The position numbers and the translations under genes were made by a program. The notes beneath the pieces were generated by a model that saw only the letters and a program-made list of their open reading frames with translations, was not told the DNA's origin and made no database searches. DNA of 64,000 bases from Pseudomonas muyukensis (lineage in GTDB: Bacteria; Pseudomonadota; Gammaproteobacteria; Pseudomonadales; Pseudomonadaceae), in contig NZ_CP077073.1 in the NCBI RefSeq assembly GCF_019139535.1, positions 3,252,501 to 3,316,500 of the forward strand, written 5' to 3'. Shown one piece after another: positions 1 through 64,000 of this stretch. Each line of letters begins with the position of its first letter. Within the stretch, counting starts at the first letter, position 1.

Positions 1-365
1 TCCAGCTCGATGTCGGGGTAGCGCGCCATGAATTCAGCCAGCGCCGGCATCACCAGCCCGGTCACCTGCGGCAGGCTGACGCGCAAGCGCCCGCGTGGGG
101 TGCTGCTGGCCTGGGACAGCGCCTGCTCGGTGGCTTCGATCTCGGCCAGGATGCGCTGGCTGCGCTCGAGAAACAATGCGCCTTCGGCGGTCAGGGTAAT
201 GCTGCGAGTGCTGCGGTGGAACAGGCGCACCCCCAGGCGTTGCTCCAGGCGTGCCACGCGCTTGCCCACCGCCGAGGCGCTGATGCCCAGGGATTGGCCG
301 GCGGCGACGAAACTGCCGGCTTCGGCGATTCGGTTGAACACCACGAAGCCGCTGAGGCTGTCCAT
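1..365 (-). CDS. LysR-family transcriptional regulator (partial, C-terminal part outside the window)
   Basis: The reading frame starts at an ATG at 365 on the minus strand and runs off the left edge, so only about 121 N-terminal residues are visible. They begin MDSLSGFVVF and contain a standard LysR winged helix-turn-helix (roughly residues 1-60, with ASAVGKRVARLEQRLGVRLF as recognition helix and wing), then the start of the linker/effector domain. It is divergent from the MFS exporter at 480, the usual arrangement of a LysR regulator with its target, so it probably controls that gene. The effector is unknown. The family call is secure; the target is inferred from position only. Confidence 0.9.
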   Translation of the reverse strand, partial: MDSLSGFVVFNRIAEAGSFVAAGQSLGISASAVGKRVARLEQRLGVRLFHRSTRSITLTAEGALFLERSQRILAEIEATEQALSQASSTPRGRLRVSLPQVTGLVMPALAEFMARYPDIEL

Positions 366-479
366 GTTGCGCTCCTATTGCGGACATTGGTGTCCGGTAT
401 GAATGGCATTCTAACCGTCTTTTTCCGTAATGCCCCGCTGTCAGAAGATACCCGCCTTGATCGACAGTTGGAGGCATCC

Positions 480-1691
480 ATGCATACACCTTCCCCCGCG
501 GCATGCGCCGCCGAACCTAGCGCCCAGGCGGCGCGGCTGCCCTTGGGTGGGCTGCTGGCCCTGGCCCTGACCGGCTTCATCGCCATCCTCAGCGAGACCC
601 TGCCGGCCGGCCTGCTCGACCAGATCGCCACGGGCATGGGCATCAGCCAGGCCATGGCCGGGCAGTGGGTCACCGCCTACGCGCTGGGCTCGTTGCTCAC
701 GGCGATTCCGCTGGTGACCTTGACCCAGGGCTGGTTTCGGCGCCGGGCCTTGTTGCTGGCCATCGGTGGTTTCGTGCTGGGCAACGGGCTGACCGCTGTT
801 TCAGCGGATAACACCTTGACCTTGCTGCTGCGCTTTCTGACCGGCGCCGCCGCCGGGCTGGCCTGGGGCCTGATCGCCGGCCATGCCCGGCGCATGGTGG
901 CGCCGGCGCAGCAGGGCAAGGCGATGGCTGTGGCGATGCTGGGGCAGCCCATCGCGCTGTCGCTGGGGTTGCCGATCGGCACCTGGCTAGGCGCCTGGCT
1001 GGGCTGGCGCGCCACGTTCGTGTTGGTGACGCTGGCGGCACTGTTGCTGGTGGCTTGGGTGCTGCGGGCGGTGCCGGATTTCCCCGGCCAGGTGGCGGGC
1101 CGACGCCCGGCGGCGCTGGGGGTGTTGCGCACACCTGGGGTGGCGCGGGTGTTGCTGGTGATCCTGGCGTGGATCCTGGGACACAACATTCTCTATACCT
1201 ACATCGTGCCGCTGTTGGCGGCGCTGGGCATGGCGGGCGCGGTCGGCCAGGTGCTGATGACCTTCGGCCTGGCATCGTTGGCCGGCATCGTTCTGGTTGG
1301 CCTGGGCGTGGACCGTCACCTGCGCGCGCTGGTGCTGGCATGCCTGGCAGGCTTTGCCCTGGCCACACTGGCGTTGGGCCAGGTGCAGGGCTCGGCGTGG
1401 CTGATGCATGCCAGCGTGGCGCTGTGGGGCTTGACCTATGGTGGCGCGCCGACCTTGCTGCAGACCGCCTGTGCCGATGCAGCGGGCGAGGGCGGCGATG
1501 TGGCGCAGTCGATGCTGGTGACGGTGTGGAACAGTGCCATCGCCCTGGGCGGGATCATCGGCGGCTTGTTGTTGACCGGGGCCGGGGTGGCATCCTTTGG
1601 CGCGGTGGTGCTGGGGTTGGTCGCCGTGGCCGGGTGGCTGGTGCTAGGCGGGCGCCGGGCCGGGTTCGCCAGTGGCGCCCGGCGGGGATGA
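480..1691 (+). CDS. MFS transporter, DHA1 drug-efflux type
   Basis: A 403-residue integral inner-membrane protein. The start at 480 (MHTPSPAA) is preceded by a good ribosome binding site, GGAGG near 471; the frame is open further upstream but has no comparable site. The sequence is almost wholly hydrophobic helices, consistent with 12 membrane spans. An early [15 protein letters not shown] helix and a charged loop GWFRRRALL after the third helix match DHA1-type proton-driven exporters (the arabinose-efflux/AraJ-like group). Substrate cannot be read from sequence. It is divergent from a LysR regulator gene, with about 115 bp between the two starts, which suggests inducible expression. A REP-like inverted pair follows its stop codon. 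Confidence 0.85.
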
Positions 1692-1696
1692 TGCGC

Positions 1697-1756
1697 GCCA
1701 GCCAGGCTGGTGCCTACGGGCTGGGAGGGCAAGGCTGTAGGAGCCGGCTTGCTGGC
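1697..1756. repeat. REP-like inverted pair between MFS gene and polB
   Basis: Two related 20-base elements lie in opposite orientation: GCCAGCCAGGCTGGTGCCTA at 1697-1716 and, at 1737-1756, a copy whose reverse complement begins GCCAGCAAGCCGGCTCCTAC. Variants of the same core (GTAGGCGCCAGC...GCTGGCG) recur at about 19301, 30714 and 34782. This is typical of Pseudomonas REP elements and may also act as a transcription terminator for the upstream gene. Confidence 0.6.
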
Positions 1757-1801
1757 ACGGTAGAATCGGCATTTGCGCTCCAGCTTTGCGAGGTTCACGC
1801 G

Positions 1802-4162
1802 GTGCAGTTGCAACGGGGCTTTGTCCTCACCCGTCATTGGCATGACACGCCCGAAGGCGCCTGCGTGGAATTCTGGCTGGCCACCGACCAGGGCCCCAGG
1901 CGGCTACGCCTGGCGCCCCAGCCTTCGGTGGCGTTCATTCCTGCGGCACAGGCCGATCACGCCCGGGCGCTGCTGGCCAACGAGCCGGGCGTCGAGCTCA
2001 AGCCCCTGCACTTGCGTGATTTCGACCAGCGCCCGGTGCTTGGCCTGTACTGCCGTCAGCACCGTCAGCTGATGGCCCTCGAGAAGCGCCTGCGCGGCGC
2101 CGGCATCGAGGTGCTGGAGGCCGATATCCGTCCCCCCGAGCGCTACCTGATGGAACGCTTCATTACCGCCCCGGTGCGTTTTGCCGGCCATCCCGATGCA
2201 CAAGGCACGCTGTGCGACGCCCAGCTCAAGCCCGACCCCGACTACCGCCCGCCACTGCGCCTGGTGTCGCTGGATATCGAGACCAGCGAGCGCGGCGAGC
2301 TGTACAGCATCGCCCTGCAAGGCTGCGGGCAGCGCACGGTGTACATGCTCGGTGCGGTGGAGGGTGAACACCCCGCGGTGGACTTCGAACTGCACTATTG
2401 CGCCGATCGCGTGGCCATGATCGACAGCCTCAACCGTTGGCTGGCCCTGCACGACCCGGATGCGATCATTGGCTGGAACCTGGTGCAGTTCGACCTGCGT
2501 CTGCTTTTCGAACATGCCCGCCAGCTCGAGGTACCCCTGTGCCTGGGCCGCGATGGCGCGCCGCTGCACCTGCGTGAGCATGGCAGTCGCCATCACTTTT
2601 TCGCCGAAGCGCCCGGGCGCTTGCTGATCGACGGTATCGAGGCGTTGCGCTCGGCCACCTGGAGCTTTCCATCCTTCAGCCTGGAAAGCGTCGCCCAGCA
2701 GTTGCTCGGTGAAGGCAAGGCCATCGACACCCCGTACGCGCGCATGGAGGAGATCAACCGGATGTTCGCCGAGGACAAGCCGGCGTTGGCCCGCTACAAC
2801 CTCAAGGACTGCGAACTGGTCACGCGGATCTTCGCCTATACCCGGCTGCTCGACTTCCTGCTGGAGCGCGCGTCGGTCACGGGCCTGGCGGTGGACCGCA
2901 GTGGCGGCTCGGTGGCCGCGTTCTGCCACCTGTACATACCGCACATGCACCGCCTGGGCTATGTCGCCCCCAGTCTGGGCAGCCGTCCGGACGAGGCCAG
3001 CCCTGGTGGCTTCGTGATGGATTCGCGCCCAGGCTTGTATGACTCGGTGCTGGTGCTGGACTACAAGAGCCTGTACCCGTCGATCATCCGGACTTTCCTG
3101 ATCGACCCGGTGGGCCTGGTCGAGGGCTTGCGTCAGCCGCAAGACGCTTTTTCGGTGGAGGGCTTTCGCGGTGCGCGCTTTTCCCGCACCGCGCATTGCC
3201 TGCCGGCCATCGTCGAGCGCGTGTGGCAGGGCCGCGAGGCGGCCAAGCGCGACGGCAACGCGCCGCTGTCACAGGCGCTGAAGATCATCATGAATGCCTT
3301 CTACGGGGTGCTCGGTTCCAGCGGCTGTCGCTTTTTCGATCCTCGCCTGGCGTCGTCGATCACCCTGCGCGGACACCAGATCATGCGCCAGACCCGGGCC
3401 TTGATCGAGGCGCAGGGCTACGACGTGATCTACGGCGACACCGACTCCACGTTCGTCTGGCTCAAGGGCGCGCAGGCCGAAGACGACGCCGCGCGCATTG
3501 GCCGCGCGCTGGTCGCGCAGGTCAACCAGTGGTGGCGTGAGCACCTGCGCGACACCCTTGGGCTGGACAGCGCGTTGGAGCTGCAGTTCGAGACCCACTA
3601 CGCGCGCTTCTTGATGCCGACCATTCGCGGCGCCGAGGAGGGCAGCAAGAAACGCTATGCCGGCCTGGTGCGCCGTGGCGAAGGCGACGGCGACATGGTG
3701 TTCAAGGGCCTGGAGTCGGTGCGTACCGACTGGTCGCCACTGGCCCGGCAGTTCCAGCAGGAGCTCTATGGGCGAATCTTCCGCGGCCAGCCTTATCGCG
3801 AGTATGTGCGCCAGTACGTGCAACGCACCCTGGCAGGCGAGCAGGACGCACTGCTGGTGTATCGCAAGCGCCTGCGCCGGCCATTGGCCGACTACCTGCG
3901 CAATGTGCCGCCGCATGTGCGCGCCGCGCGCCTGGCGGACGACTACAACAGCCGCCTGGGGCGGCCCAGGCAGTACCAGCGCGGTGGCTGGATCAGCTAC
4001 CTGGTCACCACGGCCGGGCCCGAGCCGCTGGAAAACCTGCAGGCGCCGATCGACTACGAGCATTACCTGAGCCGGCAATTGCAACCGGTGGCCGATGCCA
4101 TTCTGCCCTTTGTCGGTGATGACTTCAGCGCCCTGATCGATCAGCAATTGCCGCTGTTTTGA
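1802..4162 (+). CDS. polB: DNA polymerase II (family B)
   Basis: A 786-residue family B DNA polymerase, close to the length of E. coli Pol II (783). The chosen start is GTG at 1802 ([10 protein letters not shown]); the frame is open upstream but that region is REP-like DNA. Visible motifs in order: exonuclease [12 protein letters not shown] (about residues 155-165, catalytic D and E), polymerase motif [12 protein letters not shown] (about 420), motif B region [13 protein letters not shown], and motif [11 protein letters not shown] (about 544-553) with the two catalytic aspartates. The protein should do 3'-5' proofreading and replication restart or lesion bypass on damaged templates. In E. coli the gene is SOS-regulated; I did not see a convincing LexA box here. 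It stands alone, downstream of a REP-like pair. Confidence 0.96.
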
Positions 4163-4240
4163 CAGGTGGTAGTCATCTAGCGCCTGAACAAGCCAGCCAG
4201 CCAGTAGTTTCGCGTTCTCAATCATTGAGGAGAAGGCGAA

Positions 4241-7200
4241 ATGACCAGCACGCTCGACCAGCCGCGCAACGCGGTGGATACGCTCGCACTGGAGCAGGCC
4301 TATCAGGATGGCCTGATCGCCAAACGCTTGCCGGCCTGGATCGGCAAACTGACAGTGGCCAAGCCAACGGACCAGAACATCCCTGCCACCGGCCTTTACC
4401 AGGCACAACACACCGCCCTGCACGAGGCCTTCAAGACCAGCTTGCGCTGTCGCCATCGCTTGGCCGCCGAGCTCAAGCGCATCCAGGGCATCGACCAGTT
4501 TGCCAAGCCGTTGTTGCAGCGGGCAATGCGTGAGCGGTTTGGCACGGGGGGTGATATCGACCAGCTGTTCTTGCGTATCTATTACTTTGCGGTCTCCTCC
4601 AAGCCTGAAGGGGCTGCGGGGCGTCAGCCACAAATGGAGAAGGATTACTACGACATCCCCTTGCTTGAAGCGGCGTTGTACAACTTTTCCCAGGTCGAGA
4701 CGACCGCCGCTGGGCAGCCGCGAGACAATTGCGTGGTCGACAGCAAAGGCGTCACCTTGCAGCGACCGACAGCCGTCGAGTTTGCCGGCCTGTGTCGGGT
4801 GCTGGACCTGGGCGAGCGCTACCAGCGGCACCTCGATGGCATCCTCCAGGCATCCACCGCGCATACCGCCAGCGGCCATGCGGTCGCTGCAAGCTTGCAG
4901 GAGCGTTACCGCAGCGAGATGTTGATCGCCGCGTGCAAGGCCAAGTCCGAAGGCGTGTTGCAGGCCGGTGAACTGGCGCTGATCATCGAGCTGTGCCAGA
5001 AGGGCAAGCCAGGCACGCTGAGCGAAGCACCGGTGATCGCCAAGCAGATGCAGGCGTTTGGCTGCGACCTGCAGCAGATCGTGGTACTCGATGTTGTCCG
5101 CCAGGGATGGCTGTTCGATTCCAGCCAGAAGGTACTGGTGTACATCCCCGGCGACCCCCAGGGCCCCTGGAGTGTGGCCGCCGACCTGGAGGCGTTCACC
5201 CGCAAAGTGCTGGGCAAGCGCCTGCGCAACAAGCCTTACCGGCAGTTCTTCAGCCGCTTCGTGCGGCGTCGCGACAGCCGCAGGTTCTTCGCCAAGGTGG
5301 CCGAGAAACTGGAGGGCGTCGCCGCCTTCGCCACCCGCGAGATGGACCAGCATATGCGTGGTTACGCGCTGCCGCTGTTCGATCAGTTGGCCAAGGACGC
5401 TATCGCGCAGATCAAGGACGATGCCGCGGTGATCGCCGTGCCCGCAGGCAAGATCGATCGGCAACTTCAGCGCGAGCATCGCCAGCAACTGGAGACCGAA
5501 GGTTGGACGCTGCTGGGCTTGGCGGCGCTGTTTGTCCCGGCCTTGGGCGCCTTGCTGCTGGCCGTCATGGTCTGGGATCTGCTCGATGAGCTGTTCCAGG
5601 CGGTCGAGGACTGGCGAGAGGGCGACACCAGTGCGGCCTTGGATCATGTGCTGAACATCGCCAGGACCGTGGCGGCGATCGGCGTCACCGCCGCGCTGGT
5701 CGGTGGCGTGAGCCGTGCTTGGAACGCGCTGGACAAACTGGTGCCAGCGCGCCTGGAAACGGGCGGCGAGAAGCTGTGGAACGGTGATGTCACGCCGTTT
5801 CGCGCGGCGCCGCCACCCGCGCTTGCCAGCCTCGACGAGCAAGGCGTGTATCGGCTGGGTGAGCGCAGTTGGGTAAGCATGGAGGGGCAGTACTACGCGG
5901 TGCGTCAGCGCGCCAGCGACGAGCAGTGGCAACTGCTGCCACGCCAGGGCCATGGCCCAGTGCTGCGTGGCAATGGGGCTGGGGCCTGGCGGGTATGGAG
6001 CGAGCAACCGGTCGAGTGGAATGACACCTACCGCATGTTTCGTCGCCTCGAAGGGCCGTTCAGCCAGCTGGACGATGGCCAGATCGACCAGGCGATGCGT
6101 ATTCATGGCTTGAATGCCGATCACCTGCGCGCATTGCATGTGTACGGCAAGGCGCCGGAGCCCGGGCTGGCGGATACCGTGAGCCGGCTGTTGCTCCAGC
6201 GACGGGTGGAGGACCTGGTCGGCGCGCTGCGTGCCGCGCAGGATACCGACGACCTTGAACTGTTGGACAAGGTCAAGGCGCTGCCGGGCGCGGCCGGCAA
6301 GCAAGGGCAGGCGTTGGCCGAACACGCCTGGGAACAGCGGCGCACATTGCTGCGGCAACTGTACGATGAAACACAGGCCACCGATGATCAGGCCACCCTG
6401 GCACTGCGCAAGGTGTTTCCCCGCCTGCACCGGTTTGCCGTGAGGCAATTGCTGGGGGCGGCCACGCAGGCCGATCGCGATTACCTCGACAGCACACACA
6501 AACTGCCGTTCCAGCTGGTCCAGGCCGCACGGGTCAGCATGCTGCACATCAGGGTCACCCGGGCCTGCGAAGCCCTGTACTTCGACGTGCCGCAGACCCT
6601 CGACCTGGCCAGGGTGGTCCTGGGCATGCTGGAAACACGCAGCGCCTGGGCGGCCAGGCCGCACGTGCGGCTGTTCGACGGCGAGGCGTTGCAACCCTTG
6701 CTGAGCATGGCCGGCGCTGGACGCAGCTACCGACTGATCCACCAGGATGGCCTGTTCAGCCTGGAGGATGCCCTGGGTATTGGCCTGGCAGGGCCGGATG
6801 AGTTGTTCAATGTACTGGTCAGCGCCCTGCAAGCGCAGGACTTCTCGACACTGGGCGTGGAGGCGCCTCATGCCCTTAATTTGCGCCGGATGCTGGCCCG
6901 GCAATTGCCTGGGCAAAGGCCATTGATCGCCAAGCTGTTAGGCAAGGACGAGGCGGCGACGAGCTTTGTCGCGCCTCAGCGTCTTGATGACGGCAGGCTT
7001 GGCTATCCCCTGGGCGGCAATACCCTCAGTAGCCAGGGCCGGGCGGGTGAGCGTCCGCGCTCGCTGGCGGCGCGGTTGCGTGATTTGTACCCTGCGTACA
7101 GCAATGCGCAGATCGAGCAGTGGCTACTGCGGATGCACCTGGCAGGGCGTCCGGCCAGCGAGGAACTGGCGGTGCTCGAGCAGCAGGCGCAGCTGTTGGG

Positions 7201-8761
7201 CGATAGCTTGAAACAGTGGGAGCGAGGGGGGCTGCTGGGCGGCGACCGGCAGTCACGGGGCCGTTTCAGGAAGGCGATCTTGGAATGCTGGCGAGAAATC
7301 ATCCCGGGTCGCATCCACGGCGATGATCTGCACGTGGAAGTCACCTGGACCTTTACTGGAGAACCGTTGCGGTCGCTGCCGCCGTTGCCGGTGCAGGTGA
7401 GCTTGCCCCATGTACGCAACATCGCCCTGCGGGCATTGAAACTCAAGGAAGTGCCTGATGATTTTCTGCGCGCCTTCCCCAACTTGCGCGCCTTGGAAGT
7501 GACGGGCAGCAAGCTGCAGCGCCTGCCTTTCAGCTTGATCCTGAGGCCTGCGCTACGGGTGCTGGATTTCTCGGATAACCGCATCACCCTGGACGGGGCG
7601 CAGGCCGCAGTGCTCGGCGGATGCAAGTCGCTGGTCTATCTCAATCTGTCGGGCAACCCCCTGGGGGACGGACTTTCGGTGACCACCATGACCCAACTGA
7701 GCGAACTGCACCTGCGCAGGACGCAGCTCGAGCAGCTGCCTTTGGGGGTGCTGGCCAACCCTAATCTGTATCTGCTCGACTTGACAGGGAACAACATCGG
7801 CGAGCTGCCGCAGGGCTTCTTGCGCTCGGCCTTGTGGCGCGAAGGCTACGTGGACCTCACGGACAACCCGGTGACTGTCCGGCAGAACACCAGTTGGCAG
7901 GAAGAATGGGAGACGCCCTACGACAGCCAGGTGCCTTATCACTTGCACTGGCTTGACCGCGTTGACGTGGAGTTGCGCGACACCCTGGCGTCCGCCTGGG
8001 CGAGTATCGAAATCATGGAGGGGTCGGACAACTTCCTGCAGTTGCTGGCGGCGCTGACACGTTCGGCCGACTTCAAGGGCGCCGACACCTTCAAGTACCT
8101 GGCTGCGCGGGCCCTGGATCTGATGGAAAGCATGATCGACAACGCCCAACTGGCCAAGGAACTGTTCGATAACGCGCTGGTGGAAAACTGCGCGGACAAT
8201 TCCACGGCGGTGTTCAGTGACCTGGAGGTGCGCAAGCTGTTGTGGCAGACCACCCATGACCTGCCCAAGGCCCAGCGCGGCCAGGCCCTGGTCAGGCTGT
8301 CACGGCGGCTGTGGCGGTTGGAAATGGTCAAGCACTATGCCTGGCTGGATGCGTCGCGAACCCTGCAGGGGCAGCGCGAGTCGCTTGAAGTGGCGCTGAT
8401 CTATTGCCTGCAATTGCGCGATGCACTGGACCTGCCCATCGGTGTGCGCAGCATGCGATTCGCCAATGCCGTGGTGGTCGCGGCTGAAGACATCGCGCAA
8501 ACCCGGCACTTGGTCCTCAGTGGCGAGACGCCGGATACGCTGGCGGTGTGGATGCTTGAGCGCAATTTCTGGCAGGAGTATGTCGCCGAGACCTACGCAG
8601 ACCTGCTGAAACTCCCCCAGTCGTTCCACGACCAGTCGGCGGCGCTGGCCGCGCAATCGGCACCGGACTCAGCGTTCGACGTGTTGCAGGCGCAGACCGA
8701 GCAGTGGACTTACCAGCAGAAGTACAGCCTGACGATCGAGGCGCTGAACCGCTGGCCCTAA
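4241..8761 (+). CDS. Large LRR toxin/effector with C-terminal NEL-type (IpaH-like) E3 ubiquitin ligase domain
   Basis: A 1,506-residue protein preceded by a strong site (GAGGAGAAGG) before ATG 4241. The N-terminal half resembles the 'dermonecrotic toxin'/DUF6543 region of large Pseudomonas toxins, with hydrophobic, potentially membrane-inserting stretches near residues 425-447 and 470-490. Leucine-rich repeats occupy about 1047-1213 (units such as LRVLDFSDNRI, LVYLNLSGNPL, LYLLDLTGNNI). The C-terminal ~290 residues match the NEL domain of IpaH/SspH effectors, including the catalytic C-x-D motif in ENCADNSTAVF (C1317, D1319). NEL ligases form a thioester with ubiquitin and transfer it to host proteins chosen by the LRR. 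Such a product is expected to act in eukaryotic cells. No secretion genes or chaperone lie next to it, and no classical signal peptide is seen. Family assignment is firm; host, secretion route and target are unknown. Confidence 0.88.
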   Translation: MTSTLDQPRNAVDTLALEQAYQDGLIAKRLPAWIGKLTVAKPTDQNIPATGLYQAQHTALHEAFKTSLRCRHRLAAELKRIQGIDQFAKPLLQRAMRERFGTGGDIDQLFLRIYYFAVSSKPEGAAGRQPQMEKDYYDIPLLEAALYNFSQVETTAAGQPRDNCVVDSKGVTLQRPTAVEFAGLCRVLDLGERYQRHLDGILQASTAHTASGHAVAASLQERYRSEMLIAACKAKSEGVLQAGELALIIELCQKGKPGTLSEAPVIAKQMQAFGCDLQQIVVLDVVRQGWLFDSSQKVLVYIPGDPQGPWSVAADLEAFTRKVLGKRLRNKPYRQFFSRFVRRRDSRRFFAKVAEKLEGVAAFATREMDQHMRGYALPLFDQLAKDAIAQIKDDAAVIAVPAGKIDRQLQREHRQQLETEGWTLLGLAALFVPALGALLLAVMVWDLLDELFQAVEDWREGDTSAALDHVLNIARTVAAIGVTAALVGGVSRAWNALDKLVPARLETGGEKLWNGDVTPFRAAPPPALASLDEQGVYRLGERSWVSMEGQYYAVRQRASDEQWQLLPRQGHGPVLRGNGAGAWRVWSEQPVEWNDTYRMFRRLEGPFSQLDDGQIDQAMRIHGLNADHLRALHVYGKAPEPGLADTVSRLLLQRRVEDLVGALRAAQDTDDLELLDKVKALPGAAGKQGQALAEHAWEQRRTLLRQLYDETQATDDQATLALRKVFPRLHRFAVRQLLGAATQADRDYLDSTHKLPFQLVQAARVSMLHIRVTRACEALYFDVPQTLDLARVVLGMLETRSAWAARPHVRLFDGEALQPLLSMAGAGRSYRLIHQDGLFSLEDALGIGLAGPDELFNVLVSALQAQDFSTLGVEAPHALNLRRMLARQLPGQRPLIAKLLGKDEAATSFVAPQRLDDGRLGYPLGGNTLSSQGRAGERPRSLAARLRDLYPAYSNAQIEQWLLRMHLAGRPASEELAVLEQQAQLLGDSLKQWERGGLLGGDRQSRGRFRKAILECWREIIPGRIHGDDLHVEVTWTFTGEPLRSLPPLPVQVSLPHVRNIALRALKLKEVPDDFLRAFPNLRALEVTGSKLQRLPFSLILRPALRVLDFSDNRITLDGAQAAVLGGCKSLVYLNLSGNPLGDGLSVTTMTQLSELHLRRTQLEQLPLGVLANPNLYLLDLTGNNIGELPQGFLRSALWREGYVDLTDNPVTVRQNTSWQEEWETPYDSQVPYHLHWLDRVDVELRDTLASAWASIEIMEGSDNFLQLLAALTRSADFKGADTFKYLAARALDLMESMIDNAQLAKELFDNALVENCADNSTAVFSDLEVRKLLWQTTHDLPKAQRGQALVRLSRRLWRLEMVKHYAWLDASRTLQGQRESLEVALIYCLQLRDALDLPIGVRSMRFANAVVVAAEDIAQTRHLVLSGETPDTLAVWMLERNFWQEYVAETYADLLKLPQSFHDQSAALAAQSAPDSAFDVLQAQTEQWTYQQKYSLTIEALNRWP

Positions 8762-8941
8762 GGCGCACCCGCGCGGTCAGTTGGACTATGCTCAGTGCGT
8801 AAAGGCGTTGCCGCAGGAGCCGGTAATGGCCAGTAACCTTTTGCCCGCGCCGAAGGCTGGCCAGCTGGTTTAGGCTCCCGCGTCGGATCTTTCTCCCGGA
8901 TCCGTAGTCTTTTGGTTTATCGACAACACAAGGAGATGCGC

Positions 8942-9502
8942 ATGCTCGTCCGGTCACTGACCCTCGCCACCTTGCTCGCGGTAGCCGGCCCTTTGTACGC
9001 CGCCGACAGTGACGCACCATTGGCCAAGGAACTGGGCAAGGCCAGGCCGTTGGTGGTGATCGCGCCCAGTAGCGCCGACCCGACCCTGCGTGGCCTGGAA
9101 GAGGCGCTGAAGGACCCCGCCACCAAGGCCGGCTTCACTGAGCGCAACCTGGTGCTGTTCAGCGTCGCCCAGATGATGGGCAAGCGCGAGGACAAGAACC
9201 TCGAGCAGCAGGCCACCATGGCCCTGATCCGCGAACTCAAGCTGGGCGCGAGCAAGGGCACCAAGGTCATCCTGGTGGGCAAGGACGGTGAGCGGCATAT
9301 GCTCAAGGACGACGACAGCGGCGAGAAACTCGACCCGCAGGTGATCTTCAAGGCTGTCGATGAGCTGCCGGCCAGCGAAAAGGCGGTGACCGTGCCAGAG
9401 CCGGTAGCTGCCGCCCCCGCCGAGCCCAAGGCCAAGGACAGCAAGGCCAAGCCTGGCAAGCCCGCCAAGCCTGCCGCGCCGCCCAAGCCACTCGAGGATT
9501 GA
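8942..9502 (+). CDS. Secreted DUF4174-type protein with Lys/Ala/Pro-rich tail
   Basis: A 186-residue protein with a clear signal peptide (MLVRSLTLATLLAVAGPLYA, cleavage about residue 20). AAGGAG at 8930-8935 is correctly spaced for ATG 8942; an ATG at 8936 in the same frame overlaps that site. The central region (PLVVIAPSSADPTLRGLEEAL ... RNLVLFSV ... KVILVGKDGERHM) looks like a thioredoxin-like DUF4174 domain, without a CxxC pair. The last ~45 residues are low complexity (repeated K/A/P). It lies just upstream of the EGKCG precursor operon but is separated by about 160 bp with its own promoter-sized gap. Function unknown; DUF4174 assignment is moderate. Confidence 0.72.
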   Translation: MLVRSLTLATLLAVAGPLYAADSDAPLAKELGKARPLVVIAPSSADPTLRGLEEALKDPATKAGFTERNLVLFSVAQMMGKREDKNLEQQATMALIRELKLGASKGTKVILVGKDGERHMLKDDDSGEKLDPQVIFKAVDELPASEKAVTVPEPVAAAPAEPKAKDSKAKPGKPAKPAAPPKPLED

Positions 9503-9634
9503 CCGCCAGGGCGCGGCTCGCCCTGTGCCGGGCCGTGCTCTGTATCACTGTGTATCTACCCGCCGCCACGACCTACTGGCATACAAAACCCCCTCTGTCG
9601 CGATACACCGACGACACACTGCTGCGGCCAAATG

Positions 9635-9659
9635 GCTCCACTTTCCAACCAAGTGGAGC
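9635..9659 (+). promoter_or_regulatory. Perfect hairpin that buries the ribosome binding site of the EGKCG precursor gene
   Basis: GCTCCACTT (9635-9643) and AAGTGGAGC (9651-9659) form a perfect 9-bp stem with a 7-base loop. The 3' arm contains GGAG (9655-9658), which is the only Shine-Dalgarno sequence for the ATG at 9666, seven bases downstream. The structure would hide the initiation site unless it is melted or bound. The hairpin is seen directly; a regulatory role is inference. Confidence 0.6.
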
Positions 9660-9665
9660 AACACC

Positions 9666-10154
9666 ATGAAAACGCGCAATACGCTCGGCCTGCTCGGCGC
9701 CACCCTGATCGGTGGCATGGTCCTGGGCAACACCGCCTTTGCCGTGGAACCGCTGGCCCAGGGTTACCAGCTGGCCGCCGCCAAGACTCCGGGGGAGGGC
9801 AAGTGCGGTGAAGGCAAATGCGGCGCCAGCGGCAAGGCCACCCAGGGCGAAGGCAAGTGTGGCGAGGGCAAATGTGGTGCCAGCGCCAAGGCCGGTGCCG
9901 AGGGCAAGTGCGGGGAAGGCAAGTGCGGCGATGCCTCGTTCGCCCGCACCGACAGCAACCACGATGGCAAGGTTTCCCGCGAGGAGTTCCTCGCCGTGGC
10001 CAAGGATCGTGCCGGCGACTTCGAGAAGATCGACCGCAATCACGACGGCTTCATCTCCGAACAGGAAGCCTATGACCACCTGGCCGGGATCTTCAAGGCC
10101 AATGGCAAGGCCATGCCTGATGGGCTGTTCAGCCACCTGAGCAACAAATCCTGA
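9666..10154 (+). CDS. hvfA: EGKCG-repeat RiPP precursor (HvfA/bufferin-like) with two EF-hand motifs
   Basis: A 162-residue exported protein. Signal peptide: residues 1-26 (ending NTAFA). Six EGKCG motifs follow as three tandem pairs, with all six cysteines at 47, 52, 65, 70, 82 and 87. After them come two canonical EF-hand loops: D96-x-N98-x-D100-G-K102 ... E107 and D123-x-N125-x-D127-G-F129 ... E134. The next two genes encode a DUF692 enzyme and a DUF2063 protein, the pair that in Haemophilus HvfABC modifies EGKCG cysteines to oxazolone/thioamide groups in copper-binding peptides. Here the peptide probably becomes a periplasmic or secreted metal-binding RiPP. The fused calcium-type EF-hands are unusual for a precursor of this type. 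The start at 9666 has GGAG inside a hairpin. Confidence 0.85.
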
Positions 10155-10163
10155 CGCCTTCGC

Positions 10164-10245
10164 CGTAGGCGTTGCCCGGCGAACACCGGCGCAGCCGGTG
10201 CCATGCACCGCGCTGCCTGGTTCGCCGGCAAGGCAGGCGCCTACG
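10164..10245. repeat. REP-like inverted repeat between hvfA-like and DUF692 genes
   Basis: Outer arms starting GTAGGCG (10165) and ending CGCCTAC (10244) are imperfect inverted copies (GTAGGCGTTGCCCGGCGAAC against GTTCGCCGGCAAGGCAGGCGCCTAC). A small inner hairpin ACCGGC-GCA-GCCGGT sits at 10185-10199. The element lies inside the operon and could stabilise or attenuate the precursor mRNA, giving more precursor than enzyme. The role is inferred. Confidence 0.55.
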
Positions 10246-10272
10246 CCGCAAGACCCTGCGAGAGACCTGGCA

Positions 10273-11100
10273 ATGACTCACACCACCCCCTTGTATACCG
10301 GGCTCGGCCTGCGTCGGGGCTTGCTGCCCGAACTGCTGAGCATGGACAGCGCCAAGCTGGACTTTCTCGAGTGCGCCCCGGAAAACTGGATCGGCGTCGG
10401 CGGCACCTTTGGCCAAGGCCTGGAACGCCTGGCGGAACGCTTTGCCATGGCCTGCCACGGCCTGTCGTTATCCCTGGGCGGGACACAGCCGCTGGATACG
10501 GCGTTTCTCGGTCGGACCCGGCAGTTCCTGGAGCGTCACCGGGTACGCCTGTACAGCGAGCACCTGAGTTACTGCTGCGACGACGGCCACCTCTACGACC
10601 TGTTGCCGATCCCGTTCACCGAAGAAGCCGTGCGCCATGTGGCCGCGCGCATTCGCCAGGCCCAGGATGTGCTCGGGCGGCGCATCGCGGTCGAGAATAT
10701 CAGCTACTACGCCGCGCCCTACCAGGCCATGGATGAGCTCGATTTCATCCGCGCCGTGCTCGCCGAGGCCGACTGCGATCTGCTGCTGGACGTCAACAAC
10801 GTCTTCGTCAATGCCTGCAATCACCGCTACGACGCCCAGGCTTTCCTCGACGGCATCCCGCGGGAGCGGGTGGTGGGCATGCACGTGGCCGGCCACTACG
10901 ACGAAGCCCTGGACCTCAAGGTCGACACCCATGGCGCGCCGGTCAAGGAGGCTGTCTGGAGCCTGTTCGCCAGTGCCTGCCAGCGCTTCGGCGCACAGCC
11001 AACGGTGCTCGAGCGTGACTTCAACTACCCGCCGCTGGCCGAACTGCTGGCCGAGACCGCGCGCATCCGTGCGCTGCAACTGGCCCATGGAGGGTGCTGA
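10273..11100 (+). CDS. hvfB: DUF692 multinuclear iron oxidase (HvfB/BufB/MbnB-like)
   Basis: A 275-residue TIM-barrel enzyme of the DUF692 family, starting at ATG 10273 ([15 protein letters not shown]). Conserved metal-ligand motifs are visible: H97 in EHLSYC, E141-N142 in AVENISYY, D173 and N175 in DVNNVFVNA, and H204/H208 in GMHVAGH. DUF692 enzymes use a di- or tri-iron site and oxygen to oxidise cysteine residues of precursor peptides (MbnB in methanobactin, HvfB on EGKCG). Its substrate here is almost certainly the EGKCG protein encoded just upstream. It is followed with a 1-bp gap by the DUF2063 partner, so the two are translationally linked. Confidence 0.92.
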
Positions 11101-11101
11101 C

Positions 11102-11842
11102 ATGTCCGCGACCTTAGTTGCGCAACAATTCACCTTGGCCCGTCACCTGCGTGATCCGGCCAACAATCCTGCGCCGCCGGGCATCGAGGCCCGACGCCTG
11201 AACATCTATCGCGAGCTGTTCTACGGCGCCATCGAAGGGCTGCTGGCGGGCAGCTTCCCGGTGCTGCGCGCGACCCTCGGCGACGGGCGTTGGCATGCCC
11301 GGGTCGCGGACTTCTACGCCCATTACCGCAGCCAGACGCCGCTGTTCACGGAAGTCGCCGAGACCTTCATCGACTACCTGCAAACTATCGAGCTGGATGC
11401 CCCTTGGCAGCTCGAGCTGGCGCATTACGAATGGATCGAGGCGCAGTTGTTCCTGAGCGATGCCGAGGATCCCTGCCACGACCCTGCCGGGGATCTGCTC
11501 GACGGTGAGCCGCTGTTGTCGTGCGTGGCCCGGGTGTTGGCCTATCGCTGGCCGGTGGAGCGGATCGGGCCGGGCTACCAGCCTGACGAGGTGCCCGCCG
11601 CCTGCACCTTGTTGCTGGTGTATCGGGGTACTGACCTGCAGGTGCGTTTCGCGCGTCTGGCGCCGATGGCCTGGCAACTGCTGGCCGGCTTGCCCGGCAG
11701 CGGCCGCGAGCGCTTGCGGGCGCTGGGCAATGACGAGGTCCAGCGCCAGGGGTTGAGGTTGCTGGAGCAGTTGCGCGAACAGGGCATCATTGTCGGCACC
11801 GCTGCAGGCGCCGGCCTTGCCGGCGAACACGTGCACAGCTGA
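11102..11842 (+). CDS. hvfC: DUF2063 partner protein (HvfC/BufC-like)
   Basis: A 246-residue protein beginning MSATLVAQQFTLARHLRDP and containing the typical ARRLNIYRELFYGAIEGLLAGSFPVLRATLG segment of DUF2063 proteins (about residues 30-60). Members act as the RiPP-recognition and partner subunit of DUF692 enzymes, binding precursor and forming the active heterodimer. ATG 11102 follows the DUF692 stop codon by one base. It is convergent with the DMT transporter gene, with only 3 bases between stop codons, and no clear terminator is visible there. Confidence 0.9.
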   Translation: MSATLVAQQFTLARHLRDPANNPAPPGIEARRLNIYRELFYGAIEGLLAGSFPVLRATLGDGRWHARVADFYAHYRSQTPLFTEVAETFIDYLQTIELDAPWQLELAHYEWIEAQLFLSDAEDPCHDPAGDLLDGEPLLSCVARVLAYRWPVERIGPGYQPDEVPAACTLLLVYRGTDLQVRFARLAPMAWQLLAGLPGSGRERLRALGNDEVQRQGLRLLEQLREQGIIVGTAAGAGLAGEHVHS

Positions 11843-11845
11843 AGC

Positions 11846-12796
11846 CTAGGCTCGACCGGCACTGGCCTGCGCCTCGGTTTTTTTCGCCGGCTTCAGGCGC
11901 GACACGCCAAACAGCACCAGTGCCAGGCCCATCACCTGGTACAGCGAGATCGCCTCGCTGAGAATCGCCCACGACGCCAGCACCGTCAGCACCGGCCCCA
12001 GGTTGCCTACCGCCGCGGTGTGGGTCGGGCCCATGCGCTGGATCGCCAGGGCCACCAAGTAGATCGGCAGCACCGTCGAAAACAGCGCCATCAACGCCGC
12101 ATTGGCCCACACCGCGCGCGGCAGTTGCAGCAAGGGGGCAACATCCGCCACCAGTAGGTAGTGGGCCAGCACCATCAGCGACGACGCCGTGCCGCACAGC
12201 CCGGCCAGGCGCATCGAGCCCATGCGCTTGAGCATGATGCCGGTGCCGGCGTAGTACAACGCGTAGGTGACCGCGCTGGCGAACACCCACAACGCGCCGA
12301 CCAGCACCTGGCTGCCGCCACTGGCGCTGCCGATGTCATGCACGAAGGCGATCCCCAGCCCCAGGTAGCACAGGCCCATGGCCGCCAAGGTGCGCAGGGT
12401 CGGGCGCTCCCGCTGGAGCACGGCCTGGATCACCAGCACCAGGGTGGGGTAGGTGAACAGGATCAGCCGCTCCAGGCCGGCACTGATGTATTGCAAACCG
12501 TAGAAGTCGAACAGGCTCGCCAGGTAGTAGCCGAACAGCCCGAGCAAGGCCACGCGCAGGCCGTCGCCCAGGGTCAGGGCGGCGGCGCCCTGGCTACGGC
12601 TGGACCACACCAGCCAGGCGAACAGCGGCAGGGCCAGGGCCATGCGCAGGGCCAGCAGGGCGATGGCATCCACCGGGCCGGCGGCATAGGCGAGCTTGAC
12701 GAAGATGGCCTTGAAGCTGAACCCCAGGGCCGCCAGCACGGCGTACAGGCTGCCGTTGGCGAGGGCGCGGTGGAGCGGGGCGGGCAGGTGGGTCAT
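11846..12796 (-). CDS. EamA/DMT-family transporter
   Basis: A 316-residue inner-membrane protein with two tandem EamA repeats, about ten membrane helices in all (first helix ALGFSFKAIFVKLAY, second repeat beginning near GALWVFASAVTYALYY). DMT proteins of this kind export amino acids, metabolites or drugs; the substrate cannot be told. Start ATG 12796. It is divergent from a LysR regulator gene at 12900, with a 9-bp inverted repeat between them, so it is probably LysR-controlled. Confidence 0.88.
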   Translation of the reverse strand: MTHLPAPLHRALANGSLYAVLAALGFSFKAIFVKLAYAAGPVDAIALLALRMALALPLFAWLVWSSRSQGAAALTLGDGLRVALLGLFGYYLASLFDFYGLQYISAGLERLILFTYPTLVLVIQAVLQRERPTLRTLAAMGLCYLGLGIAFVHDIGSASGGSQVLVGALWVFASAVTYALYYAGTGIMLKRMGSMRLAGLCGTASSLMVLAHYLLVADVAPLLQLPRAVWANAALMALFSTVLPIYLVALAIQRMGPTHTAAVGNLGPVLTVLASWAILSEAISLYQVMGLALVLFGVSRLKPAKKTEAQASAGRA

Positions 12797-12833
12797 GGTC
12801 AGTCCGTAACATAATGAGTCGCGGCTTATTCTG

Positions 12834-12885
12834 AACAGAAGGATGACGGGCTAGAATCGCTTTTTCTCGAACATACCCTTCTGTT
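12834..12885. promoter_or_regulatory. Inverted repeat, candidate LysR operator
   Basis: AACAGAAGG at 12834-12842 is matched by its exact reverse complement CCTTCTGTT at 12877-12885. The pair lies in the 103-bp gap between divergent DMT and LysR genes, a position expected for an autoregulatory and target operator. The spacing is longer than a single LysR box, so it may represent two sites bound by a tetramer. Binding is inferred. Confidence 0.4.
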
Positions 12886-12899
12886 TTGGAGAACGCATC

Positions 12900-13784
12900 A
12901 TGCACTTCGACCTGGCGGACCTGCGCCTGCTCGCCGCCATCGCCGCCACCGGTAGCTTGAGCAAAGCGGCGGCGAGCTTCCCGGTGGCGGTTTCGGCCGC
13001 CAGCACCCGGCTGCGGCAGTTCGAGGCCCGTAGCGGCCTGGTGTTGTTCATGCGCAAGGCCGACGGCATGCAGTTGACCCCCGCCGGGCGCCTGGTGCTG
13101 GAGTCGGCCCGTGGCGTGCTGGGCGAGGCGCAGAAACTGCACGACACGCTCAAGGAGCTGGCCGGGCAGCGGCGTATCGACCTGCACCTGGCGGTGTCGA
13201 CGGTGACCAACAGCACCTTGTTGCCCGCGGTGCTCGGGCCGTTCCTGGCCGACTACCCGCAGGTCGACCTGCAACTGGTCGAGCACAAGAGTGTCGATGT
13301 GGTGCGGGCGGTGCTGGCGGGCGACTGCGAGATTGGCGTGTATGACGGCAACCTGGTCAACGATGGCGTGGTGTCGCTGCCGTTTCGCACCGAGCGCCTG
13401 GTGCTGCTGGTGCCGACCGAGCATGCCCTGGCCAGCCGTGAGCAACTGCGCCTGGCCGATGCCCTGGGCTTTGCCTTCGTCTGCCTGCCCGCCGAGCGGG
13501 CCATGCAGCGCTTCGTCGAGGAGCTGGCGATGAGCCTGGCCATGCCGCTGAAAGTGCGCGTACGGGCGCCAAGCTTCGAGGCCATCGCCCAGTTGGTGGC
13601 CCAGCACGCAGGCATCGCCATGCTTCCAGAGACCGCGGCGATCCGCGCCGAGCAGGAGCTGGCCGTGCGCCGGGTGGTGCTGGAGGAGCGCTGGGCGACC
13701 CTGGAGCTGCGTATTTGCTTCCGTGGCTGGGAGCGGCTGAGCAGCCACGGGCGAGAGCTGGTGAGTTTCCTGTCGGGGCAGTGA
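12900..13784 (+). CDS. LysR-family transcriptional regulator
   Basis: A 294-residue LysR protein. The N-terminal winged helix occupies residues 1-62 (FDLADLRLLAAIAATGSLSKAA ... STRLRQFEARSGLVLFMR), followed by the two-lobed periplasmic-binding-like effector domain (about 90-290). ATG 12900 is preceded by TTTTGGAGAA, an acceptable ribosome binding site. It is divergent from the DMT exporter gene and probably regulates it. The ligand is unknown. Confidence 0.92.
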   Translation: MHFDLADLRLLAAIAATGSLSKAAASFPVAVSAASTRLRQFEARSGLVLFMRKADGMQLTPAGRLVLESARGVLGEAQKLHDTLKELAGQRRIDLHLAVSTVTNSTLLPAVLGPFLADYPQVDLQLVEHKSVDVVRAVLAGDCEIGVYDGNLVNDGVVSLPFRTERLVLLVPTEHALASREQLRLADALGFAFVCLPAERAMQRFVEELAMSLAMPLKVRVRAPSFEAIAQLVAQHAGIAMLPETAAIRAEQELAVRRVVLEERWATLELRICFRGWERLSSHGRELVSFLSGQ

Positions 13785-13910
13785 TGAGTGGTCATTCGCA
13801 GGGTCTTTTCGTCAGAATGACATCATTTGGATATCATCCAGCCCTGCGTAACCGTCGCCGAACGCATACAATCCCCTGCCTTGAACCGTATTGCACAGGT
13901 TGTACCCTTC

Positions 13911-15065
13911 ATGGCGTTCGACGCTTCCACCATGCTCACCCTGACCATCGCCTTGGCCGCCGCCGCTGCGCTTTACCTGGCCATCGAGTGGCGCAGTGTG
14001 CGCGAGTCATCGCTGCTGTACTGGAGCGCCGGCTTCGCCACCATCTGCGTCGGCTCCAGCCTGGCCTTGCTGCGCGGCAGTGGCTACCTGTTCGTCGGTA
14101 TCTGGTTCGCCAACGGCATGCTGGTCGGCGCCCACGGGCTGTTTTTGCTGGGGGTGGCGCGCTTCACCGAGACGCGGCTGTCGCGCCTGTGCCTGCTGGC
14201 GCCGCTGCTCTGGGCAAGCCTGCTGTTGCTGCCGCAGTGGCCGCAGTGGTCGAAGACGTTCCTGGTGGCCAACTCGCTGCTGGTCGGCGCCTTCACCTTG
14301 TACGCCAGTTGGCTGCTGCGCCTGCATGGCAAGTCCCTCAGCGTGGGGGCTGTGCAACTGCGCTATGTATTGCGCCTGCATGGGCTGTTCTACCTGGGCA
14401 AAACCCTGCCGGCGCTGCTGCCGGGCACCTTGATCGACCTGGCGGCGTTTCGCGGACAGATCATCCAGGTGTCGCTGGTGGAGGGGGCGATGGCGATCAT
14501 GCTCATTGCCCTGTCGATGACCGGCACCGTGCGCTATCGCCGCGAGGAGCGCATCGAGCGCCTGGCCGCCCGCGACCCGCTGACGGCCCTGTACAACCGG
14601 CGCGCCCTGCAAATGCGCGCCGGCAACCTGTTCAAGGAGGTCTCGGCCAGCAGCCCCGGGGCCCTGTTGCTGATCGACATCGACCACTTCAAGCTGGTCA
14701 ACGACCTGCATGGGCATGCCGCTGGCGACCGCTTGCTGGTTGCCCTGAGCGAGATGATTCGCGCCTTGCTGCCGGAGCGCGCAATCGCGGCGCGGCTGGG
14801 CGGCGATGAGTTCGTGATCCTGTTGGGCGGCACCTCGCGCGCGGCCATCGAGCACTTGGCCGAGGCCTTGCGCCAGCAGTTCCAGCGGGCCGCCGCGCAG
14901 TCGTTCAGCACCCCCGAGGCGGTGACCCTGAGCATCGGCGCCAACCTGTTCGACCGCCCGCCGGCGAGCCTGGCGGCGTTGATCGAGCAGGGCGATGTGC
15001 TGCTGTACGCCTCCAAGCGCGGCGGGCGCAACAGCCTGCAACTGGTGGATGGCCTGCGCGGCTGA
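13911..15065 (+). CDS. Membrane-anchored GGDEF diguanylate cyclase
   Basis: A 384-residue protein. The first ~210 residues contain about six to seven hydrophobic helices, forming a membrane sensor module of no recognised family. The C-terminal GGDEF domain (about 225-380) has an intact active site GGDEF at 297-301 and the DIDHFKLVNDLHGH loop with metal ligand D. It should make c-di-GMP at the inner membrane. The RxxD inhibitory I-site expected about nine residues before GGDEF is absent (PERA at that place), so product feedback inhibition is unlikely. ATG 13911 was chosen because upstream in-frame starts lie in promoter-like DNA. Confidence 0.9.
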   Translation: MAFDASTMLTLTIALAAAAALYLAIEWRSVRESSLLYWSAGFATICVGSSLALLRGSGYLFVGIWFANGMLVGAHGLFLLGVARFTETRLSRLCLLAPLLWASLLLLPQWPQWSKTFLVANSLLVGAFTLYASWLLRLHGKSLSVGAVQLRYVLRLHGLFYLGKTLPALLPGTLIDLAAFRGQIIQVSLVEGAMAIMLIALSMTGTVRYRREERIERLAARDPLTALYNRRALQMRAGNLFKEVSASSPGALLLIDIDHFKLVNDLHGHAAGDRLLVALSEMIRALLPERAIAARLGGDEFVILLGGTSRAAIEHLAEALRQQFQRAAAQSFSTPEAVTLSIGANLFDRPPASLAALIEQGDVLLYASKRGGRNSLQLVDGLRG

Positions 15066-15066
15066 G

Positions 15067-15390
15067 TTACTTGTTGTTGATGCATTGCGACAGTACTGAG
15101 TAGCGCACGGTGCGCAAGGTGCCTTGGCTGTCTTCGAAGGTCATCAGTCGTGGCACCACCTCGCAGGTGCGCGGGTCGCCCGATTGGCGCACGAAGCGGG
15201 CGACGTCGAGCTTCATGCCGTAGCGATAGTCGACGATCTCCGGCATCGGCTTGGCGCGGCGTTCGGCGTAGGCCGCCACCGCCTGCTGGTGATCTTCGAT
15301 CAGTTGTTCGTTGCGTTGCTGGGCGAAACCTGTGGCCTGGGCCGAAAGCGACAGGGCCAGCAGCGCGGCAATCAGGGTCGGTCGTAGCAT
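15067..15390 (-). CDS. Secreted DUF2790-family protein
   Basis: A 107-residue protein with a signal peptide (about residues 1-19, ALLALSLSAQA). The mature part contains the DUF2790 hallmark VDYRYGMKLDVARFVRQS followed by CEVVPRLMTFEDSQG and a C-terminal cysteine, so two cysteines may form a disulfide. DUF2790 proteins are small periplasmic proteins almost confined to Pseudomonas; several are induced by metals in P. aeruginosa. It is convergent with the GGDEF gene, the two stop codons being 1 bp apart. Molecular function unknown. Confidence 0.85.
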   Translation of the reverse strand: MLRPTLIAALLALSLSAQATGFAQQRNEQLIEDHQQAVAAYAERRAKPMPEIVDYRYGMKLDVARFVRQSGDPRTCEVVPRLMTFEDSQGTLRTVRYSVLSQCINNK

Positions 15391-15535
15391 GGTGGGTGTC
15401 TCCGCGGGTGGGGTTCGCAGTCCACGCTAGCGACGACCGGCCAACAGGGGCATGACGCTGGGGTTACAGATCTGAAAGGTTGTCGGCGGGCAGCGGGCTT
15501 GCCGGTGTACGCCGGCAAACCCTGGGTCGTGCAGG

Positions 15536-17683
15536 TCAGACGCGGAACTGGTCCATCAAGCCCTGCTGCTGGTTGGCCAGGCTGTTCAGCGACTGGCTGA
15601 CCCGCGCCGATTCGTTGGCCTGGCCGCTCAGCGACTCGGTGACGTCGCGGATGGTGGCGACGTTGCTGTTGATCTCCTCGGCCACCGCGCTCTGCTCCTC
15701 GGCGGCGCTGGCGATCTGCAGGTTCATGTCGGTGATCACTGTCACCGCCTGGCCAATGCGCTGCAACGCGCTGACGGCCTGGCCGACCTGCTCGACGCCA
15801 CCCTGGGCCTGGCGATGGCTGCTGTCCATGGCGCCGACCACTTCCTGGGTGCCGGCCTGCAGGGCCTCGATCACCTGGCGGGTCTCTTCCACCGACTCCT
15901 GGGTGCGGCGTGCCAGGTTGCGCACTTCGTCGGCGACCACGGCGAAGCCGCGCCCGGCCTCGCCGGCCCGGGCGGCCTCGATGGCGGCGTTGAGCGCCAG
16001 CAGGTTGGTCTGCTCGGCGATCGAGCGGATCACCTCGAGCACCGAACCGATCTTCTCGCTGTTGTGCGCCAGGCCCTCGACCTGGGCCATGGCGCTGCTC
16101 ATGTCGGCGGCCAGGGTGTCGATGCTGGTGGTGGTGCGGTCGATCACCGCCAGGCCTTCGCGGGTGGCCTGGTCGGCTTCGCGTGCGGCCTGGGCGGCTT
16201 GCGCCGCGCTGCGGGCGACGTCCTGGGCGGTGGCGCTCATCTCGTGGGAGGCGGTGGCCACCTGGTCGACCTGGCGGTACTGCTGCTCCATGCCGGCGCT
16301 GGTCTGGGCGGCGATCGCCGCGGACTGGTCGGCGGTGCCACGGGCGGCCTGCACCGAGCGTTTCACTTCGGCGATGGTCGGTTGCAGCTTGTCGAGGAAA
16401 CGGTTGAACCAGCCCGCCAACTCGCCCAGTTCATCGCGCTTGTCGTATTGCAGGCGGCGGGTCAGGTCACCTTCGCCGCTGGCGATGTCCTTGAGCATGG
16501 CGGCCACGCCGAGGATCGGCCGGGTCACGCTGCGGGCCATCAGCCAGACCAGCAGCAGGCCGGCGATGGCGGCGGCCAGGCCCAGGCCCAGTTCGAGCAG
16601 GGTGCCGCTGGTGTTGAGGGTGTCGAGTTCCTGCTTGAGGGCTTCGGCCGGGCCGGTGAGGGCGTTTTCCGGCACATCCAGCAGCACGCCCCAGGGCTTG
16701 CCGCCGGGGATCGGCTCGAAGGCGGCCAGCACTTTCAGGCGCTGTTGGTCGTGGAGGATCTGCAGCTTGCCGTCGGCGAGCTTGCGCACCAGTTCGGCGC
16801 CCTGGGCCTGGTCGACCTGGTCGAAACGCTTGGCCAGCAGGCCGGCATCGGCGCTGTAGCCGGCCAGCAGGCCGACCGGGCTGAGGATGCCGACCGTGGT
16901 GCGGCCTTCGTAGAGGCTGCGGCTGGCGGCCTGGCTCAGGGCCTGCAGGCTGTTGAGGTTGATGTCGATGGACAAGGTGGCGATCACCTTGCCGTTGGCC
17001 TTGAGCGGGAACACGATGCTGGTCATCAGCACGCGCTGGCCATCGATGTCATAGAAGTAGGGCTCGACCACGCACACCGCGCCGGTGCTGCGCGGGCATA
17101 CCCACCAGGTGTTGGCCGGCTGGCCGCTGGGGCCGATCTCGGTGTTGGCCATGTCGTGCTCGGGCAGGGCCATCGAGGTCAGCTGGCCGGCGCGCGGCTG
17201 CGACCAGTACAGGGCGAAGCGCCCGGTTTCGTTGCTGCCCAGCTCGCTCTGCCCGGCGAACAGCTTGTCCTTGGCATCCAGCGCGCCTGGCTCGAACACC
17301 AGCGACAGGCCCAGCAGGTCGGGGTTGGCCTGCAAGGCCGCACGCACCTGGGCGGTCATGTCCTGGCGCAGGTCGTAGGCGTCGAGGAAGCGTTTTTCCG
17401 CCTGCTCGCGCAGGAACAGCACCTGGCGGGCAAAGCCGGCGCCGTACTGGTAGGCGTCCATGAACTGGCGGCGGATATTCAGGGCCTGCACTTCGCCCTG
17501 GGACTCGATGCGCGATTGGGCCGCCTCGGTGAGCATCTGCATGCTGCTGGCCTTGACCAGGTCCGAACTGTGGTCCATGCGGTACAGCGAAAGGCCGACG
17601 AGCAGGGTGACGATGGCAGCCAGGCACAGGCCCGCCAGCAGGGTGATCTTCCATTGGATGGAGAGTTGTCGCAGCAAAGGCAT
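15536..17683 (-). CDS. Methyl-accepting chemotaxis protein with double-Cache-type sensor
   Basis: A 715-residue chemoreceptor. Transmembrane helix 1 is at about residues 13-31, a large periplasmic domain spans about 35-350 with Cache features ([35 protein letters not shown]), TM2 is at about 362-385, then a HAMP domain ([28 protein letters not shown]). The long cytoplasmic signalling domain carries the conserved hairpin tip [19 protein letters not shown]. It feeds the CheA/CheW array. The ligand is not readable; double-Cache receptors in Pseudomonas sense amino acids, polyamines or organic acids. It lacks a C-terminal CheR-docking pentapeptide (ends MDQFRV). It is divergent from the transporter at 17946. 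Confidence 0.95.
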
Positions 17684-17945
17684 GGGGAAAATCCCTTGTA
17701 ATAGGTTTGATGCTGCCGACTGTGTCGGCCCTCGCGCGGCTTTCTTTATTCAAACGTTCAATTTAATCCTCCGACTTTCGTCTATAAGCGGTGCAGGTGC
17801 GCGGCGCAGACCCTTTTGACTTATGCCGGCCCGTGCTTCAGAGTGTGCGCCCTTCACAACAACATCCCCTGGTCCGGCCGCTGCCTGCGCGCAGCCTGTC
17901 GCCGGAGCGTCCCGCTTTTGTCTGTCGTAACGAGGTTTGCACACC

Positions 17946-19265
17946 ATGAATGCAGTGATTGCCGCGGTTGGGCTCATGCTGGTCCTGAGCCTGTCCCGCG
18001 TGCATGTGGTCATCGCGCTGATCATCGGCGCCCTGGCCGGGGGCCTGGTCGGTGGACTGGGTATCGAAGGCACGCTCAAGGCCTTCAACGGCGGCCTGGG
18101 GGGCGGTGCCACGGTGGCGCTCTCCTATGCGTTGCTCGGCGCCTTTGCCGTGGCCATCGCCAAGTCGGGCCTGGCCCATGCCCTGGCCGACCGGGCGCTG
18201 GCGATGATCGACCGGCAGGGCCACGCCGAAGGCGGCAAGGTCAAGTGGCTGCTGATCGGCCTGATGCTGGTGGTGGCGGTGTCGTCGCAGAACATCCTGC
18301 CGATCCATATCGCCTTCATTCCGTTGCTGGTGCCGCCGCTGCTGTACGTGCTGACGCGCCTGCGCATCGACCGCCGGCTGATCGCCTGCGTGATCACCTT
18401 CGGCCTGATCACCCCGTACATGTTCCTGCCGGTGGGTTTCGGCAACATCTTCCTCAACGAGATCCTGCTGGCCAACGTGGCCCGCGCCGGGGTCGATGTG
18501 AGCGGTGTCAATGTCACCCATGCCATGGCCATCCCCGCCGCCGGCATGCTCGCCGGCCTGTTGCTGGCGGTGTGCTTCAGCTATCGCAAGAAGCGTGACT
18601 ACGACCTGGCGCGTATCGAGCAGGTCGAGCAAGTGAGCGTGCAATACAACCCGGTGACCCTGCTGGTGGCTGGCCTGGCCATTGCCGCGGCATTCGTCAT
18701 CCAGCTGTGGCTGGACTCGATGATCATCGGTGCCATGGTGGGTTTCCTGATCTTCTCGTTGTCGGGCATCGTGCGCTGGAAGGACACCGACGACCTGTTC
18801 ACCGAGGGCATGAAGATGATGGCGATGATCGGTTTCATCATGATCGCCGCCTCGGGCTTTGCCGAAGTGATGAAGGCCACCGGCGAGGTGAAGTCGCTGG
18901 TCGAGGCCTCGGCGCAGTGGATCAACCACAGCAAGGGCGTCGGCGCGCTGCTGATGCTGCTGGTGGGGCTGCTGGTGACCATGGGCATCGGCTCGTCGTT
19001 CTCCACCGTGCCGATCCTGGCGGCGATCTTCGTGCCGCTGTGCGTGCAACTGGGCTTCGACCCGCTGGCCACTGTGTGCATCGTCGGTACCGCCGGCGCC
19101 TTGGGCGATGCCGGCTCGCCGGCCTCGGACTCGACCCTGGGGCCGACCTCGGGGCTGAACGTGGATGGCCAGCACCACCATATCTGGGACACGGTGGTGC
19201 CGACGTTCCTTCACTACAACCTGCCATTGCTGGCGTTTGGCTGGCTGGCGGCGATGTCGCTGTAA
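17946..19265 (+). CDS. Na+/H+ antiporter-family (YuiF-like) transporter
   Basis: A 439-residue integral membrane protein with about 11-12 helices. ATG 17946 has AACGAGG about ten bases upstream. The paired signature regions [21 protein letters not shown] and [25 protein letters not shown] are typical of the ion-transporter superfamily group annotated 'Na+/H+ antiporter family protein', to which Bacillus YuiF belongs. Both cation/proton exchange and amino-acid uptake have been suggested for this family. It ends before a perfect hairpin shared with the convergent fecR-like gene. Confidence 0.82.
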
Positions 19266-19300
19266 CGCTTCGCGCCGCGCCTGCAGGCAACCGTGCATCC

Positions 19301-19320
19301 CTGTAGGCTGGCGCCTACAG
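19301..19320. terminator. Bidirectional hairpin between transporter and FecR-like gene
   Basis: CTGTAGGC-TGGC-GCCTACAG is a perfect 8-bp stem with a 4-base loop between convergent genes; its right end overlaps the fecR-like stop codon region. It belongs to the GTAGGC REP-like family seen elsewhere in the window. There is no T-tract, so factor-independent termination may be weak. Confidence 0.5.
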
Positions 19321-20337
19321 TGTGCTGGATGCCGCGCGGCTGGGCGGTGCCTTGATGTGGTTGAGCACGGTGCTGCCATCCTTGCTGCGGGTGAGGTAGA
19401 CCGGCAGCACCTTGGGCAGGGTGTCGACCAGGCGCTCGACCTCGGCGGTGTTGTAGATACCGCTGATGCGAATATTGCCGGTGCTCTCGTCGGCCAGCCG
19501 CAAGGGCTGCTCGAGGTAGCGATTGATCACCGGCAGGGCCTGGGCCAGGCTCAGGTTGTCGAGCACCAGCTTGCCCTTGCGCCAGGCCAGGCTGTTGAGG
19601 TAGTCGTCGCTCTGGTTGAGCTCTGGATCGAAATCGCCCTGGTGGTAACTGGCCTGCATCCCCGGGCCCAGGCGATAACCGCCGTTGTGGCCATTGCTGC
19701 TGACCAGCACCGAACCTTCCACCAGGGTGACCTTGACCTGGTCCTGGTACTTCCACACGTTGAACTGGGTCCCGGTGACCCGGGTCTGGCCGTTGGCGGC
19801 GCGGACGATGAACGGGTGGCTGGCGTCGTGGCTGACCTTGAAGAACGCCTCGCCCTTGACCAGGGTCACGCGGCGCTCGTCCTTGAAGTTCAAAAAGCGC
19901 AATTCGCTGTTGAGGTTCAGTTCGACCCGGCTGCCATCGCTCAGGCGCACTTGCTGGCGTTGGTTGCCGGCCTCGAAGTGTTGATAGCTGTCCGGCAGCC
20001 AGCCTTGTTCCCAGCCCATCCAGCCGGCCAGTGGCAGGGCCAGCAGGGTGACGGCCGCCGCCGTGGCCAGTGGCTGCCAACGGCGCGCACGCGGCCGGGG
20101 CGCAAGCGGCGGCTTGAGTTCGACCACCTGGGCGCTGCGCGGGAGCAGGTCGGCGGTTTGCCAGATCTCCAGCATTGCCTGGTATTCCTCGGCGTGCCGT
20201 GGGTCGGCCGCCTGCCACTGCGCGAAAGCGCGCTGTTCGGCCGCCGTGCAATCTTCGGCGTGCAGGCGCATGCACCAGTGCGCGGCGGCATCGGTGATGG
20301 CATCGTCTTCGCTGGGGATGTGGCGGTCGTGGTTCAT
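19315..20337 (-). CDS. FecR-family anti-sigma/transmembrane regulator
   Basis: A 340-residue protein with FecR architecture: an N-terminal cytoplasmic DUF4880-type region (AAAHWCMRLHAEDCTAAEQ ... AFAQWQAADPRHAEEYQ, residues 17-60), one transmembrane helix (about 90-108), a periplasmic FecR domain (HFEAGNQRQQVRLSDGSRVELN ... VKGEAFFKV) and a C-terminal STN-like segment (NLSLAQALPVINRYLEQPL). FecR proteins receive a signal from a TonB-dependent receptor and release or activate an ECF sigma factor. No ECF sigma gene or TonB receptor lies beside it, so it is an orphan in this window. It is divergent from the phdA/TpsB/ExbBD cluster, which it may control. In P. aeruginosa, the analogous cluster is controlled by the FecR-like VreR. 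Confidence 0.88.
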   Translation of the reverse strand: MNHDRHIPSEDDAITDAAAHWCMRLHAEDCTAAEQRAFAQWQAADPRHAEEYQAMLEIWQTADLLPRSAQVVELKPPLAPRPRARRWQPLATAAAVTLLALPLAGWMGWEQGWLPDSYQHFEAGNQRQQVRLSDGSRVELNLNSELRFLNFKDERRVTLVKGEAFFKVSHDASHPFIVRAANGQTRVTGTQFNVWKYQDQVKVTLVEGSVLVSSNGHNGGYRLGPGMQASYHQGDFDPELNQSDDYLNSLAWRKGKLVLDNLSLAQALPVINRYLEQPLRLADESTGNIRISGIYNTAEVERLVDTLPKVLPVYLTRSKDGSTVLNHIKAPPSRAASSTL

Positions 20338-20503
20338 TGCGGCTCCCGGTTTTGCGGCATTCTACCCTTGGCGCGGGGTTCCGAGAACGTGTTAATGGCG
20401 AATGACTATCAATTATCCCGAATTTCGCCGTATCTGCGGTTGGGTTGCATCTGTATCCGGCTGCCTGTCGCTGCAACGCTCGCCATCTCGCGCCATCCCC
20501 CTG

Positions 20504-20521
20504 ATGAACCTTTCATGACAA
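20504..20521 (-). promoter_or_regulatory. Weak Pho-box-like direct repeat (candidate)
   Basis: On the minus strand TTGTCAT-GAAA-GGTTCAT reads as two 7-mers spaced 11 bases apart, the spacing of a PhoB box. The first 7-mer matches CTGTCAT at six of seven positions, the second at only four. It lies in the 275-bp gap between the FecR-like gene and the phdA-like gene. It is listed because the related P. aeruginosa PUMA3 system responds to phosphate starvation. No other clear site was seen in this gap. Confidence 0.25.
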
Positions 20522-20612
20522 AAGTTCGGTAGCAAAGCGCCATCCCCGTCAAAGCCATGGACACGCAAAGGGCGTCGGGCCACCAGGCCAGGCACAGCGT
20601 AGGAGCGGGGCG

Positions 20613-21209
20613 ATGGGATCTATGGAACGCTACACGAAAGTGGGAATGCAGGAGCTCGACCAACGCCTGGCGAAGATTGTCGAGGCCGCGCGCAAGCAGC
20701 CGGTTTCGGTGTACCGCTACGGCGCGCCCTGGGTCTGGATCGTCTCCCAGGAGGACTGGCAGGGTGCCCTGCGCGAGGTCGCCAGCTGCGTGCCCCCCGG
20801 GCACTCGCTGGCGCTGCTCAAGCCGCGTATCGAGGCGTTGCTGGTCGAGCACCAGGGGCCATTGGCGAGGCTCGCCGAGCAACAGGGCATGATCATCGCC
20901 CCGCACACCCTGATGCAGGTGTTGCTGTTGCAACTGCTGTATTCGGTGCCCAGCGAAAAGCAGCTCTACGAGCAGCTCACCTACAACCTGCTGTTCCGCT
21001 GGTTCGCCGGCCTGGAACTGAAATCGCGGGTGTGGAACTTCAGCCTGTTCAGCCATGACCTCGGCGTGCTGCTGGCCAGCCCCATCGCCGTGTCGCTGTT
21101 GCAGCGCATGGTCGACGAGGTGCTCGGCGCCAGCCTGCAGGCGATGCCTGAGTTCAGCCTCAACCTGGGCCTGCTGCACAGCTGGCTGGCACGTCACGAC
21201 AACCACTAG
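20613..21209 (+). CDS. phdA: PhdA-like protein: Phd-type N-terminus plus transposase-derived segment
   Basis: A 198-residue protein starting at ATG 20613 (TAGGAG seven bases upstream). Residues 1-60 (YTKVGMQELDQRLAKIVEAARKQPVSVYRYGAPWVWIV) look like a Phd/YefM antitoxin fold. Residues ~95-140 (MQVLLLQLLYSVPSEKQLYEQ, YNLLFRWFAGLELKS) closely resemble the N-terminal domain of IS5/IS1182-type transposases (DUF772), but no catalytic DDE domain follows, so this is not an active transposase. By gene order it corresponds to P. aeruginosa PA0691 (PhdA, prevent-host-death protein A, linked to biofilm eDNA release), just upstream of the TpsB gene. The mechanism is unknown; the symbol is given from context. 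Confidence 0.7.
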   Translation: MGSMERYTKVGMQELDQRLAKIVEAARKQPVSVYRYGAPWVWIVSQEDWQGALREVASCVPPGHSLALLKPRIEALLVEHQGPLARLAEQQGMIIAPHTLMQVLLLQLLYSVPSEKQLYEQLTYNLLFRWFAGLELKSRVWNFSLFSHDLGVLLASPIAVSLLQRMVDEVLGASLQAMPEFSLNLGLLHSWLARHDNH

Positions 21210-21244
21210 AAACCCAACCAACTGCAGGCGCTCAAGGGGGCGGT

Positions 21245-22837
21245 GTGGAGCATTTTTTCTTCAAACGATGCGGCGTTGGCGCAGGGGTGCTGCTGTGCCT
21301 GCTGTCGGCCACGGCGATGGCCGAGGCGCCGGCGAGCGCGCCTGAACGGCGGGTCGAGATCAACGAATACGTGGTGCGCGGCAACAGTGTGCTCGATGCC
21401 CAGGCCATCGAAGAGGCGGTGTACCCGTACCTCGGCCCGGACCGGACCCTGGCCGACCTGGAGGGCGCCCGCGAAGCCTTGCAGAAAAGCTACCAGGCCC
21501 GCGGCTACCAGTCGGTGTTCGTCGAGCTGCCGGAGCAGAAGGTCGAGGGCGGCATCGTCTACCTGAACGTGACCGAGACCAAGGTCGGGCGGGTGCGCGT
21601 GGTCGGCGCCAAGCACTACTCGCCGGTGGAAATTCGCGAGCAGGTGCCGGCGCTGGAGGAGGGCAAGGTGCCTGACTTCGCCCAGGTCCAGGATGAACTG
21701 GCGAGCCTCAACCGTACCCCTGGCCGCCAGGTCATGCCCTTGGTGCGCGAAGGCCAGCGCCCCGGCACCATGGACGTCGACCTGCAAGTCGAGGACAAGC
21801 AGCCCTGGAGTTTGACCCTGGGCCTGAACAACGACCACAGCGCCGACACCGAGAAACTGCGCAGCATCGTCAGCCTTGGCTACAACAACCTGTGGCAGGC
21901 CGGCCACAGCGTGTCGCTGACCTGGTTCACCGCCCCCGAAGACCGCGACAATGCCGAGGTCTGGTCGGGTTCCTACGCCATGCCGCTGAACGCGCGCTGG
22001 ACCTTGCAGTTCTCCGGCTACCAGTCCGACAGCGACGTGGCCACCGTGGGTGGCAGCAACGTGCTGGGCAAGGGGCATTCCTACGGCGTTTCGGCCATCT
22101 ACAACCTGCCGGGCGTCGGCGCCTGGGCCCATGCCTTGTCGCTGGGCGTGGACTTCAAGGACTTCGACGAGCAAGTCGCCCTGGGCAACAGCCGCGACAA
22201 GGTGCCGCTCAAGTACGCACCGATCACCCTGGGCTACAACGGCTACCGCTTCACCGAGCAGGACCAGTTGAGCCTGGGCCTGAACCTGGTGGCCGGCACC
22301 CGCAGCCTGTTCGGCTACGGCAGCGACGACCAGGCGTTCGACAACAAGCGCTTCCGTGCCGACTCAAGCTTCGCCCTGATCAAGGGCGACGGCAGCTATG
22401 CGTTCGACTTTGCCGGCAACTGGCAAAGCGCATCCAAGCTGGCCTTCCAGCTGGCTTCCGGGCCGCTGGTGTCGAACGAGCAGTTCGCTGCCGGTGGCGC
22501 CACTTCGGTGCGCGGCTACCTGGCCGCCGAACGCACCGGCGACGACGGCGTGCTGTTTTCCCAGGAGCTGCGCAGCCCCTCCATCGGCCGCTATGTCGGC
22601 AGCTACATCAGCGACTGGCGCTTCTACCTGTTCGCCGAAGGCGCGCAACTGCGCTTGCAGGACGCCCTGCCCGAACAGGACGACAGCTACAGCCTGGCCA
22701 GTGTCGGTATCGGCACCCGCGCCAGCCTCAACGACTGGCTGTCCGGCAGCCTCGACTGGGCCGTGCCGCTCAAGGATGGCCCCAACACCGACAAGAACGA
22801 CCCGCGCCTGCACTTCAGCGTGCAGGCGACCTTCTGA
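21245..22837 (+). CDS. pdtB: TpsB-family outer-membrane transporter (two-partner secretion, PdtB-like)
   Basis: A 530-residue ShlB/FhaC-type protein; GTG 21245 (MEHFFFKRCG) follows an AAGGGGG site. Signal peptide to about residue 26, POTRA domains at roughly 33-190 (NEYVVRGNSVLDAQAIEEAV ... RVVGAKHYSPVEIREQVPAL), then a 16-strand barrel with the conserved lid-loop motif VRGY in ATSVRGYLAAE. TpsB proteins export a large partner, TpsA. No TpsA gene is present on either side in this window, unlike P. aeruginosa, where pdtA lies near pdtB. The barrel ends in F (VQATF), as expected for BAM-inserted proteins. It heads a collinear run with exbB-, exbD- and tonB-like genes. Confidence 0.88.
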   Translation: MEHFFFKRCGVGAGVLLCLLSATAMAEAPASAPERRVEINEYVVRGNSVLDAQAIEEAVYPYLGPDRTLADLEGAREALQKSYQARGYQSVFVELPEQKVEGGIVYLNVTETKVGRVRVVGAKHYSPVEIREQVPALEEGKVPDFAQVQDELASLNRTPGRQVMPLVREGQRPGTMDVDLQVEDKQPWSLTLGLNNDHSADTEKLRSIVSLGYNNLWQAGHSVSLTWFTAPEDRDNAEVWSGSYAMPLNARWTLQFSGYQSDSDVATVGGSNVLGKGHSYGVSAIYNLPGVGAWAHALSLGVDFKDFDEQVALGNSRDKVPLKYAPITLGYNGYRFTEQDQLSLGLNLVAGTRSLFGYGSDDQAFDNKRFRADSSFALIKGDGSYAFDFAGNWQSASKLAFQLASGPLVSNEQFAAGGATSVRGYLAAERTGDDGVLFSQELRSPSIGRYVGSYISDWRFYLFAEGAQLRLQDALPEQDDSYSLASVGIGTRASLNDWLSGSLDWAVPLKDGPNTDKNDPRLHFSVQATF

Positions 22838-22893
22838 GCTTTCGAGCTTGTGAGCTTGCAACCTTCCGACCGGCATCGACCTGGAGACCTCTC

Positions 22894-24699
22894 ATGCAAC
22901 GCCTGATCTTGACCTTGCTGCTGTGCCTGGGCTTCGCCCTGCCAGGCAGCGCCAGCGCCTGGTGGCAGGACGACTGGATGTACCGCAAGCAGATTGCCGT
23001 GGACACCACGCCCCAAGGCGCCGGGCTGACCCAGGCACTGGGCCGCACGGCGCTGCTGGTGCGCCTGCACACCGGCAATTTCAGCTTCGATGGCGTCAGC
23101 GAGACCGGCGCCGATATCCGCTTCGTCAGTGCCGACGACAAGACCGTGCTCAACCACCACGTCGAACAGTTCGACCCGCTGATGGGCATGGCGCTGATCT
23201 GGGTGGATGTGCCGCGCATCGAGGCTGGCCAGCGCCAGGAGCTGTGGATGTACTACGGCAACCCCAAGGCCCAGGCCGCCGCTGGCCAGCCGAGCTTCGA
23301 CGCCGACTACACCGCGCTGTACCACTTCGACGGCGCCACGCCGCGCGATGCCAGCCCCTACGCTAATCCGCTGCAAGGGCCGACGGTCAGCGTCGATGGC
23401 GTGATCGGCCGGGCCATCCAGCTCGGCGGCCAGGCCTTGCAGCTGCCGGCCAGCGCCTCGCTGCAACTGCCGGTCGGCGCGGCCTTCACCTTCAGCACCT
23501 GGTTGCGCCAGGACCAGGCGTTGGGCGAGCAGCTGTTGCTGGCCCGGCGCGAGGCCGGTCATAGCCTGCTGCTGGGCCTGGCCCAGGGCGCGCCCTTCGT
23601 CGAGCTCGACGGCCAGCGTGCCACTGCCAACCAGGCGCTCAGCGCCGGGCAATGGCAGCATTTGGCCCTGGTGGGCGAGGGCGGCAACCTGAGCGTGCTG
23701 GTCGAGGGCCAGCCTGTCGCGCGCCTGGGCGCCAGCCCGGCGGCCTTCAGTGGCGCAATCGGCATTGGCGGCGACCTGCCGCTGGCCGCGGGCGAGGCCG
23801 CCAGCCCCTACGCCGTCTTTGTCGGGGCCCTGGACGAGCTGCGGCTGTCCCGGGTTGCCCGTACCCCGGCCAGCCTGCAGGCCGACGTGCTGGCCCAGGG
23901 CGCCGAGTCGCGGCTGGTGGTGTACGGCGTCGACGAGCAGCAGTCGGGCTTCGGCTTCGGCGGCCTGGGCTTCCTGCTCAAGGCGGTGCCGGTGGATGCC
24001 TGGGTGATCATCGCCATCCTGGTGCTGATGATGGTGCAGTCGTGGGTGATCATGCTGCGCAAGCAGCGCAGCCTGAACCGCGTCACGGCGGCCAACGCGC
24101 AGTTCCGTGAGCAGTTCGCCACGGTCGGCACGCGCCTGGAGCAGTTCGCCGACGACCGCGACCTGCAGGCGCGCCTGCACGACTCCTCGCTGTGGCGCCT
24201 GTACCTGGTGGCCGTGCAGGAAATTCGCACCCGCCGCGCCCAGGGCGCCGACACCAGCGAGGTGTCGGCGGCCACCATCGAGGCGATCCGCTGCTCCATG
24301 GACGGCGTGCGCACCCGGGAAAACCAGGCGTTGTCGGCGAAGTTGTCGAGCCTGTCCAACGCCATTGCCGGCGGCCCGTACATCGGCCTGCTCGGCACCG
24401 TGCTGGGGATCATGGTGGTGTTCCTCGGCACCGCCATGGCCGGTGACGTCAACATCAACGCCATCGCCCCGGGCATGGCCGCCGCGCTGCTGGCCACCGC
24501 CATGGGCCTGTTCGTCGCCATCCCGGCGCTGTTCGGCTACAACCGCCTGACCACCCGCAACCGCGAAGTCAGCGCCGACATGCGGGTGTTCGTCGACGAG
24601 TTCATCACCCGCCTGGCCGAGCTGCATGGCCAGGGCCAGGCCGGCGAAGCCGCGCAGCGCAGCAGCGCGCGCGGCGTCAGCCCGTCGGTTCCAGCGTGA
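22894..24699 (+). CDS. exbB: ExbB/TolQ-family proton channel fused to periplasmic DUF2341 and LamG-like domains
   Basis: A 601-residue fusion. A signal peptide (1-23) precedes a DUF2341 domain (WWQDDWMYRKQIAVDTT ... ELWMYYGNPKAQ, about 24-135) and a concanavalin/LamG-like domain (about 140-340; LYHFDGATPRD, AFTFSTWLRQD, GALDELRLSR). A first inner-membrane helix (VDAWVIIAILVLMMVQSWVIM, about 368-390) follows, and then the MotA/TolQ/ExbB channel domain with YIGLLGTVLGIMVVFLGTA and PGMAAALLATAMGLFVAIPA. The channel should pair with the downstream ExbD and TonB to energise an outer-membrane process, while the periplasmic lectin-like part may bind peptidoglycan, polysaccharide or TpsB. This architecture matches P. 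aeruginosa ExbB2 (PA0693) by context. Confidence 0.87.
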   Translation: MQRLILTLLLCLGFALPGSASAWWQDDWMYRKQIAVDTTPQGAGLTQALGRTALLVRLHTGNFSFDGVSETGADIRFVSADDKTVLNHHVEQFDPLMGMALIWVDVPRIEAGQRQELWMYYGNPKAQAAAGQPSFDADYTALYHFDGATPRDASPYANPLQGPTVSVDGVIGRAIQLGGQALQLPASASLQLPVGAAFTFSTWLRQDQALGEQLLLARREAGHSLLLGLAQGAPFVELDGQRATANQALSAGQWQHLALVGEGGNLSVLVEGQPVARLGASPAAFSGAIGIGGDLPLAAGEAASPYAVFVGALDELRLSRVARTPASLQADVLAQGAESRLVVYGVDEQQSGFGFGGLGFLLKAVPVDAWVIIAILVLMMVQSWVIMLRKQRSLNRVTAANAQFREQFATVGTRLEQFADDRDLQARLHDSSLWRLYLVAVQEIRTRRAQGADTSEVSAATIEAIRCSMDGVRTRENQALSAKLSSLSNAIAGGPYIGLLGTVLGIMVVFLGTAMAGDVNINAIAPGMAAALLATAMGLFVAIPALFGYNRLTTRNREVSADMRVFVDEFITRLAELHGQGQAGEAAQRSSARGVSPSVPA

Positions 24700-24709
24700 G
24701 GGCGCAGCC

Positions 24710-25135
24710 ATGGCATCCGTGAACAACGCCCATGACGACGACACCGACGCGGCCGTGGACAGCATCAACATCACCCCGCTGGTGGATGTGCTCATGGTGG
24801 TGCTGGTGATGTTCATCCTCACCGCCACCGCGCAGGTCTCGGGGATCCAGGTGCAACTGCCCAAGGCCAGCGCCTCGGTGTCGCTGGCCCAGCCCAAGAC
24901 CAAGGCGATCTCGATCAACGACGCCGGCCAGGTGTTCCTCGACGCCTACCCGGTGACCTTGCAGGAGCTCGAGGACCGCCTGCGCAGCGAGAAGGCGCGC
25001 AACCCGGACTTCCCGCTGATCGTGCGCGGCGATGCCGGGGTGCAGTACCAGAAGGTGGTCGAGGTGCTCGACCTGCTGCGTCGCCTCGAACTGGCCCAAG
25101 TTGGGCTGGTTACCGGCAAGCCGAACCAGGGGTGA
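24710..25135 (+). CDS. exbD: ExbD/TolR-family biopolymer transport protein
   Basis: A 141-residue protein starting at ATG 24710, ten bases after the exbB stop. One transmembrane helix (residues ~26-45, LVDVLMVVLVMFILTATA) carries the conserved N-terminal INITPLVDV motif with the proton-pathway aspartate. The periplasmic domain follows ([25 protein letters not shown] ... VRGDAGVQYQKVVEVLDLL). It works with the fused ExbB and the TonB-like protein as a proton-motive-force transducer. Confidence 0.94.
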   Translation: MASVNNAHDDDTDAAVDSINITPLVDVLMVVLVMFILTATAQVSGIQVQLPKASASVSLAQPKTKAISINDAGQVFLDAYPVTLQELEDRLRSEKARNPDFPLIVRGDAGVQYQKVVEVLDLLRRLELAQVGLVTGKPNQG

Positions 25136-25143
25136 GGGCGGGT

Positions 25144-25824
25144 ATGCACGCTAAAGCCAACCCCCGTCGCCTGCTGAGCTGGGCCGTGCTTGCCGTGGCC
25201 GGCGTAGGCCTGGCCTGGCTGCTGTGGCAGTGGGCCAACGACATGGCCGGGGTGCGCCGCGAGGCGCCCAAGGTGCCGGCGATCATCCCGCTGCCACCGC
25301 CGCCGCCACCGCCGCCACCGCCGCCGGAGCCACCGAAGCCGCCGGAGCCGCCGGTGGAGGAAAAGCTCGTCGAGCCACAACCGGTGCCGGAGGCCGAAGA
25401 GGTCAAGCCGGCCGAAGCGGCGCCGGACCCGGCCCAGGACCTGGCCGACCCCATGCAGATGGACGGCGACGCGCAGGCCGGCAGCGACAGTTTCAACGTC
25501 GGCGCCGGCAAGGGCGGCGGCATGGCCGGCGCTGGCGGCGGGGGCCTGGGCAGCGGCACCTACAGCCAGTACCTGGCCTACGCCTTCCAGCGCTTGCTGC
25601 GCGACAACCCCGAGCTGCGCAACCTGGTGTTCAACCTGCAGGCCGAGATCTGGCTCAGCGCCGCCGGGGAAATCACCCGGGTCGAGCTGCTGCGCGGCAG
25701 TGGCGAGCCTGAGGTCGATGCCCAGGTGCTCGCCGCCCTGCGCGCCGCCCGCGCCCTCGACCAGCGCCCGCCCGCCAGCCTCACCTTGCCGGTGAAAATC
25801 GCCCTGCAGGGGCGCCGGCCATGA
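25144..25824 (+). CDS. tonB: TonB-family energy-transducing protein
   Basis: A 226-residue protein with an N-terminal membrane anchor (LLSWAVLAVAGVGLAWLLW, about 10-30) and a long proline-rich spacer (about 50-90; runs of PPPPP then PEPPKPPEPP). A glycine-rich link and a C-terminal TonB domain follow (about 140-226; LRNLVFNLQAEIWLSAAGEITRVELLRGSGEPEVDAQVLAAL). It begins eight bases after the exbD stop. With ExbB and ExbD it would span the periplasm. Its outer-membrane client is not obvious; the TpsB transporter and the porin are encoded in the same cluster, but neither is a typical TonB-dependent receptor. Confidence 0.9.
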   Translation: MHAKANPRRLLSWAVLAVAGVGLAWLLWQWANDMAGVRREAPKVPAIIPLPPPPPPPPPPPEPPKPPEPPVEEKLVEPQPVPEAEEVKPAEAAPDPAQDLADPMQMDGDAQAGSDSFNVGAGKGGGMAGAGGGGLGSGTYSQYLAYAFQRLLRDNPELRNLVFNLQAEIWLSAAGEITRVELLRGSGEPEVDAQVLAALRAARALDQRPPASLTLPVKIALQGRRP

Positions 25825-25862
25825 ACAACGCAGCCGCACAGACCAACAGGAGTTGCACACCC

Positions 25863-27560
25863 ATGAAGTGCCCAGTGAACCGATTGACCCTGGCGCTCGG
25901 CCTGCTGGCCGCCGCCACCGCGGTCGGTCCGGCCGTCGCCCACGCCTCGCCGTCGGAAAACGCGACCGTCAACCTGATCCGCCTGCTGGTGGAGCAGGGC
26001 GTGCTCAAGCAGGACAAGGCCGCTGCCTTGATCGCCCAGGCCGAGCGCGAGGCCCAGCAGGCGCGTGCCGCCAGCAGCGCGCCCATCGTCGCCCAGGCCC
26101 CGGCGGCCAACGGCGAGGTGCGGGTGCAGTATGTGCCGGCCATCGTGCGCCAGCAGATCCGCGACGAGATCAAGGCCGAGGTGCTGAACACCGCCAAGCA
26201 GGAACAATGGGCCGCGCCCAATAGCTTCCCCGACTGGGCTTCGCGCATCAGCTTCGATGGCGACCTGCGCCTGCGCGGCGAATCGCGCTCATATGCCGAC
26301 AGCAACAGCAACGAGATCGTCGACTTCGCCAAGCTCAACGACAAGGGCCCCTACGACGTCAATCCCAACAGCAGTTCGAGCCTGCCGCCGCTGCTCAACA
26401 CCCGCGAGGACCGCGACAGCATCCTGCGTCTGCGCGCGCGCTTCGGCCTCAAGGCGCAACTGGCCGAGCACTGGGTGGCGGGCATCCGCATCGCCACCGG
26501 CTCCAACAACAACCCGGTGTCGACCACCCAGAACCTCGGTGGCGGCTTCGGCAAGAAAGACCTGTGGCTCGACCAGGGCTATGTCAGCTGGAGCCCGAGC
26601 GAGCGCCTGACGCTGACCGGCGGGCGTATCGCCAACCCGTTCATGTCCACCGATATTCTTTATTCCCACGACCTCAACTTCGACGGCCTGGCGGCGATCT
26701 TCGACCAGCCGCTGAATCGCGACCTCAGCGTGTTCGGTACCGTCGGCGCGTTCCCGGTGCAGTACAGCGACGACAACGCCACCAGCAATGGTTTCGACAA
26801 GCAAGACAGCGACAACAAATGGCTGTATGGCGCCCAGCTCGGCGCCAAGTGGGCGATCAACGAGCACAACCGGCTCAAGGGCGCGGCCGCCTACTACCGC
26901 TTCGACGATATCGTCGGCGAGCGTTCAAGCCCCTGCGCGCCCTGGGATGGCCAACCCGGCTGCGACACCGACGAGACCCGCCCGACCTTCATGCAGAAGG
27001 GCAACACGGTGTTCCTGCTGCGCGATATCACGCCGAACCCGGCCAACCCGGCCGCCACGGCGCAGCCGCAGTTCGTCGGTATCGCCTCGCAGTTCGAGCT
27101 GCTCGACCTGAACCTGGTCTGGGACAGCGACCTGCCCCATGACTTCAAGCTGCGCAGCCAGGCCAACTACATCCACAACCTGGCCTACGACGAAGGCGAG
27201 ATGCGCAAGCGCTCGGCCGGCCAACTGGCCAACAACGTCGATGAAAACGGCAACATCAAGAGCGGCAGCGACGCCTGGATGTTCCAGTTCACCCTGGGCA
27301 ACGCCCTGGACATGCGCAAGGCGGGCGACTGGAACCTGTTCGCCGGCTACAAGCGCATCGAGCCCGATGCGCTGCCGGACGGCTTCAACGACTCCAGCTT
27401 CCACCTGGGGGGCACCAACGCCAAGGGTTATTTCCTCGGCGGCAACTACGGCCTGGCCGACAACGTCTACGCTACAGCGCGCTGGCTGAGCAGCGAGGCG
27501 GTCTACGGCGCGCCGTTTGATATCGATGTGCTACAACTTGAAGTCAACACGCGTTTCTAG
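25863..27560 (+). CDS. Putative outer-membrane porin with N-terminal coiled coil
   Basis: A 565-residue protein. ATG 25863 was chosen because it has AGGAG ten bases upstream and gives a clean signal peptide (MKCPVNRLTLALGLLAAATA); an ATG at 25821 overlapping the tonB stop is an alternative. A short helical, coiled-coil-like region follows (ENATVNLIRLLVEQGVLKQDKAAALIAQAE, then REAQQARAA), as in many 'putative porin' proteins. A barrel domain comes next (WASRISFDGDLRLRGES ... LRARFGLKAQLAEHWVAGIRIATG) ending in VNTRF. By order it corresponds to P. aeruginosa PA0696. Substrate unknown. Confidence 0.82.
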   Translation: MKCPVNRLTLALGLLAAATAVGPAVAHASPSENATVNLIRLLVEQGVLKQDKAAALIAQAEREAQQARAASSAPIVAQAPAANGEVRVQYVPAIVRQQIRDEIKAEVLNTAKQEQWAAPNSFPDWASRISFDGDLRLRGESRSYADSNSNEIVDFAKLNDKGPYDVNPNSSSSLPPLLNTREDRDSILRLRARFGLKAQLAEHWVAGIRIATGSNNNPVSTTQNLGGGFGKKDLWLDQGYVSWSPSERLTLTGGRIANPFMSTDILYSHDLNFDGLAAIFDQPLNRDLSVFGTVGAFPVQYSDDNATSNGFDKQDSDNKWLYGAQLGAKWAINEHNRLKGAAAYYRFDDIVGERSSPCAPWDGQPGCDTDETRPTFMQKGNTVFLLRDITPNPANPAATAQPQFVGIASQFELLDLNLVWDSDLPHDFKLRSQANYIHNLAYDEGEMRKRSAGQLANNVDENGNIKSGSDAWMFQFTLGNALDMRKAGDWNLFAGYKRIEPDALPDGFNDSSFHLGGTNAKGYFLGGNYGLADNVYATARWLSSEAVYGAPFDIDVLQLEVNTRF

Positions 27561-27575
27561 GGAAGGAGCACGGGC

Positions 27576-28223
27576 ATGAACAAGGGAGCTTACCGCCGTC
27601 GCTGTACCTGGCTGATGCTGGCCCTGGGCGTAAGCCTGGCGGCCTCGGTGTCGGCCGATACCCTCGAGGAACGCCTGCGCGCCCAACTGCGCAGCACCAC
27701 CCAGCAACTTCAGGCGCTGCAGAGCGAACAGGCCCAGGCCAGCGCCGCCCGCCAGGCCGCCGAGCAGCAGCGCGATGCCGCCCTGGGCCAGGTGCGCGAG
27801 CTCACCGCGCAGTTGGCCAAGGCCCGCGGCCAGAGCGAGCAACTGGCCGGGCAGCAGCAGGCCGTGCACAGCCAGGCCCAGGCCCTGGTGGCCAGCAGCA
27901 ACGCGCAGCTGCACAAGTACAAGCAAGCCTATGACGAACTGCTGGGCATGGCGCGGGCCGAGCAAAGCGAACGCGCCGGCCTGCAGGCGCAACTGGCCGA
28001 GCGCGATGGCCAGGTGCAGCAGTGCCAGGCGCGCAACCAGCAGATGTACGCGGTGGCCAAGCAGATGCTGGCCGCCTACGAGAAGGTCGATATCGCCGAT
28101 GTGGTGAAGATGCGCCAGCCGTTCGCAGGTGGTGCCCGGGTGCGCTTCGAGGAGCTGGCCCAGGCCTATGGCGACAAACTCTACGAAAGCCAGTTCGACG
28201 CCCCAGCGGGCGTGACCCAGTGA
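27576..28223 (+). CDS. Periplasmic coiled-coil protein
   Basis: A 215-residue protein with GGAAGGAG before ATG 27576 and a signal peptide (to about residue 27, ASVSA). Residues ~28-165 are a long, glutamine- and alanine-rich coiled coil (TLEERLRAQLRSTTQQLQAL and following heptads); the C-terminal ~50 residues (KVDIADVVKMRQPFAGGARVRFEELAQAYGDKLYE) are probably folded. It has no recognised domain. It sits between the porin and a YbjN-like gene in the conserved cluster (position of PA0697) and may be a structural or adaptor part of the same envelope machine. Confidence 0.8.
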   Translation: MNKGAYRRRCTWLMLALGVSLAASVSADTLEERLRAQLRSTTQQLQALQSEQAQASAARQAAEQQRDAALGQVRELTAQLAKARGQSEQLAGQQQAVHSQAQALVASSNAQLHKYKQAYDELLGMARAEQSERAGLQAQLAERDGQVQQCQARNQQMYAVAKQMLAAYEKVDIADVVKMRQPFAGGARVRFEELAQAYGDKLYESQFDAPAGVTQ

Positions 28224-28251
28224 TGTTTTCTCAACGCAAGGAAGTAAGCAC

Positions 28252-28728
28252 ATGACCGCAGTCACCCTGATCGAAACCGTTAGCGCCGACTCCCTGACCC
28301 AGCTGCTGCAGGACGCCGGCTGCCGGGTCAATCGCACCGAACAGAACGCCGTGGTGCAACTGCTTAGCGCCAGCCAGGGCGTGGGCTATGCCGTACGCTT
28401 CGGCAACCGTGCCGTGGGCAAGGAGGGCGAGTTCCTCGACTTCACCTTCAGTTGCGCCCTGCGCATCCAGGGCGAGCTGCCGGCGGGCCTGGCCGAGCAC
28501 TGGAACGCCAGCCGTCGCTTCGCCCGCCTGTCGGTGCAGGGCGAGTTCCTGGTGATGGAACAGGACGTGGTGGTCGCCGACGGCGTCAGCCAGCAGCACC
28601 TGCTGGGCAGCCTGGTGCTGTGGGATCGGTTGCTGCAGGAACTGATCGTCTACCTGCGCGACTACAGCCGCAACGTCGCCGACCCGCAGCCGGCCCAGGT
28701 CGGCGCAGACCAAGAGCACGCCTCGTGA
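28252..28728 (+). CDS. Conserved YbjN-like protein of the TpsB/ExbB cluster
   Basis: A 158-residue soluble protein with AAGGAAG upstream of ATG 28252 and no signal peptide. The pattern SLTQLLQDAGCRVNR ... VVQLLSAS ... FLDFTFSCALRIQGEL ... WNASRRFARLSVQGEFLVMEQDVVV resembles YbjN proteins, which share a type III-chaperone-like fold. It may be a cytoplasmic chaperone for a cluster product. Its stop codon overlaps the GTG start of the next gene (GTGA), so the two are translationally coupled. YbjN assignment is moderate. Confidence 0.72.
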   Translation: MTAVTLIETVSADSLTQLLQDAGCRVNRTEQNAVVQLLSASQGVGYAVRFGNRAVGKEGEFLDFTFSCALRIQGELPAGLAEHWNASRRFARLSVQGEFLVMEQDVVVADGVSQQHLLGSLVLWDRLLQELIVYLRDYSRNVADPQPAQVGADQEHAS

Positions 28729-29681
28729 CGGCGCGCACTTTCTGGGCCAGCGCCGGCGCGCTGGCCGTGGTCGCGGTGGCGGTCGCCCTGGCCTTGCGCC
28801 CGGGCGATGAACCGGTGGCGGCGGCGCGCTCGGCGTCGGCGTCCTTGCAGGCCAGCAGCGACAGCGGCCCGGCCCTGGCCAGCCTGGGCCAGCAGAAGGT
28901 CGGCAGCGGTGAGCTCAAGGCCCTGATTGCGCAGTTGCCCGAAGACGCCCGGGCCAACCTGCGCGGTGATCGCCCGGCCCTGGAGGCATGGATCCGCGCG
29001 CGCCTGGCGGAAAAGGCCCTGTACCAGCAGGCCGAAGCCCAGGGCTGGTTGCAACGGCCCGAGATCCAGGCACAGACCCGCGCGGCCACCGAGCAGATCG
29101 TGCTGCGCGACTACCTGAACTCGGTGAGCCAGGTGCCCGACGACTACCCCAGCGAGGCTGAGCTCAAGCAGGCCTACGAGACCGGCAAGGCCGGGCTGCA
29201 ACTACCGGTGCGCTACCGCCTGAGCCAGATCTTCCTGCGGCTGGAGAACCCCAGGGATGACGAGGCGCTGCGCAAGCAGGCTCAGGCCCTGGCCAAGCAG
29301 GCCCAGGCCGGCGATGCCGATTTCGCCGCGCTGGCCCGTGAGCACTCGCAGGATGCCGGCACTGCCGCCAAGGGCGGCGACACCGGCCTGCAAGCCTTGG
29401 CGCAATTGTTGCCCGAGGTGCGCGGGGTGGTGCCCAGGCTCAAGGTTGGCGCGGTCAGCGAGCCGGTGCAGAGCGCGGCGGGGTACCACATCATCAAGCT
29501 GGTCGAGCAGCAGCCGGCGCGTGCGGCGACGCTCGAGGAGGTCGCCCCGCGCCTGCGCCAGCTGCTGCGTGCCCAGCGCCAGGAACAGGTGGCCAAGGCC
29601 TACGTCGAAGGCATGTTCGACAGCGCCACCCTGAGTATCGATGGCGCGGCGCTCAACCAGGTGCTCGAGAGCAGCCGCTGA
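28725..29681 (+). CDS. PpiC-type (parvulin) peptidyl-prolyl isomerase, membrane anchored
   Basis: A 318-residue protein beginning at GTG 28725, overlapping the previous stop. It has an N-terminal anchor or signal (FWASAGALAVVAVAVALAL), a helical region, and a parvulin rotamase domain at about 160-260 (YRLSQIFLRLENPRDDEALRK ... FAALAREHSQDAGTAAKGGDTG ... VGAVSEPVQSAAGYHIIKL). Periplasmic PpiC/SurA-like isomerases help fold outer-membrane or secreted proteins; in this cluster the likely clients are the TpsB barrel, the porin or a TpsA exoprotein encoded elsewhere. A perfect hairpin at 29704 follows. Confidence 0.9.
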   Translation: MTARTFWASAGALAVVAVAVALALRPGDEPVAAARSASASLQASSDSGPALASLGQQKVGSGELKALIAQLPEDARANLRGDRPALEAWIRARLAEKALYQQAEAQGWLQRPEIQAQTRAATEQIVLRDYLNSVSQVPDDYPSEAELKQAYETGKAGLQLPVRYRLSQIFLRLENPRDDEALRKQAQALAKQAQAGDADFAALAREHSQDAGTAAKGGDTGLQALAQLLPEVRGVVPRLKVGAVSEPVQSAAGYHIIKLVEQQPARAATLEEVAPRLRQLLRAQRQEQVAKAYVEGMFDSATLSIDGAALNQVLESSR

Positions 29682-29703
29682 ACCTCAACAACCATGGAAG
29701 AAC

Positions 29704-29725
29704 CGGGCCTGCCCAGGCAGGCCCG
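29704..29725. terminator. Perfect 10-bp hairpin after PpiC gene
   Basis: CGGGCCTGCC-CA-GGCAGGCCCG forms a perfect 10-bp GC stem between the PpiC gene and the LysR-like gene. No T-run follows, so it may only slow transcription or protect the upstream mRNA, while the downstream gene starts at 29739 with its own GGAGG. Confidence 0.55.
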
Positions 29726-29738
29726 CGGGAGGCGAGGG

Positions 29739-30692
29739 ATGCCGATCGATCTGTCCCGGGGGCGACCCCCGGAAACTGCCATGCCTGTCGTTCGCCCCCA
29801 GGTGCCGTTGGCCCTGGACGAACAGACCCTCAACTGTTTTCTGGTCACCGCCCGTTGCGGCTGCTTCATGCAGGCGGCGCGGCGGTTGAACCTCAAGCCG
29901 GTGGCGCTGCGCAAACGCCTGGCAGCGCTGGAAGCGCGCCTGGGCTACAGCCTGTTCGTCAACCGCAACAACAACCCAGTGCTCAGCCAGCAGGGCGAAC
30001 GTTTGCTGCTGGTGCTGCAGGCCCGCGAGCCCGCGGTGCCGGCGAAGTTGCCGCAGGAGGCGGGCGCCCGGGTGCGCCTGGCGGTGGCCGAACCGCTGTT
30101 GCAGGACCTGCTGGGGCGCAACCTGATCAACTTCGTGCGCCAGCATGCGGGCATGCGCCTGGAGGTGGCCACGCTCGACGGCTGCCAGGCGCCGCAGCCA
30201 GGCGCTGACATCGCGCTCTGGCTGGGCGACCTGCAACCGGCTAGCTGCACCCAGGGTGGCGCGCCCGAGGCGTTGGCCACGCTGGACTATCTACCGCATA
30301 TTGCCAAGCGCTATGCCCGCGAGGCGAATCGGCCGAGCAGCCTGTCCGACTTGCAGGACTACATGCTGGTGCAGTGGCAGGGCGAGGTGGGCGTCGAGGC
30401 GCTGAGGCCTTGGCAGGCCCTGCTGCAGAGCCGTAGCGCCGGGGTGACGCAGATCCAGGACTACGAGATGTACTGCCAGTTGATCAAGTGCAGTGCCAGC
30501 GTGGGCTTGCTAGCGCACTATGCCGGGCACCTGGACCGTGGCCTGCTGGCATTGCCGGGGCTGTTCGGCGAGCCGATGCGCCGTCGGGTCTGGCTGGCGG
30601 TCAACGCCGACACCGAGGGTGACCCCTTGGTGCAAGTGATGGTCGCGGCGATCCGCGCCGCGTTCGACGAGCGCCGCGAGTGGTTCCGATAG
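29739..30692 (+). CDS. LysR-like transcriptional regulator at the end of the TpsB/ExbB cluster
   Basis: A 317-residue protein from ATG 29739 (GGAGG at 29728-29732); another ATG at 29781 is possible. An N-terminal LysR-type helix-turn-helix lies at about residues 25-85 (EQTLNCFLVTARCGCFMQAARRLNLKPVALRKRLAALEARL) with an effector-binding-like domain after it. Unlike most LysR genes it is collinear with the preceding cluster rather than divergent, as in P. aeruginosa PA0701. It probably controls the cluster or an unlinked partner. Confidence 0.85.
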   Translation: MPIDLSRGRPPETAMPVVRPQVPLALDEQTLNCFLVTARCGCFMQAARRLNLKPVALRKRLAALEARLGYSLFVNRNNNPVLSQQGERLLLVLQAREPAVPAKLPQEAGARVRLAVAEPLLQDLLGRNLINFVRQHAGMRLEVATLDGCQAPQPGADIALWLGDLQPASCTQGGAPEALATLDYLPHIAKRYAREANRPSSLSDLQDYMLVQWQGEVGVEALRPWQALLQSRSAGVTQIQDYEMYCQLIKCSASVGLLAHYAGHLDRGLLALPGLFGEPMRRRVWLAVNADTEGDPLVQVMVAAIRAAFDERREWFR

Positions 30693-30710
30693 ACCTGCGG
30701 CCACCCGCAC

Positions 30711-30734
30711 CGGTAGGCGCCAGCCTTGCTGGCG
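30711..30734. repeat. REP-like hairpin between LysR-like gene and alkB
   Basis: CGCCAGC-CTT-GCTGGCG (30718-30734), preceded by GGTAGG, is a perfect 7-bp stem of the REP-like family noted elsewhere. It lies between convergent genes and may terminate both. Confidence 0.5.
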
Positions 30735-30769
30735 AAGCAGGCGACGGGTTGGCTGGGCTGGCAAGGTGG

Positions 30770-31414
30770 TCAGCCGGCCTTGCGCAAGGTCAGGTTGATC
30801 CGCCGCTCGCCCATGCGCGGGTGCACGCCCGGCTTGATCGGCAGTACCCCATGAAAGCGCAACCGGTCCTCGCCGCCCCACACCAGCACATCGCCATGGT
30901 TCAGGGCGATGCGCTGGGTGCGGTCCGCGCGCTGCATGCCGCCGAACAGGAACACCGCCGGCAACCCCAGGGAAATCGACACGATCGGCTGCCCGTAGTC
31001 CTGCTCGTCGCGGTCCTGGTGCAAGCTCAGGCGCGTGCCGGGCAAGTAATGGTTGACCAGGCAGGCATCCGCCACGAACCCCTCGAAACCGGCCAGCGCC
31101 GCCGCCCGTGCGGCCAGTGCCAGCAGCATGGGCGGTAGTGCTGGCCACGGCTTGCCACTGAGCGGGTCCGTGGCGCTGTAGCGGTAGCCTTCGGCATCGC
31201 TGACCCAGCCCAGTGCCCCGCAATTGGTCAGCGCAACCGCCATGTGCTGCCCGCCCGGCGTGCGCATGTGCCGAAACGGCGCCGCGCGCAGCACCGGGCG
31301 CAGGGCGTCGAGCAGGGCCTCGAGCTCGGCCAGGGCGAAGCCGGGCAGCAGCACGGTATGGCTGGCCAGGCGTTGCGGCTGGGTGCCGAACAGGTCGAGG
31401 TCGGATTGGATCAT
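30770..31414 (-). CDS. alkB: AlkB alkylated-DNA repair dioxygenase
   Basis: A 214-residue protein matching E. coli AlkB (216 aa) along its full length. ATG 31414 (MIQSDLDLFG) was chosen over an in-frame ATG 45 bases upstream because it fits the family N-terminus. Iron ligands H132, D134 (SLHQDRDE) and H188 (FHGV), and 2-oxoglutarate-binding arginines R205 and R211 in MGERRINLTLR, are present. It oxidatively removes methyl groups from 1-methyladenine and 3-methylcytosine in DNA and RNA. It stands alone, not linked to ada or alkA here. Confidence 0.96.
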   Translation of the reverse strand: MIQSDLDLFGTQPQRLASHTVLLPGFALAELEALLDALRPVLRAAPFRHMRTPGGQHMAVALTNCGALGWVSDAEGYRYSATDPLSGKPWPALPPMLLALAARAAALAGFEGFVADACLVNHYLPGTRLSLHQDRDEQDYGQPIVSISLGLPAVFLFGGMQRADRTQRIALNHGDVLVWGGEDRLRFHGVLPIKPGVHPRMGERRINLTLRKAG

Positions 31415-31468
31415 GGCGCACCTGGACGCGAGAGTTGCCGAGCATTCTATCCCCTTCATGAATTTTTA

Positions 31469-31482
31469 ATTAGCCCGCTAAT
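31469..31482. promoter_or_regulatory. Perfect palindrome upstream of marR-emrAB
   Basis: ATTAGC-CC-GCTAAT is an exact inverted repeat just upstream of the -35 element of the marR promoter. It differs in sequence from the palindrome inside the promoter and could be a second regulator site for the efflux operon or for the divergent alkB gene. Confidence 0.45.
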
Positions 31483-31489
31483 CAAGGCT

Positions 31490-31517
31490 TTGACATTCAC
31501 TGCCTAGGCAGTAATAT
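31490..31517 (+). promoter_or_regulatory. Sigma-70-type promoter with embedded MarR operator
   Basis: A -35 TTGACA at 31490-31495 and a -10 TAATAT at 31512-31517 are 16 bases apart. The spacer holds the perfect palindrome ACTGCCTAGGCAGT (31499-31512), an ideal position for repression by the MarR protein encoded immediately downstream. The elements are seen directly; the pairing of regulator and site is inferred. Confidence 0.7.
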
Positions 31518-31546
31518 TTGTACACAATTGCCCGAGCAGATCCTCC

Positions 31547-32020
31547 ATGTCCCATTTCACCCCGGAAAACTTCCAGACCTGCACCATCGGCATGCTGCTT
31601 GGCCGCGCCGCGCTGCTCAAGGACCGTATCCTCGACTGGCACCTGGAAGCCGACGGGGTCACTGCCGCGCAGTTCAAGGTGTTGATCATCGTCACCCAGT
31701 ACCAGGTCGATACCCCGGCCGAGCTGTGCCGTTACCTGGGCCTGGACAGTGGTTCGATGACGCGCATGCTCGACCGCCTTGAACACAAGGGCCTGATCCT
31801 GCGCCACCGCTGTCCCGACGACCGTCGCCAGGTGCGCCTGGCGCTTACCGCCGACGGCCAGCGCCTGGCCGATCGCCTGCCCCAGGTAGGCGCGGCGGCA
31901 ATGAACGAGCTGGTCGGGGTGCTTGAGGCGCAGGAGCTGAAAACCCTCGAAGGCCTGCTCGCCAAGATCCTGCTGCACGCCGGCGACCCCCTGACGATCC
32001 GCCGCTTCGCCGATCGTTGA
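31547..32020 (+). CDS. MarR-family repressor of the EmrAB efflux operon
   Basis: A 157-residue MarR protein with the winged-helix core at about residues 35-120 (TAAQFKVLIIVTQYQVDTPAEL, LDSGSMTRMLDRLEHKGLI, and the wing PDDRRQVRLALT). It leads an operon with an EmrA-like adaptor and an EmrB-like transporter, the arrangement of E. coli mprA-emrAB. It likely binds the palindrome in its own promoter and releases it on binding aromatic drugs or uncouplers. Confidence 0.93.
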   Translation: MSHFTPENFQTCTIGMLLGRAALLKDRILDWHLEADGVTAAQFKVLIIVTQYQVDTPAELCRYLGLDSGSMTRMLDRLEHKGLILRHRCPDDRRQVRLALTADGQRLADRLPQVGAAAMNELVGVLEAQELKTLEGLLAKILLHAGDPLTIRRFADR

Positions 32021-32050
32021 TCCTCAGCCACTTTTTTCCAAGGTACTGTC

Positions 32051-33244
32051 ATGGCCACTCCCGCCGACACTTCCACTCCGGCCGTCGCGCCGGACAACAC
32101 GCGCAAGCGCAAGGCCTGGCTGCTGGCCCTGCTGCTGCTTCTGCTTGTCGCCGGGGCCGGCACCTGGGCCTGGTACAGCCTGGTCGGGCGCTGGCATGAA
32201 AGCACCGACGACGCCTATGTCAACGGCAACGTGGTGGCGATCACCCCGCTGGTGACCGGCACTGTCACCAGCATCGGCGCCGATGACGGCGACCTGGTGC
32301 AGGCCGGGCAGGTGTTGCTGCGGTTCGACCCGGCCGACAGCGAAGTCGCCTTGCAGGCGGCCGAGGCCAAGCTGGCGCGCACCGTGCGCCAGGTGCGCGG
32401 GCTGTACAGCAATGTCGATTCGCTCAAGGCGCAACTGGCCACCCGCCAGGCCGAGCTGCAAAAGGCCCGGCAGGACTACAACCGCCGGCGCATTCTCGCC
32501 GACAGTGGCGCCATCGCCGCCGAGGAAGTGTCCCATTCGCGCGAGGACCTGAGCGTGGCCGAGGCCGCCGTCAACAGTGCCCGCCAGCAACTGAACACCA
32601 GCACCGCCCTGGTCGACGACACCGTGGTCTCGTCGCACCCCGAAGTCATGGCCGCCGCCGCCGACCTGCGCCAGGCCTACCTGGACCATGCCCGTACCAC
32701 CTTGGTGGCGCCGGTCACCGGCTATGTGGCCAAGCGCACCGTGCAATTGGGCCAGCGCCTGCAACCGGGCACCGCGACCATGGCGGTGATCCCGCTGGAT
32801 GAGGTGTGGATCGACGCCAACTTCAAGGAAACCCAGCTGCGCGACATGCGTATCGGCCAATCGGTGCAGATCAGCGCCGACCTGTACGGCAGCGAGGTCG
32901 AGTACAACGGTACCGTCGACAGCCTCGGTGCCGGCACCGGTAGCGCCTTCGCCTTGCTGCCGGCGCAGAACGCCACCGGCAACTGGATCAAGATCGTCCA
33001 GCGCGTGCCGGTGCGCATCCACCTCGACCCCGAACAGCTCAAGGCGCACCCGCTGCGCATCGGCCTGTCCACCGTCGCCGAGGTCGACCTGCACGACCAG
33101 AGCGGCCCGGCCCTGGCCCAACAACCGCCGCAGCAGGCCAGCTACACCACCCAGGTGTATGACCGCCAGCTGGTCGAAGCCGACCAGCTGATCGCCCGCT
33201 TGATCCACGACAACAGCGCCACCGGCAAGACGGCCCAGCGATGA
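32051..33244 (+). CDS. emrA: EmrA/HlyD-type membrane-fusion protein
   Basis: A 397-residue periplasmic adaptor: a short cytoplasmic tail, one membrane helix (about residues 22-43), then the HlyD motif STDDAYVNGNVVAITPLVTG, a lipoyl half, a coiled-coil hairpin (about 90-200), a second lipoyl half and a beta-barrel domain (VIPLDEVWIDANFKETQLRDM). It links the EmrB-like pump to an outer-membrane channel of the TolC/OprM type, which is not encoded in this operon. Its stop codon overlaps the emrB start (ATGA). Confidence 0.94.
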   Translation: MATPADTSTPAVAPDNTRKRKAWLLALLLLLLVAGAGTWAWYSLVGRWHESTDDAYVNGNVVAITPLVTGTVTSIGADDGDLVQAGQVLLRFDPADSEVALQAAEAKLARTVRQVRGLYSNVDSLKAQLATRQAELQKARQDYNRRRILADSGAIAAEEVSHSREDLSVAEAAVNSARQQLNTSTALVDDTVVSSHPEVMAAAADLRQAYLDHARTTLVAPVTGYVAKRTVQLGQRLQPGTATMAVIPLDEVWIDANFKETQLRDMRIGQSVQISADLYGSEVEYNGTVDSLGAGTGSAFALLPAQNATGNWIKIVQRVPVRIHLDPEQLKAHPLRIGLSTVAEVDLHDQSGPALAQQPPQQASYTTQVYDRQLVEADQLIARLIHDNSATGKTAQR

Positions 33245-34776
33245 GCCAGCAGGCACCCGCGCAGTTCACCCCGCCAAGCCTGCTGCTGACCACCATCGGC
33301 CTGTCGCTGGCGACCTTCATGCAGGTGCTCGACACCACCATCGCCAACGTGGCGTTGCCGACCATCTCCGGCAACCTCGGCGTGAGCTCGGAGCAGGGCA
33401 CCTGGGTGATCACCTCGTTCGCGGTGAGCAATGCCATTGCCTTGCCGCTGACCGGCTGGCTCAGTCGGCGCTTCGGCGAGGTCAAGCTGTTCATCTGGGC
33501 CACGCTGCTGTTCGTGCTGGCCTCGTTCCTGTGCGGCGTCGCCCAGTCGATGCCCGAGCTGGTGCTGTTTCGCGTATTGCAAGGGGTGGTGGCCGGGCCG
33601 TTGTACCCGATGACCCAGACCCTGCTGATCGCCGTGTATCCTCCGGCGAAACGGGGGATGGCCCTGGCATTGCTGGCGATGGTCACGGTGGTGGCGCCCA
33701 TCGCCGGGCCGATCCTCGGTGGCTGGATCACCGACAGCTACAGCTGGCCGTGGATCTTCTTCATCAACATCCCGATCGGCCTGTTCGCCGCTGCTGTGGT
33801 GCGCCAGCAGATGCGCGCGCGGCCGGTGCTCACCAGCCGCCAGCCGATGGACTACATCGGCCTGCTGACCCTGATCGTCGGGGTCGGGGCGCTGCAGGTG
33901 GTGCTGGACAAGGGTAACGACCTGGACTGGTTCGAGTCCTCGTTCATCGTCATCGGCACGCTGATCTCGGTGGTGTTCCTGGCGGTCTTCGTGATCTGGG
34001 AACTGACCGATCGCCACCCGGTGGTCAACCTGCGCCTGTTCGTGCACCGCAACTTCCGTATTGGCACCCTGGTCCTGGTGGGCGGTTATGCCGGCTTCTT
34101 CGGCATCAACCTGATCCTGCCGCAGTGGCTGCAGACGCAGATGGGCTACACCGCGACCTGGGCGGGCCTGGCGGTGGCACCGATCGGCCTGCTGCCGGTG
34201 CTGATGTCGCCGTTCGTGGGCAAGTACGCGCACCGTTTCGACCTGCGCGTGCTGGCCGGGGTCGCCTTCCTGGCGATCGGCACCAGTTGCTACATGCGCG
34301 CTGGCTTCACCAACGAGGTGGACTTCCTGCATATCGCCCTGGTGCAGCTGTTCATGGGGATCGGCGTGGCGCTGTTCTTCATGCCGACCTTGAGCATTCT
34401 GCTCTCGGACCTGCCGCCGCAGCAGATCGCCGACGGTTCGGGGCTGGCGACCTTCCTGCGCACCTTGGGCGGCAGTTTCGCCGCCTCGCTGACCACCTGG
34501 ATCTGGATCCGCCGGGCCGACCAGCACCATGCCTATCTGAGCGAGCACCTCAGCAGCTTCGACCCGGCCACCCGGCAGACCCTCGAGCAGCTGGGCGGCG
34601 CTGGGCCGCAGGGGTATGCCAAGCTGGAGCAGATCCTCAACAGCCAGGCCTACATGATGTCGACGGTAGATTACTTCACCCTGCTGACCTGGGTGTTCGC
34701 CGGGTTGATCCTGCTGGTATGGCTGGCCAAGCCGCCGTTCACCGCCAAGGCCGGCCCCGCCTCGGCGGGACACTGA
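33241..34776 (+). CDS. emrB: EmrB-type DHA2 MFS drug exporter
   Basis: A 511-residue, 14-helix proton-driven pump. The start (MSQQAPAQFT) overlaps the adaptor stop by four bases. The first helix motif LDTTIANVALPTISGNLGVS, motif A GWLSRRFGEVKLF and motif C-like VVAPIAGPILGGWITDSYSWPW identify the DHA2/EmrB group. It exports hydrophobic drugs and uncouplers across both membranes with the adaptor. A REP-like hairpin follows. Confidence 0.95.
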   Translation: MSQQAPAQFTPPSLLLTTIGLSLATFMQVLDTTIANVALPTISGNLGVSSEQGTWVITSFAVSNAIALPLTGWLSRRFGEVKLFIWATLLFVLASFLCGVAQSMPELVLFRVLQGVVAGPLYPMTQTLLIAVYPPAKRGMALALLAMVTVVAPIAGPILGGWITDSYSWPWIFFINIPIGLFAAAVVRQQMRARPVLTSRQPMDYIGLLTLIVGVGALQVVLDKGNDLDWFESSFIVIGTLISVVFLAVFVIWELTDRHPVVNLRLFVHRNFRIGTLVLVGGYAGFFGINLILPQWLQTQMGYTATWAGLAVAPIGLLPVLMSPFVGKYAHRFDLRVLAGVAFLAIGTSCYMRAGFTNEVDFLHIALVQLFMGIGVALFFMPTLSILLSDLPPQQIADGSGLATFLRTLGGSFAASLTTWIWIRRADQHHAYLSEHLSSFDPATRQTLEQLGGAGPQGYAKLEQILNSQAYMMSTVDYFTLLTWVFAGLILLVWLAKPPFTAKAGPASAGH

Positions 34777-34781
34777 GTGCA

Positions 34782-34802
34782 GGCGCCAGCAAGGCTGGCG
34801 CC
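34782..34802. terminator. REP-like hairpin after emrB
   Basis: GGCGCCAGC-AAG-GCTGGCGCC is a perfect 9-bp stem with a 3-base loop, starting six bases after the emrB stop codon. It is a plausible end point for the efflux operon transcript. Confidence 0.55.
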
Positions 34803-34876
34803 AGCGGTTACTCATTGCTCCTGACAGATCTTTTCCCCTAATCTTGCAAGCCTATTCCACGCAACTTGGCAGACTC

Positions 34877-35623
34877 ATGGACAAGGTTATCGTCATCACC
34901 GGCGCCAGCCGGGGCATTGGCGCCGCCACCGCGTTGCTGGCGGCGCAACAGGGTTACCGCATCTGCATCAACTACCACGCCGATGACCAGGCCGCCGAGA
35001 CGGTGCTGGCGCAGGTTCGCGCGCTGGGCGCCGAGGCCATCGCCGTGCGCGCCGACGCCAGCGTCGAGGATGAGGTGGTGCGCTTGTTCCAACGGGTCGA
35101 CCAGGAGCTGGGCAGGGTCACCGCGCTGGTGAACAACGCCGGCACCATCGGCCAGCAGAGCCGGGTCGAGGAGATGTCCGAGTTTCGCTTGCTCAAGGTG
35201 ATGAAGAGCAACGTTGTCGGCCCGATCCTGTGCGCCAAGCACGCGCTGCTGCGCATGGCCCGGCGCCATGGCGGGCAGGGTGGGGCGATCGTCAATGTGT
35301 CGTCCGTGGCCGCGCGCCTGGGCTCGCCCAACGAGTACGTGGACTATGCCGCGTCCAAGGGCGCGCTGGATACCTTCACGGTCGGCCTGGCCAAGGAAGT
35401 GGCGGGCGAGGGCGTGCGGGTCAATGGCGTGCGGCCTGGCTACATCCACACCGGCTTCCATGCTTTGAGCGGTGATCCCGACCGGGTCACCAAGCTCGAG
35501 CCGGGCCTGCCGATGGGACGCGGCGGTCAACCCGAGGAGGTGGCCGAGGCCATCCTCTGGTTGCTGTCGGACAAGGCCTCGTATTCGACCGGCAGCTTCA
35601 TCGACCTGAGCGGTGGGCGCTAA
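34877..35623 (+). CDS. Short-chain dehydrogenase/reductase (FabG-like)
   Basis: A 248-residue classical SDR. The Rossmann motif TGASRGIG is at residues 8-15, NNAG at 86-89, a catalytic serine near 142-143 (NVSSVAA), and Y157-x-x-x-K161 (DYAASK). NADP preference is likely but not certain. No strong ribosome site precedes ATG 34877, which was picked because the fold begins there. Its last four bases overlap the stop region of the convergent kinase gene. Substrate unknown. Confidence 0.9.
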   Translation: MDKVIVITGASRGIGAATALLAAQQGYRICINYHADDQAAETVLAQVRALGAEAIAVRADASVEDEVVRLFQRVDQELGRVTALVNNAGTIGQQSRVEEMSEFRLLKVMKSNVVGPILCAKHALLRMARRHGGQGGAIVNVSSVAARLGSPNEYVDYAASKGALDTFTVGLAKEVAGEGVRVNGVRPGYIHTGFHALSGDPDRVTKLEPGLPMGRGGQPEEVAEAILWLLSDKASYSTGSFIDLSGGR

Positions 35624-37665
35624 TGTGCCAGGTCGCCGAGTAGCCCGGCGACGCTGTCGATCAGGTCGGGCAGCTCGAAGGGCTTGAGCAGGACCTGGGT
35701 GCGCGGCGGCAGCTTGCCGTCGCTCAGTGCCGCGCTTTCGTCGTAGCCGGTGATATACAGCACGGGCAAGCCTGGGAAGCGGGCACGGCAGCGCTCGGCG
35801 ACTTGCCGGCCGTTGAGCCCTGCGGGCAGGCCGATGTCGCTGATCAGCAGTTGCGGCACATAGCCGCTTTCCAGCAGCTTCAGCGCGGCGGGGCCGTGCT
35901 CCACGCTTTCGACGCGATGACCGAGCTCTTCGAGCACATCGCCGATGACCAGGCGCAACGCGGCCTGGTCTTCGACCAGCAGGATCCGTGCTGCGGCGCG
36001 TTGCACCTGGGCGGGCGCCGCGCTGGGCGCAGGCTGGGCGATGGCGGCTTCGCCGTGGCGCGGCAGGTACAGGTCCACCCGGGTGCCAGCGCCCGGGCTG
36101 GAGGTGATCTGCAACTGACCACCGGACTGGCGCACGAAGCCATAGGCCATCGACAGCCCCAACCCGGTACCCTGGCCCAGCGGCTTGGTGGTGAAGAACG
36201 GATCGATGGCTTTGGCCAGCACTTCTTGCGCCATGCCGCGGCCATTGTCCTGGACGCTCAGGCACAGGTACGGGCCGCAGGGCAGGTCGAGGGTGGCGGC
36301 ATCGGTGTCGCCCAGCCAGCGGTTGTCGCATCTGATATCGATCATGCCGCCGGCCGGTAGGGCGTCCCGGGCGTTGATGCACAGGTTGAGCAGTGCGCTT
36401 TCCAGTTGCGGCGGGTCGATGAAGGATGGCCACAGGTCGGTAGCGCACTGCACCTGCACGCTGATGGCTGGTCCGACACTGCGATGGATCAGGTCTTCCA
36501 TGTCCTTGACCAGTTCGCCCACCGCGGTGGCCTGGGGCAGCAAGGTCTGGCGTCGGGAGAAGGCCAGCAGGCGGTGGATCAGCGCGGCGGCGCGCTTGGC
36601 CGAGTGCCCGGCAGTGTCGAGCAGGGCCGGGATTTCGGCGTGGCGCCCTTGTTCCAGGCGTTGGCGCAGCAGTTCCTGGGCGCCGAGTATGCCGCCCAAC
36701 AGGTTGTTGAAATCGTGGGCGATGCCGCCGGTGAGCTGGCCCACCGCTTCCATTTTCTGCGCCTGGCGCAGGGCGTCCTCGGCCTTGAGCCGACGTTGCT
36801 GCTCATCGACCTGGCGGCTGATGTCATAGATGAACAGGTAGGCGCCGATGATCGTGCCACAGGTATCGCGTAGCGGGTTGAAGCGCAGATCGTAATGGCG
36901 CAGGCGAGCACCACGGCCGTACTCGATGGTCTCGATGTAGCTTTCGCCGTCCAGCGCCCGCTGCCACATGGCTTCGGACCGCGCACGCTCCTCGGGGAAA
37001 CTGGCCAGGCATTCGGGCAGGCTGTCTCCTGCCTTGAGGCGATGCCCGAAGAGGAACGCGAAGTCTTTCACCGCGCGCTGATTGACGGCCAGCAAGCGCA
37101 GTTCGGTATTCACCACATACACCCGTGCCACGCTGTGCTCGACCAGCTCGGCGAACAGGCCGCGCTCGGCCAGGGCCTCTGCGACCCGCTGTTCGAGCTG
37201 GTCGTTGAGCGCTTGCAAGGCGTGTTCGGCACGCTTTCGCTCGGTGACATCCTTGAACAGCACTGCCACCTGACGACGTTCGGGCGGCTCGATACGGAAC
37301 GTGGTGACCGCCAGTACCCTGCCAGTGGCCACCAGCTCCTGCTCGAACTGCAGCGGCTCGCCGGTACGCAGGACCGCGCCATAGCGCGCCACCCAGCCGT
37401 CGGCTTCGTCGGGTACCATTTCCCGCAGCTTCTGCCCGACCACATTGGCAATGCCGGCATGGCGGGCGTAGGCGGCGTTGGCCACGACATGCACATAGTC
37501 GCTCAGTGGCCCATGGGGACCGTCGAAGAACTCGATGACACAGAACCCTTCGTCCATGGTGTCGAACAGGAAGCGGTACAGGTTGTCGTCGCTTTCCCGC
37601 TGGGCCAGGCGGAGCTCGAGTTCGGCGTTGCGCTGGCGCAACGCGAGGATTTCAGGTTCGGGCAT
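35620..37665 (-). CDS. PAS-domain hybrid histidine kinase
   Basis: A 681-residue cytoplasmic protein with no membrane helix. Two PAS-like domains (about 25-145 and 170-290, the first ending in VLFKDVTERKRAE) are followed by a HisKA domain with phospho-accepting H317 (GGIAHDFNNLLGG), a HATPase domain (LNLCINARDALP, DNGRGM, PLGQGTGLGLSMAYG) and a C-terminal receiver (ILLVEDQAALRLVIGDVL ... LLISDIGLPAGLNG). The HDFNN kinase box with a fused receiver is a common Pseudomonas type, often signalling to a separate response regulator. No obvious output regulator is adjacent. Confidence 0.93.
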   Translation of the reverse strand: MPEPEILALRQRNAELELRLAQRESDDNLYRFLFDTMDEGFCVIEFFDGPHGPLSDYVHVVANAAYARHAGIANVVGQKLREMVPDEADGWVARYGAVLRTGEPLQFEQELVATGRVLAVTTFRIEPPERRQVAVLFKDVTERKRAEHALQALNDQLEQRVAEALAERGLFAELVEHSVARVYVVNTELRLLAVNQRAVKDFAFLFGHRLKAGDSLPECLASFPEERARSEAMWQRALDGESYIETIEYGRGARLRHYDLRFNPLRDTCGTIIGAYLFIYDISRQVDEQQRRLKAEDALRQAQKMEAVGQLTGGIAHDFNNLLGGILGAQELLRQRLEQGRHAEIPALLDTAGHSAKRAAALIHRLLAFSRRQTLLPQATAVGELVKDMEDLIHRSVGPAISVQVQCATDLWPSFIDPPQLESALLNLCINARDALPAGGMIDIRCDNRWLGDTDAATLDLPCGPYLCLSVQDNGRGMAQEVLAKAIDPFFTTKPLGQGTGLGLSMAYGFVRQSGGQLQITSSPGAGTRVDLYLPRHGEAAIAQPAPSAAPAQVQRAAARILLVEDQAALRLVIGDVLEELGHRVESVEHGPAALKLLESGYVPQLLISDIGLPAGLNGRQVAERCRARFPGLPVLYITGYDESAALSDGKLPPRTQVLLKPFELPDLIDSVAGLLGDLAH

Positions 37666-37720
37666 GCAGGTGTCCGGGGCTGGGCGGTGCCCAACTGTAG
37701 CCTGCTTGCCCGTTGGTCGG

Positions 37721-39130
37721 CTAGAACGAGCGCACGATGCGCCCGAGGGTCTCCATGGCCTGTTCCGGGGCGTCGCCCCAGGGGCTGCCGTAGTTCAGGC
37801 GGATGCAGTTGCCGAAGCGCCGGGTCGGCGAGAAGATCGGCCCCGGGGCGATGCTGATGCCCTGGGCCAGGGCCATGTGGAACAGTTTCAGCGCGTCCAT
37901 TTGCTCGGGCAGCTCCAGCCACAGGAAGTAGCCGCCGGAAGGCTGGCTGACCCGGGTCTGCGCCGGGAAATGCCGGCCGATGGCGGCGAGCATGTTGGCC
38001 TGCTGGCCCTCGAGGGCATAGCGCAGCTTGCGCAGGTGGCGGTCATAGCCGCCATGCTGCAGATAGTCGGCGATGGCGGCCTGGGCCGGCATCGAGGCGC
38101 ACAGCGAGGTCATCAGCTTGAGCCGTTCGATCTTCTGGGCGAAGCGCCCGGCGGCGACCCAGCCGATGCGATAGCCCGGTGCCAGGCTCTTGGCGAACGA
38201 ACCGCAATGCATCACCAGGCCCTCGGTGTCGAAGGCCTTGGCGGGTTTGGGGGCCTGTTGCGCGTAGTACAGCTCGGCGTAGACATCGTCCTCGATCAGC
38301 GGCACCTGGTGGCGACGCAGCAGTTCCACCAGTTGCTGTTTCTTCGCCTCCGGCATGCTCGCGCCCACAGGGTTCTGGAAGTTGGTCATGCACCACACGG
38401 CCTTGACCGGGTGCTTCTCCAGGGTCTGGGCCAGCACCCCCAGGTCCATGCCTTCGCGTGGGTGAACCGGGATCTCCACGGCCTTGAGCTTGAGGCGTTC
38501 GAGCACCTGCAGGCAGGCATAGAAGGCCGGCGCCTCGATGGCCACCAGGTCGCCCGGCTGGGTGACCGCCTGCAGGCACAGGTTGAGCGCTTCCAGCGCG
38601 CCGTTGGTGATCAGCAGTTCCTCCATCGGCAGCATCAGCCCGGCGACCATGTAGCGCAGGGCGATCTGCCGGCGTAGCTGCGGGTTGCCCGGCGACAGGT
38701 CGGTGACCACCATGCGTGGGTCCATGGCGCGGCTGGCGCTGGCCAGCGAGCGGGCCAGGCGCTGCAGTGGGAACAGCGCCGGGCTGGGGAATGCCGAGCC
38801 GAACGGCACGGTGTGCGGGTCCTTGATCGAGTCGAGGATCGAGAACACCAGGCCGCTGACGTCCACCTCGGTGGACTCGCTGGCCGGTGCCTGGGCCTGG
38901 GGTTCGTTGAACGGGCGTGGCGCATGGGCGTTGACGAAGTAGCCCGAACGCGGCCGGGCACGGATCAGGCCGCGGCGTTCCAGCAGGTAGTAGGCCTGGA
39001 ATACCGTGGACGGGCTGACCCCGTGGGTCTGGCTGGCATAGCGCACCGAAGGCACCCGCTGGCCGGGGCCCAGGACCCCGGAGCGGATCAGTTCGGCAAT
39101 GTCGTCGGCAAATCGTTCGTAGCGTTTCAT
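37721..39130 (-). CDS. MocR-type GntR/aminotransferase transcriptional regulator
   Basis: A 469-residue fusion: an N-terminal GntR winged helix (MKRYERFADDIAELIRSGVL, then PSVRYASQTHGVSPSTVFQAYYLLERRGLI, residues 1-75) and a fold-type I PLP-dependent aminotransferase-like domain (about 110-465; PLIEDDVYAELYY, and the PLP lysine in CGSFAKSLAPGYRIGW). ATG 39130 fits the family start. MocR proteins sense PLP or amino compounds. The neighbours (ccoG and a kinase gene) do not suggest a target; an unlinked transporter or metabolic gene is likely. Confidence 0.92.
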   Translation of the reverse strand: MKRYERFADDIAELIRSGVLGPGQRVPSVRYASQTHGVSPSTVFQAYYLLERRGLIRARPRSGYFVNAHAPRPFNEPQAQAPASESTEVDVSGLVFSILDSIKDPHTVPFGSAFPSPALFPLQRLARSLASASRAMDPRMVVTDLSPGNPQLRRQIALRYMVAGLMLPMEELLITNGALEALNLCLQAVTQPGDLVAIEAPAFYACLQVLERLKLKAVEIPVHPREGMDLGVLAQTLEKHPVKAVWCMTNFQNPVGASMPEAKKQQLVELLRRHQVPLIEDDVYAELYYAQQAPKPAKAFDTEGLVMHCGSFAKSLAPGYRIGWVAAGRFAQKIERLKLMTSLCASMPAQAAIADYLQHGGYDRHLRKLRYALEGQQANMLAAIGRHFPAQTRVSQPSGGYFLWLELPEQMDALKLFHMALAQGISIAPGPIFSPTRRFGNCIRLNYGSPWGDAPEQAMETLGRIVRSF

Positions 39131-39168
39131 TGTGGTTTCGGCAGGCAAGGTCGGTTCAGTGTAAGGGA

Positions 39169-40578
39169 TCAGCGGTTCATCGGCGCAACGAAACGGCTGT
39201 TGGCGGTGCTGCGCACGCCCGGCTGGTCGCTGTCCTGGATCTCGAAGGTCAGCGTCTGCGAGCTGCTGGCCGGGCGCTCGGCCAGCATCGCCACCGACAC
39301 CGGCAACTCGCTCATCTCACCGGCGGCCAGGGTGACTTCGGTACGCCCATGCAGCTCGAAGCCGTCGGCGTCCACCAAACGCAGGCGATAGTGCTGGGGT
39401 TCCTGGGTCTTGTTGATGATCTTGAGCAAGTAGATGTTCTCGATCTGGCCCAGGGCGTTTTCGCGGAACAGGCCGCGGTCCTTGATCACATCCATCGACA
39501 CCATCGGGCGCATCTGCAGGGCGACCAGCAGCGCGCCGATCATCACCGTCAGGGCCGTGGCGTAGCCCAGCAGGCGCGGGCGCAGCCAGTGGGTCTTGCC
39601 GCCTTGCAGGTTGTGCTCGGACTTGTAGCCGATCAGGCCGCGGGCGTAGCCCATCTTGTCCATCACCCCATCGCAGGCGTCGATACAGGCGGCGCAGCCG
39701 ATGCAGGCCATCTGCAGGCCGTCACGGATATCGATGCCGGTGGGGCAGACCTGCACGCACAGGGTGCAGTCGATGCAATCGCCCAGGCCCTGGTTGCGCG
39801 GGTCGCTGCCTTTCTTGCGCGGGCCACGGGCTTCGCCGCGGCTGGGGTCGTAGGCCACCGCCAGGGTGTCCTTGTCGAACATCACGCTCTGGAAGCGCGC
39901 GTAGGGGCACATGTGCATGCACACCGCCTCGCGCAGCCAGCCGGCGTTGAGGTAGGTAGCGGCGGTGAAGAACAGGATCCAGAACAGTGCCACGCCACCC
40001 AGCTCGAGGCTGAACAGTTCTGCGGCCAGGGGCCGGATCGGGGTGAAGTAGCCAACGAACGTCAGGCCGGTGAGCAGGCCGATGGCCAGCCACAGCCCGT
40101 GCTTGAGGCTGCGCCGGGCGATCTTCTCCACGCCCCAGGGCGCGGCGGCCAGCTTGATGCGCTGGTTGCGGTCGCCTTCGGTGATTTTCTCGCACCACAT
40201 GAACAGCCAGGTCCAGGTGCTCTGCGGGCAACTGTAGCCGCACCAGACGCGGCCGGCGAACACGGTGATGGCGAACAGGCCGAAGGCGCAGATGATCAAC
40301 AGTGCCGACAGGAGGATGAAATCCTGCGGCCAGAAGGTGGCGCCGAAGATGTGGAACTTGCTTTCGGCCAGGTCCCAGAGCACCGCCTGGCGGCCGTTCC
40401 ACTGCAACCAGGCGGTGCCGAAGAACAGCACGAACAGCGCGCCGGCGAAGAGGATGCGCAGGTTGCGGTAGAAGCCGCTGAAACTGCGGGTATGGATGCC
40501 GCCAGCGCTCTGGCTTTTGCTCTTGTGGCTGGCGGCGGGGTCAATCTCGATGACTCGGAAGGGGATTCTATCGCTCAT
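39169..40578 (-). CDS. ccoG: Cytochrome cbb3 oxidase accessory protein CcoG (FixG/RdxA)
   Basis: A 469-residue membrane ferredoxin. It has membrane helices at about 40-60 and 85-110 with WCGYSCPQSTW, a further CMHMCPYARFQ motif, then two [4Fe-4S] clusters (GDCIDCTLCVQVCPTGIDI and CIGCAACIDACD), another helix and a C-terminal immunoglobulin-like domain. CcoG reduces Cu(II) to Cu(I) for assembly of the CuB site of cbb3 oxidase. Usually it lies next to ccoNOPQ; here neither oxidase nor ccoHIS genes are adjacent, and no clear ANR box was seen upstream. It may be a second copy. Confidence 0.95.
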   Translation of the reverse strand: MSDRIPFRVIEIDPAASHKSKSQSAGGIHTRSFSGFYRNLRILFAGALFVLFFGTAWLQWNGRQAVLWDLAESKFHIFGATFWPQDFILLSALLIICAFGLFAITVFAGRVWCGYSCPQSTWTWLFMWCEKITEGDRNQRIKLAAAPWGVEKIARRSLKHGLWLAIGLLTGLTFVGYFTPIRPLAAELFSLELGGVALFWILFFTAATYLNAGWLREAVCMHMCPYARFQSVMFDKDTLAVAYDPSRGEARGPRKKGSDPRNQGLGDCIDCTLCVQVCPTGIDIRDGLQMACIGCAACIDACDGVMDKMGYARGLIGYKSEHNLQGGKTHWLRPRLLGYATALTVMIGALLVALQMRPMVSMDVIKDRGLFRENALGQIENIYLLKIINKTQEPQHYRLRLVDADGFELHGRTEVTLAAGEMSELPVSVAMLAERPASSSQTLTFEIQDSDQPGVRSTANSRFVAPMNR

Positions 40579-40699
40579 GGTTCATCGCTCATCAGGCCTC
40601 GATCAGGCCCGGGCACTATGGCCCCCAATCTGTTTGCAGCACAGACTCAGACATGTCGATAAAAACCGTATCAGATTCCCCGTGTTTGGCATCCGGCCC

Positions 40700-40939
40700 T
40701 TAAATTACCGAGCCTGGAGCGCTGCTCTTCAGATGCCTGCGGCTATCCACCGCACCTGCGACAGTCAACGCGTCGGCTTCGCTTTCGGTGATGGGAATGC
40801 GCTCGCCGGCCAGGATGGCCAGCGACATGCGCAACTGTTCATCGGTGACGATCTCGATTTCAGGGCCGCTGCCTTCCAGGCGTATATGGTCGCCGATCAA
40901 GGTGCAACGACGGGTGCTGGGGTCGACTTCAACGGGCAT
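40700..40939 (-). CDS. Small conserved protein of unknown function
   Basis: A 79-residue protein from ATG 40939, with GGAGG seven bases upstream that decides this start within a longer open frame. It begins MPVEVDPSTRRCTLIGDHIRL and is acidic, with no membrane segment; the C-terminal part (ERIPITESEADALTVAGAVD) may be helical. It lies upstream of ccoG on the same strand, 121 bp away, so co-transcription is possible. No family recognised. Confidence 0.7.
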   Translation of the reverse strand: MPVEVDPSTRRCTLIGDHIRLEGSGPEIEIVTDEQLRMSLAILAGERIPITESEADALTVAGAVDSRRHLKSSAPGSVI

Positions 40940-41117
40940 GGGGGTGACCTCCGGTGGGTGGTTACAGCAGTGGACAGCAGCGCAAGGGCAGATGCTGCAT
41001 CGTTGCGCTGGGTGGTGCGCTGGGCACTTGGCGCGCGCGCCAGGGTCATCTGTGTAGGCGCCGCGGTGCCTGGTTCGCCAACAACGCTGGCTGCTACCGG
41101 CTCTGCTGGAGGTTGGG

Positions 41118-41660
41118 ATGGAAACGCTCATGCAAACGATAGGCGCGGTCATTCAGGCCGAATTCGCCGATATCACCGACGAAGGCGAAGTGACGCGCAT
41201 CCTCTTACGCCTGCTGATGGCCGCCGTACTGGGCGCGGTGCTGGGCTTCGAGCGCGAAAGCAAGGGCAAGTCGGCCGGGGTGCGCACCCACATGCTGGTG
41301 TCCATGGGCGCGGCGCTGTTCGTGCTGGCGCCGGGCATGGCCGGCGCCGATGAGCAGGCCCTGAGCCGGGTGATCCAGGGTATCGTCGCCGGGATCGGTT
41401 TTCTCGGCGCGGGCACCATCCTCAAGGGCAACGGCCAGGACACCAGCCACGTGAAAGGATTGACCACCGCCGCCGGGCTGTGGATGACCGCAGCCATAGG
41501 TACCGCCGCCGGCATGGGCCGTGAAGCCACGGCACTGATCAGCACGGTGCTGGCGCTGCTGGTATTGGCCAGCATGCCGGTGCTGGTGGAGAAGGTGGAA
41601 GGGGAACAGGAGGAGAAGCGCCGGGAGGAGGAGGGCAAGGAGGAGGGCAGGAAGCACTGA
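41118..41660 (+). CDS. MgtC/SapB-family membrane protein
   Basis: A 180-residue protein with about four or five membrane helices. The conserved MgtC core RLLMAAVLGAVLGFERESKGKSAGVRTHMLVSMGAALFVL is followed by GIVAGIGFLGAGTILK and GLTTAAGLWMTAAIG. The C-terminal ~20 residues are strongly charged (EEKRREEEGKEEG). MgtC proteins are linked to Mg2+ limitation and inhibit F-ATP synthase in Salmonella. Its stop codon lies inside the hairpin that ends the opposite-strand CrcY RNA. In P. putida KT2440 the same order (MgtC gene - crcY - mvaB) is known. Confidence 0.92.
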   Translation: METLMQTIGAVIQAEFADITDEGEVTRILLRLLMAAVLGAVLGFERESKGKSAGVRTHMLVSMGAALFVLAPGMAGADEQALSRVIQGIVAGIGFLGAGTILKGNGQDTSHVKGLTTAAGLWMTAAIGTAAGMGREATALISTVLALLVLASMPVLVEKVEGEQEEKRREEEGKEEGRKH

Positions 41661-42018
41661 GGGGAGCCGAAGCTCCCCTCATAAGCGTTGTTGCTTGCTC
41701 TTTTATTATTATTGGAGACGGGCCCGTTGTTGTTTTTGTCAGCCGTGGTCTCGGTGTTGCGGGGCCCCCAACCGGGGCCAAGAGCAAACGTATTTTTTTG
41801 AGCGCTGACCTGCGTTCATCGCACGTGATCCAACCTGGACGGTCGCTACCTCGGAGGTAGTTTTATTGTTCTGTGTCCGGCTGCGGGGCCTGTACCCCAG
41901 GAAAGCACGTCGACTCCAAAAAAATCTGCTTGCTACGCCTCTGCCGTGTTGTTCTTGTTATGTCAGAGCCGTTCTCTGTTGTTTTTATTAGGTATCGCGT
42001 TTTTTGTTCTTGTTATGC
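41652..42018 (-). ncRNA. crcY: CrcY small RNA (Hfq/Crc-sequestering)
   Basis: The 540-bp gap between the MgtC gene and mvaB holds no gene but carries a minus-strand RNA signature. About six or seven A-rich CA motifs of the kind bound by Hfq/Crc can be read: AACAAGAACAA (42014-42004), AATAAAAACAA (41989-41979), AACAAGAACAA (41959-41949), AACAATAAAA (41870-41861), AAAAACAACAAC near 41738-41726, AATAATAATAAAA (41713-41701), and AACAAC at 41692-41687. It starts downstream of a sigma-54 promoter and ends in a 10-bp hairpin with a UUCG loop (41681-41658). CrcZ and CrcY titrate Hfq/Crc and relieve catabolite repression; transcription is driven by CbrAB. Ends are estimated from promoter and hairpin. 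Confidence 0.88.
41658..41681 (-). terminator. UUCG-capped hairpin at the 3' end of CrcY
   Basis: TGAGGGGAGC-CGAA-GCTCCCCTCA on the plus strand is a perfect 10-bp stem. Read on the minus strand the loop is TTCG, a stable tetraloop. It ends the CrcY RNA and overlaps the mgtC stop codon, so it can serve convergent transcripts from both sides. The following bases are only partly T-rich. Confidence 0.7.
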
Positions 42019-42028
42019 CAGAAGATAT

Positions 42029-42044
42029 AGCAGGTGCCGTGCCA
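42029..42044 (-). promoter_or_regulatory. Sigma-54 (-24/-12) promoter of crcY
   Basis: On the minus strand TGGCAC-GGCAC-CTGCT matches the RpoN consensus TGGCAC-N5-TTGCT, with invariant GG and GC correctly spaced. It predicts transcription starting at about 42018 with a G. This is the expected promoter type for CbrB-activated Crc sRNAs. Confidence 0.85.
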
Positions 42045-42127
42045 ACTTTTTAAAAGCCTTTAAAATCAACGGCTTGGACATTTTTGAAGCATTCGTGGCA
42101 CGTGAAATTTTGTCGATTTGTTTCCCT

Positions 42128-42166
42128 GTTACCCGATTTTTCGCTGGCGGGCGTGTAGGCGGTAAC
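42128..42166 (-). promoter_or_regulatory. Candidate CbrB upstream activating site
   Basis: GTTAC (42128-42132) and GTAAC (42162-42166) are inverted copies about 85-120 bases upstream of the sigma-54 promoter. GTTAC/GTAAC half-sites have been reported for CbrB at Crc sRNA promoters. The rest of 42045-42199 shows no other structure. Confidence 0.5.
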
Positions 42167-42199
42167 ACTCCACCCACACTGCTGTGACAATCGTGTGAA

Positions 42200-43099
42200 T
42201 CAGTGCGCGGTCCGTGCGCGCGCCACGCGCGAACCGGTGACGCGGCCCAGCACCTCGCTGATGCGCAGGCCGGCGGCAATCAGGCGGTCCAGGTCGATGC
42301 CGGTGTCGATGCCCAGTCCTTGCAGCAGGTACACCACATCCTCGCTGGCGACGTTGCCCGTGGCGCCCTTGGCATACGGGCAGCCGCCCAGGCCGGCCAC
42401 GGAGCTGTCGAACACGCTGATGCCTTCGAGCAGGCTGGCGTAGACGTTGGCCAGCGCCTGGCCATAGGTGTCGTGGAAATGCCCGGCCAGCTGCGCGCGG
42501 GGCACCTGCGCCGAGACCACCTCGAACAGCCGGCGGGTAGCACCGGCGGTGCCGGTGCCGATGGTGTCGCCCAGCGATACCTCGTAGCAGCCCATCTGGT
42601 GCAGGGCGCGGGCCACTGATGCGACCTGTTCGGCGCGAACAGCCCCCTCGTACGGGCAGCCGAGCACGCAGGAGACATAACCGCGCACCCGTATGTCATG
42701 GTTGCGCGCCGCCTCCATGATCGGCTCGAAGCGCTTCAGGCTCTCGCTGATCGAGCAGTTGATATTGCGTTGCGAGAATGACTCCGACGCGGCGGCGAAC
42801 ACCGCCACTTCCTTCACCCCGGCGGCCAGGGCGTCTTCGAAGCCACGCAGGTTGGGGGCCAGCGCGGCATAGGTAACACCTTCGCGCTGGCGAATGCCGG
42901 CGAACACTTCGCTGGAACCCGCCATCTGCGGCACCCACTTGGGCGACACGAAACTGCCCACCTCGATATACCCCAGCCCCGCCTCGCTGAGGTCGTCCAC
43001 CAGGCGCACCTTGTCGGCGACACTGATGGGCTGGGCTTCGTTCTGCAGGCCGTCGCGCGGGCCGACTTCGACCAGGCGGACTTTCTCGGGCAATGTCAT
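42200..43099 (-). CDS. mvaB: Hydroxymethylglutaryl-CoA lyase
   Basis: A 299-residue TIM-barrel lyase that splits HMG-CoA to acetoacetate and acetyl-CoA at the end of leucine and isovalerate degradation (LiuE in P. aeruginosa). Metal and catalytic residues are visible: D16 in EVGPRDGLQNE, H207/H209 in GHFHDTYG, C240 in AGLGGCPYAKGATGN, and N249. ATG 43099 (MTLPEKVRLVE) is the family start. It lies 20 bases downstream of the MerR regulator gene liuR, so the two form one operon. The other liu genes (liuABCD) are not in this window. Confidence 0.95.
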   Translation of the reverse strand: MTLPEKVRLVEVGPRDGLQNEAQPISVADKVRLVDDLSEAGLGYIEVGSFVSPKWVPQMAGSSEVFAGIRQREGVTYAALAPNLRGFEDALAAGVKEVAVFAAASESFSQRNINCSISESLKRFEPIMEAARNHDIRVRGYVSCVLGCPYEGAVRAEQVASVARALHQMGCYEVSLGDTIGTGTAGATRRLFEVVSAQVPRAQLAGHFHDTYGQALANVYASLLEGISVFDSSVAGLGGCPYAKGATGNVASEDVVYLLQGLGIDTGIDLDRLIAAGLRISEVLGRVTGSRVARARTAH

Positions 43100-43119
43100 G
43101 GCAGGCTTCCTGTGACGGA

Positions 43120-43521
43120 TCAACGGTGGTTGTGCGGTGTGTTCAAGGTGGCGGCCAGGGCCTGCTCGCAGCGCTCCTGGGCGGTGTCCAGCTCCAGGTG
43201 CATCTGCTGGATATCGAGCATCTGCTGCTCCAGCTGGGCGCGGCGCTCGGCGATCTTGGCCAGCATGCTGTGCAGCTGCTTCTGGTTGCCGCCGGAGGGG
43301 TCGTAGAGCTCGATCAGTTCGCGGCATTCTGCCAGCGAGAAACCAATGCGCTTGCCGCGCAGGATCAGCTTGAGGGTGACCTTGTCGCGCGCCGAGTAGA
43401 TGCGCTCCAGGCCGCGTCGTTCGGGGCTGAGCAGGCCCTGCTCCTCATAGAAGCGGATGGCGCGGGTGGTGATGTCCAGTTCGCGGGACAGGTCGGAGAT
43501 GCTGTAGGTCTGGCTGCTCAT
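43120..43521 (-). CDS. liuR: MerR-family regulator LiuR
   Basis: A 133-residue MerR protein: winged-helix DNA-binding domain at residues 5-75 (YSISDLSRELDITTRAIRFYEEQGLLSPERRG) and a C-terminal dimerisation coiled coil (HSMLAKIAERRAQLEQQML). It has no cysteine metal-binding set, so it senses something other than metal. It precedes mvaB on the same strand. LiuR controls branched-chain amino-acid and leucine/isovalerate catabolism in proteobacteria, and a perfect LiuR-like operator sits upstream of its start. Confidence 0.88.
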   Translation of the reverse strand: MSSQTYSISDLSRELDITTRAIRFYEEQGLLSPERRGLERIYSARDKVTLKLILRGKRIGFSLAECRELIELYDPSGGNQKQLHSMLAKIAERRAQLEQQMLDIQQMHLELDTAQERCEQALAATLNTPHNHR

Positions 43522-43557
43522 GCTCGTGCTCGGGGCAAGGAATGCCGCTAACCTAAT

Positions 43558-43585
43558 GCCAGCTTGACGTATACGTCAAGCTGGC
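43558..43585. promoter_or_regulatory. Perfect 28-bp palindrome, LiuR operator
   Basis: The 28 bases are an exact inverted repeat centred between 43571 and 43572; the core is TTGACGTATACGTCAA, which fits the known LiuR box of type TTGACGT-ACGTCAA. On the minus strand a TTGACG -35 in the palindrome is followed 18 bases later by TAGGTT, a long-spacer promoter as used by MerR regulators. It lies 36 bases upstream of the liuR start. Confidence 0.8.
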
Positions 43586-43617
43586 GGCAGGTCCAGGCCA
43601 GCCACCAGGCCTGCGGT

Positions 43618-43962
43618 TCACCAGCGCGGTGGGCCGTAGTAGACCGCTGGCGGTCCGTAATAGCGCCGATAGACCGGCGGTGGCGGAGCCGGGGCATAGC
43701 GCTCGACCACATAGGGCTGGTAGTACACCGGCGGCGGGGGCGCCTGGACATAGACCGGCGGCGGCGCATAGTAAGCCGGCTGGCGCTCCACATACAGCGT
43801 GCGGTCATGCCCACCGCTCACGGCCGCGCCCACCACTGCGCCAACCACGGCCGCGCCGATCACCGGCCCCGGGCCATACCAGCCGCCACCATGGGCGGCG
43901 GCCTGGCCGCTGATGGCCAGCGCGCCAACCAGCAGGGCGATACCGGGGAGTAGACGTTTCAT
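43618..43962 (-). CDS. Small secreted proline/tyrosine-rich protein
   Basis: A 114-residue protein with a signal peptide (cleavage near residue 23, SGQAAA-HG). A glycine-rich hydrophobic stretch follows (GPVIGAAVVGAVVGAAVSGG, residues ~32-51), like a glycine-zipper, and then a tail dominated by Pro, Tyr and Val (YVQAPPPPVYYQPYVV). Such proteins occur widely in Pseudomonas envelopes without known function. It reads toward the liuR operator. Confidence 0.75.
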   Translation of the reverse strand: MKRLLPGIALLVGALAISGQAAAHGGGWYGPGPVIGAAVVGAVVGAAVSGGHDRTLYVERQPAYYAPPPVYVQAPPPPVYYQPYVVERYAPAPPPPVYRRYYGPPAVYYGPPRW

Positions 43963-44124
43963 GCTGACACCTCGCAGGACGACCCCAGGCTTGGGGCCTG
44001 ACTACTATGACCGCGCCCCCGGTCAAGCGAGCGCAGGCAAAGGGTAAAGGTTGTGTAAGGGGCGACCGGCGGCAGGGTCTGCTACGCTGGCGCAATCGTT
44101 TCAGCCATGTTTGCAGGAGTCGCG

Positions 44125-44946
44125 ATGATCATTCCACCCAGCCGGGACACGGTCCTGTGCATTTCCTTGGCCGGTCGCCCCGGTACCTTCGGCGTGCGCT
44201 TTCACAACCACCTGTACCAGCAGTTGGGCCTGGACTACTACTACAAGGCCATGACCACCCAGGACCTGCCGGCGGCGGTGGCGGGCATCCGCGCCCTGGG
44301 GGTGCGTGGCTGTGGTGTGTCGATGCCGTACAAGGAAGCCTGCATGGCGCTGGTGGATGAAGTCGACCCCTCGGCGGCGGCCATCGAGTCGGTCAATACC
44401 CTGGTCAATACCGCTGGGCATCTCAAGGCCTATAACACCGACTACCTGGCGGTGCGCCAGTTGCTGGCGCAGCATCAGCTCGACCCGGCGACCGGCTTCG
44501 CCCTGCGCGGCAGTGGTGGCATGGCCAAGGCCGTGGCCAGCGCGCTGCGCGACGCCGGGTTCGCCGAGGGCACCATCGTCGCGCGCAATGAGCAGGCCGG
44601 GCGCCAGTTGGCGGATGTCTGCGGTTATCGCTGGTTGCCCGAGCTGGGCGACCTGTGCCCGCCGATGCTGATCAACGTCACCCCGATCGGCATGGCCGGT
44701 GGGCCCGAGGCGCAGCAGCTGGCCTTTGCCGAGACGGCCATCGCCGCAGCCGAGTGGGTGTTCGACGTGGTGGCGATGCCGGAGCGCACGCCGTTGATCC
44801 AGGCGGCTCAAGCGCTGGGCAAGCCGCTGATCACCGGGCTGGAGGTGATTGCCCTGCAGGCGCTGGAGCAATTCGTGTTGTACACCGGCGTGCGCCCAAG
44901 CGATGCACAAGTGGCGGCGGCGGTGGCGTACGCCCGGGATATCTAG
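44125..44946 (+). CDS. Shikimate dehydrogenase-like oxidoreductase (AroE paralogue)
   Basis: A 273-residue protein; AGGAG five bases before ATG 44125 decides the start. It has the AroE layout: an N-terminal substrate domain (CISLAGRPGTFGVRFHNHLYQQ, then MPYKEACMAL with the conserved catalytic lysine), YNTDYLAV, and a Rossmann domain (GSGGMAKAVASALRDAG). NVTPIGM and GLEVIALQALEQF follow the family pattern. It may reduce 3-dehydroshikimate or oxidise quinate or a related compound; being unlinked to other aro genes, it is probably a paralogue of the biosynthetic AroE. Confidence 0.87.
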   Translation: MIIPPSRDTVLCISLAGRPGTFGVRFHNHLYQQLGLDYYYKAMTTQDLPAAVAGIRALGVRGCGVSMPYKEACMALVDEVDPSAAAIESVNTLVNTAGHLKAYNTDYLAVRQLLAQHQLDPATGFALRGSGGMAKAVASALRDAGFAEGTIVARNEQAGRQLADVCGYRWLPELGDLCPPMLINVTPIGMAGGPEAQQLAFAETAIAAAEWVFDVVAMPERTPLIQAAQALGKPLITGLEVIALQALEQFVLYTGVRPSDAQVAAAVAYARDI

Positions 44947-44960
44947 CCCAGCCTCATGCC

Positions 44961-44998
44961 GTAGGCGCGCACCGGCTACGCCGGTGTTCGCCGTCCTA
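44961..44998. repeat. REP-like hairpin after the AroE-like gene
   Basis: ACCGGC-TAC-GCCGGT (44971-44985), flanked by GTAGGCG on the left and CGCCGTCCTAC on the right, repeats the design of the element at 10164-10245. It lies between convergent genes and may end both transcripts. Confidence 0.5.
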
Positions 44999-44999
44999 C

Positions 45000-45242
45000 C
45001 TAGAACGTCTTCTGGCCCTGGTCCAGCTGCTGGTCGACCAGCGCCCGGCCATGGGCCAGGGAGACGTGCTGGGCATTTTCCAGGTCGCTGAAGAATTTCA
45101 TCGGCATGGAAATGCGCTTGCTGGTGTGGCCATGGGGATCGGTGATCAGGCAGCCGGCCGCATAGGGCAGGGGGGAGTCGGGGTGGGGCATCACGCTGGC
45201 GGTGATGTGGTGATCGCGGTATTCACAGTGAAGGGTTTGCAT
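45000..45242 (-). CDS. Small conserved hypothetical protein
   Basis: An 80-residue soluble protein beginning MQTLHCEYRDHHITASVMPH; histidine-rich in the first half, with no signal peptide or recognised domain. Start ATG 45242. It is convergent with the AroE-like gene and 93 bp downstream of gloA on the same strand. No function can be given. Confidence 0.68.
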   Translation of the reverse strand: MQTLHCEYRDHHITASVMPHPDSPLPYAAGCLITDPHGHTSKRISMPMKFFSDLENAQHVSLAHGRALVDQQLDQGQKTF

Positions 45243-45335
45243 CGTCCTGACCTCGCTGTGGCTGGAAAGCAGTTCCTTCCGTATACCACAGCGAGGGGCC
45301 GCAGGTGTTCGGCCCGACGAGCGTGACGCGCGGCT

Positions 45336-45863
45336 TCAGCCTTGCAGGTCGGTCGGCTGGATCACTTCGACCCAGTAGCCATCCGGGTCCTTGACGAAGG
45401 CCAGGTGGTTCATGCGGCCATCTTGCAGGCGCTTCTGGAAGGGCACGTCCAGCGCCTCGAAACGCGCGCAGGCAACCCGCACGTCCGGCACCGAAATGCA
45501 GATGTGGCCAAAACCGCGAGGGTCGGTATTGCCGTTGTGGTAGGCGAACGCCGGGTCGTTCTCGGTGCCGTGGTTGTGGGTCAGCTCGAGCACGCCCGGG
45601 ATCGACTTCATCCACCGGTGGCGTTCGGCATCGTCGGTCGGAATCTGCGCCGGGTCGACCAGGGCCAGGAAGTACAGGCTGAAGGCCGCCTCCGGGAAGT
45701 CGCGTTTGTCCACCAGGCGAAAGCCCAGGACACGGGTGTAGAAGTCCAGGGACTTCTCGATGTCCTTGACCCGCAGCATGGTGTGGTTGAAGACGAACTG
45801 GGCGGTGGCGGTGTCTGGCTGGGCGGTGACGCCGGGCAGCGCTTGAAGATCGTGCAGGCTCAT
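45336..45863 (-). CDS. gloA: Glyoxalase I (lactoylglutathione lyase)
   Basis: A 175-residue enzyme that converts the methylglyoxal-glutathione hemithioacetal to S-lactoylglutathione. Metal ligands H27 (FNHTML), E93 (LELTHNHG), H120 (FGHICISV) and E166 (YWVEVI) are present. At 175 residues, with the long N-terminus and extra loop, it fits the longer zinc-type class (as in P. putida and eukaryotes) rather than the ~130-residue nickel type. Confidence 0.95.
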   Translation of the reverse strand: MSLHDLQALPGVTAQPDTATAQFVFNHTMLRVKDIEKSLDFYTRVLGFRLVDKRDFPEAAFSLYFLALVDPAQIPTDDAERHRWMKSIPGVLELTHNHGTENDPAFAYHNGNTDPRGFGHICISVPDVRVACARFEALDVPFQKRLQDGRMNHLAFVKDPDGYWVEVIQPTDLQG

Positions 45864-45934
45864 GGGGTACTCCAGAATCAGGGCCTTGGTAGAGGCGGGT
45901 CATGATACGGGAGTCAGCCGGCAGCGCAAATGAA

Positions 45935-45960
45935 AGCGCCCCGCACGAAGGCGGGGCGCT
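45935..45960 (-). terminator. Strong terminator hairpin downstream of the MvaT-like gene
   Basis: AGCGCCCCGC-ACGAAG-GCGGGGCGCT on the plus strand is a perfect 10-bp stem, followed on the minus strand by TTCATTT. It should end transcription coming from the MvaT-like gene before gloA. Confidence 0.75.
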
Positions 45961-45970
45961 GGAATTAGAG

Positions 45971-45986
45971 GCCCGCATGTGCGGGC
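45971..45986. terminator. Second short hairpin between gloA and the MvaT-like gene
   Basis: GCCCGCA-TG-TGCGGGC is a perfect 7-bp stem ten bases to the right of the stronger hairpin. It probably adds to termination of the MvaT-like transcript. Confidence 0.45.
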
Positions 45987-46071
45987 GCGTGATGGGGTCG
46001 CTAGTCCTTTAGCTGGTTCGATACTGAGCCTGTGCTTGTGAAAAAAGTGTGAAGCGGGTGTCGAGGTTTCA

Positions 46072-46437
46072 TCAGCGCACCCAGGTTTCCACCGTCTGTG
46101 CGCCGTACTGTTGCTTCCAGGCCTTCAGGCCACGGTGGTTGCCACCCTTGGTTTCGATCAGCTCGCCGGTATGCGGGTTCTCGTAGACCTTCACCACCCG
46201 CGGGCGGCGCTGCTGCTTGGCGGCCACGGCCGGGGCACGCTGGCTGGCTTTTGGGTCGAGGATGGCGACGATGTCGCGCAGGCTCTTGTCGTAGCTTTTC
46301 ATCAGGCCGACTAGTTTCTGCTCGAATTCGATTTCGCGTTTAAGGCCGGCATCCTTTTTCAGCGCCTCCAGTTGTGCCATCTGTTCCTGAAGCGCTTTTT
46401 CGGCAGCACGAAACTCTGCAAGTCTGGACACTGTCAT
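46072..46437 (-). CDS. MvaT/H-NS-family xenogeneic silencer (Tur-type)
   Basis: A 121-residue protein from ATG 46437 (AGGAG eight bases upstream). The N-terminal coiled-coil oligomerisation region (SRLAEFRAAEKALQEQMAQLEALKK, residues 3-60) and the C-terminal AT-hook-like DNA-binding domain (RRPRVVKVYENPHTGELIET, KGGNHRGLKAWKQQYG) are diagnostic of MvaT proteins. These coat AT-rich, horizontally acquired DNA and silence it. P. putida has several paralogues (TurA-E); which one this is cannot be told. Confidence 0.94.
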   Translation of the reverse strand: MTVSRLAEFRAAEKALQEQMAQLEALKKDAGLKREIEFEQKLVGLMKSYDKSLRDIVAILDPKASQRAPAVAAKQQRRPRVVKVYENPHTGELIETKGGNHRGLKAWKQQYGAQTVETWVR

Positions 46438-46788
46438 CACTCCTGTAAGTCTGCGGTGGCATGACGTGACGAACATAAACTGGACTAAACGCCGGCCACG
46501 CGGATGGGTATAGCTGTTCGCTGAGTGTCAGTGTAGACATCGCCTGCACAGGGGTAAACAGCAAACTTTCAATCAATAAGCCGGGAACTTTGGCGGTTTT
46601 TCGCGCGGTATTCGAACTTCCCTGCAAGGGTATCTGGCCGGGGCCTTAGACCATGGTCCCATGGTGCGGGCTAGAGGCCCTGGGTGAAAATTATGGATGA
46701 TGGTCGAAATGTATTCGCTCATCCCGTAGTGCCGGTGCAGTCGATTGCCCGGATCGTTTTTTGCCCTTCTTTTGGATGTTTTGTTCGC
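46438..46788. promoter_or_regulatory. 351-bp intergenic region with nested palindrome before the OprD gene
   Basis: This gap holds no gene. It contains the exact palindrome ACCATGG-TC-CCATGGT (46650-46665), nested inside GGGCC (46641-46645) and GGCCC (46676-46680). It lies about 125 bases upstream of the OprD start and may be a regulator site or an mRNA hairpin. Much of 46490-46600 is comparatively AT-rich, which could favour MvaT binding. No confident promoter was assigned. Confidence 0.4.
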
Positions 46789-48078
46789 ATGTTTGCCCCT
46801 TTTCCCCTCGCCCCCGGGCGCCGAGTTGCCGGCCTGTTCTTCCTGTGTGTCGGTGCCAACGCCCAGGCCGCTGGTTTTCTTGAAGACAGCAGTGCCAAGG
46901 TCGAAGCACGCAATGTCTATTTCAACCGGGACTTTCGTGACGGCCACAGCAGTTCCAGCCAGGGCGCGTCGAAACGCGAAGAATGGGCCCAGGGGTTCAT
47001 CCTCAATGTCCAGTCCGGTTATACCCAGGGCCCGGTAGGCTTCGGCGTCGATGCCCTGGGCATGGTCGGTTTCAAGCTGGACTCGAGTCCGGCCGACAGT
47101 AACAGCGGCCTGTTGCCGTCGTCCGGCCACGATCCGCGCCACTCGGCCGACCAGTACGCCAAGATGGGCATCGCCGGCAAGGTCAAGGTTTCCAAGACCG
47201 TGCTCAAGTACGGCTCGATGATGCCCGATGTGCCGTTGCTCAAGTACAACGACGGCCGTCTGCTGCCGACCATGTTCCATGGTGCCTGGCTGACCAGCGA
47301 GCAAGTGCGCGACCTGAAGTTCACCCTGGCCCGCCTGAACCAGTACACCGCGCGGGACTCCACCGACCGCCAGGACATTCGCGTCCACTGCAAGAACAAG
47401 CGCTACGCCTGCGACATCGAGGCCGATCACTTCGACCTGGCTGGCGTCGACTACCGCTTCAACGAGCGCCTCAGCGCCCAGTACCAGGTCTCCAAGCTGG
47501 AAAACATCTACCGCCAGCACTTCCTCGGCCTGGTAGCCAGCCAGCCACTGGACGTCGGCACCCTGTCGGCCGACCTGCGGGTGATCAAGAGCGACGACAT
47601 CGGTAACGCCCGCGCCGGCCAGATCGACCACCGCGCCTTCAGCGGCATGCTCGGCTACAGCCTGGGCGGCCACAAGATCAGTGCCGGCTGGCAGCGCATG
47701 TACGGCGACAGCGCCATGCCGTACCTCGATGGCACCAACCCGTATCTGGTCAACTACGCCCAGGTCAATGACTTCGCCGCCGCCCAGGAGCGTTCCTGGC
47801 AGCTGCGTTACGACTATGACTTCAAGGCCCTGGGCGTGCCTGGCCTGACCTTCTTCACCCGTTACATCAACGGTGACAACATCAAGGTCCCGGGCAGCAA
47901 CGCCGAAGGCAAGGAATGGGAACGCGACACCGAGCTCAAGTACCAGGTACAGAGCGGTACCTTCAAGGATGTCAGCGTGCGCCTGCGTAACTCCACCTAC
48001 CGCAGCAACTACGAGAAGTGGGCGCGCGACATGGATGAGACCCGCGTCATCGTCAGCTACAACTTCTCGATCTTCTAA
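46789..48078 (+). CDS. OprD-family outer-membrane porin
   Basis: A 429-residue porin. ATG 46789 gives a usable signal peptide (PGRRVAGLFFLCVGANAQA, cleaved before AGFLEDS). The mature N-terminus GFLEDSSAKVEARNVYFNRDF is the OprD/OccD-OccK hallmark; later come EEWAQGFILNVQSGYTQGPVGFGVDALGMVG and the C-terminal VIVSYNFSIF. These 18-strand channels take up specific carboxylates, amino acids or aromatics. The substrate is not readable. The start is uncertain (an upstream ATG at 46690 is in frame) because no good ribosome site is visible. Confidence 0.92.
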   Translation: MFAPFPLAPGRRVAGLFFLCVGANAQAAGFLEDSSAKVEARNVYFNRDFRDGHSSSSQGASKREEWAQGFILNVQSGYTQGPVGFGVDALGMVGFKLDSSPADSNSGLLPSSGHDPRHSADQYAKMGIAGKVKVSKTVLKYGSMMPDVPLLKYNDGRLLPTMFHGAWLTSEQVRDLKFTLARLNQYTARDSTDRQDIRVHCKNKRYACDIEADHFDLAGVDYRFNERLSAQYQVSKLENIYRQHFLGLVASQPLDVGTLSADLRVIKSDDIGNARAGQIDHRAFSGMLGYSLGGHKISAGWQRMYGDSAMPYLDGTNPYLVNYAQVNDFAAAQERSWQLRYDYDFKALGVPGLTFFTRYINGDNIKVPGSNAEGKEWERDTELKYQVQSGTFKDVSVRLRNSTYRSNYEKWARDMDETRVIVSYNFSIF

Positions 48079-48128
48079 GGCGCCTTTACCCCGGCCGCTG
48101 GTCGGTCGACAATGACCACCGGTTCATG

Positions 48129-48185
48129 GTGTGGTGCTTTGCAAATACGCCCCATAATTGGCGCGTCATTTGTGAAGCACCACAC
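48129..48185 (+). promoter_or_regulatory. 57-bp near-palindrome upstream of cobF
   Basis: The outer arms GTGTGGTGCTT (48129-48139) and AAGCACCACAC (48175-48185) are exact inverted copies; inner CAAAT (48142-48146) and ATTTG (48168-48172) continue the symmetry, with further GCC/GGC pairs around the centre. It ends 15 bases before the cobF ATG. It may be an operator or a 5' leader hairpin. It has no B12-box and is not a recognisable cobalamin riboswitch. Confidence 0.5.
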
Positions 48186-48200
48186 TCGGCGGGGCAGGGG

Positions 48201-48950
48201 ATGAAAAAGCTTCTACTGATCGGCATCGGCCCGGGCGATCCGCGGCAGATCACCTACGAGGCCGTGGATGCGCTACGCCGTGCCACGGTGTTCTTCGTGC
48301 TCGACAAGGGCGCGGACAAGCAAGACCTGGTGCGCATGCGCCGGGCCATTCTCGAACGCTACCTGCCCCAGGGCGGTTATCGCCTGGTGCAGGTCGCCGA
48401 CCCGTGCCGGGATGGCGCGGCCAGCGACTATGTCGGCGCCGTGCAAGACTGGCACGGCCAGCGCGCGGCACTGTACGCCCGGTTGCTGGAACAGGAGCTG
48501 GCTGGCGACGAGGTCGGTGCGTTCCTGCTTTGGGGCGAGCCAGGCCTTTACGACAGCACGCTGCGCATTCTCGAGCGGGTGCGCCTGGCTGGCGTGGCCT
48601 TGGCGCTGGAGGTGATCCCTGGGATCAGCAGCATCCAGGCCCTGGCCGCCCGCCATCAGATCCCCCTCAATCGCATCGGCGAGCCGCTGACCGTGCTGCC
48701 GGGGCGACGCCTGGGCGAGCAGGCGCGAATCGACAACGTGCTGGTGATGCTCGACGGCCAGTGTGCATTTGCCGCGTTGGACGATCCGCACTTGCTGATC
48801 TATTGGGGCGCCTACCTGGGCACGGCGGATGAACTGCTGGTGCAGGGGCCGCTGCAGGAGGTCAAGTCACGCATCGTGCAATTGCGCGAGGCCGCCCGCC
48901 GGCGCAAGGGCTGGATCATGGACACTTACCTGCTGCGCCGCGCGCTGTAG
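48201..48950 (+). CDS. cobF: Precorrin-6A synthase (deacetylating) CobF
   Basis: A 249-residue SAM-dependent tetrapyrrole methylase. ATG 48201 (MKKLLLIGIGPGDPRQITYEA) follows GGGGCAGGGG. The N-terminal GIGPGDP and the later EVIPGISSIQALAARHQIPLNRIGEPLTVLPGR are typical. CobF methylates C-1 of precorrin-5 with loss of acetate in the aerobic cobalamin pathway. In most pseudomonads cobF is separate from the main cob cluster, as here. The long palindrome just upstream may regulate it. Confidence 0.94.
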   Translation: MKKLLLIGIGPGDPRQITYEAVDALRRATVFFVLDKGADKQDLVRMRRAILERYLPQGGYRLVQVADPCRDGAASDYVGAVQDWHGQRAALYARLLEQELAGDEVGAFLLWGEPGLYDSTLRILERVRLAGVALALEVIPGISSIQALAARHQIPLNRIGEPLTVLPGRRLGEQARIDNVLVMLDGQCAFAALDDPHLLIYWGAYLGTADELLVQGPLQEVKSRIVQLREAARRRKGWIMDTYLLRRAL

Positions 48951-49100
48951 GCACCTACAGGGGGCTACAGCGCCGCAGCATGGCACCGGTGAAGCCCGGC
49001 GCTGCCGGCGCACGGAGTGGGCCAGGCATGGGCAATGACCAGAAGATGAGGCATGGCAGAGGGCCTTGAGGCAAAAGTACCCATTTAAACACGGGTGGGC

Positions 49101-49451
49101 TCAAGGCGTGCCGAGGATACTCACTACCTTGTCGCGCAATTGCTCAATGCTAAAGGGCTTGCCGATCAGGTGCATACCCGGCGGTACCTCGACGCTCTCG
49201 GCATAGCCACTGGCGAACAGCACTGGCAGCAACGGGCGGATTTCCCGGGCCTTGCCCGCCAGTTCCTCGCCGCGCATATCGGGCAGGCCGACGTCGGTCA
49301 TCAACAGTGCCAGGGGCTGCTGCTGGTCTTGGAGAATCTTCAGGGCGGTGCTGGCGCTGTCCGCCTCGATGGCGGTGTAGCCCAGTTCGTCGAGCACTTC
49401 GACTATCAGCATGCGAACGATGTCGTCGTCTTCGACTACCAGAAGGTGCAT
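49101..49451 (-). CDS. Stand-alone CheY-like response regulator receiver
   Basis: A 116-residue single receiver domain: acidic pocket EDDD at 7-10, phospho-acceptor D53 (LLMTDVGLPD), and conserved lysine in LIGKPFSIEQL. It has no output domain, so it signals by protein interaction or serves as a phosphate sink. It is divergent from the large hybrid kinase at 49704 and may be a partner of that or of the orphan hybrid kinase at 35620. Confidence 0.92.
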   Translation of the reverse strand: MHLLVVEDDDIVRMLIVEVLDELGYTAIEADSASTALKILQDQQQPLALLMTDVGLPDMRGEELAGKAREIRPLLPVLFASGYAESVEVPPGMHLIGKPFSIEQLRDKVVSILGTP

Positions 49452-49703
49452 GGGTGGATCCTGTTTCGGTGAATGGTCTCTACTCTGTGCCCGCGGCAAG
49501 GGCAGAAGTTCCCAAGCTTACCGGCATGGACAAATAGATGGAACGATTGGCGGCACGCGCCTTCAAATACTGGCTAAATGCCCTGCCAGAATGGCGAAAG
49601 CTGGTTAGACTCGCTGTATTTCCCGGTCGGTCTGGCGCAGGGCAACACCTACAAGACGTATCGCCACACTGTTCAATGGACTTTTTCACGCGGGCATTTT
49701 CTG

Positions 49704-53171
<3,468 letters not shown>

Positions 53172-53175
53172 AATC

Positions 53176-53997
53176 TTGACCAGCGAACGCAACACCGATA
53201 TCGAGATCCGGCTGCTGATCGAGGCGATCTACCTCAAGTACAGCTACGATTTTCGCGATTACTCCGGCGCATCGATCAAGCGCCGGATCCTCCATGCCTT
53301 GCGCCAGTTCGATTGCCGCACGGTGTCGGCCTTGCAGGAACGGGTGCTGCACGACCCGGGCATGTTCCTCGAGCTGCTGCAGTTCCTGACGATTCCGGTC
53401 AGCGAGATGTTCCGCGACCCGGGGCACTTTCTGGCGCTGCGCAACGAGGTGGTGCCGCTGCTGCGCACCTGGCCGTCGCTGAAGATCTGGATTGCCGGTT
53501 GCAGCACGGGCGAGGAGGTGTACTCCATGGCCATCCTGCTACGCGAGGAGGGGCTGCTGGAGCGCACCATCATTTATGCCACCGACATCAACCCACATTC
53601 GCTGGAGCGCGCCAAGCAAGGCATCTACTCGATGCAGAGCATGCGCGATTACCAGGAAAACTATCGCAAGGCCGGCGGCCGCCGCGATTTCAGCGAGTAC
53701 TACACCGCCGCCTATGGCAACGCGATCATCGATTCCAGCCTGCGCGAGAACGTCACCTTCGCCGACCACAGCCTGGCCACCGACAGCGTGTTCTCCGAGA
53801 CCCAGCTGGTGTCGTGCCGCAATGTGCTGATCTATTTCAACAAGGGCCTGCAGGACCGGGCCCTGGGCTTGTTCCACGAGTCGCTGTGCCACCGTGGCTT
53901 CCTGGTGTTGGGCAGCAAGGAATCGGTGGACTTCTCGGCCTATGGCGAGCGCTTCGAGCCGCTGGTGCGGCCCGAGCGGATCTACCGCAAGGTATGA
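53176..53997 (+). CDS. CheR-type protein-glutamate methyltransferase
   Basis: A 273-residue CheR protein with the N-terminal helical domain (residues ~8-75) and a SAM-binding domain (IWIAGCSTGEEVYSMAILL, ATDINPHSLERAKQGIYS, SCRNVLIYFNKGLQDRAL). The likely start is TTG 53176, four bases after the kinase stop; no ATG fits. It lies between hybrid kinases rather than in a chemotaxis operon, so its methylation target may be a kinase or a dedicated receptor. Its stop overlaps the cheB start (ATGA). Confidence 0.92.
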   Translation: MTSERNTDIEIRLLIEAIYLKYSYDFRDYSGASIKRRILHALRQFDCRTVSALQERVLHDPGMFLELLQFLTIPVSEMFRDPGHFLALRNEVVPLLRTWPSLKIWIAGCSTGEEVYSMAILLREEGLLERTIIYATDINPHSLERAKQGIYSMQSMRDYQENYRKAGGRRDFSEYYTAAYGNAIIDSSLRENVTFADHSLATDSVFSETQLVSCRNVLIYFNKGLQDRALGLFHESLCHRGFLVLGSKESVDFSAYGERFEPLVRPERIYRKV

Positions 53998-54569
53998 GCG
54001 GCGTGCGCGCGATCGTCATCGGCGCCTCGGCGGGGGGCGTAGCGGCGTTGTTCAGCGTGCTCGGCGCGCTGCCGGCCGCCTTCGCCGTGCCGGTACTGTG
54101 CGTGCTGCACCTGCCGGACGACCGCCACAGCCAACTGGCCGAGGTGCTGCAGCGGCGTTTGCGCCGACCTGTGCGCGAGGCGCAGGACAAGGCCGCCATC
54201 GAGCCTGGCCTGATCTACGTGGCCGGGCCGGGCTACCACCTGTCGGTGGAGCGTGACCTGAGCTTTTCCCTGAGCCAGGAGGAGCCGGTGCATTTCTCGC
54301 GACCGGCAATCGATCTGTTGTTCGAGTCGGCGGCCGATGCCTATGGCCCGGCGCTGCTCGGCGTGCTGCTCACCGGTGCCAACGAGGATGGTGCCCGCGG
54401 GCTGCTGCGGATCAGACAAAGTGGAGGCCGGACCGTGGTCCAGGACCCTCGCGACGCACAGGTTGCGCTGATGCCGGAGGCCGCCTTGGCCCTGCACAGC
54501 CCCGACCACATTCTTCCCCTGAGCGGTATCGGGCAGTTGCTCGCTACCCTGGAACCCAGCGCATGCTAA
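53994..54569 (+). CDS. CheB-type methylesterase domain protein (no receiver)
   Basis: A 191-residue protein consisting only of the CheB catalytic domain: S12 in IGASAGG, H39 in VLHLP, and D132 in LLTGANEDGARG form the expected triad. It lacks the N-terminal receiver that regulates classical CheB, so control must come from binding partners. The start overlaps the cheR stop and the stop overlaps the next kinase start, showing tight coupling. Confidence 0.92.
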   Translation: MSGVRAIVIGASAGGVAALFSVLGALPAAFAVPVLCVLHLPDDRHSQLAEVLQRRLRRPVREAQDKAAIEPGLIYVAGPGYHLSVERDLSFSLSQEEPVHFSRPAIDLLFESAADAYGPALLGVLLTGANEDGARGLLRIRQSGGRTVVQDPRDAQVALMPEAALALHSPDHILPLSGIGQLLATLEPSAC

Positions 54570-55789
54570 GCCATATCACCGCCAAACTGCTGATCGTCGA
54601 CGACTTGCCGGAAAACCTGCTGGCCCTCGCTGCCCTGATCCAGGGCGAGGACCGTGAGGTGCACCAGGCCCAGTCCGCCGAGCAGGCCTTGTCGCTGCTG
54701 CTCGAGCACGAGTTCGCCCTGGCCATCCTCGATGTGCAGATGCCGGGCATGAACGGCTTCGAGCTGGCCGAGCTGATGCGCGGCATGGAAAAGACCCGTA
54801 GCATTCCCATCGTCTTCGTCAGCGCCGCCGGGCGCGAGATGAACTACGCCTTCAAGGGTTACGAAAGCGGGGCGGTGGACTTTTTGCACAAGCCGTTGGA
54901 TACCTTGGCGGTGAAGAGCAAGGTGTCGGTGTTCGTCGACCTGTTCCGCCAGCGCAAGGCCCTCGACCGCCAGTTGCAGGCCCTGGAGCGCAGCCGCGCG
55001 GAACAGGAGCAGTTGCTGGCGCAGTTGCAGGTTGCCCGTGGCGAACTGGAGCATGCCGTGCGCATGCGTGACGATTTCATGTCGATCGTCTCCCACGAAG
55101 TGCGTACCCCGCTCAATGGCCTGATCCTCGAGGCCCAGCTGCGGCGCATGCACCTGGCGCGGGGCAACCTGGCGGCGTTCAGCGAGGACAAGCTCAAGGC
55201 CATGGTCGAGCGCGACGAGCGCCAGATCAACAGCCTGATCCGCCTGGTCGAGGACATGCTCGATGTGTCGCGGATTCGCACCGGCAAGCTGTCGATTCGG
55301 CCCAAGGCCTTCGACCTCGGCCAGCTGGTACGCGGGCTGGTGGAGAACTTCGCCGCCCAGGCCCATGCCCTGGACACCCATATCGAACTGCAAGTCTGCG
55401 AGGCCCTGCAGGGCGAGTGGGACGAGTTCCGCATCGAGCAGGTGCTGGCCAACCTGCTGTCCAACGCCTTGCGCTACGGCGAGCGCAAGCCTGTGATGGT
55501 ACGGGTGTTCGCCAACGACAGCATGGCCTGCGTGCAAGTGCAGGACCAGGGTATCGGCATCGATGCGCAAAACCAGCAGCGGATCTTCCAGCAGTTCGAG
55601 CGGGTGGCCGCCCAGCAGGCCAGCGGCGGGCTGGGGTTGGGGCTGTATATTTCCGAGCAGATCGTGCTGGCCCATGGCGGGCGGATCCAGGTCGACAGCC
55701 AGGCCGGCGCGGGGGCGATGTTCAGCGTCTACCTGCCGTTGTCCGGGGTGCTGCAACACTGCGATCAGACCCAGGCAACCTCTGCCTGA
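54563..55789 (+). CDS. Receiver-histidine kinase hybrid (REC-HisKA-HATPase)
   Basis: A 408-residue soluble protein. An N-terminal receiver (D57 in LAILDVQMPGMNG) is followed by a coiled coil, HisKA with H178 (SIVSHEVRTPLNG) and the ATPase domain (LSNALRYGERKP, DQGIGI, GLGLGLYISEQIV). A receiver in front of a kinase lets an upstream kinase, probably the CHASE3 hybrid, switch it. It overlaps the cheB stop codon. Confidence 0.94.
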   Translation: MLSHITAKLLIVDDLPENLLALAALIQGEDREVHQAQSAEQALSLLLEHEFALAILDVQMPGMNGFELAELMRGMEKTRSIPIVFVSAAGREMNYAFKGYESGAVDFLHKPLDTLAVKSKVSVFVDLFRQRKALDRQLQALERSRAEQEQLLAQLQVARGELEHAVRMRDDFMSIVSHEVRTPLNGLILEAQLRRMHLARGNLAAFSEDKLKAMVERDERQINSLIRLVEDMLDVSRIRTGKLSIRPKAFDLGQLVRGLVENFAAQAHALDTHIELQVCEALQGEWDEFRIEQVLANLLSNALRYGERKPVMVRVFANDSMACVQVQDQGIGIDAQNQQRIFQQFERVAAQQASGGLGLGLYISEQIVLAHGGRIQVDSQAGAGAMFSVYLPLSGVLQHCDQTQATSA

Positions 55790-55833
55790 GCCTGGGGTCT
55801 GATAGCCAACCTACCGAATGTGAAGGCGTTGAC

Positions 55834-56211
55834 ATGAGTGAAGATGCACAAGATGTGGTGCTGGTGGTCGAGGACGAACCCGCGATCCGCATGATCCTGC
55901 GGGACTACCTGGCGGGCGAGGGCTACCACGTGCTGGTGGCCGAGGACGGCGAGCAGGCGTTTGCCATTCTTGCCAGCAAGCCGCACCTGGACCTGATGGT
56001 CACCGATTTTCGCCTGCCCGGCGGCATCTCGGGGGTGGAGATCGCCGAGCCGGCGGTGAAGCTGCGCCCGGACCTGAAGGTGATCTTCATCAGCGGCTAC
56101 CCGGCGGAGATCCTCGAATCCGGCAGCCCGATCGCGCGCCAGGCACCGATCCTGGCCAAGCCGTTCGACCTGGACACCTTGCACGCGCAGATCCAGGCGC
56201 TGCTGCGCTAG
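55834..56211 (+). CDS. Single-domain response regulator
   Basis: A 125-residue receiver: E14/D15 acidic residues, D58 in LMVTDFRLPGG, and lysine in ILAKPFDLDTL. It is the last gene of the kinase-CheR-CheB-kinase operon, 44 bases after the second kinase. It has no DNA-binding output, so the pathway probably ends in protein-protein control. Confidence 0.92.
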   Translation: MSEDAQDVVLVVEDEPAIRMILRDYLAGEGYHVLVAEDGEQAFAILASKPHLDLMVTDFRLPGGISGVEIAEPAVKLRPDLKVIFISGYPAEILESGSPIARQAPILAKPFDLDTLHAQIQALLR

Positions 56212-56227
56212 GGCGTAGCCGCCGAGC

Positions 56228-56707
56228 TCAGGGCGCAGCCTGCTCCAGGGCCCGCAGGTCATCCTCCACCTGCTGCATTCGTTGTTCAGCCAGCGCTTGC
56301 ACTGTCGGGTCGCTGGCGCTTTCGCGCATGTACCCGGTCAGCTTCTCGCTCAGGCGCTTGCCTTCGTCGGTATCGCCCAGCGCCTTGGCCTTGGCAGGGT
56401 CGCGGGTGGCGGCGACGATGCTGGCGAATTCGGCATCGGTGAAGTGCTGCTCGCTGTACAGCTTGAACAAGTCCTGGCGTTGGTCCTCGACGGTCAGGTG
56501 CTTGCGCAGCACTTCGCGAATCTTGTCCTCGGGCACTTGCCGGTGGGTCATGGCCAGCAGCCCGGCCATGCGCTCGATGTTATGGCTGTAGGCGTCCTGC
56601 AAGGGCAGCTCGGCGAGGATCTTTTCCTCGCGACTGGGGGGCTGGTCGCAGCCGGCGAGGGCGCCGAGCAGCAGGGCGGGGAGCAGCAGTTTGCGCAGGC
56701 GGGGCAT
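56228..56707 (-). CDS. Lipoprotein of unknown function
   Basis: A 159-residue protein with a lipobox signal (LLLGALAGC, lipidated C20 followed by D, which hints at inner-membrane retention). The mature part is helical and charged (MTHRQVPEDKIREVLRKHLTVED, then YSEQHFTDAEFASIVAAT), somewhat like DUF2059 proteins, but this is not certain. It is convergent with the signalling operon. Confidence 0.8.
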   Translation of the reverse strand: MPRLRKLLLPALLLGALAGCDQPPSREEKILAELPLQDAYSHNIERMAGLLAMTHRQVPEDKIREVLRKHLTVEDQRQDLFKLYSEQHFTDAEFASIVAATRDPAKAKALGDTDEGKRLSEKLTGYMRESASDPTVQALAEQRMQQVEDDLRALEQAAP

Positions 56708-56901
56708 GGGTGGGCCTTGGGTGCGGGGAGGCCTGGGAGTTTACTGCAAGCAGAAGGCCTGCGGGTATGGACATGCCTTCAAGTCAGGAAACCAGCAGGC
56801 TACTCACGCAGGCAACATGCTGAAAACAACCGACCTTTTCCTTTGTACTTGTCCTGCTAGGCTTGGTTGTTCGTTTGGACAGCACATACAAGGATGATGT
56901 A

Positions 56902-58350
56902 ATGGAGCGAAGTACTCGTGATCACTGGCAAGCGTTGCTCAATACCGGGCGACGCAAGGCCGATGGCAAGCAGGCAGCGGTGACGGAGGAAAAGGATGTC
57001 GAGTACCGAACCGCAATTGAACGGGATCATGACCGAATTCTGTTCTGTACACCGGTCCGACGCATGGCCGACAAGACCCAGGTTTTTCCGCTGGATCGCA
57101 ATGACAGTGTGCGCAATCGATTAACCCACTCCCATGAGGTGTCCAACCTGGCCAGAAGCGTTGGCATCACGCTGGCTGTGCATCTCGATTCGCTTAAACC
57201 TCACGATCAGGCTTTTCGGAACATTCCAGCACTGCTTGCCGCCGTCGGGCTGGTTCACGACCTGGGTAACCCGCCCTTCGGCCACCAAGGGGAAGCTGCC
57301 ATACGTAGCTGGTTTGTGGATAACCGCGCAGAACTGACTGGCACAGGGTTCGACCCAGCGTTGTTCGAGGATTTTCTCAAGTTCGAAGGCAATGCGCAGA
57401 CATTCCGCCTGGTGACTCGTCTGCAGTTGCTCAACGACAACTACGGTCTCGACCTGACCTACGCGACCCTTGCGGCGATGATGAAATACCCGGTGGCCTC
57501 GACGTCCGTGAGCAAGACTGCTGGTGTCGCGTGCAAGAAACACGGTTTCTTCCATTCAGAGCAAAGCATCGCCGAGGATGTGCTGAGTAAGGTAGGGTTG
57601 GCGGTTGGTCGTCGCCACGCCATGGCGTACATCATGGAAGCGTGCGACGATATCGCCTATGCGGTGCTGGACGCCGAAGATGCAATAAAGAAGGGCCTCG
57701 CGTCCTTTTATGATTTGATGGCCTACCTCCGGCACCACCATCACCATAATGACCTGGTGAAACGGGTTGTTGACCTGGGCGAGGCAAAGCACGGCGAGTA
57801 CCGAGAGGCCAACCTGTCACCGAGCGAACTGAACGATGTGTCAATGCAGCGCTTCCGTGTTTACGCGATCGGTGAAATGATCAACGCGGTAACCAAGGCC
57901 TTTATCGAGAATGAGGGGGCGTTCGCCGCAGGCGATGAGAAGCGCACGCTGCTGCAGCTATCGACAGCGGCCGAACTGCGTAATGCTTTATGCGATTTTT
58001 CTCGTAAGTATGCTTTCGTCCACCGGACTGTGCTGGAGGTCGAACTGCGTGGATACAATACGATTCATCAGTTGATGGATATTTTCTGGGCTGCCATCGC
58101 CGAGACGGACCCTGACGATTCTGACAAGGTACTGCCAGAAAACCCCTATAATCGTTACGTCTTTACCAGGATTTCTGAGAACTACCGCCGTGTATACCGA
58201 GATCCAGCAGCCGAAGTGAAGGCCTTACCTGCACGTTATAGGCAGTTCCTACTGCTGACGGACATGATTTCAGGCATGACTGATACCTATGCGGTCAATC
58301 TGCTCGAAGAGTTGAACGCTTTCAAAAAACCGACCCTGCAATGTAGATGA
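56902..58350 (+). CDS. dGTPase-family dNTP triphosphohydrolase (HD domain)
   Basis: A 482-residue HD-domain enzyme; AAGGA lies about eight bases before ATG 56902. Dgt motifs are intact: RLTHSHEVSNLARSVG (H76/H78), AVGLVHDLGNPPFGHQGEAAI (H119-D120), FEGNAQTFRLVTRLQ, and ACDDIAYAVLDAEDAIKKG (D249-D250). Such enzymes cleave dNTPs to nucleosides and triphosphate; some act in antiphage defence by depleting dNTPs. The sequence is less GC-rich than its neighbours (bases 58021-58080 are 30/60 G+C by count, against 46/60 for 54061-54120), suggesting transfer. Its stop overlaps the next start (ATGA), so it works with a nucleotidyltransferase. Length is close to E. coli Dgt. Confidence 0.92.
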   Translation: MERSTRDHWQALLNTGRRKADGKQAAVTEEKDVEYRTAIERDHDRILFCTPVRRMADKTQVFPLDRNDSVRNRLTHSHEVSNLARSVGITLAVHLDSLKPHDQAFRNIPALLAAVGLVHDLGNPPFGHQGEAAIRSWFVDNRAELTGTGFDPALFEDFLKFEGNAQTFRLVTRLQLLNDNYGLDLTYATLAAMMKYPVASTSVSKTAGVACKKHGFFHSEQSIAEDVLSKVGLAVGRRHAMAYIMEACDDIAYAVLDAEDAIKKGLASFYDLMAYLRHHHHHNDLVKRVVDLGEAKHGEYREANLSPSELNDVSMQRFRVYAIGEMINAVTKAFIENEGAFAAGDEKRTLLQLSTAAELRNALCDFSRKYAFVHRTVLEVELRGYNTIHQLMDIFWAAIAETDPDDSDKVLPENPYNRYVFTRISENYRRVYRDPAAEVKALPARYRQFLLLTDMISGMTDTYAVNLLEELNAFKKPTLQCR

Positions 58351-59039
58351 TCAACACGCGCCAAAAGCTGATCACGTACCTGCGCAAACGCGACGGCGTC
58401 AAGCCGTCGCTTCAGGCTACCCTGGTCAACATCCGATGCAAGCTGCCCGATGTGGTGATCTTCGGTGGGATGGTCAGGGACTTTGGCTTGGGTGTCAGGC
58501 ACTTTTCATCAGACATCGACATGGTGACCACGGCCCCGGCCGAGGAAATCCGTCGTGCCCTTGCCGGCCTGAACCCGATCATGAACAAGTTCGGCGGTTT
58601 CAGATTTTCCGAGAATGGGCGCCTGTTTGATATCTGGTCGTTACACGACACCTGGGCTATCCGCGAGGGGCATGCCCAAGCCAATAGCCTGACAGATTTG
58701 TGCAAGACCACATTTTTCAACCTGGACGCGATCATCTTCGACGTGCGAGCGTTGAAGGTCTGCACCCTTCGGGGCTATGACGATGACTTGCTCAGGCGTG
58801 TACTGGATATCAACCTGCAAGCCAACCCAAACCCCCGGCAGATGGCCATCCGTGCGGTACGCATGGCCATTCAGAAGGATCTCCAGTTGGCTCCGGCGCT
58901 AGTGGACTACGTGCTGGGACAGTTATATGGCAGCTCGTTAAACCTGACTTTCGAATCCTATGTACGCCAGTTGCATGACCACACAACCCGCAGTGCCGAC
59001 TCTCCCTTCCGATTCGAGCCGCAACTGAAAATCTGGTAA
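58347..59039 (+). CDS. Minimal CCA-adding/poly(A)-polymerase-type nucleotidyltransferase
   Basis: A 230-residue protein starting at ATG 58347 inside the dGTPase stop. The class II nucleotidyltransferase head is clear: FGGMVRDFGLG (G40-G41, R44-D45) and SSDIDMV with catalytic D56 and D58. The neck-like region LRRVLDINLQANPNPRQMAIRAVRMA matches the LRA motif of CCA enzymes and poly(A) polymerases. It lacks the body/tail and HD domains of housekeeping Cca (~410 aa), so it is unlikely to be the cell's tRNA CCA enzyme. Paired with a dNTPase it may modify RNA or nucleotides in a stress or phage response. Function is inferred only. Confidence 0.82.
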   Translation: MINTRQKLITYLRKRDGVKPSLQATLVNIRCKLPDVVIFGGMVRDFGLGVRHFSSDIDMVTTAPAEEIRRALAGLNPIMNKFGGFRFSENGRLFDIWSLHDTWAIREGHAQANSLTDLCKTTFFNLDAIIFDVRALKVCTLRGYDDDLLRRVLDINLQANPNPRQMAIRAVRMAIQKDLQLAPALVDYVLGQLYGSSLNLTFESYVRQLHDHTTRSADSPFRFEPQLKIW

Positions 59040-59048
59040 GTGCCGCAC

Positions 59049-59204
59049 TCAGCGCTGGAATGGATTGCGCAGGCGCACCCAGACGATGGCTGGCAGCGCC
59101 ATCAACAACCATTTCAGGTATTGATTCACCCCGTAGTACTCGCAAGCGGTACCAATGAGCGTGCACAGCACGACCACGGCAATAAATTGAATCATTCTGT
59201 CCAT
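59049..59204 (-). CDS. Small membrane protein
   Basis: A 51-residue protein from ATG 59204 (MDRMIQFIAVVVLCTLIGTA) with two hydrophobic stretches (about 5-18 and 29-42) and a basic C-terminus. A second ATG lies nine bases further in. The ribosome site is weak. It is convergent with the nucleotidyltransferase gene, 9 bp apart. No family recognised. Confidence 0.45.
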   Translation of the reverse strand: MDRMIQFIAVVVLCTLIGTACEYYGVNQYLKWLLMALPAIVWVRLRNPFQR

Positions 59205-59374
59205 CAAGCAGGTTCCACTGTCTCTGTGTATCAGGGCGGGCACTCTAGCAGTGGGGCATGCCGGGTGCAGTCCTCGCCTGCGCCCATGCCATATGGTGTA
59301 ACACTTTATCCGTCCAACAATCGCTGCGCCCTTGGCTATCGTGCCAGCTCCCGTCAGTGCAGGAGGTGCGTGCG

Positions 59375-59755
59375 ATGACCCGCTTTACTGGTGGCTGCCT
59401 GTGTGGCCGCATCCGTTTTATCGCCGAGGGCGAGGCCGATTTTCCCCATACCTGTTCCTGTTCCCAGTGCCAGCGGCACTCGGGTGGCTTGACCCTGTGC
59501 TGGGTCGAGTTCGACAAGGCAGCGGTCAGCTGGGTCGGGGAGGGGCGTGCGCCTGCGCTGTACCGTTCCTCGTCAGCGTCCAGCCGTGCCTTCTGCGCCA
59601 CCTGCGGCAGCTCCCTGGGCGCCGTCGACGATGGGCCGACCGTGGCCTTGTTGCTGGGCTGTTTCGATGACCCACAGGCGCCGGGCCTTAGACCGGTTGC
59701 GCATGCGTTCGAAGGCAGCCGGCCGGCTTGGTGGAAGGTCGATGCCGGTGGCTGA
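59375..59755 (+). CDS. GFA/CENP-V-type zinc protein
   Basis: A 126-residue protein; AGGAGG at 59361-59366 fixes ATG 59375. Zinc cysteines appear as GGCLCG (C8, C10), CSCSQC (C27, C29, C32) and FCATCGSSLG, the pattern of the glutathione-dependent formaldehyde-activating (GFA) family. Most members bind zinc and some react with glutathione adducts, but the specific role is unknown. It stands alone. Confidence 0.9.
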   Translation: MTRFTGGCLCGRIRFIAEGEADFPHTCSCSQCQRHSGGLTLCWVEFDKAAVSWVGEGRAPALYRSSSASSRAFCATCGSSLGAVDDGPTVALLLGCFDDPQAPGLRPVAHAFEGSRPAWWKVDAGG

Positions 59756-59946
59756 TCAGTCGCGACGCTTGGGGCGATCAACTAGGGGCGGCGTCGCCAG
59801 TGCGCCAGCAGGCAGCACGGGCAGCTCCGCCAGCTCGTTTGTCAGACCCTTCCCGTATCAGGCGGCATCCCTCAACACCGCGTTCATTTCCAGCCCAAGC
59901 GCAATCGCCTACCGTCTCCTTCCCGTCAACGCCAAGGAGCTAACCC

Positions 59947-60267
59947 ATGCCAGAGCTTGCGTTATACAAAGTGAAACTGCTGGACGAATTCGAGGCCCGT
60001 GCAGATGAGTGGACCTGCGGGCATTTCGAGCGGCGCCTGACCGAGGTCAAGCCTGCAGCCTACTACCAGGACGCCAAAGGCATCATCATCGCCGCGCACA
60101 AGGCCGGAAACTGGCCAAACACGGTCAAGCGCTACCTGCTCAGCAACTACAAGGCGTTTGGCAATGTCAGCAGCGAGTTCAGCGAGATTTTCGTCCAGGT
60201 ACTGGCCAGCTTGACGCCGCAGGAGCTGGCGTACTGGCAACTACCCCAGGCCACTGAGCCGGCATGA
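59947..60267 (+). CDS. Small conserved hypothetical protein
   Basis: A 106-residue soluble protein with AAGGAG before ATG 59947. It begins MPELALYKVKLLDEFEARADEW and has alternating strand/helix character, no signal peptide and no recognised motif. It is convergent with the OprD gene at 60310. Function unknown. Confidence 0.72.
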   Translation: MPELALYKVKLLDEFEARADEWTCGHFERRLTEVKPAAYYQDAKGIIIAAHKAGNWPNTVKRYLLSNYKAFGNVSSEFSEIFVQVLASLTPQELAYWQLPQATEPA

Positions 60268-60309
60268 TCCCGACACACCTCGACCTGGCCCGGTTCCCGG
60301 CAGGCTGAA

Positions 60310-61647
60310 TCACCATCCCCCCGCCAGTGGCCACTCCACCGCCAGGCGGATCTGGTCCCCATCCAGTTCCGCCTGCGCGGTGTTGCCTCGATGCACATTG
60401 TGCCGCAACGAGAACGCGACCCCCTTGGCCTTGCCGTCCTGCACCACATAGCGCGCCTCCAGGTCACGTTCCCAATGCCGGCCGTCCTTGCCATAGCCCA
60501 GGTAGGCATAGCCGCCGCGTGGGTCCAGGTGCGTCCCGTCGATGGCGAACCCCCGCACATACAGCGCCGTCAGGCTCAACCCCGGCAGGCCGTATCCGGC
60601 CATGTTCAGGTCATAGCGCGCCTGCCACGACTTCTCGTTCGGCGCATTGAAATCGGACATCTGTACCGCGTTGCCGAGGAAGATCGCACCGCGGGTCACG
60701 TAGTCGAACGGGGTATTGCCATCCACTTGCTGCCAGCCGAGGCTGAAGGCATGCGGCCCCTCGGCGTAGCGCGAGACCAGGCTCCAGGTGGTGTTGTCGA
60801 TACGCCCGGACAGCGCCTTGCCGGTGTCGGTGGTGCGGTACAGGTTGAGGTCCAGGCTGAGGCTGCGTCGCGCATCCAGGGCGTGGCTCAGGGTGCTGGC
60901 GAAATAATGCTGGTTCCAGCTGTCCTGGTAACGCGAGGTGTAGAGACTGGCGCTGAGCGTGGCGGACGGGTTCCATACCGCGCCGGCCAGGTCGAACTGC
61001 TTGCCCTGGCGGGCATTGGAGTAGTTGACCACGAAGCCCTGGTCGTGGCTGGAGGCGTTGCGATCGGTGCTTTCGTTGAAGTGCCCGGCCACCAGCTTGA
61101 GGGTGTCCAGTTCCTGGCTGGTGAGGAACAGGCCGGTGGCGGTTTCGGGCAGCAGGCGGCTGTCGGATGAGCTGAACACAGGCGTTTTGACCCGCTGCTC
61201 GCCATAGGACAGCACGGTGTTGGAGGCCCGTAGCTTCAGCGCCGCGCCGCCACGGCTGTAGTCGCGCTTGGGATGGCCTTGGTTGTCCAGCCCCAGCAGC
61301 CGCGCCTTGCCGGCACGGCCACCGCCGCTGTCCAGCTGCATGCCGAGGTAGGCATGGGCATCCACGCCGACACCGACCAGGCCCTGGGTGAAGCCCGAGT
61401 TGAACGTGCCCATCACGCCATAGGCCCATTCCTCGGCCTTGCCGTTGCGCTCGGCGCGCGGCTTGTAGGCGTTGCGCGCGCCGCTGTTGCGCCCGCCATG
61501 GCGATAGTCGCGCTGGTCGAAGACGCTGCGGTTGAGCAACTGCCAACGGCTGTCGGCGAGCCAGCCTTTGCCCTGGGACTGGCTGGAATCGGCCAGGGCC
61601 AGGGGCGTCAAGCTCAACAGGGGCAGGGCGAGGACGAGGGGCTTCAC
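60310..61647 (-). CDS. OprD-family porin coupled to an ABC importer
   Basis: A 445-residue porin. It starts at GTG 61647, overlapping the stop of the ABC ATPase gene (GTGA). Signal peptide MKPLVLALPLLSLTPLALA; the mature part has WQLLNRSVFDQRDYRHGGRN, EEWAYGVMGTFNSGFTQGLVGVGVDAHAYLGMQL and the barrel end LRHNVHRGNTAQAELDGDQIRLAVEW, all OprD-like. Its place as last gene of a metal/siderophore-type ABC operon suggests it is the outer-membrane entry route for the ABC substrate, a job normally done by a TonB-dependent receptor. Substrate unknown. Confidence 0.92.
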   Translation of the reverse strand: MKPLVLALPLLSLTPLALADSSQSQGKGWLADSRWQLLNRSVFDQRDYRHGGRNSGARNAYKPRAERNGKAEEWAYGVMGTFNSGFTQGLVGVGVDAHAYLGMQLDSGGGRAGKARLLGLDNQGHPKRDYSRGGAALKLRASNTVLSYGEQRVKTPVFSSSDSRLLPETATGLFLTSQELDTLKLVAGHFNESTDRNASSHDQGFVVNYSNARQGKQFDLAGAVWNPSATLSASLYTSRYQDSWNQHYFASTLSHALDARRSLSLDLNLYRTTDTGKALSGRIDNTTWSLVSRYAEGPHAFSLGWQQVDGNTPFDYVTRGAIFLGNAVQMSDFNAPNEKSWQARYDLNMAGYGLPGLSLTALYVRGFAIDGTHLDPRGGYAYLGYGKDGRHWERDLEARYVVQDGKAKGVAFSLRHNVHRGNTAQAELDGDQIRLAVEWPLAGGW

Positions 61648-62450
61648 GGGCGGTTTCCGCGCTCAGGGGCGCGAAAGCGCAGGATGCGCGCGCCATCGAA
61701 AGGGTCGATGAGGTAATGGGCGTGCACGCCGAAGGTACTGAGCAGGCGTTCGGCTGTCAGTACCGCCGCCGGTTTGCCGAGGGCCACCAGGCGGCCCTGA
61801 TCGAGCACGGCCAGGCGGTCGCAGGTCAGCGCCTGGTTGAGGTCGTGCAACGCCACCAGGGTGGTTATCGGCAGCGCCTGGACTTGGCCGAGCAAACTCA
61901 GCTGGTGCTGGATGTCGAGGTGGTTGGTCGGCTCATCCAGCAACAACACCTGCGGGCGTTGCGCCAGGGCCCGGGCGATATGCACGCGTTGGCGTTCGCC
62001 GCCGGACAGCTCGGCCCAGCGGCGTTGGGCCAGGTGGCTGGCGTCGACGTCGGCCAGTGCCTGCTCGACGATGGCACGCTCGCCGGCTCCGAAGGGGGCC
62101 AGGGCCGATAACCAGGGGGTGCGGCCCAGGGCGACGGCGTCGAACACGCGGATCGCATCCAGGGTGTCGGCTTGTTGTTCGACCAGCGCCAGCGCCTGGG
62201 CGATACGTCGGCGGGGCAGGGCCGCCAGGGGCGTGCCGAGCAACTGGACGCTGCCGCTGCTGGGCGCGCGCAGCCCGGCCAGCAGCTTGAGCAAGGTGGA
62301 TTTGCCGGAACCATTGGGGCCGACCAGGCCGAGAGTCTCGCCGGGCTTGACGGCCAGATCGATACCATGCAGCACCTCGCGCCCGCCCAGACGCAGGCGC
62401 AGGCCCTGGCAACTGACGGGGGCCATTGCGGGGCTGTGCAGCGCGGTCAT
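61644..62450 (-). CDS. ABC transporter ATPase, FecE/BtuD/HmuV type
   Basis: A 268-residue ATPase with Walker A GPNGSGKST (44-52), signature LSGGERQRVHIARALA, Walker B VLLLDEPTNHLDIQHQ, and the switch histidine in VALHDLNQAL. It belongs to the iron-siderophore/B12/heme importer class. Its ATG overlaps the stop of the permease gene and its stop overlaps the porin start. Confidence 0.95.
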   Translation of the reverse strand: MTALHSPAMAPVSCQGLRLRLGGREVLHGIDLAVKPGETLGLVGPNGSGKSTLLKLLAGLRAPSSGSVQLLGTPLAALPRRRIAQALALVEQQADTLDAIRVFDAVALGRTPWLSALAPFGAGERAIVEQALADVDASHLAQRRWAELSGGERQRVHIARALAQRPQVLLLDEPTNHLDIQHQLSLLGQVQALPITTLVALHDLNQALTCDRLAVLDQGRLVALGKPAAVLTAERLLSTFGVHAHYLIDPFDGARILRFRAPERGNRP

Positions 62451-63463
62451 GGGCGCCCCCGACGGCTGACCAGGATCAGGGCGAACAGCGGCGCGCCGAT
62501 CAACGCGGTGACCACCCCCACAGGGATCACCTGGCCGCTGATCAGCGTGCGCGAGAGGATGTCGGCGACGATCAGGAACAACGCCCCGCCCAGCGCGCTG
62601 GCCGGCACCAGGCGGCTGTGCCCGGGGCCGAGCAACAGGCGCAGGGCATGGGGGATGACCAGCCCGACGAAACCGATGGCACCGACGATCGACACCATCA
62701 CCGCGGTCACCAGCGCCGCGCAGCTGATCAGCAGCAGTTGGGTGCGGCGCACCGGCACGCCGAGCGAGGCGGCGGAATCGGCGCCGAAGGTGAAGGCATC
62801 CAGGGCCCGGCGATGGCCGAGGCAGACCAGCAGCCCCAGCACGGCCACCGGCACCGCCAGGGTCACCGCCGGCCAGCGCACGCCGCTGAGGTTGCCCAGC
62901 AGCCAGAACAGGATGCCGCGGGCCTGTTCGGCGGTGGCGGACTTGGTGATCAGGAACGCGGTGAGCGCGTTGAACAATTGCGAGCCGGCGATCCCGGCAA
63001 GGATCACCTGGGCATTGTCATGGCGGCTGGCGCTGGCCCGCGACAGCGCCAGCACCAGGGCAAAGGCCGCCAGCGCGCCGAGGAAGGCGCCGCCGGACAG
63101 CGACAGCGCCGCGCCACCCAGGCCGAGCAGGCCGACCGCCACGGCACCGGTCGAGGCCCCGGCGGACAGACCCAGCAAATACGGCTCGGCCAGCGGGTTG
63201 CGCAGCAACGCCTGGAGAATCACCCCGCAGGTGGCCAGGCCAGCGCCGCAGGCAGCGGCCACCAGGGTGCGTGGCAAGCGGTAGTTCCAGACGATGCCGG
63301 CGTCGATCGGGTCGAGCGGATAGCCCGCCTGCCACAGGTGATTGGCCAGCACCTGCCAGACCACTTCGGCGCCCACCGGGGTTTCGCCGATGGCGATCCC
63401 GGCGAGCATGGCCAGGCTCAGGGCGAGCAGCGCGAAGGCGCCAAGGGGCAGCAGGCGACTCAT
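62447..63463 (-). CDS. ABC transporter permease, FecCD/BtuC family
   Basis: A 338-residue permease with about ten helices and family motifs RLPRTLVAAACGAGLATCGVILQALLRNPLAEPYLLG and GAIGFVGLVIPHALRLLLGP. It forms the inner-membrane channel for a siderophore, heme, cobalamin or related chelate. Start and stop overlap its neighbours by four bases. Confidence 0.95.
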   Translation of the reverse strand: MSRLLPLGAFALLALSLAMLAGIAIGETPVGAEVVWQVLANHLWQAGYPLDPIDAGIVWNYRLPRTLVAAACGAGLATCGVILQALLRNPLAEPYLLGLSAGASTGAVAVGLLGLGGAALSLSGGAFLGALAAFALVLALSRASASRHDNAQVILAGIAGSQLFNALTAFLITKSATAEQARGILFWLLGNLSGVRWPAVTLAVPVAVLGLLVCLGHRRALDAFTFGADSAASLGVPVRRTQLLLISCAALVTAVMVSIVGAIGFVGLVIPHALRLLLGPGHSRLVPASALGGALFLIVADILSRTLISGQVIPVGVVTALIGAPLFALILVSRRGRP

Positions 63464-64000
63464 GGTTGCGCCGCACTACCGCTGGCGAAGGCCGTGGACA
63501 GCACTTGCAGCCCGCGGAACAGGCGGATGCCGGCCTGCATGGCGTCGGCGTCGAGGACGATGATGCGGCCCTGTTTCACCGCATCCATGTTGCGGGTCAG
63601 CGGGTCGCTGCGCAGAAATTCGAGTTTCTTGCGATAGTCATCGGCGGGGTAGCGGCGCCGGTCCATGCGCGCGATGATCAGCCAGGTGGGATTGGCCTTG
63701 GCCAGGGTTTCCCAGCCGACGGTCGGCCATTCCTCGCTGGACTCGACCACGTTGCGCACGCCGAGGGTCTGCAGCATGAAGTCGGCCACGCCCTGGCGGC
63801 CGGCGACGTAGGGGTCGAGCGCCAGGTCGGCGCTGGAGAACCAGAACAACGCGCTGGTGTGCGTCAGGTCCTTGCCCGCCAGTTGTTGCTGCGCCTGCTG
63901 CAGGCTGCCCTGGAGCGCCGCGTTGAGGACGGCGCCGCGCGCCTGCACGTCGAAGATCTCGGCCAGTTGGCTGATGCTCTTGTAGATGCTCTGCACCTTG
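63460..64000 (-). CDS. Periplasmic substrate-binding protein, FecB/BtuF type (partial)
   Basis: About 180 C-terminal residues are visible; the frame continues past the right edge without a start. The segments ALFWFSSADLALDPYVAGRQGVADFMLQTLGVRNVV, WPTVGWETLAKANPTWLIIARMDR and LTRNMDAVKQGRIIVLDADAM match class III binding proteins of siderophore/B12 importers. The stop overlaps the permease start, so this is an upstream gene of the same operon. Confidence 0.9.
   Translation of the reverse strand, partial: KVQSIYKSISQLAEIFDVQARGAVLNAALQGSLQQAQQQLAGKDLTHTSALFWFSSADLALDPYVAGRQGVADFMLQTLGVRNVVESSEEWPTVGWETLAKANPTWLIIARMDRRRYPADDYRKKLEFLRSDPLTRNMDAVKQGRIIVLDADAMQAGIRLFRGLQVLSTAFASGSAAQP

Follow-up and report, generated by a model that had tools for sequence, protein, structure and literature searches.

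The closest described relative of the locus presented here is Clover, an antiphage system composed of CloA and CloB, which was reported by Yamaguchi et al. in a preprint of July 2025 and studied in Salmonella enterica SA20044414 and E. coli H5, with structures of CloA deposited as PDB 9p8s to 9p8v (PMC12265719). As set out in that preprint, dTTP activates and p3diT inhibits the dGTPase CloA, p3diT itself being the product of the nucleotidyltransferase CloB; defense against T5-like phages depends on the HD motif of CloA, and mutation of CloB renders CloA toxic. Within the p3diT pocket, the two thymines are described as read by D37, N75, and Q311, mutating R29, R34, and R38 abolished the inhibition of CloA, and Q427 of the Salmonella protein (SeCloA) was described to steady the suppressed loop. 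A distantly related CloB from Xanthomonas also produced p3diT. CloA of Clover is an octamer; the stand-alone antiphage dGTPase of Shewanella putrefaciens (SpdGTPase), a hexamer, is active without activator and without a partner (PMC12265719). Beyond this preprint, no relevant paper on p3diT or on CloA and CloB was found in the literature searched.

In a window of 64 kb, the whole stretch of DNA analyzed, a chromosomal two-gene cassette of a Pseudomonas is very probably such a CloA-CloB antiphage system, with the signal, the activation by dTTP, the hydrolysis of dGTP, and the restriction of phage attributed to it by analogy with its relatives. What carries this reading is observed in the sequence itself, namely the anatomy of the cassette, the family membership of its proteins, the conservation of their sites, the linkage of the two genes, and the insertion into a site that is empty in related genomes. 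The initial annotation had proposed an antiphage dGTPase combined with a regulatory nucleotidyltransferase acting through a signal or by inhibition, which matches Clover as published for the Salmonella and E. coli relatives; its further statement, that it knew of no described system with this exact pair, has been overtaken by the 2025 preprint, in which Clover is the pair (PMC12265719). As in Salmonella and E. coli, cloA is followed by cloB in a two-gene operon, and the features of the locus are as follows (positions refer to the window).

56902 to 58350, plus strand: cloA, an HD-domain dGTP triphosphohydrolase of 482 amino acids and probable Clover effector (phmmer, TIGR01353, residue map, tree)
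58347 to 59039, plus strand: cloB, a nucleotidyltransferase of 230 amino acids of the CCA/poly(A) polymerase head type, with p3diT as the expected product (PolyA_pol, conserved Asp, AF2 model)
58347 to 58350, plus strand: ATGA, overlap of the cloA stop and the cloB start (sequence)
57256 to 57297, plus strand: region of the CloA HD motif and HE dyad (H119, D120, H128, E131; SeCloA H117, D118, H126, E129)
56750 to 59048, strand not assigned: inserted segment carrying cloA and cloB only, approximate extent, 2299 bp, GC 0.5485 (from the flanks in genomes G102 and G173)

The reading frame of cloA opens with the ATG at 56902, with AAGGA just 5' of it, and its stop codon ends at 58350, while cloB runs on the same strand from the ATG at 58347 to a stop ending at 59039. 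GC content is 0.551 over the cassette compared with 0.656 over the whole window; when same-length stretches were slid across the window in steps of 50, only 7 of 1238 had a GC at or below that of the cassette, and all stretches within 0.005 of its value start between 56650 and 57350, that is, on the cassette itself. Third codon positions follow the same trend, with a GC3 of 0.63 in cloA and 0.73 in cloB versus 0.89 to 0.90 in the three neighboring genes measured. The two frames, their four-base overlap, and the lower GC relative to the flanks are thus present as the initial annotation had stated, and the motifs it named (H119/D120, GG..RD, and D56/D58) were all found in the two proteins.

CloA scores 302.8 bits against the NCBIfam model TIGR01353 (dGTP_triPase), above the curated cut-off of 152.35, and narrowly passes the cut-off of Pfam HD (22.7 bits, cut-off 22). 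Against SeCloA (PDB 9p8s) phmmer gave 464.7 bits over residues 8-475; the CloA structures 9p8s to 9p8v score between 457 and 465 bits, and the best dGTPase structure other than CloA reached 194.5 bits. CloA shares the HD-type dGTPase fold, and likely the chemistry, with SpdGTPase (PDB 9p8w), from which it differs by a match of 88.9 bits instead of the 464.7 bits for 9p8s and by the presence of a CloB partner. With 233 identical residues among 455 aligned (51%), the catalytic, inhibitor, and activator sites of SeCloA are nearly all kept. All six catalytic residues of the HD motif, the HE dyad, and the metal ligands are retained (H76, H119, D120, D249, H128, and E131, corresponding to SeCloA H69, H117, D118, D242, H126, and E129). 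The p3diT pocket is identical at eight of ten positions (R29, R34, D37, R38, F41, N75, Q311, and R314), the two differences being T25 and N181 of SeCloA, which are D32 and D184 here. In the dTTP site, eight of nine positions are identical (R47, D61, Q172, K256, S418, N420, T449, and Y452), and A444, a main-chain contact in SeCloA, is replaced by Met. Further differences concern SeCloA Q427 and H263, which are D434 and Y270. The dGTP contact Q377 of the preprint (PMC12265719) was left out of this comparison on account of a numbering mismatch, Glu being found at that place in both proteins.

To what extent these residues are characteristic of Clover can be read from a table and tree of 39 sequences, comprising 32 Clover CloA and 7 dGTPases without a CloB neighbor. 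Loci that repeat a place already represented (L002, L005, and L032 to L037) were omitted, as were L017, L024, L031, and L039, whose CloA frames fell below 380 amino acids after trimming to the first Met; some frames were taken from the stop or the first Met, and their N-termini may be off. N75 (30 of 32 Clover rows, none of the 7 controls) and Q172 (32 of 32, again none) are the two positions that separate Clover from the dGTPases without CloB. Q311 (29 of 32 versus 1 of 7), R34 (29 of 32 versus 2 of 7), and K256 (32 of 32 versus 2 of 7) also occur among the controls, and R38 (7/7), R47 (7/7), R314 (6/7), and R29 (5/7) are so common there that they do not discriminate Clover. Position 181, in the numbering of SeCloA, is Asn in 18 and Asp in 14 of the 32 CloA rows, position 452 is Tyr in 20 and Phe in 12, and position 25 varies widely; N181D is predicted to be a change that could weaken phosphate binding. 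In the tree, the 32 Clover rows lie on one side of a branch with a support of 100/98 and the 7 rows without CloB on the other, a separation that carries a long-branch warning. The PADLOC 2023 library matched only CloA of the two proteins.

The second protein, CloB, scores 25.3 to 25.5 bits against Pfam PolyA_pol, just above the cut-off of 23. It was aligned with 25 of its 54 matches (26 sequences in total), and across 35 aligned CloB rows, including the present one and that of E. coli SCU-301, the residues D56, D58, and D95 are kept without exception; going by the motif, D95 would be the third carboxylate of the [D/E]h[D/E]..h[D/E]h active site. The E. coli protein, which has 250 amino acids, adjoins a cloA, and is not the assayed one, is 32% identical to the 230-residue CloB of Pseudomonas; that of Pseudomonas xantholysinigenes is 87% identical. 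The AF2 model (mean pLDDT 91.5) finds its best PDB matches in CCA-adding and related tRNA-processing enzymes; TM-scores over the query range from 0.46 to 0.60 among the 47 matches with an E-value of 0.001 or lower, and those over the target from 0.26 to 0.39 among the 46 best-ranked, CCA-type matches, a level as expected for a predicted head domain without the tRNA-binding parts. CloB thus has the head fold, the GG..RD, and the DxD in common with CCA-adding enzymes and poly(A) polymerase I, but differs in offering no room for a tRNA-binding body and tail: judged by length and predicted fold, the 230 residues account for the head and a short helical end, and the CCA-type body and tail are absent. 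Tagging of tRNA ends was rejected as the first choice of function, given the missing body and tail and a CCA equivalog score of 10.7 bits, not significant against a cut-off of 290. Among the options offered by the initial annotation, it appears the least likely, in line with the head-only architecture and with the p3diT made by the CloB enzymes of the preprint (PMC12265719). Nor is the protein "truncated", as it had been termed, 230 residues falling within the usual length of its own family.

A survey of gene neighborhoods, which the initial annotation had called for, revealed wide co-occurrence of the two genes. GTDB contigs scanned with the CloB alignment yielded 26 loci, one of them in Pseudomonas fluorescens (L006), and in 23 of these CloB has a CloA frame, 459 amino acids or longer, directly upstream on the same strand. 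The other three comprise a CloA frame of 399 amino acids (L024), a fragment of 89 amino acids near a contig start (L017), and, in Buttiauxella (L031, 5713-6524), a single frame of 164 amino acids matching both CloA and CloB, apparently a remnant. This survey was seeded from CloB and does not measure how often CloA occurs without it. Within 398 Pseudomonas genomes drawn from a larger group, cloB is found in 6, including the present one, with CloA upstream in all 6. The distances of CloA and CloB correlate with r = 0.805 over 31 rows, a value reached in none of 2000 permutations. In plasmid records, CloB was found in two, both from Phaeobacter piscinae; on the conjugative plasmid pP14_b of this organism (L040, 1376-5663) the Clover pair lies directly 3' of genes that carry the annotations phage Gp37/Gp68 family protein and three-Cys-motif partner TcmP. 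Viral contigs gave no match to a single CloB sequence used as query, and in phage records (25) the matches were only to dGTPases, at identities below 60%.

In E. coli SCU-301 (L038, 4269-6498), cloA and cloB stand alone between flhB and cheZ. Among 5426 complete E. coli genomes, the flhB-cheZ region carrying the pair reaches a coverage of 80% or more in 102 and shows some match in 5336, so that most hold the flanks only; for the cassette alone, 103 genomes gave a match, which in one case is partial. In E. coli CLSC36 (L039, 3269-5498), cloA is annotated in two pieces next to an intact cloB.

The site occupied in the present genome can be compared with that in six related genomes chosen by the downstream flank. 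In two of these (G102 and G173) the site is empty, with the flanks (to 56749 and from 59049 in the window) 17 nt apart, from which it follows that the segment gained or lost measures about 2.3 kb and holds only cloA and cloB, a manner of insertion that resembles the one in E. coli. In the remaining four (G169, G025, G370, and G258) the upstream flank lies on another contig, or at a distance on the same one. In a further genome, G109, the pair occupies this very site, within DNA that aligns with window positions 52188-60268 at 85%, and the G109 copy is intact, with 84% identity in CloA and 87% in CloB. The inserted segment contains no recombinase gene, no direct repeat was found to flank it, and no tRNA gene was found in the 64-kb window. 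A larger defense island was considered and rejected: among six neighboring frames compared with PADLOC at 1e-3 (53176-53997, 54563-55789, 55834-56211, 59375-59755, 59947-60267, and the lipoprotein-like frame 56228-56707), only 55834-56211 gave a match, to PD-T4-6 with 32.5 bits; this frame is of the response-regulator type (Pfam Response_reg), and the match is read as a shared receiver domain. Directly downstream of the cassette, a frame of about 50 amino acids on the minus strand (59050-59204) has, by eye, the look of a small membrane protein; it is placed outside the system because Pseudomonas genomes that lack the cassette also contain DNA related to it.

By analogy with the published system, CloB would join two dTTP to form p3diT, which would bind in the arginine-lined pocket between CloA protomers and keep CloA off in uninfected cells. 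A phage that raises dTTP would allow dTTP to outcompete p3diT and to fill the adjacent activating site, whereupon dTTP-bound CloA would complete its active site and hydrolyze dGTP, with phage DNA synthesis being starved as a consequence. The copy is a well-kept and clean but ordinary example of published Clover, in which only the copy as such, the site where it lies, and the Asp at inhibitor-pocket position 181 are new. With it, Clover gains a well-preserved and cleanly inserted copy outside the assayed branch, whose empty site has been identified in relatives, and the genus offers good laboratory strains.

Different readings of the pair have to be weighed against Clover. A chance adjacency of a dGTPase with a housekeeping role and a nucleotidyltransferase that acts on tRNA or on RNA 3' ends is exceedingly improbable, even if the Pfam name of the second protein denotes the head of poly(A) polymerase and its predicted fold is nearest to CCA-adding and related tRNA-processing enzymes. 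The genome, a single contig of 5,527,654 bases, holds another TIGR01353 dGTPase gene (2404812-2406035, 317.2 bits), which scores above CloA, and two other PolyA_pol genes (at 1470890 and 181440, with 147 and 69.2 bits versus about 25 for cloB), which we take to be pcnB and cca. With these genes present the pair is not housekeeping, and the initial annotation's reservation, that it might hold the only cca or dgt gene of the genome, falls away. Although the other dGTPase belongs to the same family as CloA, it is 32% identical and differs by R34K, N75C, Q311A, Q172E, K256E, and S418G. The rarity of cloB in the genus, the low GC and GC3, the empty site in relatives, and the consistent pairing of the two genes across genomes likewise argue against a housekeeping role. 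A decayed or silent Clover copy is very unlikely. Broken copies do occur elsewhere, as the split cloA of E. coli CLSC36 and the Buttiauxella remnant illustrate, and a scan of 56700-59300 gave no match to a sigma-70-type promoter, where shuffled sequences led to an expectation of 1.5, but such a scan can miss Pseudomonas promoters. Both frames of the present copy are open with all catalytic residues kept, and the copy at the same site in G109 is intact as well.

Distinctly unlikely, too, is a Clover variant in which CloB makes a different nucleotide signal, with another base or 5' end, to which CloA is tuned. Such a change might be suspected from the replacement of both p3diT contacts N181 and T25 by Asp, the former shared by 14 of the 32 CloA rows, and from the low identity to the E. 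coli CloB. On the other hand, the residues described as reading thymine (D37, N75, and Q311) and those critical for inhibition (R29, R34, and R38) are unchanged, and even the distant CloB of Xanthomonas yields p3diT (PMC12265719). Clover with p3diT as its signal remains the preferred reading, and the Asp at position 181, common to groups of Clover relatives, may or may not matter functionally. The copy would gain greater weight if this residue marks a change of the inhibitory signal; otherwise it confirms the published system. It is conceivable, if unlikely, that the Pseudomonas and betaproteobacterial branch with Asp 181 uses an inhibitor of different charge or phosphorylation, for example with one 5' phosphate fewer, which would amount to dialects of the Clover signal with L080 and L081 as the extreme case. 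These two Pseudomonas loci (L080, 4059-6570, in G189; L081, 5724-8244, in G126) form a divergent Clover branch with a CloA branch length of 3.17, and carry R34Q and Q311E in CloA (SeCloA numbering) together with R86G and T121G in CloB (window numbering). In a locus from Bdellovibrionota (L030), CloA shows R34K and Q311E. Judged by these substitutions, L080, L081, and L030 are candidates for a different inhibitory signal.
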